64,000 nucleotides of DNA from Microvirga terrae (GTDB lineage: Bacteria; Pseudomonadota; Alphaproteobacteria; Rhizobiales; Beijerinckiaceae), in the NCBI RefSeq assembly GCF_013307435.2, contig NZ_CP102846.1:248001-312000 (forward strand), written 5' to 3'. Shown one piece after another: positions 1 to 64,000 of the stretch; within the stretch, counting starts at the first letter, position 1, and each line of letters opens with the position of its first letter. The translations under genes were made by a program, and so were the position numbers. The notes below the pieces were generated by a model. The model saw only the letters and a program-made list of their open reading frames with translations. It ran no database searches and was not told the DNA's origin.

Positions 1-990
1 TCGCCTATGACAGGGTGCTGATCGGCGACGGCATAAGGTTGCGAACCTGTTCGCTAAGCTCAAGCTTTGGCGCCGGATCGCGACCCGCTATGGCGGTCGG
101 CCTCATAGGCCTCGCCGGTCGACGGCCGCGTGGATCTTGGTCTACCGATAAAGCATGTACCAAGATCCGAGGGCAAGCTCCGCGATCCCGGATGCGCGAC
201 AGAATCGTACAGAGCCATGGGTGACGGATCGTGGGTCCAGCACTTTGCGCTGCAGTAACGGAATGCCTAATCATTACACCAAAGGATAGATGGGCCAAGC
301 CGTTGGCAGGCTTCAGACCAACCTACATACGGCCTCGTCTAACCTGCGTATAGTAGAGCCTCGGGCGCTTACCGGCTTATTCTCGCTGTCAAATTCATGC
401 CGCACCTGTGCGAACCCAGCTCAAAGGAGGTCAAGATGAAGTTGTCAATGTCACGTCGATCCAGGCGCTGGGTTCTCCGTGAGCTTGATCGCAGCGCCGC
501 GGCGCAGTTCCTCCATGCTGACGATCCGGACTTGCAGGCCGATCGAGACCTCGCGTCATCTCCGAATGTCGAACACAGAGCGGTCACCTCACGGAGCCCT
601 TTGTAAGGATGGACAACCTTGGCCCCGCGACACCATAGAGGGCCACATCCTGAAGGCCGGGACTCAGGTGTTGCTGGCGATGCCCATAGCGGCTTACATC
701 CAGTCGATGGGGGCAGGTCAACGGACCGCTCCAGTGCAGCAGAGACTAAGCGGACGTGCAACCGACTCAGCCTGAGCTCGGTGGTCAACAGGCCGCGACA
801 TGCCAGCATTCGGAGGAGCGTCGCTCTGGCAACTCTCCTGGCTCACCGCATTATGACACCTCGGCTGTGCCCGGCCCGCGCAGATAGATTCGAAATCCCA
901 AAACCGGTGCCTGCGGCGGTAATGCAACCAGATCTGACCTTCCGGCAGTCAAAGGGCCCAAACCCCGACCAAATGACTGGCCGGGTCGAT
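1..990. other. No recognisable gene
   Basis: Several short open frames occur on both strands here, but none matches a family I recognise and none has a convincing ribosome binding site. The stretch probably contains decayed DNA upstream of the protease relic that follows. No RNA gene or clear repeat was seen. Confidence 0.4.
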
Positions 991-1456
991 TCACCTCATG
1001 CTTGGCAGGCCCTCTGCCGGAGGATACCCTCCGAGTGCGCCATTAATCTTTCCGACCCGGTCGAGGTGCCGCTTACGACGAAGGCTGGCTCTGCTGCGAG
1101 AGGTCACGGAGCAGGTCAACGCCACAATCAAGCCGATGACTGACATGGAGCATTGAGGCATCGAGGATCACTGGGACTTCTCCGAGGACGGCTACTGCGA
1201 CTGCGAGGACTTCTAGCTTGTAAAACGCAAGCGCCTCATCGAGCAGGGTCTGGTGCGCCGCCCGCTGCGGATGGCGGTGGTTGTCGATCAGGACGGTATG
1301 GGGCATGCGGTCTTGCTCGTGCGGACCACATTGAGCGATCTCGTCTTCGACAATAGGACCCCGGCCGTTCTGGCTTGGAGTGACACGAGCTATTGGTTTA
1401 TCAAACGCGAAGGTCAAGACGATCCCGCTTGGGCAAACCTATTGGAGACATCTTGA
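991..1456 (+). pseudogene. Relic of a bacterial transglutaminase-like cysteine protease (BTLCP)
   Basis: Translation in two frames reproduces the C-terminal part of the BTLCP family (PF06035), predicted periplasmic cysteine proteases. The first frame gives ALCRRIPSECAINLSDPVEV. After a frame change near 1090 the second frame gives VNATIKPMTDMEH, the catalytic Cys in YCDCEDF, the catalytic His in GMGHAVLLVRTT and the Asp in VFDNRTP, ending at a normal stop at 1454. Two in-frame stops break the second frame: TGA at 1154, where the family has Trp after GluHis, and TAG at 1214. All three catalytic positions survive, so decay is fairly recent. The N-terminal part and signal peptide were not found. 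No product is expected. The family call is confident; the left boundary is approximate. Confidence 0.72.
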
Positions 1457-1936
1457 CCAGCCGCCCCTTTGAGCCGCTGAGTATCATGTCTGCAGCGGGC
1501 GCTCCATCAACTTAAAGCATAGATCAGCTGGTGCATCATCAATCCCGAGGCAAGCTCCTCCGCACGTAAAGGACTCGATGTTGCGTGCTTGGCTTAGACA
1601 ATCTCGGCTTCAAGGCCTCTGCCGGTGGTTACGACGCTCCTGTCTGCTGTGCTCCAGTGCCCTGCCACTGTTGGCGGCTCTGCCACTTCTTCAGCACATT
1701 CCGACGGCCCTGAGAGTCTCCGGCATCACTGCCCGGCCTTGCGGTAAGGTAAGTGCTATCCCGAGGTTTTAGAGCCAAGCCATCGAGTTCAGCGTGCGCA
1801 ATGCGGAGCGGGCCTGCGTTGTCAAACGTGACCTTGACTCGCCAAAGGTCGAGCATTCCACCGTGCGCGTTCCTGCAGAAAGGCGGGAGGCGGAATTCGA
1901 CGCGGACGGCTTCTGGATCCTGCTCGGTTGCGAAGT
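1457..1936. other. Unassigned stretch, possibly a gene remnant
   Basis: A minus-strand frame between 1940 and 1629 contains a protein-like run (VEFRLPPFCRNAHGG, then a segment rich in beta-type residues), but it abuts the kinase relic without a start signal and I do not recognise the family. It may be another fragment of decayed DNA. Confidence 0.25.
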
Positions 1937-2401
1937 TCAATCCTTTCTGTTTGTAACGATCTGCTTGCGGATCAGGCCGCGCTGGTGAACCTGGCCGAGC
2001 GCTGCCGCGATGCCGATCGCCAGCGGCAGGAACTGCGCCACCGGCAGGGGAGCGCCGAGGATCCGGGCGAGCGGCTCGCCGCTGGAATCCTCCAGCACCA
2101 GCACGGTCCGGCCACGCTCGCGCTCGCGCTTAAGTGGGCGCAGCGCCCAGGTGGGGTCGAGCTCGTCCTTGAGGGCAAGCTCGTGCGCGAGGCGATCAAC
2201 GCTGGCGGGGGACGGGTGCTCCGCGACGGGCACCACCGCCAGCACCGTGGTCTGATCGATTTGGCTCGGGCGTCGGCAGAGTGCGCGATCGCCGTCCTCC
2301 CACAGCACCTGGAGGTCCTGAACTCCCTTGCCGCCGGCCTGAAAGGATGGGTCCACCAGGGCTCCTCTGCCAAGCTGGGTGTGTTCGGTTGGTCTGGTCA
2401 C
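1937..2401 (-). pseudogene. N-terminal fragment of a large Ser/Thr kinase / ATPase / histidine kinase
   Basis: The 154-codon frame reads like the start of the large trifunctional regulators common in Methylobacteriaceae, which carry a Ser/Thr kinase domain, an AAA-type ATPase and a sensor histidine kinase. Recognisable pieces are VDPSFQAGGKGVQ, VLVLEDSSGEPLARILGAP and LAIGIAAALGQVHQRGLI, the last leading into the kinase catalytic loop. At that point the family would read HKDIKPAN, but here the sequence degenerates (RKQIV) and stops. The catalytic Asp and the whole ATPase and kinase C-terminus (normally well over 1000 residues more) are absent, so the fragment cannot signal. It is the only trace of a sensor kinase in the window. 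Confidence 0.65.
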
Positions 2402-2631
2402 AGATCAGCCACCATCAGCTTAACCCCGCGCCCCTGCCAGAGCTAGAGATCAGCATCGTCAGTTTCGTTTGGTGGATCCTGACCGCTGGCAAGCTGCATT
2501 ATTCGAGCTGGTGCAATGGGGACCCGCGAACTCACAATAATGGTGCTACATCAGTTCTGTGAAGGAGGTTCTACTCTCATCTCGGAGTGTGATAGTGGGC
2601 TGCCCGCTCCGAACAAGATCAAGTAGTATAC

Positions 2632-2667
2632 AAAAAAGCGCCCCGGCGCATAGCACGGCCGGGACGC
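2632..2667 (-). terminator. Rho-independent terminator (minus strand)
   Basis: Read on the minus strand, a 10-bp stem (GCGTCCCGGC pairing with GCCGGGGCGC, with one G-T wobble) closes an 8-10 nt loop and is followed at once by six T residues. It lies about 260 bp downstream of the cupin gene, which is the nearest minus-strand gene that could use it. Confidence 0.7.
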
Positions 2668-2925
2668 AAAGTTGGGATCACGTACAGAGGGGATGCGGGA
2701 GGATGTGATCCACTTGAAGTATGGAACAGTCTCGTCACCACGTCAGTCTGTGACATCTGACAGGAGGTAGGTCACCAACGGCTCGCGCTGAATTGCTTCT
2801 AGGGCCGAACTTATGCACACACCAAGCCATGATGGATGCTTGACTTTGTCCCAACTGGATCTCTGGACGCAGCTGTCTCTTGTCAGTTTAAGTTACTTGC
2901 GAGAAGGGCTTAACCGCGGCGACGT

Positions 2926-3402
2926 CTATTGACGCTCCGGGACTGTCAGAGGACTCTCTTTGGGGTCGACGATAAAGACCGCCAGCATACTGGAGGGTTC
3001 ACTGGCGCTCGCGTTCTCACTGACCCGGTGATGTGATCCCGGATCCTCATAGAAGCCTTCACCAGCTTGATATACTTTGGGCGCCCCTCCATTGATCTGG
3101 CTGCGAATGGAACCTGACAGCACGTAAGCGTAAATGAAGGCTGAGGGGGCGTGACGATGAGCCGGCGACTTCGCGCCCGGTGGGTAGGTCACCACGACGG
3201 CAACCATGCGTCGTCCTGAGATGTTGGGAATCAAGCGCTGGAAGACAGGTGTCACCGTCTCATGCAGGGTGGACCCTTCAACTTCCTGAGAAGCCGTGTT
3301 CGTTGCCTTCTGCTCCGACCCATATGCGCGCCCATCCGCAATCCCAAGTGTGATTGCGATGCCGATCGCACCGAAGATTTGTTTCAACATCGTAGTTTTC
3401 AT
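2926..3402 (-). CDS. Exported cupin-domain protein
   Basis: A 158-residue protein with an N-terminal export signal (MKTTMLKQIFGAIGIAITLG, likely cleaved after the Ala/Gly-rich region near residue 28) followed by one small cupin barrel. The cupin metal-binding pattern is visible as PAHRHAPSAFIYAYVLSG (motif 1 with two His and a later Glu/Tyr position) and GEGFYEDPGSHHRVSENAS (motif 2). Proteins of this type bind a divalent metal and range from dioxygenases and isomerases to sensors, so the substrate cannot be named. It is encoded alone, with a good terminator downstream on the same strand. The next gene upstream on this strand, the HD-domain protein, ends about 210 bp away, so co-transcription is possible but not shown. 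Confidence 0.8.
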   Translation of the reverse strand: MKTTMLKQIFGAIGIAITLGIADGRAYGSEQKATNTASQEVEGSTLHETVTPVFQRLIPNISGRRMVAVVVTYPPGAKSPAHRHAPSAFIYAYVLSGSIRSQINGGAPKVYQAGEGFYEDPGSHHRVSENASASEPSSMLAVFIVDPKESPLTVPERQ

Positions 3403-3610
3403 TGTCTTGGCCTCGCGTTAGAGACATCACAGGCGAGCCAGTAGCCATGATGAAGGTCAGGCTCGAACTGTCGTCCACTGGAGAGAGCGGCTCGAACGAT
3501 CTACGTCCGGTCACATCGCGTGGGGTCAGCGATAGAGTCCTTGGTGCTGCCTTTGCACACTGGCTTCGCCTTTAAGATAGGTTCCAGGAGTGATCTCTGC
3601 CACGTAGACG

Positions 3611-4252
3611 TTAGCTCGGCCAAGCGGAGCCAAGTATAATTGAGCAGAAATTCATCCGCTTGTAGTTGGGATCTTTCAGCGCCAGCACGTCCGCTTTTAC
3701 ATTGCCAAACGTGGTCTCTGGTTTCATTATGGCACCTTCCGCGAAGTGATCGATGATGCTTTCCTTGAAATTGGCTTCCCGTGGATGGTGCGTGCATACA
3801 TGGTCACGCTGCTCATGCGTAAAGTCGTGATAACCAACACCGAGAACATCCATCTCGACACCGGCAGTTACGAGCGCAATGGTCGGACGCATGTGTTCGG
3901 GGATGCCAGGCGTCGTGTGAAGTGCGATCGCGGTCCAAACATCCTCGATATCTCGCTCGGGAACACCGTAGCCCTTCATGAACTCCCGCGCCGCATTAGC
4001 GCCATCGACCTCAAAGCGCAGGTTAGGGCTCGAATAGGCTTTGGTCAGCCCCATATCATGGAACATCGCGCCCAGATACAGCAACTCGGGATCATATTTG
4101 AGGCCGCGGCGCTCACCGGCGAGCGCGCCCCAAAAGAAAACGCGACGGCTATGATTGTAAAGCAAGTCGTCCTCTGTATCCCGGACGAGTTGGGTGGCAG
4201 CGCGTGCGATGGTACTGTCCGGAACAGTGATACCGGCGACAACATCATACAT
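3611..4252 (-). CDS. HD-domain protein, cyanamide hydratase-like
   Basis: A 213-residue protein carrying the HD metal-dependent hydrolase signature in family order: His34 in LLYNHSRRVFFWG, His65-Asp66 in LGAMFHDMGLT, His111 in IALHTTPG and a later Asp in VEMDVLG. The pattern and length fit the cyanamide hydratase / nitrile-related HD branch (typically about 210-240 residues), whose fungal members hydrate cyanamide to urea. Bacterial members mostly have unproven substrates, so the activity is inferred only at family level. There is no signal peptide, so it should be cytosolic. It sits between the cupin gene and the IS630 remnant with no clear operon partner. Confidence 0.78.
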   Translation of the reverse strand: MYDVVAGITVPDSTIARAATQLVRDTEDDLLYNHSRRVFFWGALAGERRGLKYDPELLYLGAMFHDMGLTKAYSSPNLRFEVDGANAAREFMKGYGVPERDIEDVWTAIALHTTPGIPEHMRPTIALVTAGVEMDVLGVGYHDFTHEQRDHVCTHHPREANFKESIIDHFAEGAIMKPETTFGNVKADVLALKDPNYKRMNFCSIILGSAWPS

Positions 4253-4499
4253 TGGATGAATTCCTTGTTCGGGCGAGCCTCCGCCAGGTCACGAACTGAT
4301 AGGCGAACGCAATGCTGTTGCTACTAGTCGGCCCACACCAACTGCGGTCTCGAAGCGGTGCAGTTGCGTGACCTGGGTGCTATCTTCGGTGATCTCAGCT
4401 TGAGCCAGCAACACGGCTTGGCTCACTTATCAGGACAGCAGCACGTCAATTCGTGCCAAGGTCGCGAGAAGTAGAGTTGGCGGTTATGGCAATGTCCTA

Positions 4500-5426
4500 A
4501 TGATCTTCACGGGATGAGGTAACGGAGAGGTCTGCATGGCGGAGGCAGCGGACGATCATCTGGTGTGACGTTTGAGGCGGCCGAACTCGCGCCGGGCAAG
4601 CCGGTGCAGGTCGTTGACTGAGCTGGGCCGCAAAGTAGGCCGTGGTTGCTCGGTAGCGGTGGGCAACAAGCCGATCCCACACCACCAGCAGCGGCGTGCC
4701 GATCCTGCGGCGGAAGAAGCGCAGGACCGAGATCACGGTCTCACTTGAGACGCTGGTGCGAAACTGGCGGGTAACCAGCCGTCCGTCTGGCGTGACCGCC
4801 ACGATGCTCAATACCCCGCGCCGCTTGTCCACCCGCTGCAGCACCGGGTCAGCCCGCGCCGCGCCCAGGTCGTGCCCGACCGGATGCGGAAGCTGTGCCC
4901 GGTCTCGTCCCAGAGGACCAGAGTCCGATGCTCCCGGTATGCCCTTTCTCAATGCCACCCAGTCCCGCTTGGGCCAGACCACGATCACGAGTCTATCCCG
5001 CTCTTTGGCCCTTGTGGCAGGACGCTGCACGCTGAAGCCATGCGCCTTCAGGAGTCGCTCCAGATCGCGCGGGGGTAGTGGACCCGAACTCGCGCTCGAT
5101 CATGGCTGCCATGCGCTTAAGGGTCCAGCGCTCTGTGGCAAAGTCCGCCGCTATGGCACCCCACTCCAGTAGCCCGCCGAGCCGCGTCAAGGCCTTGTCA
5201 TCGACGCGGGGGATGGTCTCGGGATGGATCGCGCTGTCAGACCGCGCGGGTCCTCCTGGGCCACGGTATCGGCCCAGCGGCAGACACTGGCGCGACTGCC
5301 CCCCACATGCCGCGCGATCTTGGCATGCGAAAGCTGTCCCTGGCGCAACAGCGTCGCGGCCACTAGGCGACGCTCCTCCATCTGCTCGGTTGTCAAATGC
5401 GTCAGTCGCCACACGTCGCCGACCAT
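4500..5426 (-). pseudogene. IS630-family transposase, multiply frameshifted
   Basis: Three different minus-strand frames must be joined to read the transposase. The first gives the helix-turn-helix region (MVGDVWRLTHLTTEQMEERR, then HAKIARHVGGSRASVCRWAD). The second gives ALTRLGGLLEWGAIAADF and TLKRMAAMIEREFG. The third gives RLVIVVWPKRDWVALRKG, SIVAVTPDGRLVTRQF and TPLLVVWDRL. After YFAAQL the sequence jumps to the DLHRLARREFGRLKRHTR-type tail in another frame, skipping the segment expected to hold the last catalytic acidic residue. With more than two frame breaks and an internal deletion, programmed frameshifting cannot rescue it. Confidence 0.75.
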
Positions 5427-5486
5427 CGCACACCTCCTTACGGTGACGGACACTGCCCTATGTTCCACTACCTGCGTGAAGATCAT
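4500..5486 (-). mobile_element. IS630-family element, inactive
   Basis: The element is bounded by matching inverted ends: ATGATCTTCACG at 4500 and its complement CGTGAAGATCAT ending at 5486. TA dinucleotides flank both ends (4498-4499 and 5487-5488), the expected IS630/Tc1-type target duplication. Total length is 987 bp. The ends look intact, but the transposase inside is broken in several frames and lacks part of the catalytic domain, so the element could move only with help from a related transposase. Confidence 0.75.
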
Positions 5487-5488
5487 TA

Positions 5489-6062
5489 GGGCTGATCAGT
5501 AACCAGTCCTCCAACCCTGCACCGGTGGCGTGCGGCCACTCCGTTTGGCTCAGTCGTACCGCCCTCGCCCGCACTCAGCCGTCCCCCGTCTCGGGTCGGC
5601 ATGGGCTCCGGCCAATCGTCCATCTGCTTCAGCCTGGGTCGCTGAGCGGAGGTGCCGTCAGAACATAGCCGCGCCCATGGTCCTCGATCAGTTGCTCGGT
5701 TTGATGGTTAGCGTCGCACTCGCAGTCACCATCACCCGCAGGCATGACACGCCGGTTGCACTTCTCATAGAACCTGTTCACGACGGTTCGTTTCCAAAGG
5801 CGACATTATCCGAGCGAAAGAGCGCTTCTAGAATTGGACGGAAACAGGCAGTATAGGGCTTGAGTGGCAAGCAAGCGAACTCCGTCCATCTACACCTCCC
5901 GCGATATGGTTGTCAGGATTTAGTCTGCAGGTTTCAGGACGAAATCAACCTTTTGCGTCTATCGGATTCCATAGGTAGTTCATGGGCGAATAACTCTCAC
6001 AATAACGCCAGGACTTGGCTCACACCCATTGCGGGCAAGTCAGCAAGCAGTATCGCACGCAC
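5489..6062. other. No recognisable gene
   Basis: Short frames are present on the plus strand but lack family resemblance and ribosome binding sites. Nothing else was seen between the IS630 element and the DUF1127 gene. Confidence 0.4.
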
Positions 6063-6218
6063 TCAATCTCGAGCATTCTTGTGAGAAAAGTTATAAACTT
6101 GGGAGCGGGAAAGGCCCACGTCATCAAGCTCTCGGTCAGAGAAGTGAGATAGCTCGAAGATGGTGCGGCGGTACTGTCGGTAGTTAGCGATCCTAGAAAG
6201 GAAAAATGCTACCAGCAT
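6063..6218 (-). CDS. DUF1127-family small protein
   Basis: A 51-residue frame on the minus strand reads MLVAFFLSRIANYRQYRRTI, then FELSHFSDRELDDVGLSRS and a short basic tail. The core EL-x2-FSDRELDDVGLSR matches the DUF1127 consensus (EL-x2-L-x-DR-x-L-x-DIGL). A GGAGA sequence lies 5-6 nt before the ATG. DUF1127 proteins are small, Arg-rich and abundant in Rhizobiales; some affect RNA turnover and phosphate or stress responses. The role of this one is unknown. It is monocistronic, with no gene within 300 bp on either side. Confidence 0.72.
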   Translation of the reverse strand: MLVAFFLSRIANYRQYRRTIFELSHFSDRELDDVGLSRSQVYNFSHKNARD

Positions 6219-6551
6219 AAGAGTCTCCGGAATTTCCGATTCGGGTTAGTATTTACATCAAGCCTGTTGCGGCGCGACGGCATACGGCAGCTCTGGTACT
6301 CCCTTATTCCGAATTTGCGTACCTTATGTACGAGTTAACAAAGGTCTCATAATGTGGATGCCCTGCAGCCATCACGAAGTTGTAAATCAATCATATGCTT
6401 GCCCATTGACCCACTGCGGGAGCCGACGTGAAGTTACCGATCGATCGAATTGGAAACCCTAGTGAACGGAGGAGCGACAACGGCATCGCTCGCCGTGTCT
6501 TCGTCATGGCAACTGATGTGACTGGCGTTCGGCACCATCGCATATGATGCA

Positions 6552-7580
6552 TCACCCAGACCGCTGGCCGGTCGAAGTCAAGCTTCTATAGCGGGTTATT
6601 GTTGTGACGCTCTGGGTAAATGGCATCGGCAATCCCTGAAGGTCAGCGAACTCGAGTACAGCGTCAACAATTGCCGCAAGTTCTAGCGGACGCCCCATCT
6701 CGTAGTCCTGAAGCATTGAGGTTTTGGCGTCGCCCATGCTCTTGGTAAAATCGAGAAGTTGCCTTGGTGACATTTCAACGCGTGCTCCAAAAGAGGCTGC
6801 AACCAACAGCGCTTCATTGAGCAGTTGCCGGCTGACATGTGCTAGAGAAGAGTCGCCAGCGAGTTCCCGCAGCGTCGCTCCCGTTGCGACAGACAGCGGA
6901 TTGAATACAAGGTTGCCAATTACTTTTGTCCAAAGCGGATCTCGAACTCGCTCACTCACGCGCGTTTCGATTCCACTTCTGATCAGTATCTTTGCGAGCG
7001 CTTCCGTACGAACTCGGGGTTCGTTATCGATTTCTCCGATAATCAATCGTAAAGGATTTAAGCTACGAGCTGTGCCTGGTGCGGGCCGGTCTGCTGTGAA
7101 CATCGCGACGCAACCAATTACATGAGCCGAAGGTAGAAGCCGCTTTAGACAGCCGTCAGGATCGACGGATTTGACATTCCTGCCGCTGTATTGACCTGCC
7201 TCACCCTCGAAATACCACCAAGGAATTCCGTTTATCACGGGAACGATGATTGTATCCGGCCCAATGAGATTCTGAGTCCAGGACGCTATTGAGGCTAGAT
7301 CTTGGGCCTTCGAGCTAAGAAAAACGACATCTTGCGGAGGTATATCTGGCCCTTCTGCAACCGGAACCCGAACCGTGTGTTTGCCGTACACATCCGTTAA
7401 CTGCAAGCCATTCTCTTGAATAACATTGAGGCTCTGACCGCGCGCCGCAATGGTCACTTGAAGTCCATTCAACGCCATCCGGGTTGCTAGCGTAATGCCG
7501 ATAGCGCCAGGCCCGGCGACGCAAATTCGTTGCAATGGTGGAAGCTCTGCTCGGATGCGTTCGGAAAATTCTCGTAACAC
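6552..7580 (-). CDS. Ketopantoate reductase (ApbA/PanE) family oxidoreductase
   Basis: A 342-residue protein with the two-domain fold of 2-dehydropantoate 2-reductases. The Rossmann nucleotide loop GPGAIGITLATRMALNG is at residues 24-40. VVFLSSKAQDL fits the family's conserved Lys/Asn region after the sheet, VPVINGIPWWYF matches the V-x-NG segment, and KVIGNLVFNPLSVATG and EMGRPLELAAIVDAV match the C-terminal substrate domain. The start is GTG at 7580, supported by an AAGGAG sequence 7 nt upstream. True PanE makes pantoate for coenzyme A, but this longer NGIPWW-type branch is widely distributed in duplicate and often works on other 2-oxoacids, so the substrate is open. No pantothenate gene is adjacent. 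Confidence 0.85.
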   Translation of the reverse strand: MLREFSERIRAELPPLQRICVAGPGAIGITLATRMALNGLQVTIAARGQSLNVIQENGLQLTDVYGKHTVRVPVAEGPDIPPQDVVFLSSKAQDLASIASWTQNLIGPDTIIVPVINGIPWWYFEGEAGQYSGRNVKSVDPDGCLKRLLPSAHVIGCVAMFTADRPAPGTARSLNPLRLIIGEIDNEPRVRTEALAKILIRSGIETRVSERVRDPLWTKVIGNLVFNPLSVATGATLRELAGDSSLAHVSRQLLNEALLVAASFGARVEMSPRQLLDFTKSMGDAKTSMLQDYEMGRPLELAAIVDAVLEFADLQGLPMPFTQSVTTITRYRSLTSTGQRSG

Positions 7581-7891
7581 GATTCGCTCCTTTAGATCCT
7601 TGGTCGCGATACTGTTTTAGAAAGTCGGAACAACCCGAATTGTGGTAGAGGAGCCAGTATCAATGTTTGGTCACCACATCACTTGAGTGTAGCTTTTGAA
7701 GCTGACTGCTCTTCTTGAGCAGCCGTGCATGTAGCCTGCAGCGGGATTCCGCCGGCAGGGAGTTGAGACTGGCGCGGCGGAGCGATCATGGTGTTCTTTA
7801 TGGCGATTGCCGGTTGTGCGAGCAACACCGCCGAGCCGGCTCATCAGGACAACACCCCAGCATTTAGTGACAACAACCGTTGAGAGCATCA

Positions 7892-8146
7892 ATGTCGGTT
7901 CAGAGACTTGGAATCGTGATCCAGGAGGGCGTTCAGGCGCTGGACGTGGCCGGCCCGGTCGACGTGTTTGCCGAGACCAACGCCTATATCCCGGCCGCCG
8001 ATCGCTACGAGACCGTTCTGATCGGCCCGCGTCGTGCACCGCTGCGGGCGTCCAACAACATTCAGATCGTTGCCGATGTGGGCCTTGAGGAGGCCACCGG
8101 ACCCTTTGATGTTCTGCTGGTCGCCGGAAGGCACGCGCTGCCCTAA
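7892..8146 (+). pseudogene. GlxA-type regulator, N-terminal fragment
   Basis: The 85-codon frame encodes the start of a DJ-1/PfpI domain as found in GlxA-family AraC regulators: MSVQRLGIVIQEGVQALDVA, then GPVDVFAETN, YETVLIGPRRAPLRASNN and FDVLLVAGRHALP. The frame ends at TAA where the family continues with (A/T)FERD; the bases after the stop still read FERLQP, so a nonsense change came first. The remaining DJ-1 domain and the AraC helix-turn-helix are missing. A separately decayed C-terminal piece of the same family lies near 55 kb on the other strand; whether they come from one gene cannot be shown. Confidence 0.65.
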
Positions 8147-8708
8147 TTTGAACGGTTGCAGCCGTCCAGCGAGCGAACGGTTCTGATACCAGTGTCGCTG
8201 CTCGAGCCGTAGAATGGACCGCTCCTAAGCCGCCAGCAGCTGGCGCACCTGATCCAGGTACCCAAAGTACTGGTTCGCGGTGCGACGCAGCAACCTAGGT
8301 TGAGCGTGGTGGTATCGGCGGTAGGCTCGCTGTTTCAGCTTTGCCGGTCCAGGTTCGGGATGTGTCTCAACGAGAGCAGCGCTGCGCGGTGTTTGTAATC
8401 GCAATCCCCCTGCCCTCGGCAACGTTAAGTTGCTCATGCTCAATCCCTGCGACATTGGGTGGAGTCTCCTGCTTTGGGCTCACGATCTTGTCCTTCAGAT
8501 GGAAAGGCACAGCGAGTGTATCTGTAGGACACCCCCCGAGTTGGGCGCCCAGGCTCCCGATCCTAACGAGCTTCCCTTCGTCAGGCTAAAGTTTATAGAA
8601 TCGTGAACTATCTCTCCGGCTAGCGATTGCTGTTCTAGATTGGATTCAGTGTCTGGCGACTCTGCCGGTATGCCGACGCGGCTGAGTAGCGACCAGAGAA
8701 AACGGAAA
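8147..8708. other. No recognisable gene
   Basis: The stretch between the GlxA fragment and trpC holds only short frames. One minus-strand frame at 8225-8455 ends in LLRRTANQYFGYLDQVRQLL, which could be the tail of a mobile-element protein, but I cannot assign it. Confidence 0.3.
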
Positions 8709-9518
8709 CTAGCGTGCTCGTGCCGCCTCGCCGAACAGGAGCTTTCGCGTGGCGCTCGCCACATCCGCCTGACGCATGAGGCTCTCGCCCACAAGAAACG
8801 TGCGGATATCGACCCTCGACAGACGCTCGATGTCGGAGAGCGTGAAGATCCCGCTTTCTCCGACGACAATGCGGTCCGCCAGGATCAGAGGAGCCAACTC
8901 CTCGCTGACGCCGAGCGATACCTCGAAGGTGCGTAGATTCCGATTGTTGATGCCGACTAGCCTGGTGCCAAGGGGCAGGGCACGGTCGAGTTCCGCCCGA
9001 TCGTGCACTTCCACCAGCACGTCCATGCCGAGATCATGGGCGGTATCGATCAAGACGCGAGCTTCGTCGTCGGTGACGCTCGCCATGATCACAAGAATGC
9101 AGTCTGCCCCCCAGGTCCGGGCCTCATAGACCTGGTAGGGTTCGAACAGGAAGTCCTTGCGCAGGGCCGGCAGGCCCGATGCGTCGCGGGCCTGAGCCAA
9201 GTACTCGGGCTTGCCCTGGAAGGACGGCTCGTCGGTCAGGACCGACAGGCAGGTGGCGCCGCCCTCGGCATAGGCCCGGGCGAGGCTCGGCGGGTCGAAG
9301 TCGGCGCGGATCAGTCCCTTCGATGGGCTTGCCTTTTTGACCTCGGCGATGAGGGCCGGGCGCCCCTCGGCAAGATGGCGCTCGATGGCACCAGCAAATC
9401 CGCGAGCCGGAGCAGCCGAGCGGGCGCGCCGCTCCATCTCGGGCGGCGAAACCGCCGCTTTCGCGGCAGCGATCTCCCGGCGTTTGTAGGCTTCGATTTT
9501 GCTGAGAATGTTGTTCAT
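8709..9518 (-). CDS. trpC: Indole-3-glycerol phosphate synthase
   Basis: A 269-residue TIM-barrel enzyme that closes the indole ring in tryptophan synthesis, converting carboxyphenylamino-deoxyribulose phosphate to indole-3-glycerol phosphate. Family landmarks are in place: N-terminal [13 protein letters not shown], the catalytic-loop segment [11 protein letters not shown] (residues 59-68), [12 protein letters not shown] with the catalytic Lys121, [12 protein letters not shown], and GESGIF followed by FLVGESLMR for phosphate binding. The start [12 protein letters not shown] is chosen because it matches the family; 12 further codons are open upstream. No other trp gene is nearby, whereas in Rhizobiales trpC normally sits with trpD, moaC and moeA, so this is likely a displaced or second copy. 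It diverges from the polyketide synthase gene. Confidence 0.93.
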
Positions 9519-9554
9519 GGCAGGGTAGTCATTTGGCAGAGAGTGCACAAGCAA

Positions 9555-10069
9555 TAGGACGCTAGCTTAAGTTCAGGGTAGCATGATGATGAGTATAGAC
9601 ATACTCGAGCGCCTAACTCCGTATTTTCTCAGTTGCCTCGGGGGCCGGCTTAAGTACTTGGTCTGTCATAATTCAATATGGACCGACGTTGGCCACTTAA
9701 GATGTTCCTAGTCGCTGGGAACACCAATTTCGGATGAACATCATGGCTGCCACGTCGTGCTACAGCGCGCTATATAAACTTGTACAAGCGACGCAGTGGG
9801 GCACAGTTACGAACCAGGAGCGAACTGCGCGCGATTCACATTTAATATGCGGCGGTTCCATCGCTATGTCAGCCTGCAAGATCTTACAGGATGCAGATCA
9901 TTGCAGCACCATATATCCAACTCGACAATCGGTTATTTCGGGAATGCATGTTTGAAACGGCGACTACCGCAGTCATTTGCCAGCGGAGCTGTCGATACTC
10001 GCGGCATGAATATGAAGCGGCTGACACGTGTTCTAGGCGTCAATGGATCTGACGAATTTCGAGTGGATC
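9555..10069. other. Divergent intergenic region between trpC and the polyketide synthase
   Basis: About 500 bp separate the two divergent genes. The only frames are short and lack family resemblance. Promoters for both genes are presumably here, but I could not pick out convincing -35/-10 pairs. Confidence 0.35.
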
Positions 10070-11152
10070 ATGACAACCGCGTATATCAACCGGATCGGCA
10101 CTGCCGTCCCGCAGCATGACGTCCATCAGACCTTCATCGGCTTCGTGGAACAGTTTCTCCCCGATCGAAAAAACAAGCTGATCTTCCGCCGCATGGTTCA
10201 GCGGTCGGGCATCGAACATCGCTACTCCACCCTGTCTCCGAGCGAGAACCTCGAGGCGGCAGCCGACCGGGAGGGCTTTTTCCGGCCCGGCGCGTTTGCC
10301 GGGACCGGCGCCCGGATGCAGCGTTTCGAGACCCATGCCGTCGATCTCGCCCAGCAGGCCGTCGAGGCGCTCGAGCTGAACGACGACCTATCCTCTCTCA
10401 CCCACATGGTGGTGGCATCCTGCACCGGCTTCACCGCACCGGGGCTCGATCAGCAGATCATGGAGCGCTTGGGGCTCAACCCCTCGATCGAGCGGACCAT
10501 GGTGGGATTCATGGGCTGCGCGGCTGCCGTGAATGCCCTGAAGGTGGCCCATCACATCGTCCGGTCCGAGCCGGAGGCAAGGGTCCTGGTGGTCAATCTG
10601 GAGCTCTGCACGCTCCACCTTCAGGAGACCTCCGACCTCGAGGTGATCCTCAGCGCCCTGCTCTTCGGCGATGGGTGCGCGGCCAGCCTCGTGTCGGCGG
10701 ATCCGCAAGGCATCGCGCTCAAGGATTTCCGCGTCGCGACGATCCCCGACACCCGCGACCTGATCACCTGGCGGATCGGCGATGCCGGGTTCGAGATGAG
10801 CCTGTCCGGAGAGGTCCCGCAGCAGATTGCCAAGGCGCTGCGCCACGAGGCCACCCGCAACGACGAGGGCGGCATCCTGCGCGGTCAGCGCAAGGACGAA
10901 TTCGATCTTTGGGCCGTCCACGCCGGCGGGCGAACGATCCTCGACGCGGTCGAACAGGGCCTCGATCTCTCCCCGGACGCCCTGCGCTGGTCCCGCGGCG
11001 TGCTGCGGGACTTCGGCAACATGTCCTCGGCCACGCTGATGTTCGTCCTGGGCCGGATCATGCAGGGTGCTCCCCCGAGCTCGAACGGTTTCGGCATGGC
11101 CTTCGGACCGGGACTGGCGGCCGAGACGTTCCGCTTCACCCTCGCCGGATAG
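10070..11152 (+). CDS. Type III polyketide synthase (chalcone/stilbene synthase family)
   Basis: A 360-residue ketosynthase-fold enzyme that condenses malonyl-CoA units on an acyl-CoA starter. The catalytic triad is visible: Cys150 in TMVGFMGCAAAVNALK, His284 in LWAVHAGGRTILDAVE and Asn317 in RDFGNMSSATLMFVLG, with the C-terminal GMAFGPGLAAETF loop. The start MTTAYINRIGTAVPQHDVH is preferred because it aligns with the family; an ATG nine codons upstream is in the same frame. The methyltransferase gene starts 9 bp after the stop and the flavoprotein overlaps that one by 4 bp, so the three form one operon, a PKS-methyltransferase-flavoprotein set seen in many alphaproteobacteria. The product is unknown; alkylresorcinol, alkylpyrone or a small quinone-like compound are the usual possibilities. 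Confidence 0.92.
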   Translation: MTTAYINRIGTAVPQHDVHQTFIGFVEQFLPDRKNKLIFRRMVQRSGIEHRYSTLSPSENLEAAADREGFFRPGAFAGTGARMQRFETHAVDLAQQAVEALELNDDLSSLTHMVVASCTGFTAPGLDQQIMERLGLNPSIERTMVGFMGCAAAVNALKVAHHIVRSEPEARVLVVNLELCTLHLQETSDLEVILSALLFGDGCAASLVSADPQGIALKDFRVATIPDTRDLITWRIGDAGFEMSLSGEVPQQIAKALRHEATRNDEGGILRGQRKDEFDLWAVHAGGRTILDAVEQGLDLSPDALRWSRGVLRDFGNMSSATLMFVLGRIMQGAPPSSNGFGMAFGPGLAAETFRFTLAG

Positions 11153-11160
11153 AGGCCTCC

Positions 11161-11874
11161 ATGAGCCGGAGTTTCGCCCAGCGCAGTCCCGAGACGGAAT
11201 GGATGGACACCGAGTCCGTCAGCCTCGACGATTACCGCGCCTGCCTGAAGGATCTGGCGACGGTCAATGTCGTCACCATGACCCATGGACCCGTCCTGAA
11301 ATGGCTCGATCACGCCACCCGTCACCTGAAACCCGGCGACCGCGTGACGATCCTGGACGTCGGCTATGGATACGGGGACCTGCTGCGGCGGATCCGTTCC
11401 TGGAGCCGGCGCCGCGGGCGCCCCGTGGACCTGATCGGGGTCGATCTCAACCCCATGAGCGAGCCGATTGCGCGCGCAGCGACCCCTGCCGATGTCCCCA
11501 TCGACTTCCGGACCGGCAATGTGTTCGATTTTCGCCCTGAGCAACCCATCGACTTCATCATCTGCTCGCAGACGACACATCACATGTCGGACCACGAGGT
11601 CGTGGGCTTCGTGCGCTGGATGGAGCGGACCGCCGCACGCGGCTGGTTCATCGCCGACCTCTACCGCCATCCGATTCCGTTCCATTTCTTCCGCGCTCTC
11701 TCCTGGGCGGCGCGTTGGCACCGCTTCGTCCGGCACGACGGGCCGATCTCGATCGCCCGCAGCTTCCGCCGGAAGGACTGGGAGCAGATCCTGGCCGCAG
11801 CCGGGCTCGAACCCGGGGCGGCCCGGATCCGCTGGTACCCCTCCTTCCGCCTCTGCGTGAGCCGGTTGAAATGA
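11161..11874 (+). CDS. SAM-dependent class I methyltransferase of the type III PKS operon
   Basis: A 237-residue protein with the SAM-binding glycine loop VTILDVGYGYGDLLRRI (residues about 62-78), an acidic residue after strand 2 (DLIGVDLNP) and a strand-4 region IDFIICSQTTHHMSDHEV, followed by SFRRKDWEQILAAAGL near the C-terminus, typical of small-molecule methyltransferases. It begins 9 bp after the polyketide synthase and its stop overlaps the flavoprotein start (ATGA), indicating translational coupling. The likely role is O- or C-methylation of the polyketide product, inferred from position only. An overlapping open frame extends upstream of the chosen ATG into the synthase but has no start that fits better. 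Confidence 0.88.
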   Translation: MSRSFAQRSPETEWMDTESVSLDDYRACLKDLATVNVVTMTHGPVLKWLDHATRHLKPGDRVTILDVGYGYGDLLRRIRSWSRRRGRPVDLIGVDLNPMSEPIARAATPADVPIDFRTGNVFDFRPEQPIDFIICSQTTHHMSDHEVVGFVRWMERTAARGWFIADLYRHPIPFHFFRALSWAARWHRFVRHDGPISIARSFRRKDWEQILAAAGLEPGAARIRWYPSFRLCVSRLK

Positions 11875-12560
11875 ACGGCGGAGGCGTCGAGGAGATCGTG
11901 ATCGTCGGCAGCGGACTGGCTGGCGCGTCGGCAGCCTGCATCCTGACCGAGGCTGGACGTCCGGTCCTTCTGCTGGAACGCGATGCGGAGCCCCGGCACA
12001 AGGTCTGCGGCGAGTTTCTGAGCATCGAGGCACAGACGTATCTGGCCCGCCTCGGCGTCGACCTCGACGGCCTCGGAGCAAGCCGGATCTCGCACCTGCG
12101 CCTCGTCCGCAAGCGCGGCGCGACGGAGGTCCCCCTGCCGTTCGTGGCCAGAGGATTGTCCCGAAAGATCCTGGACGAGGCCCTGCTGTTTCAGGCCCGC
12201 TCCCGAGGGGCTCGGATCGTCCGAGGCGAGCCTGTCAGGTCCATCTCGGTCGATCGATCGGCGGCTCGGATCGAGGTTCCGGAAGGCGTCTCAGTCCCCG
12301 CTAATACCGTCTTCCCCGCCGCGGGGAAACATGATGTCAGGGGTGTGCAGCGGGTAGGGCGAGCTCTCTGCCGGACCTGGCCGGCTGCCATGTGGCATGT
12401 CACGACCCTGATCAGCGTGCAGGCAGCCTCCATGATCAGAGCGGCTCGTCGCCTCCGTAACCGTCCCTGGAGAGCCTCAATCATCGGCTGCCGTTGCCGA
12501 ACACAACGACAAGCTCAACCCATCTTTCGCAAGCAAAAGGCCTTAATCCCACCCAGGTGA
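11871..12560 (+). pseudogene. FAD-dependent oxidoreductase of the PKS operon, 3'-truncated
   Basis: The gene starts inside the methyltransferase stop (ATGA) and encodes a normal flavoprotein N-terminus: EEIVIVGSGLAGASAACIL with the dinucleotide-binding GxGxxG, an acidic strand-2 end (VLLLERDAE), then HKVCGEFLSIEAQ and LSRKILDEALLFQA, as in the geranylgeranyl reductase / FAD monooxygenase family. Homology ends at about 12350, just after the second FAD motif region (FPAAGKHDVRG, where the family has L/ATGKHDLRG). The remaining roughly 70 codons to 12560 do not resemble the family. A full member has about 370-400 residues, so the catalytic half is gone. Some DNA event replaced the 3' end; no IS boundary was found there. 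Confidence 0.8.
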
Positions 12561-12867
12561 ACCGCTCTTTCAAGAACACCCAATATTTCAGCAAAATGTA
12601 AGTTTTAAGCTCAACAACTATGTGTCGTTATTGAATGATCTCGCGAACGGTAGTGCGATCGTTAATTTCCAAGCAGAGCCAAGGAACCGGGACGTCTCAG
12701 AATGGTGTCCGGCACCACATTAGGAAGCATATCTTCAGTTGTGTTCTAGCATCGTCTCAATATTGTCGCCCACACTGTACCAGGATAGCCTTTGTGTGCA
12801 GATGCCTAGCTCTAACTATCGAGGCGGTCCCGTTTTTTTGGAGATACATAAAACAGAGGCGATATCC

Positions 12868-13902
12868 ATGCGCAATCAAGGTAACGTAGTCGAGAGCCTT
12901 TTTAGCTCTGGGCTGATGGACCCGTTTGCCCGGGCAATCACCTATCTGCGCGTTTCGGTGACGGATCGTTGCGATTTCCGCTGCGTCTATTGCATGTCCG
13001 AGGACATGGCCTTCCTGCCCAAGCGCGACCTGCTGACCCTGGAAGAGCTCGACCGGATCTGCTCGGCCTTCGTCGACAGGGGCGTGCGCAAGCTGCGGAT
13101 CACCGGAGGCGAGCCCCTGGTGCGGCGGGACATCATGACCCTGTTCGGATCCCTGTCGCGCCATCTGGACTCGGGCGCGCTCGACGAACTCACGGTCACC
13201 ACCAACGGCTCGCAGCTCGCCCGCCATGCGAGGGACCTCGCCGCCTGCGGGGTCAAGCGGGTCAACGTGTCAATCGACACCCTCGACCCCGACAAGTTTC
13301 GCGCCATCACCCGCTGGGGCGACCTCACCAAGGTGCTCCAGGGGCTCGATGCCGCGCAGAACGCCGGCCTGAAGGTGAAGATCAACACCGTCGCGCTCAA
13401 GGGCGTGAACGAGGACGAGATCGAATCCCTGCTCGCATGGGCCCACGGGCGCGGCATGGACCTGACCCTGATCGAGGTGATGCCGCTGGGCGAGATCGAC
13501 GGGCAGCGCATCGACCAGTTCCTGCCCCTCTCCCAGGTGCGCGCGCGCCTCGCCGCGCGCTACGAGCTGGAGGATCTCGCCGACCGCACCGGCGGACCGG
13601 CGCGCTATGTGCGGGTGAAGGAGACGGGCGGACGGCTCGGCTTCATCACGCCGCTGACCCACAATTTCTGCGAGAGCTGCAACCGGGTGCGCCTGACCTG
13701 CACGGGCCAGCTCTTCATGTGCCTCGGCCAGGAGGACGCGGCCGACCTGCGGGCGCCGGTTCGCGCCTCCGAGAGCAACGAGCTGCTCGATCGGGCCATC
13801 GTCGAGGCCATCGCCCGCAAGCCGAAGGGGCACGATTTCATCATCGACCGGCGCCACGCCCGCCCGGCCCTCTCCCGCCACATGAGCGTGACAGGGGGCT
13901 GA
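12868..13902 (+). CDS. moaA: GTP 3',8-cyclase (molybdenum cofactor biosynthesis)
   Basis: A 344-residue radical-SAM enzyme that, with MoaC, converts GTP to cyclic pyranopterin monophosphate in the first step of molybdopterin synthesis. The N-terminal radical-SAM cluster motif is Cys35-x3-Cys39-x2-Cys42 ([11 protein letters not shown]). The second [4Fe-4S] site is Cys268-x2-Cys271-x13-Cys285 ([20 protein letters not shown]). The conserved C-terminal Gly-Gly is present (MSVTGG). [11 protein letters not shown] and VNVSIDTLD match SAM-binding strands. The ATG at 12868 is chosen for length and a GAGG-type site 9 nt upstream; the frame is open further 5'. No moaC, moaD or moaE lies near, so it would depend on genes elsewhere. 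It probably serves the formate dehydrogenase in this window or chromosomal Mo enzymes. Confidence 0.94.
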
Positions 13903-14022
13903 GCGCGTTTCCATGGTTAAGAGAATCGGGATGTTCGGGCGGCGACTGGCGGTTCTCGCCGGCATGCTCGTCGCCATCGGGAGTCAGGTGGCCTGCCCCA
14001 TGTGGGTGATCCGTATGTGATG

Positions 14023-14847
14023 TTAATTCAGCGTCGGTCTGGGCGCCAGCTTGGAAGCCGAGACCAAGACCTCAGGTGCAGGTGGCCGGTAGCCCAGGGA
14101 TGAGTGCGGGCGCACCGTGTTGTAATGCCGGCGCCAACTCTCGATGATCACCTTTGCCTCTTCCAGAGTGTAGAAGATCTCTCCTTTCAGCAACTCGTCC
14201 CGCAGCTTCGAGTTGAAGCTCTCGCAATAGCCGTTCTCCCAGGGACTGCCCGGCTCGATGTAAGCCGTCCTGGCGCCCACAGCCGCGATCCACTCGCGCA
14301 CCGCTTTGGCCACGAACTCGCTGCCGTTGTCGGAACGAATATGGCCTGGAATACCACGCAGGATGAACAGGTCCGAGAGCACGTCGATCACATCGACGGC
14401 TTTCAGCTTCCGGTTCACCCGGATCGCAAGGCACTCGCGCGTGAACTCGTCGATGACGTTGAGCATGCGGAACTTGCGCCCGTCATGGGTGCGATCTTCG
14501 ACGAAGTCATACGACCAGACATGGTTGGGGTACTCCGGCCGCAGCCGGATGCAGGATCCGTCGTTGAGCCAGAGCCGGCCTCTCTTGGGTTGCTTTTGTG
14601 GCACTTTGAGCCCCTCCCGCCGCCAAATCCGCTCGACCCGCTTCTTGTTCACGAGCCAGCCAGCGTCTCGCAGCAGGGCTGTGATGCGCCGGTAGCCATA
14701 GCGGCCGTACTGAGTGGCCAGAGCGATGATGTCGGCCGTCAAAGCCGCTTCATCCACCGGCTGTTGGGGGACCTTGCGCTGGGTAGAGCGATGCTGGCCC
14801 AGAACCCGACAGGCCAACCGTTCCGAGACACCATATTTGGCGATCAC
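14023..14847 (-). CDS. IS3-family transposase OrfB (DDE integrase domain)
   Basis: A 274-residue frame with the HTH_21-like start (RYGYRRITALLRDAGWLVNK), then the rve catalytic core: Asp in HVWSYDFVEDRT, Asp in HIRSDNGSEFVAKAV and Glu in PWENGYCESFNSKLRDELL, followed by NTVRPHSSLGYRPPAPE. All three acidic residues are present. The frame is open upstream of the first ATG (LACRVLGQHRSTQRK region and before), consistent with expression as an OrfAB fusion by -1 frameshifting from OrfA. Confidence 0.92.
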   Translation of the reverse strand: MIAKYGVSERLACRVLGQHRSTQRKVPQQPVDEAALTADIIALATQYGRYGYRRITALLRDAGWLVNKKRVERIWRREGLKVPQKQPKRGRLWLNDGSCIRLRPEYPNHVWSYDFVEDRTHDGRKFRMLNVIDEFTRECLAIRVNRKLKAVDVIDVLSDLFILRGIPGHIRSDNGSEFVAKAVREWIAAVGARTAYIEPGSPWENGYCESFNSKLRDELLKGEIFYTLEEAKVIIESWRRHYNTVRPHSSLGYRPPAPEVLVSASKLAPRPTLN

Positions 14848-14879
14848 ATGCTCTACACAGGCGCGACGGCGGGCGGGGC

Positions 14880-15158
14880 CTACCAGTTTCCCGACGCAGC
14901 TTCCTTGAGGATGAGCTTCTCCAGGGTGAGATCCGAGACCGCCCGGCGCAGCCGGGCGTTCTCCAGCTCGAGCTCCTTCATCCGTTTGACTTGATCGGAT
15001 TTGAGTCCGCCGTACTCATTGCGCCACCGGTAGTACGTGACCTCCGTCACACCGATCTGGCGGATGGCCTCGGCCATCGTCCGGCCTTGTGCCGTCAGCA
15101 CGTCTACCTGTCGTAACTTGGAAACGATTTCTTCGGCCGTGTGCCTCTTCTTGCCCAT
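14880..15158 (-). CDS. IS3-family transposase OrfA (helix-turn-helix)
   Basis: A 92-residue protein that binds the element ends. MGKKRHTAEEIVSKLRQVDV and AIRQIGVTEVTYYRWRNEYG form the helix-turn-helix; QVKRMKELELENARLRRAVS is the leucine-zipper-like dimerisation helix. A GGAGG-type site (AAGGAGGACTGAAG) precedes the ATG. The C-terminus (LILKEAASGNW) reaches the overlap where frameshifting into OrfB is expected. Confidence 0.9.
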   Translation of the reverse strand: MGKKRHTAEEIVSKLRQVDVLTAQGRTMAEAIRQIGVTEVTYYRWRNEYGGLKSDQVKRMKELELENARLRRAVSDLTLEKLILKEAASGNW

Positions 15159-15375
15159 CTTCAGTCCTCCTTCGGCTCAAAAGCCATACTTCAGGGAGGA
15201 TCACTTTTCAGGGGGCAGACCACAGGCCTGTCTGGCGCAGGACGCTGCCCCGGCGCCGAAGCTCCTGGAGCGCCGCGGTCACGCAAGCATTGGTGCATCG
15301 CCCTTTTCGAAACGACCGCCGTACAGCTCATATCTGGTGAACTTGTTCCTGCGTTTCAAGCGTATGGTAGGATAG

Positions 15376-16669
15376 CGACATCTTGAGGCAACATCGCAGC
15401 CCACGAACGATGAGAGGGTCGTGGCTAACTTAGCACCAATGCATGGGGCCGTCCTTTGATAGTTCCAGGGATGCGTGGGTGCTTCCTGCGTTGGGCAATC
15501 AAAACCGGCGGCGACTTCCAGTACTATCGGCAGCAGAGTACAAACAGCAAGGGCGCGTCTGTCAATGTCGCCAATATACATCCTCGCCTGACATGCCCCC
15601 CGGAACGCAAATCTTCACTCATGCCAAAGGTAAGAGTATGATTGCACAAGCAAAAATCAATACCGCGATAACAGCGACAATCTCGTCGACGTTTTGTCGA
15701 AGCATGTAGGACTCCATACTTTTATCGCAATCGTCTCATTTTAACAGCAAAGGGTGCATACGCGCTGACTGCTCGACGTGGTCTCTGACAAGAGAATGGA
15801 GCAGGCACTCAGATTGCAATCGCATTACTGATTGTAGCGATCCATTTGAATAGCAAGTTTGCATGGCATTGTACTCGATTTCTAGTGAGGATCTGTGAAA
15901 ACCTGTGAGACAAGCAACATCCTTTTACCTTGCCTCGTGGAGGTGCCGGTAACAGTGACAACATAATCCTGTCAGGGTGCCTAAAGGTATGCAGGTGCAG
16001 CCGCTTGAAAGTGAGCTAAGCATTGCCCCGAGGTCGACTGCGATTTCTCGTTATGTTGGGCCAGATATAGAACCGCCAGCGCCAGCGACCTTGCCGCCCA
16101 GGATAGCCCATGAGCTCGGCAGTCATTTCTGACTAGACATCGCTTAGCTTGGATCGCGGCACGGCAGGTTTCCGTCTTGATTGAAACCGCCAGAATAACA
16201 GCAGCCTCCCAGGAAAGACTCTCAGACGCCCGGACAGGATCTCTCACTACAATGCTCAGGAGGGTAGTTACCATAGGTGAGTTTACATTCGCCTAGTCCG
16301 AGTTAATTTCGATGATGGTGGGTTTCTGATCTCTACAAGCATCGGCTCAGTTCCACTCTAAGCTTACAGCTTGTGCCGCCATCGACCTACTCAAGTCAGA
16401 TGACATGCGAAGGCCGGCGAATTGAGATATTGGCCTCACCGGTCACGATGATGCTTTGAAAATGTAAGTGGGGCACCCTCCCTGAGGCAGGGTACCAGTC
16501 TGCCATCCGGGATCGGGGCGACTGCTTCCGACGCGCACCGCTATGAATAAGTTCGATCACCTCTGACAGAAGATTGTATCGGAAACATCTCTTACGTTTA
16601 TTCACAAAGCTTAATGCTCGTTCCACCATGTGGCGCGGTATCATCGAGTGCAATTTGGAGGACGTAACA
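15376..16669. other. Long stretch with no confident gene
   Basis: About 1.3 kb of rather AT-richer DNA. The only candidate is a 28-residue membrane peptide at 15619-15705 (listed separately). Minus-strand frames at 15981-16274 and 16396-16683 have no family resemblance or good ribosome binding site. Confidence 0.35.
15619..15705 (-). CDS. Possible 28-residue membrane peptide
   Basis: A tiny frame reads MLRQNVDEIVAVIAVLIFAC, then AIILLPLA: a short charged head and one hydrophobic helix of about 19 residues, as in many small membrane proteins. GGAGTCC precedes the ATG by about 6 nt. There is no family match and no partner gene. Chance open frames of this size are common, so this is a candidate only. 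Confidence 0.3.
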   Translation of the reverse strand: MLRQNVDEIVAVIAVLIFACAIILLPLA

Positions 16670-17641
16670 GTGCAGGTCACCATCGACAGCTCGAGTGATC
16701 TCAGTCGTCGAACCGTCGCACGCCCTCACCCTTCCATACTCCTCGCATCTTCATGCACGTTCGGAAGCCAGCCCCGGCTCGGCCATTGGCCACACTATAC
16801 TGACGGGAAAGTGGTATATTACCTCGAACAGTCATCGTGCCATATGATTGCTGCTGTAACCGCCGTTCGGTCCGACGGTGACATCCAGGCCCTCATGCAG
16901 GCTGACGCTACTCAAATCTGCATATCTTTGGAGGAGGTTGGCGGTATACTCGAGATCAGTAGCAAGGCATACCAGTGCACGGCGACTTCTAAGGTGCGCG
17001 GCGCAATAAGTATAATTCCACCTGGCATGGACGCGCACGTCAAGGGTCACAAACTCCGTTTCCTTCGGCAACTTGTGCTTCGGGTGAGCGATGAGGCTTT
17101 GGTATCTCTGGCTAACCATGGGATTGATACGGAGAGGGCACTGGCACCCCGTCTGATGTTCTGTCAGCCGCGGCTCCTTCAACTCGGCCAGATGATTGCA
17201 GGGGAACTCGAGTCTGGTAAGCCCATTGACCAAGTATATGTTGACAGTCTCTGTGTTGCTCTAATTGCAGGCCTCGCATGTTCAACGAGGAACGGCTCCG
17301 CGTCCTATGCTGCCCTTCCTCCGTGGAAGCTCCGGCGCGTCCTCGATTTTGTCGAAGATAACCTATCAGAAGTGATTACCATAGAAGACCAGGCCAGCGT
17401 AGCTGGGATGTCGAGATCATGGTTCTGCCGTGCGTTCAAGGCATCGACAGGTGTGTCGCCGCATCAATGGATCTTGGTCGCTCGTATTGAGCGAGCGAAA
17501 CTTCATCTTCTAAGGCGCGAACAAACACTTGCAGAGATTGCTCTCACCGTTGGCTTCGCTGATCAAGCGCATTTCACACGAGCGTTCCATAGAATGGTGG
17601 GCGAGAGCCCTGGCGCCTGGCAAAGGGCTCGAGAGAGATAA
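16670..17641 (+). CDS. AraC-family transcriptional regulator
   Basis: A regulator of 323 residues with a C-terminal AraC double helix-turn-helix: VEDNLSEVITIEDQASVAGM, SRSWFCRAFKASTGVSPHQW, RIERAKLHLLRREQTLAEIA and VGFADQAHFTRAFHRMVGES. The N-terminal half is a cupin-like sensor region without clear ligand residues. The start is taken as GTG at 16670, because TTGGAGG lies 9-10 nt upstream; an ATG 32 codons earlier is in frame but lacks such a site. No adjacent target gene is obvious; the nearest downstream gene is the convergent molybdopterin-binding protein. Confidence 0.88.
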   Translation: MQVTIDSSSDLSRRTVARPHPSILLASSCTFGSQPRLGHWPHYTDGKVVYYLEQSSCHMIAAVTAVRSDGDIQALMQADATQICISLEEVGGILEISSKAYQCTATSKVRGAISIIPPGMDAHVKGHKLRFLRQLVLRVSDEALVSLANHGIDTERALAPRLMFCQPRLLQLGQMIAGELESGKPIDQVYVDSLCVALIAGLACSTRNGSASYAALPPWKLRRVLDFVEDNLSEVITIEDQASVAGMSRSWFCRAFKASTGVSPHQWILVARIERAKLHLLRREQTLAEIALTVGFADQAHFTRAFHRMVGESPGAWQRARER

Positions 17642-18036
17642 ACAACATAGCCGTCACCTGAGAAGCCGATCGCAAAGTAACCATAAGCGGGCCGTCGATC
17701 AATGAACCCTTCAGTTCTTGTCACGTACTGGTGCTGACATTCTATTCAGTCACCTCCAAGCGAGAGAGAAACACCCTCAAGACCCACTCTCGAAAACCAA
17801 GTGTCACCCGGCGAGCTGCCGTCGAGTCTACAGGGACCCGGAAGCGTCCAACAACTCAACTTACCACACGTACGCAGGAATCAGAGCGACTACCATTCGA
17901 ATATTGATTACGCGTGTGACCTCTTTATCGCTAAGGGCTAACGACAAACTGGACGGATCGCGCATAGCAGGTGTCATTCACCCCGCAATCGGTTTAACTA
18001 ACTTGGCACATGGAGTCCAATCAACGGGAGTCGGTA
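17642..18036. other. No recognisable gene
   Basis: A convergent gap between the AraC regulator and the molybdopterin-binding protein. No terminator hairpin with a T-run and no plausible gene was found. Confidence 0.4.
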
Positions 18037-19065
18037 TCAGTGGTCCTTGGACCGCTTGATATCGCTCCGTGACACCACGTCCCGCATGGCAGCGTTCCTC
18101 AGTAATCCCCCGACGCCAAGGGTAGTGATATCGGATCGAGTGACTGGCACATCCGCTAGAATCCGGTGGAGAACCCAGTCAAATCCATTCTCGCTTGGTG
18201 ATCGCGCACAGCCAGGCGCGCCAATGACCGGCTTCCCTGCAATAGATCCAATCAAAAGGAGACTTCCGGGTTCAACAGGCATCCCAAAATGCTCGATGTG
18301 ACCACCGGCAGTTACGAGCGCCGCTGGCACGACATCCCGCCGATCAACTATGGAAGATGCGCCGAAGACGATAATAAGTTCTGCTGTACTTCTTCCTTGA
18401 CGGACAAGTTCGTCCGCCAGCGCCGTCGGATCATGGGCAACCTGTGCGGCGATCGAAATCGTAGCCTGCGAAGGCTGCAAGCGTCCGGACAGCACCCTCA
18501 GAGTCTTATCTACTGTATTAGATTCAGCCTTGGGAAGTAGCGTCGAGATCACCCCAACGTTGTGTATGATGTAAGGAGCTACACGAACCGCAGATGGGCC
18601 GGTGTTTGCTAAGTGGATGCAATCCGAAAGCCGTGCCTCCGGAACGCTGTAAGGTATGATCTTGATAGTGCCGACCATCTCTCCCTTGGAAACCGGCTTG
18701 AATGCATGTAGCGTTGCAACGGTCAACCCTTCATCTACCGCGTTGACAGCATCGATAATATGCCGAGCGAGGACCAGAACGCCTGGTGTGTTGGCAATGA
18801 GGTTAGAGCGTCCTCTGAAGGGTGGGGCCGCGGAGACATTCTCACCCGCAACCACGTCTGCGAGACGCAGAGCTGCTTCATTCTCGTCGATGTCTCCCGG
18901 TTCGAGGCGGACCGCTACGACTTTTTGGATCCCAGCACATTTCAATTGCCTGATCGCGTGGGCTGAGAATCGATTACCTTTTTTGAGCACAAAGCCATTG
19001 GTTCGTATTGTATATGCTGATCGGGCATCGAGCGCATCGTCGACTGGGACAGAATCGAATTCCAT
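18037..19065 (-). CDS. Molybdopterin-binding protein (MoCF/MoeA-like domain)
   Basis: A 342-residue protein. The C-terminal half resembles the MoaB/Mog molybdopterin-binding fold: AELIIVFGASSIVDRRDVVP occupies the place of the GGxSxGxxD loop, followed by HFGMPVEPGSLLLIGSIAGK and PVIGAPGCARSPSENGFDWV, which matches the substrate-binding PGxxxS segment. The N-terminal half (MEFDSVPVDDALDARSAYTI, FVLKKGNRFS) resembles the MoeA-like or SAF-like region of stand-alone molybdopterin-binding proteins found beside Mo hydroxylase and formate dehydrogenase genes. Probable role: handling of molybdopterin or its adenylated form during Mo insertion. It is not a canonical MoeA (shorter, with divergent loops). 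Its Mo-enzyme partner is not adjacent; the formate dehydrogenase lies 38 kb away. Confidence 0.75.
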   Translation of the reverse strand: MEFDSVPVDDALDARSAYTIRTNGFVLKKGNRFSAHAIRQLKCAGIQKVVAVRLEPGDIDENEAALRLADVVAGENVSAAPPFRGRSNLIANTPGVLVLARHIIDAVNAVDEGLTVATLHAFKPVSKGEMVGTIKIIPYSVPEARLSDCIHLANTGPSAVRVAPYIIHNVGVISTLLPKAESNTVDKTLRVLSGRLQPSQATISIAAQVAHDPTALADELVRQGRSTAELIIVFGASSIVDRRDVVPAALVTAGGHIEHFGMPVEPGSLLLIGSIAGKPVIGAPGCARSPSENGFDWVLHRILADVPVTRSDITTLGVGGLLRNAAMRDVVSRSDIKRSKDH

Positions 19066-19814
19066 GTAGTTTCCCTGGAAATGCCTGGAATAGCAGCTAA
19101 ATCAGCTAGGATCGAAGGACGAGATCCTGCGCACCGGTCAAGCTAACGAAGTGGCTACAGAGAACTGGGCCGCTCTCAACGCGTTTGTTTGCGATTGTGC
19201 GGTTCTCACCCACCTTTGAATCTTTCTAGAAGAGCTTGAATGGGCGTGTATCATGGCCCTCAGCGCTGTTGATTGGTATGAGGAAGGGCACTCAGTACTC
19301 GATAGCGGGTGCTTGACTCCATTAGGGCTCCGGATGGGCATTGAAGGTCTGGACACCACTTATCGGAAGGATCACCAAGCAGATGACATTAGACCAATAG
19401 GTCTCACGGACCGTGATGGGATGCCTGCTAATGGAGATGGTGGGCTGCTCGACCGAGGTCGACTCCTAAATTCAAGGAATCTATGCTGTTGTAGATGATG
19501 CATCCGATCCAAAGGCCCATGCTCCAGATCGTTCTGTAAGCCATACGATGTCATAGCGGCCTCATCGGGCAAGCACGAATTGAACTCGAGTACGCCAGTT
19601 AATGCAACAGAGCCGCTTGGCAATGCAACCTGGGAAATCACACAGGGTGGCATGCCGAAGGAGGGAAAGCTGGGACCGCGCATCTGGACGACCTATTTTA
19701 CGGACAGTGCGTATCGGCCGAACCATGATCGCCAAGTGGCCTTGCGCTCTCCGACACCTGATTTACTGTTTCGTTTTTGTCTCCTACTTCCTGCTATCAT
19801 TGCGTTCGAGTAGT
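19066..19814. other. No recognisable gene
   Basis: About 750 bp upstream of the molybdopterin-binding protein. Short frames on both strands lack family resemblance. The promoter of that gene is presumably just upstream of 19065. Confidence 0.35.
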
Positions 19815-20940
19815 TCATTTGCCGTTGCTGTCAGACCTGGCATTCTGCTGGTACCGGTGATCTCGGCCGATGAGGCGGTTAGCCTGTGCACGCTCCCGAG
19901 CAACCAACGTGATGGATCTGCTCGATTGCACGGCGCCGGCGTTTGCCATGCCAGACAAACGGCGTTGGCTGCGCCTTCCAACCGCAGGCCGTCTGTTCAA
20001 ACCTCCGGTCAATTTCGCTACGACTGCGCGGATCCTTTCCCGCGAGGGCGCGGCGATCGAGCACGGGCGGGATCGACCCGAGCATGTTGAGCCAGCTGCC
20101 ACCCGTGGGCGTGTACAACGGCATGATGCCGTTCGCCCAACCACAGCACCAGGTCGGGCTTCTTGTGGCCGGTGAGATTGTCCCACACCAGTCGCAGTCG
20201 CGGCAACTCCTCGAGCACGGTGAAGGGTGGGCTCAGGCCTGCCTGCCGGACCTCTCACGCCGCGCGTAGCGGCGGGATATTGTTCAGGAGCTCCGCGAGA
20301 ACTGCGTTCAGGTGCTCCCGCAACCGCGGACGCAGCACCGCATTCGTGTAGCGCTCGGCGGAGGACAATCGCGCTTGGCCGGCAACGGGATGGAACAGGG
20401 TCAGGATCCTGGTCGTGCCGCCACGGGTGTACTCGTGCGGGGTGAGCTTGCGGCGGCCACGAAGGACCCGGATGCGGTACGGCTTGGAACGGACCCGCCT
20501 CGTCCTCGCACCAGACGGACAGCCCCAAAGGGGCGCCCACGGTGTAGGCCTGCGGAATCAAGTTTACCGGGCCTTTGCAACAGGCTCAACGACAGGGTTG
20601 CCGCGCCATCGTGCTCCCGTTCGGGCGGTCGCGCCCACTCGGCCAGGATGCGCTACTGCGCCTCAGCCCCATAGCAGAGGCGTGGTACGGCGCCATGGCG
20701 GGGGCGCACGGCGGCCAGGCCCTCGCGGTTGAAGCTGCTGACCCAGGCCGAGACTGTCTCATTGTGGCAGCGTCAGAGCCGGCGGGTGGCGGCGCTGTAG
20801 CTGGCACCCTCGGAAACCGCCATCAGGGCACCGGCCCGGTCGACTTCAGCGGCAGGTGGCTCGGGCGGGTGAGTTCGCGGCGCTTGTCGCGAGTGAAAGA
20901 GCGCAAGGGATCTTTCTGGTGGCGCGACATGGCACATCTC
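19815..20940 (-). pseudogene. Decayed transposase (IS630-like) in several frames
   Basis: Pieces of one transposase can be read from three minus-strand frames: an N-terminal helix-turn-helix part (MAVSEGASYSAATRRLWR region and SFNREGLAAVRP), a middle part GLSVWCEDEAGPFQAVPHPG, then LPRLRLVWDNLTGHKKPDLV, and the end MPLYTPTGGSWLNMLGSIPP with RFEQTACGWKAQPTPFVWHG. The CEDEAG, DNLTGHK and GGSWLNM segments mark the DDE core. Multiple frameshifts rule out activity. I did not find convincing terminal repeats or a target duplication. Confidence 0.72.
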
Positions 20941-21704
20941 GCAACACGAGGCTAATTACGCTGCTATACCAAATCCGACGCCGACCGACACACAAGTTCT
21001 TTCACATGGCGACCACAGCTTGGCGGGCGCTGGCTCGGACGACAACGCCGTCTGTGTTGACCACTACCACCGTTTCCCCTCTCTGGCGGAGTTACCCGCC
21101 TGTTTGACCGGGGCGAACCTGTTCTTTTGCTAAGATGCCAAAGGGTATACTTAGGTCTAGCCGACACGCTACCTTGCGCTAACCAAAACCCACTCGCGTT
21201 CAATTGAATCAGCGTACCGATGTGTCCTAGTTTGGGATATCTCGGGAGTCGCTGAGTGACTCGCAGAAAAGCTATCATAATTTCACGTCTGCGTCAGATG
21301 CCTATTTCGCCGATCATCGATCGTGGAGTTGCCGTGAGTAGCAAATGTCTCAATTCCAGAATCCGCGGTTAGAAAGTTGGGAAGGCTGATCAATAATCAA
21401 TGGGTGTTGACCACATAGAATTATGATCGCTTATATTAGATACGCGATTGACTCTGATTTAATTGAACTAATGTTCGGAGCTAAAGCGCGACACAGGTCT
21501 TTCTGGTAGTCGAAAGTCACGACTTTACGGCACATGTCAAAAGCGATTGCCGATGTTCCTAAGGTGCCGCCGGCGTCGGGTCGACCGAGGCTCAACGTTA
21601 GGGTCGCATTTTTGGTAGGACGATTGTGATCAATATCCGATGGTCCCAGAGCCAGAATCTCTACGTAAACTAACATCAAACCAAAAGTCGGACGGAGGCT
21701 CAGC
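20941..21704. other. No recognisable gene
   Basis: About 760 bp with only anonymous frames. The last 60 bp before 21705 contain the GGAGG ribosome binding site of the next gene. Confidence 0.4.
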
Positions 21705-22607
21705 ATGATTGCTCGACAATCAATTGCGGCGTACTCAACAGGTGCGTTAAAGTCATGTGAGAGGCGACCAGACCCGGAGAAACGGTCCGGCACCATGAGC
21801 ATTGGAGAGACTTACGCTGACGGCGCTGTCATCCAGTTCAGAAACTATCGCGTTCTACCGCAGGCTCGGAAGCTTCTTTGTGAGGGACAACCTGTCGCTC
21901 TCAGTGGACCGGCATTCGATCTTCTGACTGTGCTCTTGCGAGCGCGCGGGACCATCGTACCCAAGGATCATCTTCTAAGCTACGTGTGGCCTTCGAGGGT
22001 CGTGGAGGAGAGCAATCTACGCGTCCAGATCCTCACACTTAGGAAGGCCTTAGGCATGGATCGTGATCTCATTAAAACTATTCCTGGGCGTGGATACTTG
22101 TTCATCGCCGAGCCGAATTCAGGAATGTTCGTAACGTCGCCCCTGATTAATGATGCTTCAAACGCCACATCGATCGTTCGGTGCAACACAGTATGGATCG
22201 CATCTAAGACTAGCGAGGCACGCAGGACTGATGTTGTAGTCATCGATCGTGATCACGCTGTAAGAGAAGCTATACACAGCCTGCTGCGATCAACTGGTCT
22301 GCGGGTTGAGCGCTTTGCGTCGGTTCAGGAATTTCTAGCTGCCGGTTGGGCGGAACCTCCAAGATGTCTTGTGCTCGATGCCTGGATGCCGGGAAAAAGC
22401 GGCTTAGACTTTCAGGCCGATCTCGCATCTGCGAACCTTCACATTCCGATCGTTTTTGTCAGCAACCAGGTCGATATCCATATGTGCGTTCGGGCCATGA
22501 AGGCTGGTGCAATCGAGTTCTTGACCAAGCCCGTTCAGTACCGAGACTTGCTGGGCGCCATTGAGCAGGCGTTCGCGACTACAATGACCGCTAAAGGACG
22601 CTGCTAA
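21705..22607 (+). CDS. Regulator with an N-terminal winged helix and a C-terminal receiver domain
   Basis: A 300-residue protein with an unusual domain order. Residues about 43-135 form an OmpR/CadC-type winged helix (LSGPAFDLLTVLLRARGTIV, VVEESNLRVQILTLRKALG, IKTIPGRGYLFIAEP). Residues about 175-290 form a FixJ-like receiver with Asp181, Asp183, phospho-acceptor Asp225 (CLVLDAWMPGKSGLDF), Ser253 where Thr/Ser is required, and Lys275 (EFLTKPV). In OmpR-class regulators the receiver comes first. The start is fixed by GGAGG 7 nt before the ATG; a later ATG at codon 31 has no site. No kinase gene is adjacent. Target genes are unknown; the next gene downstream is the antiporter 500 bp away. Confidence 0.85.
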   Translation: MIARQSIAAYSTGALKSCERRPDPEKRSGTMSIGETYADGAVIQFRNYRVLPQARKLLCEGQPVALSGPAFDLLTVLLRARGTIVPKDHLLSYVWPSRVVEESNLRVQILTLRKALGMDRDLIKTIPGRGYLFIAEPNSGMFVTSPLINDASNATSIVRCNTVWIASKTSEARRTDVVVIDRDHAVREAIHSLLRSTGLRVERFASVQEFLAAGWAEPPRCLVLDAWMPGKSGLDFQADLASANLHIPIVFVSNQVDIHMCVRAMKAGAIEFLTKPVQYRDLLGAIEQAFATTMTAKGRC

Positions 22608-23114
22608 ACGACTGCCGTGGATGTTCATTGCGGACCTGCCCTAGAGGTTTTCGAGCGCCGAAGAGACATAATGTTAATCGCCCGCAGGCATGTAAATCTT
22701 GTATGTAGCCAGACGGATTGCTTTTTGATTGATCCTGAGGATCTGAAAGTCCGAAAGATGGAGCACTCCCACTACCGCGATAGTTAGGCGCCCCAGCAGT
22801 CTTGCTGTGCTGCAACGCGACTAATCCCTACAAGACGGCGCCGTGAGACAATGGTGATAGATCGGCATCGTTTCGTGCCGCTAGAATGGGCCTCACTTTG
22901 AAACGATAAAAAGCCCAACGGCAAAGACGGCCACACCAGAGTACTTCCACAGATGCCCTCCGGACTCAGAGGATCACAAGGAGATCTGTAGCCCAAGCCG
23001 AGAAAGTTGGATCTTCTGAGCTTCATGGAAAATTTTGACGCGATAGGAACCCGATTCGAGTAACAGGCAGGGTATGCCATCCGCTGCCTAATGCTAAGGG
23101 TACGAAGGTGATCT
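22608..23114. other. No recognisable gene
   Basis: About 500 bp between the regulator and the antiporter gene, with no plausible coding frame; presumably holds the antiporter promoter. AAGGTGAT just before 23115 is the antiporter ribosome binding site. Confidence 0.4.
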
Positions 23115-24725
23115 ATGACGGCAGCGATCCAGATGGCATTTCTGATGCTGGCGGTGCTGGTCGGCGTGGACATTCTGGCGCGGCGGTTGAGCACCGCTTC
23201 ATCAATCATCCTTTTGATTGCCGGTGGCGGGCTCGCGTTCGTTCCGGGCCTTCCGAGGGTAGAGTTATCACCTGACTTAGTGTTACTTGGCATGCTGCCG
23301 CCACTGATCTACTCGGCTGCGGTCGCTATGAGTTGGCGGGAGTTTCGCTTCAACCTACGCCCGATCGTTCTCCTAGCGCTCGGCTGCGTTGTCTTCACCA
23401 CGGGTGTGGTAGCTGCTACTGCGCATTGGCTGCTTGGGGTACCACCTGCAGTCGCCATGACAATCGGCGCCATTGTAGCACCCCCAGATGCGGTAGCGCC
23501 CATTGCTATTGCGAAACGGGTGGGGTTGCCACACCGACTTGCGGTCGTGCTCGAAGGAGAGGGTCTCGCCAATGACGCCACCGCACTTATCCTTTATCAC
23601 CTTGCGATCTCCGCCGTGAGCACCGGCGTTTTTGCATTAAGCCAAGCTATTGAGACGCTTGCACTCGTTCTTATCATCGAGAGTGCCTATGGCGTTGCCA
23701 TCGGCTGGTTGAGCCTGCACGTCCGGCGCTGGGCCCACAATCCGCGCGTCGAGATCACGCTATCGCTGATCACCCCTTATGTGGCGTTCTGGCCTCCTGC
23801 GTATTTCGACGGCTCCGGCGTCTTAGCAACAGTCGCCGCCGGCTTGTACATAAGTTGGAATGGCCCTCTCCTGATTTCGTCAGCGACCCGCCTACAAGGG
23901 ATCTTCTTCTGGGATCTGGTCATCTACTACCTTGAGGGCGTCATCTTTCTGATTACAGGGCTGCAAACCCAAATCCTACTTCAGCAATTGAGCACACTCG
24001 CTTTGTGGGAGATAGTAGCAGCGGTCTTCGGTACTACGGGAGTGGTGATCATTGCGCGCTTCGTTTGGGTATTTTCGGCAACTTATTTACCCCGCTGGAT
24101 AAGTCCCGCAGTCGCACGCAGAGATCCCTCCCCGCCGTGGCGCTACGCTTTTATACTTGCATTCATCGGTGTACGTGGTGTTGTCTCGCTGGCAGCGGCG
24201 CTTGCAATCCCACTGACCATCGCAAGCGGCGCCCCATTTCCCCACCGCGACCTCGTTCTGGTGATCACGTTCGGCGTCATAATTTTTACTCTTGTTGGTC
24301 AGGGATTACTGCTGCCGAGTGTTGTCCGCTGGCTTAAGCTGCCGCGTGACCGGGCCGCCGAGCACCGGCGGGAGCATGAAGCGTGGCTCGCCGCCCAGTC
24401 AGAAGCGCTGGCGCTGGCGAAACGCCACCTTGATCGGATCGCAGATCAGGGGAGAATTCAGCCGGAGGTCTTGGCAACACTTCGGGCGCGTCACGACTAC
24501 CGCACTGGAGGTTGGGTGACACGCGCGGCGGGCCACCTTGATGCTGATGATAACGCCAATAAGCTCAGAGAGGAATTGATCACCGCTGAGCGCGAATACA
24601 TATATCGCCTACTGCGGGATGGAAAGATTACAGACGAAGTGCGCCGGCGCATGGAGCGCGATCTTGACTTGGAGGAGGCCGGAATCGGTCGCAGATACGA
24701 AGGAAAGCCGGAGCTGCCACTTTAA
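23115..24725 (+). CDS. Na+/H+ antiporter, CPA1 (NhaP/NHE) family
   Basis: A 536-residue inner-membrane protein with about 12 hydrophobic segments in the first 410 residues and a charged cytosolic tail of about 120 residues. CPA1 hallmarks are GMLPPLIYSAAVAM (the LPPLLFxxA motif), GAIVAPPDAVAPIAIAKRVG, and EGEGLANDATALILYH with the ion-binding Asn-Asp pair. It exchanges cytosolic Na+ (or K+) for protons and contributes to pH and salt tolerance. The C-terminal tail (HRREHEAWLAAQSEALALAK, EYIYRLLRDGKITDEVRRRM) matches the YjcE/NhaP-type soluble extension. It is transcribed alone. Confidence 0.92.
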   Translation: MTAAIQMAFLMLAVLVGVDILARRLSTASSIILLIAGGGLAFVPGLPRVELSPDLVLLGMLPPLIYSAAVAMSWREFRFNLRPIVLLALGCVVFTTGVVAATAHWLLGVPPAVAMTIGAIVAPPDAVAPIAIAKRVGLPHRLAVVLEGEGLANDATALILYHLAISAVSTGVFALSQAIETLALVLIIESAYGVAIGWLSLHVRRWAHNPRVEITLSLITPYVAFWPPAYFDGSGVLATVAAGLYISWNGPLLISSATRLQGIFFWDLVIYYLEGVIFLITGLQTQILLQQLSTLALWEIVAAVFGTTGVVIIARFVWVFSATYLPRWISPAVARRDPSPPWRYAFILAFIGVRGVVSLAAALAIPLTIASGAPFPHRDLVLVITFGVIIFTLVGQGLLLPSVVRWLKLPRDRAAEHRREHEAWLAAQSEALALAKRHLDRIADQGRIQPEVLATLRARHDYRTGGWVTRAAGHLDADDNANKLREELITAEREYIYRLLRDGKITDEVRRRMERDLDLEEAGIGRRYEGKPELPL

Positions 24726-25080
24726 TCTTTGGATTGCAGGGCACGGTCTTTCAATCGAGGCTCCGAGCGACGTGCCGAGTAAGATTAGTATAGGCGCTTC
24801 GCCGGACGGAGACGGAGGATCGAAAGTTGCCCTGGCGCAAGATTGACGGATTTCATGACAATAGAGGACAATCTGGACGTTCTATATGATCAGTATTTCT
24901 CAACGCGATCGGCGAAGTAGTCGGAAGATCACCTCGAATTGGTTGGTGCGATCATCATTGTTAGATTTGAAGTTCCTATTGTTTCTTCTAATCGCGGCTC
25001 GACCGCCACTTATACGAGCAGTCTGTATGGTCCTTGATGTGGCGTCTTAGAGCTATCAGAGACTGTCGGTTAAACATAGT
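24726..25080. other. No recognisable gene
   Basis: A convergent gap between the antiporter and the NTF2-like gene. A weak dyad lies near 25045-25075 without a T-run. No gene was seen. Confidence 0.4.
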
Positions 25081-25548
25081 TCAAAGCCCGAGCTCGCTCA
25101 GCCCCGGGTAATCGTCTGGTCGACGTCCAAGAGACCAGCGAAACCTCCGATCTGGCTCCCCTATCGGTTGATCATTGATACAGGCATAGCGCTTGCGCAT
25201 GAGCCCTCTCCTATCAAACTCCCAGTTCTCATTGCCATATGACCGATACCACTTGCCGTCGCCATCATGCCATTCATAAGCGTAGCGGACTGCTATACGG
25301 TCTCCCCTATAGGCCCAAAGCTCCTTTATCAGCCGGTAATTAAGCTCACTTGCCCACTTGCGGCGGAGAAAATCAACCACTTGGTGACGCCCGACGATGA
25401 ACTCGGACCGGTTACGCCAAAATGTGTCCTCCGTATAGGCAAGTGCCACTCTTTCAGGGTCACGACTGTTCCAGCTGTCTTCTGCTAGGCGAACCTTTTG
25501 AATAGCGCTCAGGGCGGTAAACGGGGGAAGGGGTGCACGGCCTGTCAT
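25081..25548 (-). CDS. NTF2-like protein, DUF1348 family
   Basis: A 155-residue protein of the SnoaL/NTF2-like cone fold. Family features are [80 protein letters not shown], and [20 protein letters not shown] ending in [14 protein letters not shown]. This is the DUF1348 signature, found throughout bacteria and fungi without a proven reaction. No signal peptide is present, so it is probably cytosolic. It is a single gene. Confidence 0.88.
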
Positions 25549-25881
25549 CGGAGCTATCCAGCGATTAATCCTTCATTGGCGCGCGGACCGGCATGAACCC
25601 GACACAAGGAGCCGTAGGTGTGGGTCGCGATGCATATATCTGTGTGGTATCTGTTGGTCGAACCAGCACTTCACACTGGCTGCGCGCTTGCTCGTTCTGA
25701 CTACCTTTTCGCCGCGGAGCCTGCCGCATTCCTATAGTGCAGCATCTGTCGCCAAGTACGGGTATCGCACTCATGAAAACTTGCTGCGAAAAGTGCTGAA
25801 TTATCACAAGACCGGGCTAAGGCTTCGCGCGGGCTACTAGGCTTCGCAGAACGATGACGACCAGGAGTCTGTCGTGAGCTC

Positions 25882-26361
25882 TTACTGAGTGACATTGTTT
25901 CGAACGCTTCTTGCGTTCTGCCAATAGTCAGTCCATACGTTCAACATGAAGCGGTCATCCCCACGGAAGACAGCTGCAACCGTTTCTGCAACTGCCTCTT
26001 CGGCATCTGACAACACAGCTCGCTTTGCCTCTAGGAGACAAATCGGGCTGGATGAACTTGGGTGTGTCAGCAGAGAGCGCCAAGTAAATCTGTCAGCGAG
26101 ATAGTGTCTGAAAAACTCTTCCGGATCCTTGCCGTCGAAATGCCCTGGTGGGTAACCCTTGGCTAAGTGCGTCCACATAGAGATGAGAACTTCGATCAGG
26201 CGATCTACTGTATCGCTGTCTTGATTGGCATAAAGCGTATGAACTTGGGTGCGTTCTCGAGCATAGGTGGCAGCAAGTTGTGCAGGAAGCCCACTTGCGA
26301 ATTCTGCTAGCTCGGCCCGACTGGCGTACCGCTGAGTGCAAGGGTCAGAGTGGTTCGGCAT
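25882..26361 (-). CDS. Hypothetical protein
   Basis: A 159-residue, predicted all-helical soluble protein (VDRLIEVLISMWTHLAKGYP, DPEEFFRHYLADRFTWRSLL, LSDAEEAVAETVAAVF), with no signal peptide and no family I recognise. An AGGG sequence lies shortly before the ATG. Amino-acid composition looks like a real protein. It is separated from its neighbours by more than 300 bp on both sides. Confidence 0.55.
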   Translation of the reverse strand: MPNHSDPCTQRYASRAELAEFASGLPAQLAATYARERTQVHTLYANQDSDTVDRLIEVLISMWTHLAKGYPPGHFDGKDPEEFFRHYLADRFTWRSLLTHPSSSSPICLLEAKRAVLSDAEEAVAETVAAVFRGDDRFMLNVWTDYWQNARSVRNNVTQ

Positions 26362-26966
26362 CAGGTCGCCCTTCTATCCAATGTGAAACTTTGAGCGGGT
26401 TTGCTTGGGATACCGCGTACATAATGCTCCGTCCTGTCAGAGAGCTACCCGAAGTTTCCGCCTTTCGAAATTTGTAAGACATCGCTGCAAAGGCCGTTCC
26501 GGTACTCGTGACGAGCGTGAACTAAACTCCTTGCAGCAAAAGAGATCCTGGTTCATCTGCCATGTTCCATTGCCGTGCTCTCAAATCAGACCTTCGAGGC
26601 TTTTGGGTACGCTGACAAAATTCGCGCGCGTATGGAGTCGCCCATACTTGTCTCTCGGTTTTGAGGTAGCTCTGGATTAATACCTGCAAGGTATAAACAC
26701 TCACAATATTTTGTTTCTACCTTCCATTTTAGGCATGCAGCAGCGTTGGTCACTGCACAGCCGTGATGTAGGTGTTAGACTCCAGTCGATCATAGAGTAG
26801 TTCCGTGGCGTCGCACCGGCTAGCACATCCCTAAGATCTCTATGCCGGTTAATACTCTCAGCCTCTAGGTTATTCGTCGCAGTTTCTCGGCGGCGTACCC
26901 GTTGGCTCGGGCGCTTGCAACTTATGGAGCCGCTGGCGCCGTTGCTGAACGAACTTTCTAACGATC
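26362..26966. other. No recognisable gene
   Basis: About 600 bp downstream of the dehydrogenase operon. No terminator with a T-run and no convincing frame was found. Confidence 0.35.
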
Positions 26967-28730
26967 TTACACTAGCGGCCCCGGATTTTTAAGGTATCGG
27001 CTTTTCATGGCTTCCACCGAACGGTACGTCATGGCCGCAATTGTATTGGTGGGATTGTAGCCTGCGTTCTGTGGGAAGCAGCTTGCGCCATGCACAAAAA
27101 CGTTAGCCACATCCCAGCTCTGGAGATAGGTGTTCACCGCCGATTGATCTCGGCTGATGCCCGTGATTGCTCCACCTGTGATGTGGGTTGTTTGATACGG
27201 AACAATGCTAAATGGAACGGGCGGGAGTGAGATCTTAATTTGGTCTGGATTCATAGCACGCGCAATTTCTGTGACCTTTTCGGTCAGGAAACGGCGCATC
27301 TTGAGATCGTTTTGAGGGAAGTCGAATGTGAGACGTGCCAGTGGCACCCCATAGGCGTCGCGGTAGGTAGGATCAAGATCGATGTAATTATTGCGCCTTG
27401 CAGTGCTACCGCCATGCGCCTGAAGCGTAAACGAGCGATCATACCAATCGTGAAGGGCTCTTTTCCATCCGGAGCCCCAGCTCGGTGTCCCGTCAGGAAG
27501 AACTGTTTGCTGTATTGGACGGGCACCAGTAGTCTGCGCAAGAATGTAGCCGCCGCCGATGAAACCATGGGGCCGATGGTCAAAGTTGTCGGCGTTGAAC
27601 TCATCGACGGTCATTCCCATGGCGCCGGCGCCGGCATAGGAGTTCATGCGCTTGTCCGCAAAGAACGGGTAGACATAGGCCATTGTTTGATAGGCAAAAT
27701 TCTTTCCAACCGACCCCTTCGCCGTAGCCGGATCGTACGGTTGGCCAATGCCTGATACGAGCATCAGACGGACGTTGTGCACTTGGAATGCGCAGAGCAG
27801 AACAAGGTCTGCAGGCTGGAACGTTTCCTGGCCAGCAAGATCGAAGTAAGTCACTCCCCGAGCAGACTTCCGATCAGGGGTAAGTTCGACACGTGTCACA
27901 TGGCTGTTGCAGCGCAGTTCAAAGTTAGGATTTCTAAGAGCGACTGGTAATACAGTATTAAAGGGACTTGCCTTTGACCAGTTGTAGCATCCGTAACGTT
28001 CGCAAAACCCGCAGTACGTACATGGTCCCATCTGGACGCCGTCTGGGGTGGTGTAAGCATCCTGACTCATGTTCGATGCGGGCTGCGGAAACGGCTGGTA
28101 GCCAAGTGACCGGGCTGCATCTGCAAAGCGCCGTGGGCCATAGCCCTGCTTTAGAGGCGGCGTAGGATACTCTCGCGATCGTGGCCCCTCAAACGGATTG
28201 CCGCCGCTTTGAAGTGCACCTTTTAGATTGCCAGCCTTGCCCGAGGTGCCGCAGATATACTCGAACTTGTCATAGTAAGGCTCCAGTTCATCATAGGTAA
28301 CTCCCCAATCTTGAATTGTGAGTTCAGGATCGATGAAGTCCTTGCCATAGCGAGCCTCATTGTGACTGCGCATTTGGAAATCAGCGGGCTGGAAACGCCA
28401 GTGCTGACCATTCCAATGTATTCCAGCGCCACCCAGTCCGTCACCTAGCAGGAAGGCTCCAAGTCTTCGCATCGGCAACGCGTTCTCGTCCAATCTGTTG
28501 CGGAATGTGAGTGTTTCTCGTGAAAGATTCTGGAACATCTCACCGCGGGAGTTCCATTTAATCTCATCCAGTGCATTGGGGGCGCTGAAATCCGGGATAG
28601 TGTCACGGAAATGCCCCCGCTCCAATCCGACGATCCGCAAACCCGTATCGGCAAGCTCGCGTGCCGCGATGCTGCCGGTCCAGCCCATTCCGACGATAAC
28701 GACATCCACATGGGGCATTACCCTTGGCAT
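26967..28730 (-). CDS. GMC-family FAD dehydrogenase, large subunit (gluconate 2-dehydrogenase-like)
   Basis: A 587-residue flavoprotein. The FAD-binding Rossmann motif is VVIVGMGWTGSIAARELADT (Gly14, Gly16, Gly19), followed by LLGDGLGGAGIHWNGQHWR. A four-cysteine segment, Cys237, 240, 243 and 248 (GPCTYCGFCERYGCYN), sits where FAD-glucose/fructose dehydrogenases bind a [3Fe-4S] cluster. The C-terminal GMC domain has IVPYQTTHITGGAITG and GYNPTNTIAAMTYRS. No signal peptide is present; in this family the large subunit is carried through the Tat pore by the small subunit encoded just upstream. The ATG at 28730 is chosen because GAGGAGA lies 8 nt before it and it starts 13 bp after the upstream stop. 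The substrate is probably a sugar, sugar acid or other polyol; the exact one is unknown. Confidence 0.9.
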   Translation of the reverse strand: MPRVMPHVDVVIVGMGWTGSIAARELADTGLRIVGLERGHFRDTIPDFSAPNALDEIKWNSRGEMFQNLSRETLTFRNRLDENALPMRRLGAFLLGDGLGGAGIHWNGQHWRFQPADFQMRSHNEARYGKDFIDPELTIQDWGVTYDELEPYYDKFEYICGTSGKAGNLKGALQSGGNPFEGPRSREYPTPPLKQGYGPRRFADAARSLGYQPFPQPASNMSQDAYTTPDGVQMGPCTYCGFCERYGCYNWSKASPFNTVLPVALRNPNFELRCNSHVTRVELTPDRKSARGVTYFDLAGQETFQPADLVLLCAFQVHNVRLMLVSGIGQPYDPATAKGSVGKNFAYQTMAYVYPFFADKRMNSYAGAGAMGMTVDEFNADNFDHRPHGFIGGGYILAQTTGARPIQQTVLPDGTPSWGSGWKRALHDWYDRSFTLQAHGGSTARRNNYIDLDPTYRDAYGVPLARLTFDFPQNDLKMRRFLTEKVTEIARAMNPDQIKISLPPVPFSIVPYQTTHITGGAITGISRDQSAVNTYLQSWDVANVFVHGASCFPQNAGYNPTNTIAAMTYRSVEAMKSRYLKNPGPLV

Positions 28731-28743
28731 ACCGTGGTTCTCC

Positions 28744-29502
28744 TCACGATCCAATAGCAATCGGCTCGATCTCGTAGAGCTCGCCATTGAGATCAACCGC
28801 AGGTGTTAGGACGGGATTAGCGCCGGGGAAGTTGATCGCCTTCCAAGCGGCCATGTTTCGATTCCCGCCGTAAAGTGGGTCTCCGAGATAGCCTTCAACC
28901 GTGTTCTGCCACAAGATCTGGAAGAAGACTGCGGACGAAAAGCCTTCGAGGTGGATCTTTCCTGCCTCCATAAGCGTCATCACCGCGTCTTGTTCACTCA
29001 TGGCAAGTTCGGTGAATCGCTTTCCCTTGCGTCCCAAGCACCATCGGTCCAGAGCCAGAAGACCAGTGCGATAGATCTGGGCCGGGGTCAGAGCGACTTG
29101 CCACCCTTGCGACGGGGAGCCCGCGGGCCAAGGGCCCTGCATATACCAGCGCGCGGCCGCGCCAAACTGCCCGCCAAGTTCCCGATCAATGAAGGTCAGA
29201 ACACCAGCCTCTACTCCTCCGGGTCCTAGACTGTCCGAAGGGATGAGACGATCAATCATTGCGGTGAGCGTTTCGACCTCAGTGCTCGTCAGAAAGCGAT
29301 AACCTTGTGGCCCGGGTGTTGCGGTCTCTCCAGTGCGCGGCACCTGATCGGTGGAACTGCCGGGGATAGGTTGTGACAGCCCGGACGGCGCGGACGTCTG
29401 GGCGTTCCCACTACCAGTGGCCAGCGCCGTCGCTGCAACTCCTGCGGCAAGGAAGCGACGCCTTGATGGCGTCAAGGGCCGATCGTCCTTTGGGTCTGTC
29501 AT
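28744..29502 (-). CDS. Gluconate 2-dehydrogenase subunit 3 family protein (Tat-exported small subunit)
   Basis: A 252-residue protein with a twin-arginine signal (TPSRRRFLAAGVAATALATG) and the subunit-3 domain: LTSTEVETLTAMIDRLIPSD, GPGGVEAGVLTFIDRELGGQ, RWYMQGPWPAG, PAQIYRTGLLALDRWC, AMSEQDAVMTLMEAGK and FFQILWQNTVEGYLGDPLYG. It supplies the export signal and stabilises the large GMC subunit in the periplasm. Its start overlaps the stop of the upstream cytochrome gene by 4 bp (ATGA), and the GMC gene follows after 13 bp, so all three are co-transcribed and probably made in fixed ratio. Confidence 0.9.
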   Translation of the reverse strand: MTDPKDDRPLTPSRRRFLAAGVAATALATGSGNAQTSAPSGLSQPIPGSSTDQVPRTGETATPGPQGYRFLTSTEVETLTAMIDRLIPSDSLGPGGVEAGVLTFIDRELGGQFGAAARWYMQGPWPAGSPSQGWQVALTPAQIYRTGLLALDRWCLGRKGKRFTELAMSEQDAVMTLMEAGKIHLEGFSSAVFFQILWQNTVEGYLGDPLYGGNRNMAAWKAINFPGANPVLTPAVDLNGELYEIEPIAIGS

Positions 29503-31139
29503 TGCGCGGCCCCAGCGTTCAAGCCTTCGAGAAAGGAAATCAAATCCTGTCGGTCCTGATCCGAGTTGATCCCTGCAAATGTCATGTAGGTTCCTGGGGC
29601 GTAGCCGCGTGGGCTCTTGAGAAACGCATTGAGACTGGCTCCGTCCCAGTTCCCTCGGTGGCCCTTCAGGGCTGGCGAGTAATTATAACCAGGCACGCTC
29701 GCAACTGGTCTGCGCGCAACCCCGAAGAGGTTCGGCCCCACTCGAGTGGGGCCGCCTTGGTTGAAGGTGTGGCAGGCTGCACAGGAGTGTTTGGCAATCG
29801 CCTGCCCATGTTGAGGGTCCGGGGCACCACCGGCACTGGCGGACGAGGCCGACTCGACAAGTGAGCCAGATGGCGCGGTGCTCGTTGATCCCGAGGTTGG
29901 GCCTGTACTTCCCTGACCCTGCTCGGATTTGGCGGCAAGCTCGGTGGCCGTCGACTTGGATACGCCAGCAAGACCGCGGATTACGTTGATATCCGAGCGC
30001 TGAGGGCCGCCCTGCTCTGACTGGGGCAGACTTGTTTCCTCTCTACGACCTTGCTCAACCCGAACATCCGCATTCGCGGTCGTCCCAGTCCCGGGCTCTG
30101 CTACTCCGAAATATTGAGCAACCGCGCGGCGCCATTCGGGATCACGCAGGACATCGTCCAGGTCTCCTTCGTGAAATTGAGGAGCATTCTCGACTTTACT
30201 GGCAGGGACTCGAAGTGTCGGGCGATCCCATTGCCCGCTAAACGAGACAATCTCGAAGGGGAGAAGAATCCGGTTCTTATCCCAACCGAGGAAGCCACCC
30301 CACTCGAGGGTTAAGTAGACGGCCCGGTCTGTGGCTTGATCGATGATGATGCTGGCAACACGGCCAAGGGTATGCCCGGAGTTATCTCGATCAACCACAT
30401 CAGTACCGATAAGATCTCGAGAGGAGAGAAAGAACAGTTTGTCTGCTGCCGCGGCAATTCGCTGATCTTTTGAAGTCGTGGTCGATTGATTCGATATCTG
30501 ATTTTCATCAGCAGACGCCACTGCCGCTGCGGTATGAGGCGCTCTTTCAGCGGATCCCGGTTGATCGGGCTGACCGGCTGGCAGCCCTCCACCAGGAACC
30601 AATACCGAGGATTGTTCGTGCATACTGCGATCTCCAGGAGATGCAGCACCAGAGGACGAAAGATCCTCTGACGAAGGCAGTAGAGCTTTCGCGGACGTTC
30701 CAGCCCTCGTATCAGGGGACGACTGTTCGGGAGGGACCGCTAGGTCGGATCGTCGATTGTCCGGGGTTGACCCGCCAGCTCCCTCAGTGGGTGTTGAGAG
30801 TTGAAGAGGTGGCAAAGGGGTAAAGCCAAGAACTTGCAGCGCCTGTGCGGTTAACGCGTTACAGCCAGCCGTGTCACGCGCTTTCGCCCTCGCTTGTGCC
30901 TCCGCTATAAGACCCGCCAATCGTGACTGTGTGTCGGGCGCCGACTGCGACTGGCCGGTTTGGATGCGCGTTAGATCTTCCGCGCAGGCCGCCTGGGCCT
31001 TGCCAGATGCGAGGCCTGCCAACGATAGGCAGAGAAGCATGGCCGTGGCTCCGCGGCCCCTGTAAACGCGTCGCCCTGTAAGGCTTGTACGTGTATGTTC
31101 TCCACCCGAAAAATCGAGTGGAAGGTTGGGATCTTCCAC
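29499..31139 (-). CDS. PRC-barrel / cytochrome c fusion, electron-transfer subunit of the dehydrogenase
   Basis: A 546-residue exported protein with three recognisable parts. (1) A signal peptide (GATAMLLCLSLAGLASGKAQ) then a helical segment with ARDTAGCNALTAQALQVLGF. (2) After a long Ser/Gly/Pro-rich linker, a PRC-barrel near residues 235-325 (IGTDVVDRDNSGHTLGRVAS, RAVYLTLEWGGFLGWDKNRI). (3) A class I cytochrome c at the C-terminus with heme site CAACH (residues 453-457), GPNLFGVARRPVASVPGYNY and probable axial Met519 in GTYMTFAG. The start is GTG at 31139, because AAGGAGAGGTGAA lies just upstream; the frame is open 25 codons further. The neighbours imply that it accepts electrons from the GMC dehydrogenase in place of the usual three-heme subunit. 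The fusion is unusual. Confidence 0.85.
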   Translation of the reverse strand: MEDPNLPLDFSGGEHTRTSLTGRRVYRGRGATAMLLCLSLAGLASGKAQAACAEDLTRIQTGQSQSAPDTQSRLAGLIAEAQARAKARDTAGCNALTAQALQVLGFTPLPPLQLSTPTEGAGGSTPDNRRSDLAVPPEQSSPDTRAGTSAKALLPSSEDLSSSGAASPGDRSMHEQSSVLVPGGGLPAGQPDQPGSAERAPHTAAAVASADENQISNQSTTTSKDQRIAAAADKLFFLSSRDLIGTDVVDRDNSGHTLGRVASIIIDQATDRAVYLTLEWGGFLGWDKNRILLPFEIVSFSGQWDRPTLRVPASKVENAPQFHEGDLDDVLRDPEWRRAVAQYFGVAEPGTGTTANADVRVEQGRREETSLPQSEQGGPQRSDINVIRGLAGVSKSTATELAAKSEQGQGSTGPTSGSTSTAPSGSLVESASSASAGGAPDPQHGQAIAKHSCAACHTFNQGGPTRVGPNLFGVARRPVASVPGYNYSPALKGHRGNWDGASLNAFLKSPRGYAPGTYMTFAGINSDQDRQDLISFLEGLNAGAAQ

Positions 31140-31622
31140 TTCACCTCTCCTTCGGTTTAGAATTCGTTCACTCGATGATCGGGCGTAGTCCGTCGATGAT
31201 TGCCCGACCAGCATGTTTGCTCATTGCGAGCGCTCGCCGCCGGAACGTCGATAAAACCATACTCAGTTCATAATGATCTTGTGACCTGAGAAAGGAGGCG
31301 AACTTCGAACTTCCGTACAAACTATGCCTGATAAACACCGCACAGTATTCTAAAATGCCACGACAGCGTTTCCGCTCGTGACTGAGGTGGTAGTTCAGCT
31401 GCACAACATTCTACCGTCCGTGCTGCATCAGGCGATCGCGCCTACCTCTGGTTTCAACCCTGCTTCCCTGTGAGATGGTACCGCGCAGAAGACGCGGACT
31501 GGCGAGATCGCGGGGATATAACGATGATGTCGGGTGACCGGCAGGGACTTCGATATCTTGAGAAGTAGTGTGTCCAGGATCTACAAACTGCCAGTTCTGA
31601 ATATCCTATCCCGAGCAAAGTT
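31140..31622. other. Upstream region of the dehydrogenase operon
   Basis: About 480 bp between the operon and the first four-cysteine protein. No convincing coding frame was found; the operon promoter should lie near its right part but was not identified. Confidence 0.35.
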
Positions 31623-31934
31623 CTATTCAGGTTCGACTGTCGGTCGCGACCTGTCTTGTGACTGGCAGACCCTTCCGACAGGACAATGTGCGACATCAGC
31701 CGATCTTACATAGGCAAGCGGGGCCGCTTCGCTTTCATTGCAAAAAGTGCCGTCCCGAACGAACCGGTCGTAGGTTGACGGTCCAGTGTGCAGGACGACT
31801 GAACCGCGAGCCGATACAATCTCCTTGGCCTGGGCACACGTTAGGCTTAAGACCGATGGCTCTGGTTGGGTGCGAGTTTCAGCAGAGAAAGTCAAAGCAG
31901 CAAGGCATGCGAGAGCGACTTTGATATTCAACAT
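31623..31934 (-). CDS. Small secreted four-cysteine protein, copy 1
   Basis: A 103-residue protein with an N-terminal hydrophobic signal (MLNIKVALACLAALTFSAET) and a short mature domain. The mature part has four cysteines spaced C-x31-C-x18-C-x5-C with the conserved core SARGSVVLHTGPSTYDRFV. The spacing suggests two disulfides in the periplasm. The family is a conserved hypothetical one in Rhizobiales; its function is not known to me. An AGGG sequence precedes the ATG. The neighbouring gene at 32170 is a paralogue with identical cysteine spacing. Confidence 0.72.
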   Translation of the reverse strand: MLNIKVALACLAALTFSAETRTQPEPSVLSLTCAQAKEIVSARGSVVLHTGPSTYDRFVRDGTFCNESEAAPLAYVRSADVAHCPVGRVCQSQDRSRPTVEPE

Positions 31935-32169
31935 CTGGCGATCCCTAAAGTCAGTACCTGTTTAACGAAGGTGCGGGTCGAGTATGCACCAGCCTGCTTG
32001 CTTTCAAGAGTGACACATCGAAATGCCGATCCACAGGATGTGCGTTATTCTCGAATGGAGCGGGGTGTACAGTCTCCAAGAATAATGCATTAGCCGCGAG
32101 AGGTCAGGCTGTGACACCCAGCAGTCGTGCCCATAGAGGGTGGCCCTGGAGATGCAGCCATAGGCTGTA

Positions 32170-32469
32170 CTATTTGTCACCCTTGTTAGGGCCGTTGTTG
32201 TTACATACGTAACCAATGAAACACCGCGGTTTGTCGCTCGACTGAACAGTGGCGGCTGACAAGCTGTCAGGACGAAAACAAAGATTCGAGCCACTGACAA
32301 ATCGGTCGAAGCGATTAGGGCTTGTACTCAGTAGGACGGAGCCACGAGCAGCGACGGTGGCGGCTATCGCGTTACAGTTCGTACTTCCCGAGGTCGGACT
32401 TTCCAGAGCCCAAGTCGCAGTCGGGAAGACACTAAGCCATGAAGCTACCAAAGCCGGCGAGAATTTCAT
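32170..32469 (-). CDS. Small secreted four-cysteine protein, copy 2
   Basis: A 99-residue paralogue of the preceding gene: signal peptide MKFSPALVASWLSVFPTATW, then a domain with C-x31-C-x18-C-x5-C and core AARGSVLLSTSPNRFDRFV. Cysteine spacing is exactly the same as in copy 1, although most other residues differ, so the duplication is old. The ATG at 32469 is chosen because AAAGGAG lies 9 nt upstream; an ATG six codons earlier overlaps that site. It lies 235 bp upstream of copy 1 on the same strand. Confidence 0.72.
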   Translation of the reverse strand: MKFSPALVASWLSVFPTATWALESPTSGSTNCNAIAATVAARGSVLLSTSPNRFDRFVSGSNLCFRPDSLSAATVQSSDKPRCFIGYVCNNNGPNKGDK

Positions 32470-32973
32470 CACCGATACTCCTTTCACAACGTATCCATTT
32501 CGTTTGTCACCGCAACAGTTCTGTATGACAGCCAGACTGATTGCTGGTCATAGTCCTACGAGGAGATTACCTATGAGGTACATAGAGCATAAATGAATGA
32601 ACCCTCGCCCCACTTATACATCCGGCGGGCACCAAGGGGAGTATGAACCCGAGAGTTTGATCGGGTTTTCAAGAATAACCGATCTTGGTCAGCTTGCACT
32701 GTCAGCCATCGAAGTTGACGGGTATGTTGCCCGCGGTCCGATGCCTGTATGCCTGGCCAATGAATATGTCTAATCGCAAGCGCTAATCTGCCCTCACAAG
32801 TTCGCTGAGCGACTGCTCGATGGAGGAGGAGGTAATAAAGAACGAAACTAGATGAATTAGAACGGACGGGTATTGGGTCAGACAATAGCCATATAACTGA
32901 GCACTAGCTGCTGTGAGCGAGATTGATAAGGATGAAACTGACTGCTAGTGCCATGACTAAGCCGTAGTTCTAG
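32470..32973. other. No recognisable gene
   Basis: About 500 bp between the four-cysteine gene and the IS5 relic. A minus-strand frame at 32571-32885 has no family resemblance. Confidence 0.35.
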
Positions 32974-33660
32974 TCAATCTTCGCCCATCGAAAAAGAATA
33001 TGCTCGCAGCGCGCGAGCTCCCCCATAGCCTGCTGGGGGAAAGCGTACCGGCGGTTGAGAACGTTGGCAGACAACCTTGGTTTGTCGTTGGTGGTCGCAC
33101 GATACGGACTAGCGAGACGGATACCCAAGGCGCGGGCGGCCCGGTGGTTAGCGTCGAGGCATAGCCCTTGATCGCTTGTACAATTCGCGGTGAGAACTCA
33201 GAACCAAGGTCGAGCAGCTCCCGAAATGCGGGCTGTCGTTGACCTCACCAGCGGTCACGCAAAAGCTCAACGGGTCACCATTCCAGTCGGACTGAGGTGG
33301 ATCATTAGGTGAGAAGCCCCCACGCGAGCGGCCCAGGGCCTGCCTGCTCTGCCCCTTCTCCGCCCAGCGACGAGACATGGGCCCGCACGATGGTGGAGTC
33401 GACCATCTGCACCAGATGAGCGGTCTCGCCCAGGGCCGCAAAGGTCTTGAACACGCGCGCCCGGCTCAAGCGCCACAAACATTTCCAGACTGACATCCAG
33501 TGGCCGAAACACTCCGACGGAGCTCTCCAGGTGATGTTGTGGATCGTGAGGTAGTGCAGCGCTCCGAGGAAACGGTGGTCATTGCGGCGCTTCAGACCAC
33601 GCCGGAAGCAGGAGGCGCCAAACACCCGCAGCACACTTGCTTCGCCGTCTCCCATTACTC
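32974..33660 (-). pseudogene. IS5-family transposase relic
   Basis: At least three minus-strand frames spell an IS5-type transposase. First: GLKRRNDHRFLGALHYLTIH, ITWRAPSECFGHWMSVWKCL and HLVQMVDSTIVRAHVSSLGG. Then QALGRSRGGFS and DPLSFCVTAGEVNDSPHFGS. Finally AARALGIRLASPYRATTNDK with NVLNRRYAFPQQAMGEL, corresponding to the YKxRxxIEQ region near the end. Asp residues of the catalytic core remain, but frameshifts and lost sequence make it dead. Terminal repeats were not identified. Confidence 0.72.
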
Positions 33661-33978
33661 AGATCAGCATTTTCGAGCCTCCTGAAGGTGACCCACAACG
33701 GTTCCGTGACTGACTGATTTGGGAGTCTGCTCACCCAATGTTCAATCCAATCTGTTCACACGGTCTAGACCGTCGCGCACGGCGCCGACCATTTACTACT
33801 GGCAGATACAGCAAGTCCGCGCGCAACGCGCATCATACCATCGGAAGGCTCAGCCCGTTGCAGCGAACTTCGCTCCCGAGTTTATGCATCCTTACTATCC
33901 GCGGCGATCGACGTGCTCATCGATACAATCAATCTGATAGGTGATGAGAATTAGCCACAAAGCGCCCTCGATTATCTA
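33661..33978. other. No recognisable gene
   Basis: About 320 bp between the IS5 relic and the GlcG-like gene; no supported feature. Confidence 0.4.
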
Positions 33979-34479
33979 TCAAGGCATCAGCGCCCGAACC
34001 CCAGCTTCCGCAATCTGCTGGTCGTGGTCTGGCGTATCTGCCGATACACCGATTGCGCCGACAAGGTCGCTGCCTACCTTGAGCGGCATCCCGCCCTGCA
34101 TTTGCACGAAGCCAGGCGCAGTCACAGCCGCGATGCGACCCTTATTGATCGTTTCCTCAAGCGTCCGCGTTGGCTTCCGGTAGATTGCCGCGGACCGAGC
34201 TTTGCCAGATGCTAATTCTATGCTGGCGAGCATCGGAGCGTTATCCATGCGCACCAGCAAGACCAGCCATCCGGCGTCATCTACAACAGCGATGACGCCA
34301 GGCGCGTTAACCCGGATGGCCTCCGATTCTGCTGCCCGAGCAATCTGACGTGCTATCTCTAGGGTCAATACCCTTTTTTGCGGAAGGTGAGCCTCGGATT
34401 GGCCCAATGCTGGCGTTGCGAGGCTTCCCGCAATCACCAGAGCGGCGGGTGCTAGAGTTAACCGTTGGCTTCGATACAT
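33979..34479 (-). CDS. Exported GlcG/HbpS-family heme-binding-like protein
   Basis: A 166-residue protein with a signal peptide (MYRSQRLTLAPAALVIAGSL, cleavage after ATPALG) and one GlcG/HbpS domain: LTLEIARQIARAAESEAIRV, VIAVVDDAGWLVLLVRMDNA, SIELASGKARSAAIYRKPT, GFVQMQGGMPLKVGSDLVGA and IGVSADTPDHDQQIAEAGVR. Streptomyces HbpS binds heme and acts as a redox sensor partner, and GlcG lies in glycolate operons. Neither context is seen here, so the role is open. The frame is open 45 codons further upstream, but the ATG at 34479 gives the proper signal peptide. Confidence 0.87.
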   Translation of the reverse strand: MYRSQRLTLAPAALVIAGSLATPALGQSEAHLPQKRVLTLEIARQIARAAESEAIRVNAPGVIAVVDDAGWLVLLVRMDNAPMLASIELASGKARSAAIYRKPTRTLEETINKGRIAAVTAPGFVQMQGGMPLKVGSDLVGAIGVSADTPDHDQQIAEAGVRALMP

Positions 34480-35113
34480 ATCCTCGTCCTTTCGACAGAT
34501 GACTAACGCAATACAAAGCGGACAACATCGTGGGGCTAAGTCGTCCAATTTGAACTGACGTTGCTGTAGCCTCGAAAGCAAGCTGCGCGATCTTCTCGCG
34601 AAGAGCGTATTCATGGGGTGGTGTGCACCACCGCTCAGAGATTAACGCAGCTGCAACAAAAATCCAGCTTGTATCTGAGGGTGCCTCTGCGGCTCTGTTC
34701 GAAACAAGCCCGCGGCAGCGCCAGAGGATCCGGTCAAAGGCTTCAAGCCGGATCATAGCGTCATCCCGCTCTTAGGACTGCAAATCTTCAACGCCTCAGG
34801 AAATCCTGCTGATCCGGCGCCAGTGCGAGTTCGATTAATGGAAGTGAGCCCCGAGCGCCGCGAGACCGCAGATTCAACTCGCGTCCACTCGGTACCACAC
34901 CTCTGTATATGTCTGCCAAACTAAAAAGCCAGTAGTATGGACGTCTGTACAATCGATGCGGATACCGCGTGAGATGTAGCCTTGGGCCAGTCGCTGTGAG
35001 ACTCGCTATGCGATTTGACGGAGTTGTCGCAGTCCCAACTATGTTGTGCACGTACGTTTCCGCCTGCGACGATTGTCAGCACAGCAGGAGGAAGGACGCA
35101 GGTGGAGATCGTA
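34480..35113. other. Divergent region between the GlcG-like gene and the LuxR regulator
   Basis: About 630 bp with anonymous frames only. Both promoters should be here. The right end carries GGTGGAGATC just before the LuxR start. Confidence 0.35.
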
Positions 35114-35740
35114 ATGATGCTGGATCCGGTGCCTGAGATACCCCAACTACGGTTAGTTCTCTGTTTCGCGGATGACTTAGCGTCTCCTCGGTCGAGCATA
35201 GAGGCTTCGACAACGATCGATCGACCGGCTAATCCAACTCGAGATGATGGGATTGGCGAGGTAGCGACACCAACCCGTGAACGCAACCTCGTACCCTATG
35301 AGATGCGATTATCCGACCAACTTGGATCAAAGATTCTGCAACACCTAGCTAAGGCTCGCTCGCCTGATGCTACATTCTCTTTGACGGTCCGGGCCAGCCG
35401 CTGTGAACAGAGGGATGACTGTTCGGATTTTCAGTTCGGCTCTGGTGATCCTCAAGTGGGGTCAGCTGAATTCGAGGTTTTGAATGTAGACTTTGATGAT
35501 TACGCCTCCTGTTCCAATCAAGCGAAGCAGTGTCAGCCGAAATTCCGTCTAACTCGCCGGGAGACAGAGGTTCTAACATGGGTTGGCCGAGGTAAAACTT
35601 CCTCAGAGATTGCAACGATCCTTGGAGTGAGCACACGCACCGTTGATTTTCACTGCGCTCAAGCTATGGGTCGCCTCGACGTGATGAATCGAACTCAAGC
35701 CGTAGCAAGGGCAGTGGCGGACGGGTTAATCACCACATAG
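35114..35740 (+). CDS. LuxR-type helix-turn-helix regulator with an unrecognised N-terminal domain
   Basis: A 208-residue protein whose last 65 residues are a LuxR/FixJ helix-turn-helix: FRLTRRETEVLTWVGRGKTS, SEIATILGVSTRTVDFHCAQ, AMGRLDVMNRTQAVARAVAD. The first 140 residues (LVLCFADDLASPRSSIEAST, LQHLAKARSPDATFSLTVRA) match neither a receiver domain nor the full autoinducer-binding domain. The length before the helix-turn-helix is close to that of a LuxR ligand domain but lacks its Trp/Tyr/Asp pattern, so it may be a degraded or different sensor. The ATG at 35114 is chosen for the GGAGATCGTA site 7 nt upstream; the frame is open 33 codons more. No luxI-type gene is nearby. Confidence 0.78.
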   Translation: MMLDPVPEIPQLRLVLCFADDLASPRSSIEASTTIDRPANPTRDDGIGEVATPTRERNLVPYEMRLSDQLGSKILQHLAKARSPDATFSLTVRASRCEQRDDCSDFQFGSGDPQVGSAEFEVLNVDFDDYASCSNQAKQCQPKFRLTRRETEVLTWVGRGKTSSEIATILGVSTRTVDFHCAQAMGRLDVMNRTQAVARAVADGLITT

Positions 35741-35746
35741 TTTGCT

Positions 35747-35776
35747 GCTCGAGAAGCACCGTCGCTTCTCTCGAGC
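35747..35776 (+). terminator. Possible terminator hairpin after the LuxR gene
   Basis: Seven bases after the stop codon, CTCGAGAAGC and GCTTCTCTCGAG form a 10-bp stem with a two-base bulge around a short loop. No T-run follows, so Rho-independent function is doubtful. Confidence 0.3.
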
Positions 35777-36231
35777 CGACAGGAACGTGCTTCCTACCTT
35801 CTCTCCAGCATGAGGGCGTGCATGACTTTCATGAGGTAGGGGCCCGCAGGAGGCGGATCACTGAACTTTAGTGCAGGGCCACGGCTCATACTACGTCTTG
35901 GTGAGCGCGTCTCGTCACAGCCTCAGAGCCTTCGAGATGTGATTTAGCACGGCAGACGAAGGTGTTGCCATGTTCATTCCGGTCGCCTTCCGGTTTGACG
36001 ATGCCGGTCGCCTGCGCCAGCTGGCGCATCAGAGTATGGGTGCCCTGCAAACCCGCCGCTTGCTGGCCCTGGCGGTGATCTAGGAGGGTGGCTTGAGCAC
36101 CCAAGCGGCCGCGATCAGAGGGGTTAGCCTGCAGAAGTGATGCCGTGTACAGATCACAACATATTCATCGGGTGTCGAGACTTTGGTGTCGGAGCATTAA
36201 TTCTCGCAAGTCACTGGGAAGATGTGAGTTC
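35777..36231. other. Unassigned stretch with a possible mobile-element scrap
   Basis: The plus strand near 35960-36140 reads DDAGRLRQLAHQSMGALQTR, then, after a stop, EGGLSTQAAAIRGVSLQ, which resembles the DUF1670-type transposase-associated helix-turn-helix. It is too short and broken to annotate as a gene. Confidence 0.25.
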
Positions 36232-36233
36232 TA

Positions 36234-37076
36234 CGGCCTGTTATGACTTGAACCCTTTGCACCTGGAGGCGTTTTGCTCGTCCTGTTTAAGGAGGAGCCA
36301 TGCTGACGGACACGCAATGGGCCATGCTGGAGCCTTTGGTGGAACAGTGCCGTCCTAAGGGCAAGACGCCGCCGCAAGATCTGCGTCGCACGATGGAGGC
36401 GATCCTCTGGCGGCATCAGAATGGCGCCAAGTGGCGCGCTGTGCCCTCGGAATTAGGGCCCTGGTGGCGCGCCGCTCAGACCTTCATCCGCTGGGCTCGT
36501 CTGGGTGTCTGGGAGCGCCTGCTCAACCTGGTGCAGGAGCGCGGCGTCCAGCTTGGAATGACGTTCCTGGACGGCACCAGCGTGCGCGCGCATCAGAAGG
36601 CGGCCGGGGCTCGTCGAAAAGGGGCTCTCAAGCTCAACGAGACGATCGTGAAGCACTTGGTCGCTCTCGTGGCGGCTATGGCACCAAGGCTTGCGTGATC
36701 GCCGACGGTCTCGGACGCGCTATCGCGTTTCGCCGTGCACCGGGTCAGGCGCACGAGCTGCCTGACGCCATTCCGCTGCCCGACACTCTGCCGGGTGTGC
36801 CCAGCTGGGTCGTAGCGGATCGCGGCTACTCCAGTCACAGCTTCCGCGAGCACATCTGGAGCCTCGATGCGAGGCCGGCGATCCCGGCCAAGTCCAATGA
36901 GGCGCCGGTGGCCTGTCCGGCCTGGATCTATACCAACCGCAATGTCGTCGAGCGGCTCTGGGCCAGGCTCAAAGAGTGGCGGGCTGTTGCAACGCGCTAC
37001 GAGAAGACGGCCTCATCCTTCATGGGCGTGCTCTGCCTCGCCGCAGCAATCGACTGGCTCAAGAACTAACAGGCCG
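36234..37076 (+). mobile_element. IS5-family element (IS427-like)
   Basis: Inverted ends CGGCCTGTTA at 36234 and TAACAGGCCG ending at 37076 (CTACGGCCTGTTA including flank) enclose 843 bp. TA lies outside both ends (36232-36233 and 37077-37078), the 2-bp target duplication usual for this group. The two-frame transposase inside is otherwise intact, so the element may be mobile. Confidence 0.78.
36300..37069 (+). CDS. IS5-family transposase, two frames joined by -1 frameshift
   Basis: The first frame (36300-36698) starts MLTDTQWAMLEPLVEQCRPK and contains ILWRHQNGAKWRAVPSELGP and TFLDGTSVRAHQKAAGA, with the first catalytic Asp. The second frame continues as EALGRSRGGYGTKACVIADG, VVADRGYSSHSFREH with the second Asp, and VVERLWARLKEWRAVATRYE with the Glu, to 37069. 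The switch point is AAAAGGGG at 36617-36624, a slippery run of the kind used for -1 frameshifting in this IS group, and the second frame is exactly -1 relative to the first. GGAGGAG precedes the ATG. The layout is normal for functional IS427-type elements. Confidence 0.82.
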
Positions 37077-37078
37077 TA

Positions 37079-37649
37079 GTGGAAGTTCGATTTGAACGGT
37101 CAGTTTGGTTCATCAATCTAAGGTTCTTGCTGGGCTTCGGTAACGCGGGTAACGAGGCACGTCTGTCGGCCCTTCTATATTGACGGTAACGGGTTCGTCC
37201 GATGTTACGTAAGACATGGTTGTAATGGGAATGTCTCACGCTTTAGACGAAACCTCGGAAGTAAGTGACAGGATGGCCTAAGTTCGTTGTCATTACAACG
37301 ATCCGGGTGATCATGTTTGATCGCCACCAACGGAAGCATAGCTTGCGCGAACATTCTCGCTGAGCAGTAGGATAAGACAACCCGCACGGATCGACACTCC
37401 AATTCGAGAAACGGCTCGGCTCTATCGGCTGCGATCACTTGCTAGCCAATGGCTAGGGAGCAGCTTCTATTGGGAGGGCTGCTCACAAATACAGCCGCCT
37501 CGCGACCACGACTATCCTTAAACCGGCAAATCTGGGTTGATTTCGGCAGTCGTGGCGGAGTTATTAGTGTTTGGCCAGCAGGTCTTACGGTTATTGAACC
37601 ATCGGTTCATGCGATACACTAGTGCTATCTGAAATTTGTTTTCGTTTGC
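37079..37649. other. No recognisable gene
   Basis: About 570 bp between the IS5 element and the GlxA-type regulator, with no supported frame. Confidence 0.4.
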
Positions 37650-38798
37650 TTAGAGGCCGATGACATCCGCGTTGGGGAAACTCTGCAGAGCACACCGGCT
37701 GCGCTCTGGTAGAGGAACTGCGCGAGCTGCGAGGTGTCTTACCTCCGACAGTTCGGGGCGACAGCGGCTTCGGTAGTTGCTAGGTCCAACGCTGAAGCTT
37801 CGCAGAAAGGCGCGACGCATATTGCTGACAGTCTTAAAGCCGCATAGGTAAGCAACGGTCTTTAGAGCGAGGGGCTTCTTGCTCTCGAGCATCGAACATG
37901 CATTCTTGAGTCGGACCATCTCGACGAAACTGCGGGGAGTCATGTTGAAGTCTCGTTGAAATACCCTCGACAAATTTCTGGGACTCATGTGAGCGCGACT
38001 AGCAAGTGCTCTAATCGAAAGGTCGGCCGTGAGATTCCCGTAAATGTACTCTAGTGCCGACCAAGCCACGCTTCCTGCTGGTGCGGATCTCGTAGGTTGT
38101 GGGTCGATTGGGATCGAGCTGGGAGGTTGGTATGAGCTTGTCACCAACGTTTGTGCGACTGCAACTGCGAGGTCTCGTCCAAAGTCATCCTCGACAAGCG
38201 TGAGTGCGAGCTGGACGCCCGCAGTTCGTCCTGCAGACGTGAAGATAGATCCGTTGTGTACCGTGATAGTGGCAGAGTTCTGGTGGATGCTCGGATCGGC
38301 TCCGATGAACTGCTTCAACAAGGGCTGATGCGTCGTCACTTTCGTCCCATCAAGAAGGCCAGCAGCCGCAAGTGTAGAAAGGCCCGAACCCGTTGAAGCG
38401 ATTCGACGAACGGCCTGGGCATTTCGGGCGAGCCAAGCGCTCAACGTCGGATTAACATCTATTCTAGGACTGCCAATAATACACAACGTGTCGAAGGGAT
38501 CACGAACATCTTCAAGCAAATGATCGACCACCAGCCGAATGCCCCCGAACCCCTCCACGATGCCGCGTTGCAGGCCTACGGACTGGACATTGTATAGTTC
38601 CTGTCGCCCTACAAGATTTGACGCCTCTGCGAAGACTTCGATCATTCCAGCAACGTCTAGAGCAAATGTGCCCGGCGGCAAAACAACAACAACGTTTCTG
38701 GGCGCGCCGATGCCCGAGCACGGCCAAGGCGAGGAAGTTTGGGCAAGGCCCGCATGATTGTTACTGGCTGTATGGCTTGAAGATGCATGGATCATCAC
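37650..38798 (-). CDS. GlxA-family regulator (DJ-1/PfpI sensor plus AraC DNA-binding domain)
   Basis: A 382-residue regulator. Residues about 35-210 form a DJ-1/PfpI-like domain (NVVVVLPPGTFALDVAGMIE, LCIIGSPRIDVNPTLSAWLA, GSGLSTLAAAGLLDGTKVTT, GSIFTSAGRTAGVQLALTLV). The usual nucleophile-elbow Cys-Thr-Gly reads Ser-Thr-Gly here, so it is a sensor rather than an enzyme. Residues about 245-345 are the AraC double helix-turn-helix (LTADLSIRALASRAHMSPRN, LSRVFQRDFNMTPRSF, VAYLCGFKTVSNMRRAFLRS). The ligand and targets are unknown. The degenerate receiver gene ends 31 bp upstream on the same strand, so the two are probably co-transcribed. Confidence 0.88.
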   Translation of the reverse strand: MMIHASSSHTASNNHAGLAQTSSPWPCSGIGAPRNVVVVLPPGTFALDVAGMIEVFAEASNLVGRQELYNVQSVGLQRGIVEGFGGIRLVVDHLLEDVRDPFDTLCIIGSPRIDVNPTLSAWLARNAQAVRRIASTGSGLSTLAAAGLLDGTKVTTHQPLLKQFIGADPSIHQNSATITVHNGSIFTSAGRTAGVQLALTLVEDDFGRDLAVAVAQTLVTSSYQPPSSIPIDPQPTRSAPAGSVAWSALEYIYGNLTADLSIRALASRAHMSPRNLSRVFQRDFNMTPRSFVEMVRLKNACSMLESKKPLALKTVAYLCGFKTVSNMRRAFLRSFSVGPSNYRSRCRPELSEVRHLAARAVPLPERSRCALQSFPNADVIGL

Positions 38799-38828
38799 AG
38801 TCTCCGGTGGAAGGCCGGTGGCATACTT

Positions 38829-39245
38829 TCAAGCTGCAATTCGCTGCTCAGCCCATTGAGTTATAGTCGGTGTATGTGCGGGCTGTTCCTGAGTCATCGA
38901 GTACCACATTGCGTCGATCACGCCGGCGGGTGAAGGATCATTCAGAACGATATGACCTTGGGAAGAGCTTCGTGTACACGACGCCGCAATTACTGCTGAC
39001 CGATCGGGATGGCTGTCATGATATTCGTCGGCAAGTATCCAGCCATCAATCAGGCCAGGAAGACTTGCGCGGCTATAAAGCCAATCGATACCACGGTTGT
39101 GAGCTCGCAAGAGCAAAAGTGCTTGGATACCAGATTCTGCAGTTACAGTGTCGTAGTTCCTCCCTTGAAGCTCCCTTGCGAGGCTCTCGCGGAACACTGC
39201 ATTGGTATCAACAATCAAAATGCGTTCCTCCCTGGCCGATGTCAT
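38829..39245 (-). CDS. Degenerate (pseudo-) receiver domain protein
   Basis: A 138-residue protein with the receiver fold pattern at its N-terminus (ERILIVDTNAVFRESLAREL, GIQALLLLRAH, SLPGLIDGWILADEYHDSHP) but without phosphorylation chemistry. The acidic pocket keeps only Asp13; the phospho-acceptor position before LPG is Arg59 instead of Asp; and the conserved Lys of the KP motif is Asp103 (LNDPSP). A good AGGAGG site precedes the ATG. The normal length and open frame argue for a maintained protein, not decay. It lies 31 bp upstream of the GlxA-type regulator on the same strand and may modulate it by protein contact; this is inferred from position only. Confidence 0.7.
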   Translation of the reverse strand: MTSAREERILIVDTNAVFRESLARELQGRNYDTVTAESGIQALLLLRAHNRGIDWLYSRASLPGLIDGWILADEYHDSHPDRSAVIAASCTRSSSQGHIVLNDPSPAGVIDAMWYSMTQEQPAHTPTITQWAEQRIAA

Positions 39246-39785
39246 AGCTGCCTCCTAGCACCAAGTTGGAAAGCTAGCACCCTCTCATAGAAACCCGGAA
39301 GAAGATGTCTGGAGTTGAAAATTAGCATGGCCTAGCAAGGGAGCGCCATCGTCCATGTGGAAGGCTCGATCACCAGGAGGTCTCGGGAGGGACACACCTT
39401 CGTATGCAGGAGTTCGCATGTCGGGTCGAGACAGTTACTCGCAGATCAGAAACGCAGCAGCCGCATCAGCCCTTCGTTGTACACGAAAGAGCAAAGCCAT
39501 CAACAGCCGACAGCGTACAAACGACATGACCGGAGGCGTCGCAATGTCGAGCGGCCAGGCCTTGGTGTTGCAAGAACATGTCGCAGGCATAACATCCTAT
39601 CCCGATCGGCGATACCCTTACGAGGTGTGACTAGGCTGTCGGCCCTTGAGCCTGTCGCGCGAAACAGGGAGGAATGTATTGGTAGCTGAGTATGCGGCCT
39701 GAGCGGCACGCGGAAACGAGGCCTTCACAAACAAGTTAAAGTCCCTCAGATACACTCAGCGGTTGGACGCAAACGTTGATCCACC
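39246..39785. other. No recognisable gene
   Basis: About 540 bp with an anonymous 91-codon plus-strand frame (39355-39630) that has no family resemblance. The IS630 element follows. Confidence 0.35.
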
Positions 39786-39787
39786 TA

Positions 39788-40828
39788 GAGCCTTTTCCGA
39801 CTATTCCGAGTCGGAGGGATTCCGCTTTGAGATCTGATGTGGCCTGCTGGCGTCCAGACATGGAGGCACGGCATGGCACGCGCTTACAGTCAGGATCTGC
39901 GGGACCGGGTGATCAAGACAGCCCTGGGTGGCGCCTCAGTGCGGCAGGCCGCCGCCCGCTATGGGGTCGGCATCTCAACCGCCGTTCTGTGGGTGCGCCG
40001 CGCTCGATCCGGCGAGGTGGCTGCCCGCCGGCAGGGTCAACCCAGGCACTCCAAGCTCGACGCGCATGCGGCTTTTCTGCTGGAGCTGATTGAAGCCTCC
40101 TCGCATATCATTCTTCACGAGATGCAGGCGAGGCTGAAGCAGGAGCGCGGCGTCTCGGCTGGCATCGGCACGCTCTGGCGCTTCTTCCACGCGCGGGCGA
40201 TCACCGTCAAAAAAAACCGCCCACGCCTGCGAGCGCGACCGGCCCGATGTCAGAGCCGCGCGCGAGGCTTGGTTTGACGGGCAGTTGGATCTCGACCCGG
40301 AACGATTGGTGTTCATCGACGAGACCAGCGCCTCGACCAAGATGGCACGCCTGTATGGACGCTGCGCGCGAGGCCAACGCTTGCGGGTCGGACTGCCGCA
40401 CGGACATTGGAAGACCACCACCTTTGTGGCCGGTCTACGCTTGAGCGGGTTTACCGCGCCGATGGTGCTGGATGGGCCGATGACCGGCCCGTGGTTTGCG
40501 GCTTATGTCGAGCAGATCCTGGTGCCGACCCTCCGGCCGGGCGACGTGGTGATCCTGGACAACCTGCCGCCGCACAAGAGCGCGACGGTGCGGGAGCTTG
40601 TCGCGGCAACAGGGGCGACGTTGAGGCGCCTGCCGCCGTATTCCCCTGACTTCAACCCAATTGAAAATGCCTTCGCCAAGCTTAAGGCACTGCTGCGCAA
40701 GGCGGCTGCCCGCACCAAGGACGCGCTCTGGCAGACCATCGGTGAACTGTTAGACGAGTTCTCGCCCGAGGAATGCGCTAACTACTTCAGGGCCGCTGGA
40801 TATGAACCGGAGTAAGCGGAAATGGCTC
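39788..40828 (+). mobile_element. IS630-family element
   Basis: Related ends GAGCCTTTTCCG at 39788 and, on the complement, GAGCCATTTCCG at 40828 enclose 1041 bp. TA lies immediately outside both (39786-39787 and 40829-40830), the expected target duplication. It contains one transposase gene disturbed by a single-base change in a run of A. Confidence 0.78.
39873..40815 (+). CDS. IS630-family transposase, two frames across an A-run
   Basis: Frame 1 from 39873 encodes the helix-turn-helix (MARAYSQDLRDRVIKTALGG, RQAAARYGVGISTAVLWVRR). Frame 2 encodes the DDE core: LVFIDETSASTKMARLYGRC, DVVILDNLPPHKSATVRELV and LPPYSPDFNPIENAFAKLK, with all three acidic residues. The join falls in eight consecutive A at 40209-40216, where frame 2 is +1 relative to frame 1; with seven A the gene would be one continuous frame. 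It could therefore be a recent one-base insertion or be bypassed by polymerase slippage on the homopolymer. IS630 elements with slippery A-runs are known. Confidence 0.8.
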
Positions 40829-41099
40829 TAGACGCTGGCCGCAGACTAGAATCGGATTGGCTGGGTTTCGCGTCAGTAGGGCTGTCCAGATGCTCGCTCG
40901 AGGTTTGGATTTACTGTCCGCCAGAAGGGATCCTTATCGTGTGGCGTCCAAGAGCCAACGCAACCGATCTTCGCGCATCCACCTGTAACGAAGCAGTCCA
41001 CAAGTGACACGGTCGCGAGCCAGTATAGCGCTCATATGGTAGGCGTGATGCTCCTGATCTGCGGGTGCTTATCAGTTAAACATCTGCTGCACTTCGAAC

Positions 41100-41750
41100 T
41101 CACGGGGAGGCCGCGCGAACACCCAGGATCTCTGCCATTCGCACAAGATCGGCAAGCGAGTGCGCACCCATTTTCCGCATGACGTTGCCCCGATGGACTT
41201 TGACCGTGATTTCGCTGAGTCTAAGTTCTCCTGCAACCTGCTTGTTCAGCAAACCATCAACGACAAGTCTCATTACCTCGCGTTCCCGCTGTGTCAGTGT
41301 GCCAAAGCAGGCCCGCAGATTCATTAATTGCTTCTCGGCTTGTCGCCGCTCGCGATCACGGTCGAGCGCAATAGCAACCGCATCAAGCATGTCTTGATCC
41401 CGAAATGGTTTAGCTAAAAAGTCGATGGCTCCTGCCTTCATGGCCTTTACAGACATTGGGATGTCGCCATGGCCAGTTATGAAGATGATAGGAATGTTGA
41501 TCTGTACTCTGGCGAGTTCTTTTTGAAGATCAAGACCGCTTATGCCTGGGAGTCTAACGTCAAGTACGAGACAGCTTGGTGCATCGGGGAAATGGCTCTC
41601 GAGCAATTCAGCGGACGAGCCGAATATCTTGACCTGGTACCCAACTGAGCGAAAGAGGCTTCTGAGCGCCTCGCGCAAGGACTGATCGTCGTCGACGAGA
41701 AAGACGACTGGCTCTTCGGCTGCTTCCGGAGAGGTGCTACGTGATATCAT
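41100..41750 (-). CDS. FixJ-type response regulator
   Basis: A 216-residue two-domain regulator. The receiver (residues about 14-130) keeps all key residues: VVFLVDDDQSLREAL acidic pair, phospho-acceptor Asp in CLVLDVRLPGISGLDL, Thr in IIFITGHGDIPM and Lys in DFLAKPFRDQ. The C-terminal LuxR-type helix-turn-helix reads TLTQREREVMRLVVDGLLNK, QVAGELRLSEITVKVHRGNV. The ATG at 41750 follows a GGGGGTGAT site; an in-frame GTG lies three codons earlier. No cognate histidine kinase is adjacent. It diverges from the RND efflux operon across about 810 bp and may control it, which is only an inference from position. Confidence 0.9.
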   Translation of the reverse strand: MISRSTSPEAAEEPVVFLVDDDQSLREALRSLFRSVGYQVKIFGSSAELLESHFPDAPSCLVLDVRLPGISGLDLQKELARVQINIPIIFITGHGDIPMSVKAMKAGAIDFLAKPFRDQDMLDAVAIALDRDRERRQAEKQLMNLRACFGTLTQREREVMRLVVDGLLNKQVAGELRLSEITVKVHRGNVMRKMGAHSLADLVRMAEILGVRAASP

Positions 41751-42562
41751 GTATATCACCCCCTAATGCGTAGTGAAACTAGCTGAAGATAGCATTGAGT
41801 TCACGAAATCATAAACGAGATCCAAGTGCCATGATAACGATAGGAGCGAGCACATAAGACAATTGCGGATTTGCCGATCACAGTACGTTACCTCCGCTAT
41901 TCGGTCTTCATACTACAGTGAGAGCGCTAAACTCCAAGTGAGGTGCTGACGTCTTGGTCAGTGAGCAAACCCGAAACTCCATTGAGACCTGCAGCCGGGA
42001 TCGGCTGTGGCTATCCCCGTGCTGCCGATCTCGTTCACGACAGGTCGTCAGCAAGTCCTGCCTATACTTTCTATTGCACGGTTTAACTGCGCCGCGCCCT
42101 ACAATCGTTTATTGAGCCACTCGCCGCCGCATTATGAAAATTAGGTCACAAGAAAGCGGCTAGCATATGCTGTAACTCCGCAGTCAGCTGATAGCAACAA
42201 CCCGAGCCGCACCTTTAAGTTTTGGGTCTGATCCTTTCGTGTGGACGTGCCAAACGAAAGTATAACCGTACTAAACTAATCGGTGCTCTCGGAACTGCAC
42301 GATATAATCGAATATTTGCAGTATGTGCCTACACTGGTTCGAACGTTTCACTGACTTCTGTGCAGCTCACGAATTAGGCCACGGTCGTCTGCTGTTACCT
42401 TCAACAAAGCTGACTGCTGCCATTTCTTATCTAACGCTCCTGTTGAGAGGCTAGAGGTTGGGTACGTAACGGACCACCAGTTGGTGGGAAAAGGTTAATC
42501 CACAACCGCCAGTTCCTGCGAGACCAGCAAGATCTCGGGTGATGTGGATCGTAGGAGGTACG
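41751..42562. other. Divergent regulatory region between the FixJ-type regulator and the RND operon
   Basis: About 810 bp without a plausible gene. It separates divergent genes and should hold both promoters and any operators, but no clear palindrome or -35/-10 pair stood out. Confidence 0.4.
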
Positions 42563-43708
42563 ATGAACCCGTATCGGTCGAAGAAGTTCTACTGGAGGGT
42601 GACCGTTCTCATTGGTCTTCTAATCCAAGCGGCGTGTAATGCTCCACAGCAATCAGCGCCTCCGGCGCCGCCGCCAGCAGTCAGCGTACAGCCCGTACAG
42701 ACGCGTGGGGTAAGCCAGTCTTTTCAATTTGTCGGACACGTCAAGGCAGTGAGCAAAGTCGATCTGCGAGCCCGCATCGAAGGCTTTCTCGAGCAAGTTG
42801 CGTTCCGAGAGGGTCAGGCAGTCAGGACTGGTGACCTATTGTACCAGATCGAGAAAATTCAGTTTCAAGCGCAATTAGACCAAGCAAAAGCGAACTTGGC
42901 ATCGGCTGAGGCTGTGGCAACCAACGCACAGCTCCAGTATGAGCGGCAGCTATCTCTCTCGCAGCGCCAATTTAGCCCTCAGTCTACTGTTGATCAAGAC
43001 AAGGCGAACCTCGATAGCGCCAAGGCCAATGTCTTACAGGTGAAGGCTGCACTCACCCAGGCAGAGGTGAACCTCGGCTACACCGTGATTAGATCTCCAA
43101 TCAACGGCCTGATCGGCCGAACCGCATTCACCGTCGGGAATCTAGTCAATCCTGCGAGCGGTGTACTTGCAACAATCGTGAGTCAAAATCCGACCTATGT
43201 GCTCTTCCCAGTAAGCGTGCGAGATCTGGAGCTCATTCGTGAAGCCCGCCACGAGGAAGGAGGCGGGCTCGCCAAGATCGAGATCCGCCTCCGCCTGTCA
43301 AGCGGCACCGAGTACGCGCACCGCGGTGTGTGGGATCTGACCGATCCACAGGTTGATCAACAGACTGATACGCTCATCATGCGTGCGACGATTCCAAACC
43401 CCGACGGGCAGTTGATCGACGGCCAATTCGTGACGGTGGAGATCCGTCGCCGCATGGAGGAGCCGCGCGTGGTCATCTCGCAAGCAGCTTTGCAATTCGA
43501 CCAGAGCGGCTACTACGTGCTTGTGGTGGATGATCAGCACAAGGTGCAGCAGCGCCGGATTGAAACCGGCCCAAGCCGCGACACCAATGTTGTAGTAACT
43601 GCGGGTCTTCACGAGGGAGAGTATGTGATTGTTGATGGAATCCAGAAGGTCCAACCCGGACAAGTCGTGCAGGCCAAGGCAATAGCGCCGGAGGCCCAGG
43701 GCAAATGA
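42563..43708 (+). CDS. RND efflux periplasmic adaptor (membrane fusion protein), lipoprotein
   Basis: A 381-residue HlyD/AcrA-family adaptor. The N-terminus is a lipoprotein signal with lipobox LIQAAC, then a Pro-rich spacer. The lipoyl half-motifs are [39 protein letters not shown] and [20 protein letters not shown], flanking a coiled-coil hairpin rich in Ala, Gln and Lys ([20 protein letters not shown]). Beta-barrel and membrane-proximal domains follow. It links the inner-membrane pump to an outer-membrane channel. The ATG at 42563 has AGGAGGT 5 nt upstream, better than the in-frame ATG at 42539. Its stop overlaps the pump start by 4 bp (ATGA). Confidence 0.93.
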
Positions 43709-46700
43709 TCTCGAATGTATTCATTGATCGGCCACGCCTCGCTTTTGTCGTTTCCATCATCATCACCTTGGCGGGATTAATCGCCCTGCGTGCGATCCCA
43801 GTCGCTCAGTTCCCTGAAATTGTGCCACCTCAGGTCTCGCTCACGACCCTCTATCCTGGAGCCGATGCCGAGGTTGTCGAGACCACAGTCGCTCAGCCGA
43901 TCGAGCAGCAGGTTAATGGTGTTGATAACGCGCTCTATTATCAATCAACGAGCGGCGCCGACGGTAGTTACACACTGACCGTCACCTTCGCCCTCGGAAC
44001 TGACCCTGACATCAATACGGTTAACGTCCAGAATCGCGCTCAGCTTGCAACACCACTCCTTCCTCAGGAAGTTCAACGTCAGGGCCTTGTCATCCGCAAG
44101 AAATCAGCTGCACTATTACAAGTCATCACGTTGTCAGCCCCACGTGGCACGCACGACCCGCTGTTTCTGAACAACTATGCCACGATCAACATTATCGACC
44201 CACTTGCACGCATTCCCGGCGTCGGTCAGGCAAGCCTCTTCGGCCCTCTCGACTATTCGCTGCGTCTGTGGCTCGACCCCGCTCGTCTCACAGCCTTCAA
44301 CTTAACGCCAGCCGACGTGATCGCGGCGATCCAAACCCAAAACCTGCAAGCGGCGGTCGGCCGCATCGGTGCGGAACCCGCATCAAGCAGCCAGCAGCTA
44401 CAGCTAACCATCAAGACAAAGGGACGGCTGACCAAGACCGAGGAGTTTGGAAACATTGTACTTCGTGCAAACCCCGATGGCTCCTTCGTCCGCATCAAGG
44501 ATGTAGCCCGCACTGATCTGGGCGCCAAGACGCAAGACCGGCAAACCCGCCTCAATGGAGTGCCATCAGCAACAATTGGCATCTACCAAGCGCCAGGCGC
44601 AAATGCGGTTGAAGTGGCGCGTCGCGTGCGAGAGGTGATTGACGAACTAACCAGCCGTTTTCCAGATGATGTCCGCAGCGACGTATTCTACGACGCGACT
44701 GTCTTCGTTACAGCAACTGTCGGCGAGGTTATCCGTACTCTTATCATCGCCTTCGTTTTGGTCGCACTTGTCGTGTTCCTGTTCTTGGGCAAGGTGCGCA
44801 CCATGGTAATCCCCCTCGTAGCGGTACCAGTCTCGATCATTGGCACCTTCGCTGTTATGTTGATTGTTGGCTATTCGGCCAATACGGTATCGCTCCTTGC
44901 ACTGGTCCTCGCCATCGGGATTGTCGTCGATGATGCCATTGTAGTTACCGAGAACGTGGAGCGGGTGATTGAGGAAGAGCCGAACCTCTCAATTCCTGAT
45001 GCCACGAAGAAGGCCATGGCAGAAATCACTGGTCCTATTATTGCAATCACATTGGTTCTGCTGTCGGTATTTATTCCAGTAGCCTTCATTCCCGGAGTCA
45101 GTGGCGAGCTTTTTCGCCAGTTCGCGGTCGCAGTTTCAATCGCAATGGTCATCTCGGCGGTAAACGCTTTAACATTGAGCCCCGCGTTATGTTCGATTCT
45201 GTTGAAACGTGTAGGCCAGCGGCGCGGTCCCATGCGGTATGTTCTCAGTGGAATTGACCGAATTCGCGATGGGTATGCCGCACTGGTCCACCGTCTCGTG
45301 CGCGTAGCAGTCATCGGTCCAATCATCGTGCTTGGAGTCGCTGTGGCTTCATTCGTCCTCTTCAGGAGCACCCCACAGGGCTTCCTGCCATCGGAGGATC
45401 AGGGGGTTATCTTCGCCGCCATGCGGTTGCCCGAGGGCGCATCCAGCGAGCGGACTGAGAAGCTGGTTGCTCAGGTGGAGGATATCATTCGGCCGACTCC
45501 AGGAGTGGCGGGCGTCCTATCCGTGGTTGGTCTTAACTTTATCGACTATGTGGCCTCGTCGAACAATGCCTTTTTCGTAATCCGAATGAAACCGTACGAG
45601 CAGCGCACGGATCCATCTCAAAGCGTCGATGCGGTCATTGGACGCCTTCGTCCGCAACTCGCCGCCGTTCAGGGCGCCGTAGTCTTTCCGTTTAACCTGC
45701 CGCCTGTTCTTGGCCTGGGCAACACCGGCGGTTTCCAGTACGGCCTTGAAGCGCTGCAGGGCCAAAGTCCCAATGATCTTGCGGCAGTTATGCGCGGAGT
45801 TCTTGTCGCCGCCAACCAGCAACCGGAGCTCGCTGGTGTCTTCAGTACCTTTGCAGCAGATACACCGCAGGTTTATCTCGATATCGATCGCGACAAGGCT
45901 CAGGTGCTAGGCATCTCTACTAGTAGCATTTTCAGCGCGCTACAGGCATCACTTGGCGGATTTTATGTCGATGACTTCAATCTCTTCGGTCGAACTTGGC
46001 AGGTCAATGTTGAGGCGGAGGCTGCGTTCCGCGACGAAATCGAAGACATTTACCGGGTCTATGTCCGCAATGCTGCCGGGATGATGGTGCCAGTCCGCGC
46101 CCTTGCTCAAGCTCGTCTCGTGCAGGGACCGCAAGCGGTTATACGCTATAACGGATTTCGGGCCACAATCATCAACGGCACGCCTATGTCTGGATACAGC
46201 TCAGGCCAAGCACTTTCGGCGATGGAGCGGATCTCAGCCACGACACTGCCGTCTGGCTATGGTTTTGAATGGACTGGAACTGCACTGCAGGAGAGGACGG
46301 CAAGCGGCCAGACCGGAACCGTTCTTGCGCTCGCAGTACTCTTCGCCTACCTTTTTTTGGTGGCTCTTTACGAGAGCTGGAACATCCCCATCCCCGTCCT
46401 ACTATCCGTCAGTGTCGCTATGTTTGGCGCAATCGCGGCCGTAAAGATGTCCGGCCTCGCCTTTGATGTCTATGCTCAGATCGGGCTTGTGGTGTTAGTA
46501 GCGCTTGCAGCCAAGAACGGAATCCTTATCGTCGAGTTCGCACTCCAGCAGAGGCGCCAGGGCGCGAGCGTCCGCGATGCAGCGATTGAGGGCGCGCGCT
46601 TGCGCTTCCGACCAGTGATGATGACTAGCCTCGCGTTCATTTTTGGTCTGCTGCCTCTGGTGATTGCTGAAGGCGCCGGAGCAATTAGCCGACGTGCGGT

Positions 46701-46848
46701 CGGAACTCCCGTCTTCGGAGGAATGATTGCTGCGTCGCTGATTGGTATCTTCATCATCCCAATGCTCTATGTGGTCTTCCAGAAGTTGCGCGAGTTCGGC
46801 TCCGGCCGCACTCCCCGCGGCGAGAGCTCGCCAAGTGGCGAAGTGTGA
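43705..46848 (+). CDS. RND efflux pump permease, HAE1 family (AcrB-like)
   Basis: A 1047-residue inner-membrane proton-driven pump, the normal length for AcrB/MexB homologues. N-terminal [20 protein letters not shown] is typical. The proton relay residues are present: the adjacent Asp pair in TM4 ([20 protein letters not shown]) and the TM10 Lys in [18 protein letters not shown]. Two large periplasmic loops carry the porter domains ([40 protein letters not shown]). Substrates cannot be predicted. It is translationally coupled to the adaptor. No outer-membrane factor gene follows, so it would use a TolC-type channel encoded elsewhere. Confidence 0.95.
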
Positions 46849-47131
46849 GACCGGATCGCAGAGGAATGAGGAGCCCCCAACCTTGACTCTCATTCTTTCA
46901 CGATGGGTTCTCAAGCTTAGGAGCATACCTGCGATAGCCGAGGACAAAACATGCATTGTGCTTCGTTCGGTGGTCTAGAGAATTCAAATCAGCGTAGTCT
47001 GGAGTACCGCTCACTGCGCCCAGGTTGTAGTACGACAAATGGCAATCTGTTGTGATCCATTCATGACTTAAGACCGTAGGAATCCGCCGAAGGCCGCGGA
47101 ATTTCTGCTCGTGGCGTGGTAGAATGGCCGC
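46849..47131. other. Downstream of the RND operon
   Basis: About 280 bp with nothing recognisable; no T-run terminator was found after the pump gene. Confidence 0.4.
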
Positions 47132-47310
47132 ATGAAGATCGACCACATCAAGATCGACGAGTCTGTCGTCGCTCTGCTGGGGATGACGCTACCCGATGAT
47201 CAGGAACCCGGGCTCGTTCATCAGCGCTCCACCCTTCGCAACTGGCCTTGCGCTAGGCGAAGAGCAACTTGTTCGAGGTCCGGTGCCAGCGCGGTGACCG
47301 AGATTGATCG
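47132..47310 (+). pseudogene. Possible DUF6429 gene remnant
   Basis: The frame opens with MKIDHIKIDESVVALLGMTL, close to the start of DUF6429 proteins (about 80 residues, often beside IS elements), but the following AWKGHDW-type segment is missing. A GLxxSEELF-like tail may survive in shifted frame near 47260-47290. An internal deletion with frame loss is the likely history. Assignment is by resemblance to the first 20 residues only. Confidence 0.35.
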
Positions 47311-47650
47311 ACGAGCCGATATGCTCTCCTCCGCGGTTCGCTGCTTCTCACCTTACGACCACCGCAGCCGGCGGTCTGTGTTCACGATCTGGAGCCGGAT
47401 GGCCTGATACTTGGCAGTAAGGATATCGCTGCCGGCGGTCAGCGTGTAATCGATCATTCTTGCAAGGCTGCCTTCAGCGTAGGGTTACGCTGTTCGAGAA
47501 CGGTTGTCGGGGATGCCGCCCAAGACAGTGCAATCCACTCAGCCGGGCGCTTGCTTGCGGCACGGTTCGGCAAAAGCGTTATCCAGGCTGGCTGGCAAGC
47601 CCTGAGCTGAGCAAATGTGGTAGCCCCGGATAGACTGGACACGACGAGAC
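47311..47650. other. No recognisable gene
   Basis: About 340 bp leading into the IS481 relic. A minus-strand frame (47454-47642) is anonymous. Confidence 0.35.
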
Positions 47651-48497
47651 ATGGCCCGAGGCTTCGGCTTCGGCATCGGCGAGCGTGCCGCGCGCAAGTG
47701 GCCGGCCCGCTTCAAGGCTGAAGGTCCAAGCGGACTGGAGAAGCGCTCCTCCCGTCCCGCGACGGTGGCCAATCGCACGGCCGCGTACTGGACTGGCATG
47801 GTTGAGATGCTCCGGCGGGAGTACCGGCTCACCGCTGAGGAGAGTGCCGGCAAGCTCAACCTTTCCCGCTCCACTTCGCAGCCTGGCTCACCCGACGGGC
47901 TTAGGTCGCCTGACAGCCCTGGAGCCAAAGGAGCCGCCGCGGCACTACCAGCGCCAGCACCCCGGCGAGTTGATCCACCTGGACATCAAGAAGCTGGCCC
48001 GCTTCGAGCGGGTGGGTCATCGCATCACGGGTGATCGGCGCAACCCCAGTGCTCGGGCTGGGTACGACTGCTTTCATGTGGCCATCGATGACGCCACCCG
48101 GCTCGCCTGCGGCGAGGTGCTGCCGGATGAGACCCGCCGCTCCACCACGGCCTTCCTGGTGCGGGCGCTACGCTGGTTCAGAGCGCGTGGCATCCGGGCC
48201 GAGCGGGTGATGACAGACAACGGATCCGGTTATGTCGCACGGCTGTTCCGCAAGGCGCTGCGGCTGCTCGGGATCCGGCACGTCCGCACGAGACCATACA
48301 CGTCCAAGACCAACGGCACGGCCGAGCGCTTCATCCAGACGCTGCTGCGGGAATGGGCCTATGCGATCCCGTTCAGCTCATCCCATGCGAGAGCCGCCGA
48401 CCTGCCGCGGTGGCTGACCTAGTACAATCAGTAGCACCCGCATGGTAGCCTCGGTCGACGAACACCGGCTCACGCCCTCGCCGGAACAACCTGATCA
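47651..48497 (+). pseudogene. IS481-family transposase, broken
   Basis: The first frame gives the helix-turn-helix part (GIGERAARKWPARFKAEGPS). A second frame gives the linker and catalytic core: HPGELIHLDIKKLARFERVG with the first Asp, RVMTDNGSGYVARLFRKALR with the second, and SKTNGTAERFIQTLLREWAY with the Glu. The frame stops at LPRWLT, but the family tail is still readable through two stop codons as YNQ, HPHGSLGRRTPA to about 48490. The N-terminus is incomplete. One frameshift and two nonsense changes make it inactive. No ends were identified. Confidence 0.8.
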
Positions 48498-48507
48498 GAA
48501 CCCACAA

Positions 48508-48885
48508 CTAGCCTGTATCCCGCTTCAGTGCCTTATCAAGGCATTGAAGTAAAGCCTGTTCGTCGAAGGGCTTGCTCAAGAAGCAAACCGCTCCGGATTT
48601 TAGAACCTTCGTTCGGGTACTTTCTTCCGGAAAAGCAGTGATGAAAATAATCGGTGTACTCAACCCTTGCGAAATCATGAAATTCTGCAACTCAACGCCG
48701 CTCATACGGGGCATCTGGACATCAAGTATTAGACATGACGTATCGCTCACACTGGCAGACTGCAAAAAATCTTCCGCAGATGAAAACAGTTGAGTAGTTA
48801 ATCCGATTGAATTGAGGAGACTCTTAATCGCGAGGCGAACGGATTCGTCATCGTCAACAATCGAGATGATCGGAACATCTGGCAA
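48508..48885 (-). CDS. Stand-alone receiver-domain response regulator
   Basis: A single-domain receiver of about 125 residues with complete phosphorylation chemistry: IISIVDDDESVRLAIKSLLN acidic pocket, phospho-acceptor Asp in CLILDVQMPRMSGVELQ, Thr in IIFITAFPEES and Lys in CFLSKPFDEQ. No output domain follows, so it acts by protein contact (like CheY or DivK) or as a phosphate shuttle. Its start is uncertain: the receiver begins right after an in-frame TTG at 48885 preceded by GGGAG, while a TTG ten codons upstream is also open. No ATG fits. No kinase is adjacent. Confidence 0.82.
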   Translation of the reverse strand: MPDVPIISIVDDDESVRLAIKSLLNSIGLTTQLFSSAEDFLQSASVSDTSCLILDVQMPRMSGVELQNFMISQGLSTPIIFITAFPEESTRTKVLKSGAVCFLSKPFDEQALLQCLDKALKRDTG

Positions 48886-48922
48886 GTGGCCCGCGCTCCC
48901 GTGGTGACGAAACAAACATCTG

Positions 48923-49766
48923 CCGGTCGAACTATCATCAGCAAAATAACACTTGAACAGTATTCGGTGGTATCATACTTAGGTTTATTAGGTATACCGA
49001 TTGGTATAAAGCAGTGCTCTCCAAGGCGGGCACGTCTGAAGCATACAGCCAATTAACCCAGATCCTGCCGTTGAGCTCATAAGGTAGTTTAAGGGTCCCC
49101 AAGCAGCTGGTCACACAGAAGGATAAAATGTTAGCCTTGAGGTGGTGCTGTACCCGAATGGAGTGATCGTGAGCACATAGGCCCGCCGCTTCTTCGAAGG
49201 CTGGCTATTTGCTTCGGCGGATCCAGTACCCGCCGAGTTCCCTTTCGCAATACACGAAACGGAGCGGCGACTGGATCAGGTGTAAATGGTAGAACTCCAC
49301 ACAAGAGGGCATGAGATGCAGCAGGGCATTTGAGGCGGAGGATACTCATGACCGTACGCTCCGGGCTGACAGCATCCTAGCCATCTAGTCTTTGCGACAG
49401 CAACCAAACCAAGTACGCCATAGTTCGCACCAGTTTTGGTTCCAGCTGCATCAAGATGTTAGCGACGAGCGTTCCGCGTCGCCAAGCGTTACAGACAAAG
49501 GTGGACGAGCTTACAGGTGTAAGAGCCGGCTGTTCCGATTGTAAGGGCTCAAAATCGTAACTGCGAACAGATGAGCGCCGATAGGTAGCACCAAGATCAC
49601 ACCTGCTCATAGTAATCCTCTCAACGCGTCAAGGTGGCTCATACCCGTCTGGTCGTTGTCGCGTTCCAGGGTGATAACCGCCTGATGCCTGATGTTTTAT
49701 ACCCGGTCAGAGAAATTCTGACGCGCAGGGTTGGTGGCGAAGGGAGCCGCGGACCCGTCCCTGAAG
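48923..49766. other. No confident gene
   Basis: About 840 bp with an anonymous minus-strand frame of 77 codons at 49377-49610 (ending LVRTMAYLVWLLSQRLDG) that I cannot assign. Other frames are shorter or unsupported. Confidence 0.35.
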
Positions 49767-50915
49767 TCAGAACTTTTGTGGGTGGGTATTACTGCCAGAT
49801 ATCAGGCCTCTTCCGTGCTTTTGATCTGTTCGAGAGCGACTCCGGTGGGCGTGACGCCACAACGCCGGACTGGTACCGGAGAACCGCTTGAATACTGTTG
49901 AGAAGTGAGCTTGACTCTGGAACCCTACACTAAGGGCAATCTCTAGAAGTGAGAAGTTCGTCGAAGACATTAGGGTTATTGCATAATCAATTCGGCGCTT
50001 GAGGAGATATTCATGAGGCCGGTATCCCGTTGCCGCGCGAAACTGCGCCGCAAAATGCATCTGCGAAAGACCTGACGCTGCTGCTAAGTCGGCGAGGCGT
50101 ACAGATCGATCAATATGTGAATCAATGTAGTCTTCAACCCGCCTCAATCTCCACTTTGGCAAGGGGCACACTCTCCTTTGTGGTGTCCTCAGGCTCATAA
50201 CCCGCATCAGGATAGCCTGACCGACACGTACCAGACAGAGAGGGTCATCTGATCTCGCAGAATCTATCAGTTTCCGGCAAATCTGATCGATCGATCTGTC
50301 GCGCTCAACAACCTGCGAGAGCCGCACGCGTTTTCGGGCGGAACTGCGCAAAGCAGCACTATTTCGATTGTAGTACTCCTCAGACACGAAAATATGTAGA
50401 AAGTCGCAGGCGCTCTTGAACTCTGCCGTCAGGCGTTCGCACGGCCCGCTGATGAGGACCATGCCGAGAGGCATAGTTCCCTCAAACAAGATACCGTCGC
50501 TACTACTAAGCTGAATTGAGACCGGCTTCAATGAGACGCTAATGATGTGCATACCAGAGGGTGTGTCTGACATCTCGCGGCGCTGAAACGAGCGCAAATC
50601 AGTTAATCTCGATACAACAACCCTCGAGTTTCCGCCCAGATCGGGGGGGTGCCGCCAGGAACTGTTCTGCACCAAGCGGTTCCTGATCACTCTCTGCTCC
50701 ACTCCCGGAGTGATGGGTCGCGGGCAGCACTGAACCTGATGTGACGGAATATCCACGACTTTCCCGTGCGTTGAGATCGACGTGTTGCTCTCAGACCTAG
50801 GCACACCATTCTCCCTTGCTTCACTGACACGTCGGTCGATTAACGACCTGGTCTCCGGGACAGGACGCCCGTGAACTCTAGAGACGCCTAGGAAGGGCCA
50901 GCGGAACAAAGGCAC
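49767..50915 (-). CDS. AraC-family transcriptional regulator
   Basis: A regulator of up to 382 residues whose last 110 residues are an AraC double helix-turn-helix: RVEDYIDSHIDRSVRLADLA, SGLSQMHFAAQFRAATGYRP, RRIDYAITLMSSTNFSLLEI, LSVGFQSQAHFSTVFKRFSG. The middle part (MHIISVSLKPVSIQLSSSDG, GTMPLGMVLISGPCERLTAE) is a cupin-like sensor. The start is GTG at 50915 with AGGAG about 11 nt upstream. The first 90 residues show little conserved character, so a later start is possible. No obvious target gene adjoins it. Confidence 0.87.
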   Translation of the reverse strand: MPLFRWPFLGVSRVHGRPVPETRSLIDRRVSEARENGVPRSESNTSISTHGKVVDIPSHQVQCCPRPITPGVEQRVIRNRLVQNSSWRHPPDLGGNSRVVVSRLTDLRSFQRREMSDTPSGMHIISVSLKPVSIQLSSSDGILFEGTMPLGMVLISGPCERLTAEFKSACDFLHIFVSEEYYNRNSAALRSSARKRVRLSQVVERDRSIDQICRKLIDSARSDDPLCLVRVGQAILMRVMSLRTPQRRVCPLPKWRLRRVEDYIDSHIDRSVRLADLAAASGLSQMHFAAQFRAATGYRPHEYLLKRRIDYAITLMSSTNFSLLEIALSVGFQSQAHFSTVFKRFSGTSPALWRHAHRSRSRTDQKHGRGLISGSNTHPQKF

Positions 50916-51929
50916 GCGCCGGCGACTCCTGGTCTGCCACCATCTGAGCGAAGCCCGAACCTTTCCGCACTATAATTATCGGATCAACTTCGGTTACTCA
51001 GGCTCCAGACGCTACTGCCGACGTGCAAGATCAGTTACATGGAAAGGTCTGGGTAACTAGCCGGCCGGCCGCAAATGCTGAAGACCATCGCCCCATCTCA
51101 AATATGGGGTAATCACCTCAAGGCTCCGCCGCAGTCCCTTGGACGGTCTCACGGACGGTACGAGTGCATATCTTCGAGATCCATCGAACACATTTCCCTT
51201 TGTCACCCTCTCTTAGAAGGCTCACGTGAAATCACTTATGGTCCAACGTTTAAGTCATATGGGCATGACTGACAGGAGCATACATCGTCTCTTTCAATGC
51301 CCATGCGACAAGTAGCTACCCGGGGAGCGGAGCGAAGTTGATTCGGCCCATGTTAAGTGTGAAAATTCCAGATTAACGACAGTATAGGGCATCCGCGACC
51401 CAGTTCGTGAATGGTTCATTGGAGTACATGAAGCAAAACGATCGGTCACCCTGAGTGATCTGACAGGCGACTGACGTGCGAGATTGCCATAGCTTGTCAA
51501 ACGATCATGCAGTCATTCCGTGTTTGTCGGTTTCCCGGAAGGCTCCTGCGCACGTCATTGTTCGAAACTCGAAGCGTTCATTATCGAGGGGTCGAACGAC
51601 GCCTGCCGTCGGTCTCACTCAAATGGACAATGGCAGCGGTGCGCCAGTTGGCAAATGCGCCGGTGTTGTGGCCGGTCGTTCCATATGGCGACTGAGGACC
51701 GAGGCCGGTCTTTAAGGCAACCGAGCGGCCGTCTGTTGATCTCAGTGCCGGTTGTACACACTGACGCTCAATCCAGCAGGGAAGGCAAGCGACTAGTCGA
51801 TACTGCGACGAGGTCCATGATCATCATGCGATGACCTAATCATCAAGATTAGGATCCGACGCGTGCACTAGAGCTGATGACACAATGCTGGCTGCAACGA
51901 ACAAGAGTGCTCGCGGACAGGAGGTATAA
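50916..51929. other. No recognisable gene
   Basis: About 1 kb with only anonymous frames. The right end has the AGGAGGT ribosome binding site of the next gene. Confidence 0.4.
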
Positions 51930-52358
51930 ATGAAACGACCCGAGCATCGGACGCATTTGGAAAGAGTTCTGTTTGCCCTTCTGGTGATCGGAACCGCCAC
52001 GACCCTCTGCTTCAGGCGTGCTCTTGCTGATGAGGAGCACTCTTATGACCATAATCTGTCCCACGGTTCATACCATCACCTTTATAACGGGATCATGCGT
52101 CCGGATACTAAGAACTCAAGCTGCTGCAGCAATCGGGACTGTGCTCCGACTGAAGCGAAGTGGGACAACCTCAAGCAACGGTGGACTGCTCTCAAATACG
52201 GTAAGTGGGTGGACATCCCTCCAAGTAAGATTGTTCCGCGTGACCAAGTACCTGACGGATTAGGCGCAGAGCCTCACCTTTGTGCTCCGCCTCCATCCTC
52301 ATCTGTGTTTGGAGGCGATGAAGTTTTTTGTTTTATTGAGCCGGGTGGCGGGACATGA
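51930..52358 (+). CDS. Exported cysteine-containing hypothetical protein
   Basis: A 142-residue protein with an N-terminal membrane/export segment (VLFALLVIGTATTLCFRRAL, possible cleavage after ALA) and a mature part with His-rich start (HSYDHNLSHGSYHHLYNGIM), a double Cys motif (NSSCCSNRDCAPTEAKW) and two more Cys near the end. The SCCxxxDC motif recurs in conserved hypothetical exported proteins of Rhizobiales; no function is known to me. A His-rich segment plus paired Cys would suit metal binding, which is conjecture. AGGAGGT lies 5-6 nt before the ATG. Confidence 0.72.
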   Translation: MKRPEHRTHLERVLFALLVIGTATTLCFRRALADEEHSYDHNLSHGSYHHLYNGIMRPDTKNSSCCSNRDCAPTEAKWDNLKQRWTALKYGKWVDIPPSKIVPRDQVPDGLGAEPHLCAPPPSSSVFGGDEVFCFIEPGGGT

Positions 52359-53133
52359 GGAACCGATGACGCTGCAGCAAACCGCCCATACGGGAAAGAC
52401 TCTGACGGTCGCTCGGGACGCGATACGTCCCAAACAGGGCCGAGCACCCGACGTGCTAAGAGCGTCGCGCTGACAGCGGACAACCGACTCGTCCATGAAT
52501 GCGATACCTGATGCCACTGCAACTGAATGATCTTGCTTGAGCCCAGGTTGACAGGGGATCTGTCGAAGATAGTCTTTCGGTCAGCGACCAGACCTCACTC
52601 GTGCTCGAGGATCACCAGGCGATAGTTCGGGATTGTGGAGTCCCTGCCAGTACGCCAGCGTACGATCCGCGGTCGCGCCTTCGTATAGAGGTGAAACCCA
52701 TCAGATTAACGACGTGCTGTGACACTTCGCCTACATGCGGCTCATTGTGTGGCTGCCTCGCGCTTGCATGGACTCGATTTGTCTCATGAGACGGAGCCGG
52801 GGGACCCCCGTCACGTGTAGATGAGCTCAACTCCTCACCCTAATCACCTGATCCGATCCGGTGCGGCTCCCCATGGAAATGTCGATGCTGATCCGGACTC
52901 GGGCTATGCCTGACGGCCGATACCGGATCCCGTCACTGCTGCTTCCCCTACACGCACGCTGTGAACAACAATTCCGGCATGTTGGAGCATCGCGGTCGCC
53001 CAATTACCAGAGAGCAGTTGCTGTCCTTAACGCGCGTTGGGACTTACAAATCACGTAGCGAATACTCTGGGAGAGTGACCAGATGTCAAGACTGGATTGT
53101 GCTCGTTCGGCGATATCGCAAAGCCTTCGTGGC
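52359..53133. other. No recognisable gene
   Basis: About 775 bp between the exported protein and the LysR gene. No supported gene and no terminator with a T-run. Confidence 0.4.
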
Positions 53134-54357
53134 TTACGTTTTGCTTATCCGAGTAGGCCAAATGCCTTGAGAGACCCGATCAGCGATCAACGTTGTCAGA
53201 GTTTCACCTGCGAACTGTGCCGCTCTTGAGATGTCACGGTACGACGGGTACGAGAGAGCCAAGCGGCAGCTTGGAACTGGATCGGTGATGGGCGCTGCCG
53301 TGAGCTGGCCAGCGCTCAGTTCGTCACAGACCGGGGCTAGAGGCAGAATGGTGTACCCATAACCATGCCGCACTAAGTCTCGCAGCGCTGTGTAACTATC
53401 CACTTCTATGACGACGTTGAGCTGAACATTTGCCTTACGAGAGTTCGTCTCCACTACATCCCGCAAGCCATTCCGCCTGGTTGGGAGGAGAAGGTCTTTC
53501 TGAGCAATCTCGCAAAAGGGCAATGGGTACTCCCGTGATAGTGCCGCCCCTGGTGGACCAATGAGGAAGAGGTCCTCGTGTAATAAGGTCTTTGTACGTA
53601 AAGAATGGGATATGCGAGGATTGTACAGAACAGCGAGGTCAATCTCGCCCTGATGCAACAGCTCCAAAAGGTAGCCGGAGTAAGCACTCGTCAGCTGCAC
53701 CAAAACTTCCGGGTGCTGAGCTTGGAACGCCGAAACTATCGGAATGGATAGAACGCTTTCAAGCGCTGAAGGCAGACCAATCGCAACTTGACCATTCAGG
53801 AGCATGCTGGAGCTACGGGTGCTAGTGCTGAGTTCGTCCCACTCCGTCACAAGAGCTCTGGCTCGTTCCAGAATGTTACGTCCCTGCGCCGTAATCACCA
53901 TTCCTCGTCGATGTCGCATAAACAACGACACGCCGAGCACATCCTCAAGCGCTCCGATTTGACGGCTGAGAGCCGACTGGCTCATCTTGAGATGATCGGC
54001 GGCGCTGCTGAGGCTGCCGAGCTCAGCTACCTGAATGAAATTTCGAAGCTGCTCCACCGTCGGGATCACGCGAGTCGCAACTTGACCATTCAGGAGCATG
54101 CTGGAGCTACGGGTGCTAGTGCTGAGTTCGTCCCACTCCGTCACAAGAGCTCTGGCTCGTTCCAGAATGTTACGTCCCTGCGCCGTAATCACCATTCCTC
54201 GTCGATGTCGCATAAACAACGACACGCCGAGCACATCCTCAAGCGCTCCGATTTGACGGCTGAGAGCCGACTGGCTCATCTTGAGATGATCGGCGGCGCT
54301 GCTGAGGCTGCCGAGCTCAGCTACTTGAATGAAATTTTGAAGCTGTGCGACGTCCAT
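53134..54357 (-). CDS. LysR-family regulator with a tandemly duplicated DNA-binding domain
   Basis: A 407-residue protein, about 98 longer than a normal LysR regulator. The winged-helix domain plus linker helix occurs twice in tandem with a 98-residue period: residues about 1-97 (starting MDVAQLQNFIQVAELGSLSS) and 98-195 (VEQLRNFIQVAELGSLSSAA), both with SQSALSRQIGALEDVLGVSL and TAQGRNILERARALVTEWDE. A single normal effector-binding domain follows (ALESVLSIPIVSAFQAQHPE, EIDLAVLYNPRI, GYGYTILPLAPVCDEL). The reading frame is intact throughout because the duplicated unit is 294 bp. Start by ATG with GAAGG upstream. The regulated genes are unknown. Confidence 0.88.
   Translation of the reverse strand: MDVAQLQNFIQVAELGSLSSAADHLKMSQSALSRQIGALEDVLGVSLFMRHRRGMVITAQGRNILERARALVTEWDELSTSTRSSSMLLNGQVATRVIPTVEQLRNFIQVAELGSLSSAADHLKMSQSALSRQIGALEDVLGVSLFMRHRRGMVITAQGRNILERARALVTEWDELSTSTRSSSMLLNGQVAIGLPSALESVLSIPIVSAFQAQHPEVLVQLTSAYSGYLLELLHQGEIDLAVLYNPRISHSLRTKTLLHEDLFLIGPPGAALSREYPLPFCEIAQKDLLLPTRRNGLRDVVETNSRKANVQLNVVIEVDSYTALRDLVRHGYGYTILPLAPVCDELSAGQLTAAPITDPVPSCRLALSYPSYRDISRAAQFAGETLTTLIADRVSQGIWPTRISKT
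53781..54051. repeat. Tandem repeat copy A (inside the LysR gene)
   Basis: This 271-bp segment matches 54075-54345 at all but two positions (54031 and 54044); the first 250 bp are identical. The period is 294 bp, a multiple of three. It encodes the second winged-helix copy of the LysR protein. Confidence 0.93.
54075..54345. repeat. Tandem repeat copy B (inside the LysR gene)
   Basis: Partner of 53781-54051, encoding the N-terminal winged-helix copy of the LysR protein. The 23 bp between the copies encode the short join (VIPT region) that differs from the gene's start. Confidence 0.93.
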
Positions 54358-54947
54358 TCTTGCCTTCGAACCGCTGCTTGCCAGCTTTAACCGATTTCAG
54401 TTATTCCGATGCTCCAGCATACTTCTTCGCTAAAGGAAACCGGAACGAGGAACCCTTGAACGCGGAGATTGTGTCACGATCGGGAGATGAGCGCGCGCAG
54501 CGAACGGGACCAAGCTACCAATAGCAGAGCCTTCTCCAGCTAGGAGCAATACTGCTAACAGAGCGCTATCATCTTCAACGGCCGAACCAATGTATGGTAA
54601 AAACGTACTCCGGGTTGTACAACTGTGCGCTGGATTCCTGGCGCACTAATACAGAACAAACTACCAAATATGGACCCTAGCACTTGGATTGTTGACTTCC
54701 AGTCAGGAGAAGGCGTCTTGATTTCAGCTAAATCAAACGGGCGAGGGAGAAGTGCAATCACACTTCACCGAGTCCGCTGGGTAAGTTGCGCAAAGCGCCG
54801 CCTGACAACCCCTGCTAACACAACTTCTGGGCCTCTGTCGTAGTCATTGTGAAGAACCTACTGCCGCAGGAACCGTGTCCGAAGTCCCACTGAGCGTCGG
54901 ATCCGGTCGAATGTGCGCTGGATCGGGTCAAGGTCTTCGTCGGGTCG
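54358..54947. other. No recognisable gene
   Basis: About 590 bp upstream of the LysR gene, containing its promoter region; no coding feature was recognised. Confidence 0.4.
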
Positions 54948-55350
54948 TCACGGTTGGGCTGCCCTGGAGCGGGTCGCTGTGCCGGATGCTGCGGTGCCGC
55001 TCGAGGCCGAGTTGCGAAAGCTGGCGCGGTACTGGGCCGGCGACACGCCCAGCCGCTGCTGGAAGACGAGCCGCATCCGGTCGGCCGTGCCGAAGCCGCA
55101 GTCACGCGCCACTGCCTCGAGCAGGTGGTCACTGCCTCGAGCAGCATCCGGGCGGCATCGATCCTGGCGCGCTCGACGAATTCGTGCGGTGTAACCCCGG
55201 TTTCCTGCACAAAGTGACGGGTCAAGTTGCGGTTGCTCATCCCGACAACAGCCGCCAAGGTCGCAAGCGAGTGACGGCTGCCGATGTGCGTCATCACCTA
55301 ATCTTGGATCCGGGCAATCGGCGAGGCTGGGTCGACCGGCGCCGTTAAAT
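54948..55350 (-). pseudogene. GlxA-family regulator, C-terminal fragment, frameshifted
   Basis: Two minus-strand frames spell the AraC-type DNA-binding end of a GlxA-family regulator. Upstream, PVDPASPIARIQD is followed by a TAG where the family has Trp (QDWV). Then come MTHIGSRHSLATLAAVVGMS, NRNLTRHFVQETGVTPHEFV and ARIDAARMLLEAV. The frame then breaks and continues as EAVARDCGFGTADRMRLVFQ, QRLGVSPAQYRASFR. The break is caused by a 20-bp tandem duplication (CACTGCCTCGAGCAG at 55110 and again at 55130). The DJ-1 domain is absent here. Confidence 0.78.
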
Positions 55351-55575
55351 AGGAGCCGACCTCGCATTCTGGGAGACAGCCAAGTCGAGATCCTCCGATC
55401 CGTTAGGGAAACGCCGCAACATCCGATTATGGTTTCATCAAGAGATGACGGAGCCGCCAACCAGTCAAGCAGATGATCAGGCCCGTGGACGGAGCTGCTA
55501 CAGCATCCTCAAAGGAATTGAAGTCAACGCGGCCCAACTGTCAAACTACAGCTTCCCCGACGCGCCAAAACCGAT

Positions 55576-55767
55576 TCACTCGTCGCTGTGACTTCCCTTG
55601 TTGAGCCCTGACCAATCGGCTCCGACCAGATTTTCACCTGGATCAGACAGCCTTGCAGCCGAAGCGGTGAAGGCTTGGTAAGTAAATGCTTGCATTTCGG
55701 TAAGGCAACCCGCCGCAGCAATTCCCAAAGTAAGTGCTGCGGCGACACTGACGAGGAAGGCTCTCAT
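55576..55767 (-). CDS. Small putative lipoprotein
   Basis: A 63-residue frame with a short lipoprotein signal (MRAFLVSVAAALTLGIAAAG followed by Cys, lipobox AAGC) and a mature part of about 42 residues (TYQAFTASAARLSDPGENLV, GADWSGLNKG). An AGG sequence precedes the ATG. No family was recognised. It lies 80 bp downstream of the Pro-rich exported protein on the same strand and could be co-transcribed with it. Confidence 0.5.
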   Translation of the reverse strand: MRAFLVSVAAALTLGIAAAGCLTEMQAFTYQAFTASAARLSDPGENLVGADWSGLNKGSHSDE

Positions 55768-55849
55768 TCTATCAACCTGAAAAAGACTCGATACCGATGA
55801 TTGCACACGTCCGACTGAGTCACAGCTTCGGCACGCAGGAGAATTGTAC

Positions 55850-56587
55850 TTACTGTCTCGCTCTCACGCTGAAAAATCTAATGTCCAGAGCTGCAAGGGC
55901 AAGTAGAGCATCCGGCATTCTAACTCCAGCTCTGCGCATCTCCTGGGTCGCACCCCGGCACCCCGCCAGATCACGACTGCCAGCCGCAGCTTCAGCTCTA
56001 CGAATTTGCTCGATGCTAGGCCTCAAAGGGCTCGGGATTGCAGAGGTTGCAGGCTCGCCGAGCGCTTTGAGTGCAGGGCCTTCGCCCTGCGACGTCGCCT
56101 TCGGGATTGAGACTGGGCCAGACGGAGTTGATGTGGCGTTTGGCGCCACATTATGTCCATCCGCAGTAGAGCCTGAACTTCCAAGAGTTTTCCCTCGCGG
56201 GCTAATAGCATCGGGTCCAATGGGCTGAACTGGACCGCTTAAACCAGAAGCCTGTTGAGTCGGCCCGCCCGCGGGATGCGGCGTGGGCGCCACTTGGGCC
56301 GGGGCCTGCACAGCGGTGGCCGTCTGAGGTGCCGGCTCGCCAGGTGAACCAGTTCCTGGTGTCTGTAGACGCAGAAAGGCAATGAGTTCATCGCAGAGAT
56401 CCGCAGGCATGTGCTCTCCTACCTTGGTAGATGATTGCACAGTGGCAGGATCAGGGACATTTCCCGGGATGGTTCCAGAGTTCGCCGACAACGTCGGTTC
56501 TACTCGCTTATGAAGGGATTGCGCAGCAATCGCTCCCGCGTGGAGCGTTGAAAGAGCAGCGATGACGAAAGTGACTCGCGCTTTCAT
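55850..56587 (-). CDS. Exported Pro/Ala/Gly-rich protein
   Basis: A 245-residue protein with a signal peptide (MKARVTFVIAALSTLHAGAI, cleavage near AIAAQS), a short segment with PADLCDELIAFLRLQTPG, a long low-complexity middle rich in Pro, Ala, Gly, Ser and Thr (probably an extended linker) and a helical C-terminus, IRRAEAAAGSRDLAGCRGAT. The C-terminal RDLAGC helix resembles the ARDTAGC segment near the N-terminus of the cytochrome fusion at 29499-31139. The family is unknown. The ATG at 56587 is chosen because it gives the signal peptide; the frame is open 14 codons further. Confidence 0.62.
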   Translation of the reverse strand: MKARVTFVIAALSTLHAGAIAAQSLHKRVEPTLSANSGTIPGNVPDPATVQSSTKVGEHMPADLCDELIAFLRLQTPGTGSPGEPAPQTATAVQAPAQVAPTPHPAGGPTQQASGLSGPVQPIGPDAISPRGKTLGSSGSTADGHNVAPNATSTPSGPVSIPKATSQGEGPALKALGEPATSAIPSPLRPSIEQIRRAEAAAGSRDLAGCRGATQEMRRAGVRMPDALLALAALDIRFFSVRARQ

Positions 56588-57128
56588 TGGTTGAGTCTCT
56601 CTGATGAAGGCTTCAGCGCTGCTGAGCACTGACTGCTAAGCTACTCGTCTCAAGCAGTTAACGCTGTGAAAAGGCGTTACTAATTTTTGCCCGGATATCA
56701 GAACTCAACCTAGAATCCCGCCGGTACAAACTCGACTTCGCGAATGCCTTTATAATCTGACTCGACGAGACACAAGAAGGTTCTACATCCTTATCTGCAG
56801 GAGCATCCTAGCAGGATCTCCAACCTTCGCCAACAGAACGTCGAGGAGTGTTGCCAATCCGGTCGTGCGTTTCGAAAAAGAGGTGAACGGACCCGGTGGC
56901 CAGGCTGCTCCTATGAAAGCAGCAAAAGGTGGATCGCCGACCCGGGAGCGCCAGCAACAGAGACACCCTCTATCGGTATCGGAGTCGCGCCAGGGCAAAC
57001 CCAATCCGGCATACCTCCAGTTGGCATCGTCTTCATTCGAACATCAGCGACTAAGCACGGTGGTAAGTTGTCTCCAGCAGACAACGGACCCTCTATACTG
57101 CAGATGCTAAGTTGAGGGAGTGACGCAG
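56588..57128. other. No recognisable gene
   Basis: About 540 bp downstream of the formate dehydrogenase operon. Short frames only; no T-run terminator was seen after fdhC. Confidence 0.4.
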
Positions 57129-58184
57129 CTACTCTGCAGGTTCGGACTTGAGTGTTCTTGAAACTGTGCCCTCCTTTCCCTGCTGCTCGCGCAGCCAGAG
57201 GTTATGGTTGGCCTCTGCCCACGCAAGATCGACCTCTCCACTGGCCATGCCTTCAAATGCACCCTCCTCCCCGACTGTTCCGATATATATGTGGGCGAGC
57301 ATCACCGTGATGAATAGAACCCCCACAATCGCGTGGAGCGCCTGTGTAATCTGCATTCCGTTGACGCCGGTGACAGTGAACGGAAACAGCAATGTCATGC
57401 CGGAAGCTGCCATAACGAGGCCGCCAATGATAGCAAACCAGAACACGAGCTTTTGGCCCGCGTTGAAGCGCCCGGCGTTTGGATGTGAGTTGGTAAAAAG
57501 CCCTCCTCCGGCCTTCAGCCACGCCCAATCAACCCGATTAGGGACATTATCGCCGATCCACACCGCCCCCATTAGGAGAACACCGACGATGAATGGCCAA
57601 GCGAGAAAGTTGTGAGCATATTTGGACCACTGAGATAGAGCGGAAAATGCCTCTGGCCCAATGATCGGCATGAGCAGACGTTTGCCGAATATGTAGTTTA
57701 GGCCGCTGAGCGCAAGTATAACAAAGCATGTCGCAGTCATCCAATGTGTGAACCGCTCAAATGCGTTGTACCGAGCAATTTTTCGGCCCGATAATTCGTT
57801 TGGCTGAGTTCGGATTCGGCCTTTGATCAAGAAAAACACCGCAAGCAGCAAAATCATGGCTCCTGGAACGGCAGCGCCGATCCATGGCATCCAACCCTCA
57901 TGGAAGCGGCGCCACTCACGGCCCTGCGGTTGCTCTACAAGAGCAGCCTTGCTGTCTAGAATAGTAATGCGGCCCTTGATCGATGGCGAATGCTCAAGCA
58001 ACGCTGGCTCATTGACTGACTCTCTCGTAGGATTGATTGGATCGGGTTGCCGTTGCGCAAATGCGGGATCTAACAGCGTCATGACGGCAAAGACGATCAT
58101 GATCATCATGGTACGAATAGGCTTGTGCCAAGGTATCACGGGAATAATCCTCAATTCGCGGCAACTATGTTTTAGTTCACACAT
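57129..58184 (-). CDS. fdhC: Formate dehydrogenase cytochrome b subunit (gamma)
   Basis: Integral membrane di-heme cytochrome b that passes electrons from formate dehydrogenase to quinone. A signal-like segment (MMIMIVFAVMTLLDPAFAQ) and a periplasmic stretch of about 70 residues precede four transmembrane helices: AAVPGAMILLLAVFFLIKG; FERFTHWMTATCFVILALSG with heme His; YAHNFLAWPFIVGVLLMGAV with His; and QALHAIVGVLFITVMLAHIY with two His. This matches the FdoI/FDH gamma family, extended by the N-terminal exported part usual in alphaproteobacteria. The start is uncertain: an ATG at 58184 overlaps fdhB by 8 bp, and another at 58109 begins at the hydrophobic segment. Last gene of the operon. Confidence 0.9.
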   Translation of the reverse strand: MCELKHSCRELRIIPVIPWHKPIRTMMIMIVFAVMTLLDPAFAQRQPDPINPTRESVNEPALLEHSPSIKGRITILDSKAALVEQPQGREWRRFHEGWMPWIGAAVPGAMILLLAVFFLIKGRIRTQPNELSGRKIARYNAFERFTHWMTATCFVILALSGLNYIFGKRLLMPIIGPEAFSALSQWSKYAHNFLAWPFIVGVLLMGAVWIGDNVPNRVDWAWLKAGGGLFTNSHPNAGRFNAGQKLVFWFAIIGGLVMAASGMTLLFPFTVTGVNGMQITQALHAIVGVLFITVMLAHIYIGTVGEEGAFEGMASGEVDLAWAEANHNLWLREQQGKEGTVSRTLKSEPAE

Positions 58185-58773
58185 CGACGGACTCGCCATA
58201 CGCCGTTTTCCAGCCCCATGCCCCTGATCCGTACCCACGTTTAACCACGCGCTCTTTATAAATCTGGGCGATAATTTCGCCATCGCCTGCTAGGAGCGCC
58301 TTGGTGGAGCACATCTCCGCGCACAATGGCAGTTTTCCCTCAGCAAGGCGGTTAGAGCCATATTTCTCGTACTCTGCAATCGACAGATCGGCTTCAGGTC
58401 CTCCAGAGCAGTACGTGCATTTGTCCATCTTACCGCGCGATCCGAAGTTCCCAACGCGCGGATACTGCGGGGCTCCGAATGGGCATGCGTAAAAGCAGTA
58501 CCCACAACCAATACAAAGATCCTTTGAATGGAGCACCACGGCATCGGCTGTGGTGTAGAAGCAGTTTGTCGGACACACTGCAGCGCACGGTGCGTCGGTA
58601 CAGTGCATGCAGGCCATCGAAATGGAGCGTTCGCTCGGCGTGCCATCATTGATGGTCACAACGCGCCGCCGATTGATGCCCCACGGTACATCGTGCTCGT
58701 TCTTGCAAGCAGTAACACACGCATTACACTCAATGCAGCGATCCCCATCGCAGAGAAACTTCATCCGTGCCAT
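58177..58773 (-). CDS. fdhB: Formate dehydrogenase iron-sulfur subunit (beta)
   Basis: A 198-residue ferredoxin-like protein with four [4Fe-4S] sites relaying electrons from the Mo/W centre to cytochrome b. The cysteine groups are Cys13-x2-Cys16-x2-Cys19-x3-Cys23 (CIECNACVTACKNEH), CMHCTDAPCAAVCPTNCF, CIGCGYCFYACPFGAPQYPR, and CTYCSGG with CAEMCSTKAL. It has no signal peptide; in this family it is exported with the alpha subunit. The gene starts 17 bp after fdhA and overlaps the probable fdhC start. The length fits FDH3-type beta subunits (about 200 residues), shorter than E. coli FdnH because the C-terminal membrane anchor is missing. Confidence 0.93.
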   Translation of the reverse strand: MARMKFLCDGDRCIECNACVTACKNEHDVPWGINRRRVVTINDGTPSERSISMACMHCTDAPCAAVCPTNCFYTTADAVVLHSKDLCIGCGYCFYACPFGAPQYPRVGNFGSRGKMDKCTYCSGGPEADLSIAEYEKYGSNRLAEGKLPLCAEMCSTKALLAGDGEIIAQIYKERVVKRGYGSGAWGWKTAYGESVDV

Positions 58774-58790
58774 TGTTCCCGTCCTTGCGC

Positions 58791-61733
58791 TTATGCTGCC
58801 CGAATCTGACAGAGAGTCGCTTTCCCTTCATGCATGTTCGTGACGGGATCGTATCCGTATGTGGTCAGCGTATTCAGGCTCTCTCCCAAGACAATTGGGT
58901 CTGCGCCTGGCGGATAGCGATGCCTTAAATCGTCTCCTTCATACCACCCGGCGAAGTGGTAGGGCATGAATGCGACACCGCGTCCTACGCGATCCGTCAC
59001 AAGGGCCTTAACTTTGGTTTTGGCACCATTCTCTACCCCCAGAACCCACACCCAGGCGCCGTCCGTGATGCCTCGCTCGCTCGCGTCTGCCGAGTTGATC
59101 TCCACAAACATTTCCTGCTGCAGTTCTGCCAACCATCGGTTTGAACGAGTTTCCTCTCCCCCACCCTCGTACTCGACGATACGTCCTGAGGTAAGGATAA
59201 TTGGGAAGTCTTTAGCGATGCTGGCCTCGACCGCCGCTCGTTGCACAGAGAAACCAAGATTTGGAAGGCGGAATTGGCGCTCATCGGGCCGAGTCGGGTA
59301 GTCTCCGACAAGATCAGGACGTGGCGTGTAGATGGGCTCGCGATGCACGGGTACTGGATCCGGTAGATTCCAAGCGTTCGCTCGGGCTTTGCCGTTCCCA
59401 TAGGGCATGACCCCGTGATCTAAGCAGACCCGTTGAATACCACCTGAGAGATCCGTGGCCCAACTCACTGTATCGACTTCACTGCCACCGATGCTCGTAA
59501 TGATTTCCCATTCCTCTGGGGTCAAATCCCCGTCCCAACCGAGCTTCTTCAGGACGCTCATTGTGATCTCGGGGTATCCATCAGTGAGATCAGACCCGGC
59601 AGAGAAGGAATCCTCGGCAAGAAGCGTTTCACCGTTGCGCTCGACCCCAAAACGAGCCCTAAATGTGCTTCCGCCCTCCTTAACATGTAAATTGGTGTTG
59701 TAGAGAATGTGTGTTCCTGGATGTCGAATCTCTGGTTTGCCCCAGCATGGCCACGGCAGGCCATAGTAGTCTCCCCCAACGTCGGGATCATCCTTAGGAG
59801 CTCGCAATGTCAGAAGGTCGAATTTCCCCTGATTTTTCATGTGCGCCTTTAAGCGCTCTGGTGACTGACCGCAATATCCAGTTGACCAGCCGCCTCGGTT
59901 AATCTCTCTCAGAAGGTCCTCTGCACTTGGCACCGTGCCCTCAACGTGGATATTCTTGAATAATTGCTCTGCGAACCCCAGCTTTTGAGCAAGTAAGTAG
60001 AGGATCTCGTAGTCTGTTTTCGACTCAAAGATCGGTTTTACGATCTGTTCGCCCCATTGAAGCGAGCGGTTGGAAGCCGTGCGTGATCCGTCCATTTCAA
60101 GCGAAGTACAGGCTGGCAGGAGGTAAGTGTTATCTGCACGGTCTGACATCGATGCGAACGATGTTGGATGCGGGTCGACCACCACAAGTAAATCAAGGCT
60201 CTCCACCCCTTTAACTGCTTCCGGCATACGTGTAACTGTGTTGCCACCATGTCCCATCGCCACCAATGCTTTTAGAGGACTGCGCTGATCAATCTGATCT
60301 TCGGGTAAAAGCACCGCGTCAAACCACCTGGTCGAGGTAAGGCCGGGGGTCTCCATGCTGCCCTTACGATCACGCCCCTTTCGCCCAGCTTTTGGCGGCA
60401 CCTCGTCAAATCGAGACTGCAGCCAGTCGTAATCTACCTCCCAGACCCGCGCCCAGTGCCTCCATGCGCCTTCTACTAGGCCGTAGTAGAGCGGCAAGGT
60501 CGTACAATCGAGTCCAACGTCGGTTGCGCCTTGTACATTCGTATGGCCACGAAATATGTTCGCGCCGGTGCCAGGCGAACCAACATTCCCGGTGGCCAGC
60601 AGTGCGATGCAAGAGGCTCGGACATTGGCCGTTCCGACTGTGTGTTGGGTCTGGCCCATGGCCCAAATCAACGTCGAGGGCCTTTGCTTCGCAAACATCT
60701 CCGCAATCCGACGCATCTTCTCGCGCGGAATACCACAGACGCGCTCAACCTCCTCCGGCGTCCACCTTGCTACTTCCTTACGAACCTCATCCATTCCGTA
60801 GACCCGCTTTTGGATGAATTCTTTGTCTTCCCAACCATTCTCAAAAATGTGCCAGAGAAGACCCCATATGATCGGTATATCTGTCCCTGGCCTCATCGCT
60901 ACATACTCGGTCGCATGTGCTGCCGTGCGGGTGAATCGTGGATCGATGACGATGAGATTTGCTCGGTTGAGCTCCTTTCCAGCCAGGATGTGTTGCATGG
61001 AAATTGGGTGCGCCTCAGCCGGATTTCCGCCCATAATGATCATCGTTTTGGCGTTGCGGATATCATTATAGGAGTTCGTCTGCGCACCATACCCCCAGGT
61101 ATTTGCAACACCGGCAACTGTAGTGGAATGGCAAATACGGGCCTGCATATCGACCGAATTTGTTCCCCAGAACGCGGCAAACTTTCGTAGCAAATAGGCC
61201 GCCTCGTTGGTGAACTTTGCCGATCCCAACCAGAAGACCGAGTCCGCTCCGTACTGTTCTCGAAATTCGAGCAGCTTATCGCCAATTTCACCAATAGCTT
61301 GCTCCCACGTCAGCCTCTGCCATTGGCCGCCGACCAGCTTCATTGGATACTTCAGCCGCCGCTCACCTTGAACTATCTCGCGAATAGCAGCACCTTTGGC
61401 GCAATGAGTCCCGCGATTGATTGGACTGTCCCACGATGGCTCTTGCCCGATCCAGACTCCGTTCACAACTTCGGCGGTCACGGTGCAGCCGACCGAGCAA
61501 TGCGTGCAAATGTTCTTCTTGATCTGCACTTTGGAATCGATTGCGGAGCCTGCCGCAGCACTTACTTGTCTTATAGCTGCAGGGTATGCCGACCCAAGCG
61601 CCGCCAGCCCTCCTACCGCAATACCGGACTTGTGCAAAAAGGCACGCCGATCGATCGCACTTGTTGTTAGCTCTGCTGTGAAGGCGGAAACTCCCGGGCG
61701 GCTCGCTGCGCCGCCCCTGCGCTTGATCAACAT
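58791..61733 (-). CDS. fdhA: Formate dehydrogenase catalytic subunit (alpha), Cys type
   Basis: A 980-residue Mo/W-bis-MGD oxidoreductase oxidising formate to CO2 on the periplasmic side. A Tat signal lies at residues 28-50 (DRRAFLHKSGIAVGGLAALG). The [4Fe-4S] site is Cys76, Cys79, Cys83 and Cys111 (NICTHCSVGC; THCAKG). The metal ligand is Cys201 (DMQARICHSTTVAG), encoded by TGC, so this is a cysteine, not selenocysteine, enzyme; the adjacent catalytic His202 is present. FDH motifs RVYGMDEVRKEVARWTPEEV and TNVQGATDVGLDCTTLPLYY follow, and a C-terminal MGD-binding domain (GITDGAWVWVLGVENGAKTK) ends the chain. The ATG has AGGAAGTAGGA just upstream. It follows the small Tat-peptide gene by 4 bp. 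Confidence 0.96.
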   Translation of the reverse strand: MLIKRRGGAASRPGVSAFTAELTTSAIDRRAFLHKSGIAVGGLAALGSAYPAAIRQVSAAAGSAIDSKVQIKKNICTHCSVGCTVTAEVVNGVWIGQEPSWDSPINRGTHCAKGAAIREIVQGERRLKYPMKLVGGQWQRLTWEQAIGEIGDKLLEFREQYGADSVFWLGSAKFTNEAAYLLRKFAAFWGTNSVDMQARICHSTTVAGVANTWGYGAQTNSYNDIRNAKTMIIMGGNPAEAHPISMQHILAGKELNRANLIVIDPRFTRTAAHATEYVAMRPGTDIPIIWGLLWHIFENGWEDKEFIQKRVYGMDEVRKEVARWTPEEVERVCGIPREKMRRIAEMFAKQRPSTLIWAMGQTQHTVGTANVRASCIALLATGNVGSPGTGANIFRGHTNVQGATDVGLDCTTLPLYYGLVEGAWRHWARVWEVDYDWLQSRFDEVPPKAGRKGRDRKGSMETPGLTSTRWFDAVLLPEDQIDQRSPLKALVAMGHGGNTVTRMPEAVKGVESLDLLVVVDPHPTSFASMSDRADNTYLLPACTSLEMDGSRTASNRSLQWGEQIVKPIFESKTDYEILYLLAQKLGFAEQLFKNIHVEGTVPSAEDLLREINRGGWSTGYCGQSPERLKAHMKNQGKFDLLTLRAPKDDPDVGGDYYGLPWPCWGKPEIRHPGTHILYNTNLHVKEGGSTFRARFGVERNGETLLAEDSFSAGSDLTDGYPEITMSVLKKLGWDGDLTPEEWEIITSIGGSEVDTVSWATDLSGGIQRVCLDHGVMPYGNGKARANAWNLPDPVPVHREPIYTPRPDLVGDYPTRPDERQFRLPNLGFSVQRAAVEASIAKDFPIILTSGRIVEYEGGGEETRSNRWLAELQQEMFVEINSADASERGITDGAWVWVLGVENGAKTKVKALVTDRVGRGVAFMPYHFAGWYEGDDLRHRYPPGADPIVLGESLNTLTTYGYDPVTNMHEGKATLCQIRAA

Positions 61734-61737
61734 GATC

Positions 61738-61953
61738 CTACTTCCTCAATGTCTCGTAGCCGTTGGTGCGGTAGAATGCCTTCACATCGTTGCTCTCACG
61801 ATAGCGCGCTTTGGTTTCCTCCGACCCAGCGTCGAAAGCTTGAGCACTTGTGACAGCCAGTTGCGGGGCCGTGGCGATGGCCGCAGAGCCCCCACCTAGG
61901 GCAAGTATGAAGTTGCGGCGGTTAAGTGTCTCACGTGATTTGCTTCGACTCAT
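61738..61953 (-). CDS. Formate dehydrogenase-associated Tat-signal small protein
   Basis: A 71-residue protein: a twin-arginine signal (TLNRRNFILALGGGSAAIAT) and a short mature part with ESNDVKAFYRTNGYETLRK. This is the small Tat-substrate family regularly found directly upstream of fdhA in proteobacteria (TIGR02811 type). Its role is unproven; assembly or protection of the exported enzyme is assumed. It ends 4 bp before fdhA, so the two are tightly coupled. Confidence 0.85.
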   Translation of the reverse strand: MSRSKSRETLNRRNFILALGGGSAAIATAPQLAVTSAQAFDAGSEETKARYRESNDVKAFYRTNGYETLRK

Positions 61954-62013
61954 CTATCCCTCCACGGCTCTGAGATCTCGAACATCACGACCCGGCGCAG
62001 ATCTCGTTACATA

Positions 62014-62646
62014 TCAAGGGTGGCCAATGGTCTCTGCCGAGGTGCGGGACTCCATCGCGAACGCCTGGGCTTCAATCTCAACAAAGAGCGAGCCAACCTT
62101 GGCAACGGCTCGGTAAAAGCGTGCAGATTTCGCGCTTTCCAGATCCGAGAAGAACTGCGGTGCCCAAGAAAACAAATGGCGTTCGAAGAAAGACCTTTGA
62201 GTGAGGAGCATCGAGGAAAATTGGCGCGAAGCGAGACCTGCCATTATCTCACAAAGAACCGCAATATGATCCTCAGGCTCGCGTAGCCATTCAGCTGAAG
62301 TCAGCCCAAGAATTGCCAAGTCGCCGCGCAGTTTTACTAGCGGGCGCTCGAGCAGAAAACCCGTCATGTAGTAAGATGCATATGGGACGATTTCACCACG
62401 GCCTACGCCCACAAACAGTTCGGTGAACTCACGATTCAGCGAGTTAGGATTTGTTCTTCGGGCCGCGGACGCAAGGTCCGCATAGGCTCGACCCAACGGA
62501 CTCTCATCTCCTGCCAGGCGGCCGATCCTCGAAACGAGATCACGACTTGGAGTTCGCCTCAGAAGGCCCGCGAGAAAACTGTACTGGTGCGCGCGGGCAA
62601 GGTCCACATCGTCGGGGGTCGAGGCGATCGCTCTATCACCACGCAT
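62014..62646 (-). CDS. TorD/DmsD-family chaperone for formate dehydrogenase
   Basis: A 210-residue all-helical cytosolic chaperone. Typical features are YSFLAGLLRRTPSRDLVSRI, NREFTELFVGVGRGEIVPYA with the conserved Glu-Tyr/Phe-x-x-Leu-Phe pattern, SYYMTGFLLERPLVKLRGDL and EPEDHIAVLCEIMAGLASRQ. Such proteins bind Tat signal peptides and hold the apo-enzyme until the Mo cofactor is inserted. The ATG at 62646 is preferred (GGAG upstream); a TTG ten codons earlier is also open. It lies 60 bp upstream of the Tat-peptide gene in the operon. Confidence 0.88.
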   Translation of the reverse strand: MRGDRAIASTPDDVDLARAHQYSFLAGLLRRTPSRDLVSRIGRLAGDESPLGRAYADLASAARRTNPNSLNREFTELFVGVGRGEIVPYASYYMTGFLLERPLVKLRGDLAILGLTSAEWLREPEDHIAVLCEIMAGLASRQFSSMLLTQRSFFERHLFSWAPQFFSDLESAKSARFYRAVAKVGSLFVEIEAQAFAMESRTSAETIGHP

Positions 62647-62904
62647 CGCCGGTACTCCGGCTCCCGAGCCAGGCAAACGCCTTAGAAGCTCTCGGGGCTA
62701 AACCTCGTATGCACGAGGATCGGTCGATCCAAAAGTCGAGCGATTCAAAACCTAGCGCAAGAACGGCTTCCATAGCAGTCTCATCCGTGCGAGCAATGTA
62801 AGATCGTTAGAATAGGTGTTTGGGGAGCAAGACGAGCTAACCCAGACGCAATCATTGGCGGATAACCTTAAGTCGCGGCTACAACTGGTGAATAGGTAAG
62901 GCCC
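62647..62904. other. Gap inside the formate dehydrogenase gene set
   Basis: About 260 bp separate the DUF3306 gene from the chaperone gene, wider than the other gaps in the cluster. A promoter for the chaperone-fdhABC part could lie here, but none was identified. Confidence 0.3.
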
Positions 62905-63633
62905 TCACATCGGGGTTGCGCCGCCGTGTCGTCGCTGAGCTCGCACGGATCCATCATGCCAACCACAGGCGAAGGGAGACAGATGGCTGACGTGGGAGAC
63001 CGATCTGGCGTCCGGCCCGGGCATAGCCGTCTTATCATGCGGGTGCGAGGAACCATACGGAAGGTGCATAGGCTCCGCCCCTTCCCTAGGGTCTCCTTCC
63101 TCGTTGTGCGCAGCAGCGTCAATTTGTGGGCCTGCAGCTGGGTCGCTGAAAATAGTCCTCGCCGTTCCTTCGTGGAACCGAGCTGGCCGGGGCGGTGGAG
63201 CGGTAACGCGCTGCACCAAAGTAACGGCATCAGGGCCGTGCATCGGGCCACTTCCGGGTACGTCCCCGCCGGAGTTCCAATCATAGGCATACTCCCGCGC
63301 TTCACTCACGTAGTCTCGGATGCTTGGGTCAAGGGTCCACATGCGCCTCAGGGCAGCGTTCCGCAGTGCCGTCGGAACACCAGGCTGCATGAACAGAGAC
63401 AGATCCGTATCTGCCCGCAGTTCGTCAATATCGGGTAGATAGGCAGACTCTCCTGCGGAGTGCGCGGCAGCGGCCTGGTCAACTGTGTTTGCTTGAGATA
63501 CAAGATGAGGCGTTCGAGATGAGATACAGTCGCTCTCAGAAATGGGGAGTGATGCAGGAGTCGCCGTCTCCGGCCGGGATGTTTCTCGCTTACGCCGTGA
63601 CCACCGCAGAAAAAAACTCTCATTATGATCCAT
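62905..63633 (-). CDS. DUF3306 protein, formate dehydrogenase accessory
   Basis: A 242-residue protein. The DUF3306 signature is FFLRWSRRKRE at the N-terminus and YLPDIDELRADTDLSLFMQP, GVPTALRNAALRRMWTLDPS, IRDYVSEAREYAYDWNSG in the middle. The C-terminal part is low-complexity and His/Pro-rich (HLPYGSSHPHDKTAMPGPDA). DUF3306 and DUF3305 genes nearly always accompany this type of formate dehydrogenase in Rhizobiales; their biochemical role is unknown. Its start overlaps the DUF3305 gene by 11 bp. Confidence 0.87.
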   Translation of the reverse strand: MDHNESFFLRWSRRKRETSRPETATPASLPISESDCISSRTPHLVSQANTVDQAAAAHSAGESAYLPDIDELRADTDLSLFMQPGVPTALRNAALRRMWTLDPSIRDYVSEAREYAYDWNSGGDVPGSGPMHGPDAVTLVQRVTAPPPRPARFHEGTARTIFSDPAAGPQIDAAAHNEEGDPREGAEPMHLPYGSSHPHDKTAMPGPDARSVSHVSHLSPFACGWHDGSVRAQRRHGGATPM

Positions 63634-64000
63634 GTTTTGCGTCCCGTTTCGGGTTGCCAGCTTCGACCTTCAGCGATGGGGGCAGGCCAGAGTTATCCCG
63701 CCTACGCTTTATGAAGGATCGTTCCTGGTGAAAGCGACCAACAAAACGTGCAACTCTACGCCGAATCTCTGGATGCATCGGCACGGCCTCGACGATGATG
63801 CTCGTCCAATCCGTCAGTGCCTCTCCCTCGTAGGGGTCGACCGTTACAGCCAAGATCCGGCAGTCATCGTACTTCGTGCACTGCATCCCAATCCAGAGCG
63901 AAGGCCTTCCTGATGTAAGGTTGTCGCGGTAGTATGCAGTGGCACCTGAATGCAGAGAGACTTCGAAGCTACCCGCGTAGATCAACTCTTTGCGTTGATT
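63623..64000 (-). CDS. DUF3305 protein, formate dehydrogenase accessory (5' end beyond the window)
   Basis: The frame is open to the window edge, so the start lies outside. The visible 125 codons contain LIYAGSFEVSLHSGATAYYR, DNLTSGRPSLWIGMQ, RILAVTVDPYEGEALTDWTS, IVEAVPMHPEIRRRVARFVG and RFHQERSFIKRRRDNSG, the DUF3305 core and its basic C-terminal end. Full members have about 170-200 residues, so about one third is missing. It is the first visible gene of the formate dehydrogenase cluster on this strand and overlaps the DUF3306 gene. Confidence 0.87.
   Translation of the reverse strand, partial: NQRKELIYAGSFEVSLHSGATAYYRDNLTSGRPSLWIGMQCTKYDDCRILAVTVDPYEGEALTDWTSIIVEAVPMHPEIRRRVARFVGRFHQERSFIKRRRDNSGLPPSLKVEAGNPKRDAKHGS

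Follow-up and report, generated by a model that had tools for sequence, protein, structure and literature searches.

LysR proteins are among the largest families of bacterial regulators. In their usual form, which is not strictly defining since two-HTH forms exist, a chain of about 300 amino acids carries one helix-turn-helix (HTH) domain, and estimates of how many DNA-binding heads an active complex requires are usually drawn from tetramers in which each chain bears one. LysR-type regulators bind at T-N11-A sites as dimers or tetramers and respond to an effector. Constructs of the LysR DNA-binding domain in the PDB, namely 5xxp (101 aa) and 3m1e (94 aa), are single domains alone as judged by their length, and they dimerise. 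Here, we describe a LysR-type regulator gene of Microvirga whose product deviates from the usual form, having 407 amino acids and two HTH_1 domains. It is located at positions 53134–54357 (minus strand) of the window, i.e. the whole 64-kb stretch of DNA that was analyzed (positions 248001–312000 of its contig).

The two-HTH architecture as such is not exceptional and occurs in other bacteria. All counts from our genome searches are lower bounds. With the tandem HTH region as query matches were obtained in 27 of 397 genomes of the order (own genome included, eight candidates scored per genome), and besides the own one a single match spans both HTHs (locus L068 of genome G447, an ORF of 472 aa). 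When L068 was compared with plasmids, 57 of 3,008 matching records contained a place covering at least 80% of it; the four plasmid proteins that were fetched have 403–420 aa, are annotated merely as LysR regulators and all contain two HTH_1 domains. In the phylum (398 sampled genomes, Pantoea protein as query, E 1e-40, four candidates per genome) matches were found in 27 genomes, 25 of them covering both HTHs and the effector domain (start at or before residue 12, end at or after residue 381) and the other two starting at 110 and 112. Twelve loci were kept from this search, and all ten that were scanned have two HTH_1. In total, two HTH_1 together with LysR_substrate were detected by Pfam in 15 of 15 such proteins scanned. 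A search of the class with L068 (E 1e-50, four candidates per genome, no positive control) gave no match in 385 genomes and, given these settings, carries no weight. Members of this group, among them those of Pantoea sp. At-9b (L091) and Sodalis praecaptivus (L092) as well as L089, L090 and L068, show the order HTH_1, HTH_1, LysR_substrate like the Microvirga protein. They are mostly 395–437 aa long, and some longer ORFs may start too early. Annotated genes of gallate/oxalomesaconate metabolism adjoin three of four two-HTH plasmid loci, the fourth being without them. According to PMC9942251, GalR of Pseudomonas putida is a LysR regulator of the gal operon and is divergent from galB; “helix-turn-helix” and “DNA-binding domain” are absent from its main text. 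A further paper (PMC11602165) concerns an ordinary LysR. In open-licence titles and abstract beginnings, queried with a few phrasings, no description of a two-HTH LysR group was found, which is not evidence that the group is undescribed.

Assignment of the Microvirga gene to the LysR-type regulators is based on the ORF, which starts with ATG, and on Pfam. HTH_1 (PF00126) matches in two stretches (E 2.4e-41), as expected of the N-terminal winged helix of this family, and LysR_substrate (PF03466) matches once at residues 187–381 (E 5e-40), corresponding to the C-terminal effector domain (53215–53799, minus strand, converted from residues). Among the best 25 of 58 NCBIfam matches none reached its equivalog cut-off, the top one being NAC with 214.5 versus 309. 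A putative Shine-Dalgarno-like AAGG, read by eye, is found at 54363–54366 directly upstream of the ATG (region 54358–54371, minus strand). An internal GTG start at 54069 would yield a one-HTH product of 311 aa; it was ranked low, with no Shine-Dalgarno-like stretch visible by eye before the GTG. A promoter scan yielded a single promoter-like site, which lies within the gene, and a terminator scan yielded three terminator-like sites; with shuffle means of 0.8 and 1.9 this is near expectation. The antisense ORF 53788–54390 merely mirrors the repeat described below. Within its own genome the DNA of the gene has a single match, and of 45 places listed in a protein search the second best shows 30% identity.

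The gene contains two 271-bp copies at 53781–54051 and 54075–54345 that are 294 bp apart from start to start and 99% identical. Base by base they differ, in gene direction, at offsets 7 and 20 of the block, near the start of the copies, and the next 250 bases are identical. This confirms the in-frame tandem duplication with two mismatches that was described in the earlier note. Chance is excluded by the TRF array score of 1116, only one other array, short and unrelated, being present in the 64 kb. The copies do not adjoin: they are separated by a non-repeated linker of 23 bp (54052–54074, minus strand; codons TRVIPTVE), absent from the earlier note, that in sequence comparison resembles, in register, the way a LysR effector domain begins. 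Copy 1 (54075–54345, minus strand) encodes the N-terminal DNA-binding domain with winged helix and linker helix (about residues 5–94), as delimited by repeat comparison, TRF and a modelled helix at 59–83. Copy 2 (53781–54051, minus strand) encodes the second one, which according to the repeat and the alignment of relatives has the same connection to the effector domain that is seen in ordinary LysR proteins. At the protein level HTH1 and HTH2 are 96% identical over 92 residues. In an AlphaFold2 model built from an alignment of 7, both units consist of a winged helix and a long helix, with block means of about 80–89 over the winged helices; the tether at 80–98 is of low confidence and the effector domain is poorly modelled (mean pLDDT 66; pTM 0.42). 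Since winged helix and long helix appear in both units of this model, the repeat unit looks like a complete LysR DNA-binding domain; it corresponds to the above PDB constructs, which in contrast with the Microvirga protein do not contain it doubled. ORF, Pfam and model thus agree with the earlier proposal that a single uninterrupted chain bears a pair of winged helices along with one effector domain.

We give a probability of roughly one half to the reading that this is a two-headed LysR of independent origin, in which LysR segments were fused, their cores were evened by conversion and copy 1 represents an extra head. The main alternative, a possible but more tentative one, is that 271 bp were recently duplicated in tandem in a simple event that left 23 bp of filler at the junction; the doubling would then have no effect on function or a mildly deleterious one and would still await its loss, with copy 2 doing the work. 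The identical core of 250 bp speaks for the latter. The nearest relatives found (L018, L019, L020, L093 and L094) have one HTH and align with 46–53% identity over the second HTH and the effector domain, which counts for the first reading; Pfam was run on four of them (L018, L020, L093, L094), and the alignment of L019 has the same form. In a search of 48 genomes of the genus, 15 (own included) show a match at E 1e-30, the three best outside the own being L018, L019 and L020 (52–54%). With up to 38 candidates scored per genome no other match at this level or better extends into copy 1, a point in favour of the duplication. The statement of the earlier note that LysR proteins normally have one winged helix each is correct for the nearest relatives but not for the two-HTH LysR proteins in many other genomes. 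Gene neighbourhoods of the relatives differ from that of the Microvirga gene: L018–L020 from the same genus are accompanied by an MFS transporter and rpsB (ORFs read by eye), L093 and L094 on Rhizobiales plasmids by annotated thiamine pyrophosphate enzymes, acyl-CoA dehydrogenase and CoA transferase. At the DNA level 34 of 298 family genomes (own included, two candidates scored per genome) gave a match, the other listed ones being short (38–173 bp). A plasmid search with the DNA of the gene returned two records with short pieces at 70% and 74%, and a scan of genome contigs six distant relatives with ORFs of 279–317 aa.

The edges of the copies bear on both readings. Copy 1 begins with MDVAQL, the family form (five relatives have MDIAQL or MEIAQL), and has Gln (Q-L-Q) where copy 2 keeps Arg 105 (Q-L-R), which is invariant in the five aligned single-HTH relatives; the equivalent position in 18 relatives listed at the DNA level is Arg in 11 and Lys in 7 (by eye). 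Copy 2 is preceded by V-E before Q-L-R, and V-x-Q-L is the N-terminus in 6 of the 18 relatives listed, which favours a fusion. The family form of the N-terminus in copy 1 is also explained by plain duplication, for which, with the invariant Arg in copy 2, a mutation of copy 1 alone suffices (the second mismatch is not polarisable). On the other hand, each copy has its own family-like flanks on both sides of an identical core, and the two mismatches are confined to one edge, which is the pattern expected from gene conversion between fused related units, even if two mismatches are few for an argument from clustering.

A difficulty for a simple duplication is the junction. In the relatives the HTH unit is followed by G-x-V-A-I-G-x-x-P-T-V-A or near variants; in the Microvirga protein copy 2 is followed by GQVAIGLPSALE and copy 1 by GQVATRVIPTVE. 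We compared the 24 linker bases with the homologous bases of 19 relatives, all of at least 40% identity. On average 12.84 of 24 bases match. Shuffled linkers average 6.67, with 6 of 20,000 doing equally well, and for the start of the gene's own effector domain the same relatives give 11.68 of 24. Shifting the linker to other offsets lowers the score to 10.26 (offset −3, the next best) and to 3.3–8.5 for the rest. Only one of 5,470 in-frame non-LysR coding segments from ten ORFs of the window, a control that keeps codon bias, and none of 397 segments from the rest of the LysR gene itself were as good as the linker. In a control with LysR genes 114 of 29,701 in-frame segments score as high, 36 of them at an effector start and 78 elsewhere according to a crude label (60 of the 114 being listed). 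Shuffling with free offset is a weaker test (42 of 5,000 on mean matches, 72 of 5,000 on the longest run), and all these values concern 24 bases whose resemblance was seen before being tested. A duplication thus has to accept a filler that is non-random in look and in exact register with LysR effector starts. Moreover, a slipped copy would reproduce the effector start of this very gene, with which the linker shares only 11 of 24 bases. Due to its in-register likeness to the relatives combined with this poor agreement, the linker probably stems from another LysR gene. In favour of the duplication, no donor was found in the own genome besides the linker site itself (up to 3 mismatches allowed); against it counts that direct repeats of such size are normally deleted quickly. 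As judged from these sequence comparisons, a simple recent duplication explains the junction poorly, and it is suggested that two related LysR genes fused and then underwent gene conversion. The earlier idea of a very recent event is partly borne out: the identity of the core must be recent, but the linker and the position of the mismatches at one edge suggest that an older or chimeric doubling was converted.

An artefact of assembly or library is very unlikely. Direct repeats are known to trouble assemblers, which has to be counted in its favour, but the two base differences between the copies, the different flanks on both sides and the LysR-like linker, found nowhere else in the own genome, make a simple stutter unlikely; in addition the reading frame is kept and the assembly (6.13 Mb) consists of 4 contigs. 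Membership in the established GalR-like group of two-HTH LysR proteins, some of which adjoin gallate genes, is extremely improbable in spite of the same domain order and similar length, as the Microvirga protein shows 23–27% identity to five members versus 46–53% to single-HTH relatives, its near-identical HTHs contrast with those of 17 group proteins (among L068, L089–L092 and L095–L106) that are only 23–40% alike, and no gallate gene is present among 11 neighbouring ORFs scanned.

Concerning the genomic setting, there is no evident partner gene beside the LysR gene. Megablast of 40–64 kb of the window against plasmids gave five records, four of them from Microvirga, with best places covering 3–17% of the query at 78–86% identity; this fits a Microvirga genome, and the contig is perhaps a large plasmid. 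Upstream at 54815–55460 (minus strand) two overlapping frames each contain a portion of an AraC-type HTH, in one case scoring below the Pfam cut-off; near 55110–55145 some 15 bases occur twice (by eye). These frames look like a broken AraC gene, and from this neighbourhood the LysR gene itself may be on its way out. Downstream a small ORF without family match is followed by an AraC-type regulator. In the upstream direction the next recognisable operon is that of formate dehydrogenase (57.1–61.7 kb): the minus-strand region 57129–63633 encodes formate dehydrogenase alpha, FDH3 beta and gamma together with a TorD/nitrate-reductase-delta-like chaperone and a DUF3306 protein. Further away, two consecutive frames at 39837–40815 (plus strand), presumably resembling IS630, look like a transposase split by a frameshift, and 42539–46848 (plus strand) contains a probable RND efflux pair, 78–79% identical at the DNA level to plasmid sequences of Microvirga ossetica and M. 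lotononidis that carry an RND pump annotation.

For the two-headed LysR of independent origin we propose the following course of events. Two related LysR segments would have been fused in frame, one effector-domain start being joined to the N-terminus of the second LysR. Recombination between the tandem copies, or gene conversion, would then have removed the differences between the two HTH cores. In the resulting protein copy 2 and the effector domain most likely form a normal LysR subunit, and copy 1, complete with winged helix and linker helix, would be an extra DNA-binding head held by a flexible tether some 17 residues long. With four such heads, a dimer could occupy a pair of operator half-sites for which a tetramer is normally required. 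By simple arithmetic, the loss of one copy takes away 98 codons without disturbing the frame. Recombination between the copies would have precisely this effect and restore a regulator of normal type with 309 aa, and cells of both kinds are therefore expected in a population. A bolder version, which we regard as unlikely, is that two-headed LysRs form repeatedly by fusion of neighbouring genes and that here conversion keeps the heads identical, the dimer does the job of a tetramer and deletion switches cells back.

As far as can be judged from the assembled sequence, the observation is real in the assembly. The two-HTH architecture also occurs elsewhere, and the Microvirga protein is probably a case of separate origin whose heads are near-identical and whose junction is informative. 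A chain with two identical heads, together with the group that has two different ones, would offer a direct test whether the number of heads or their arrangement sets the choice of operator.
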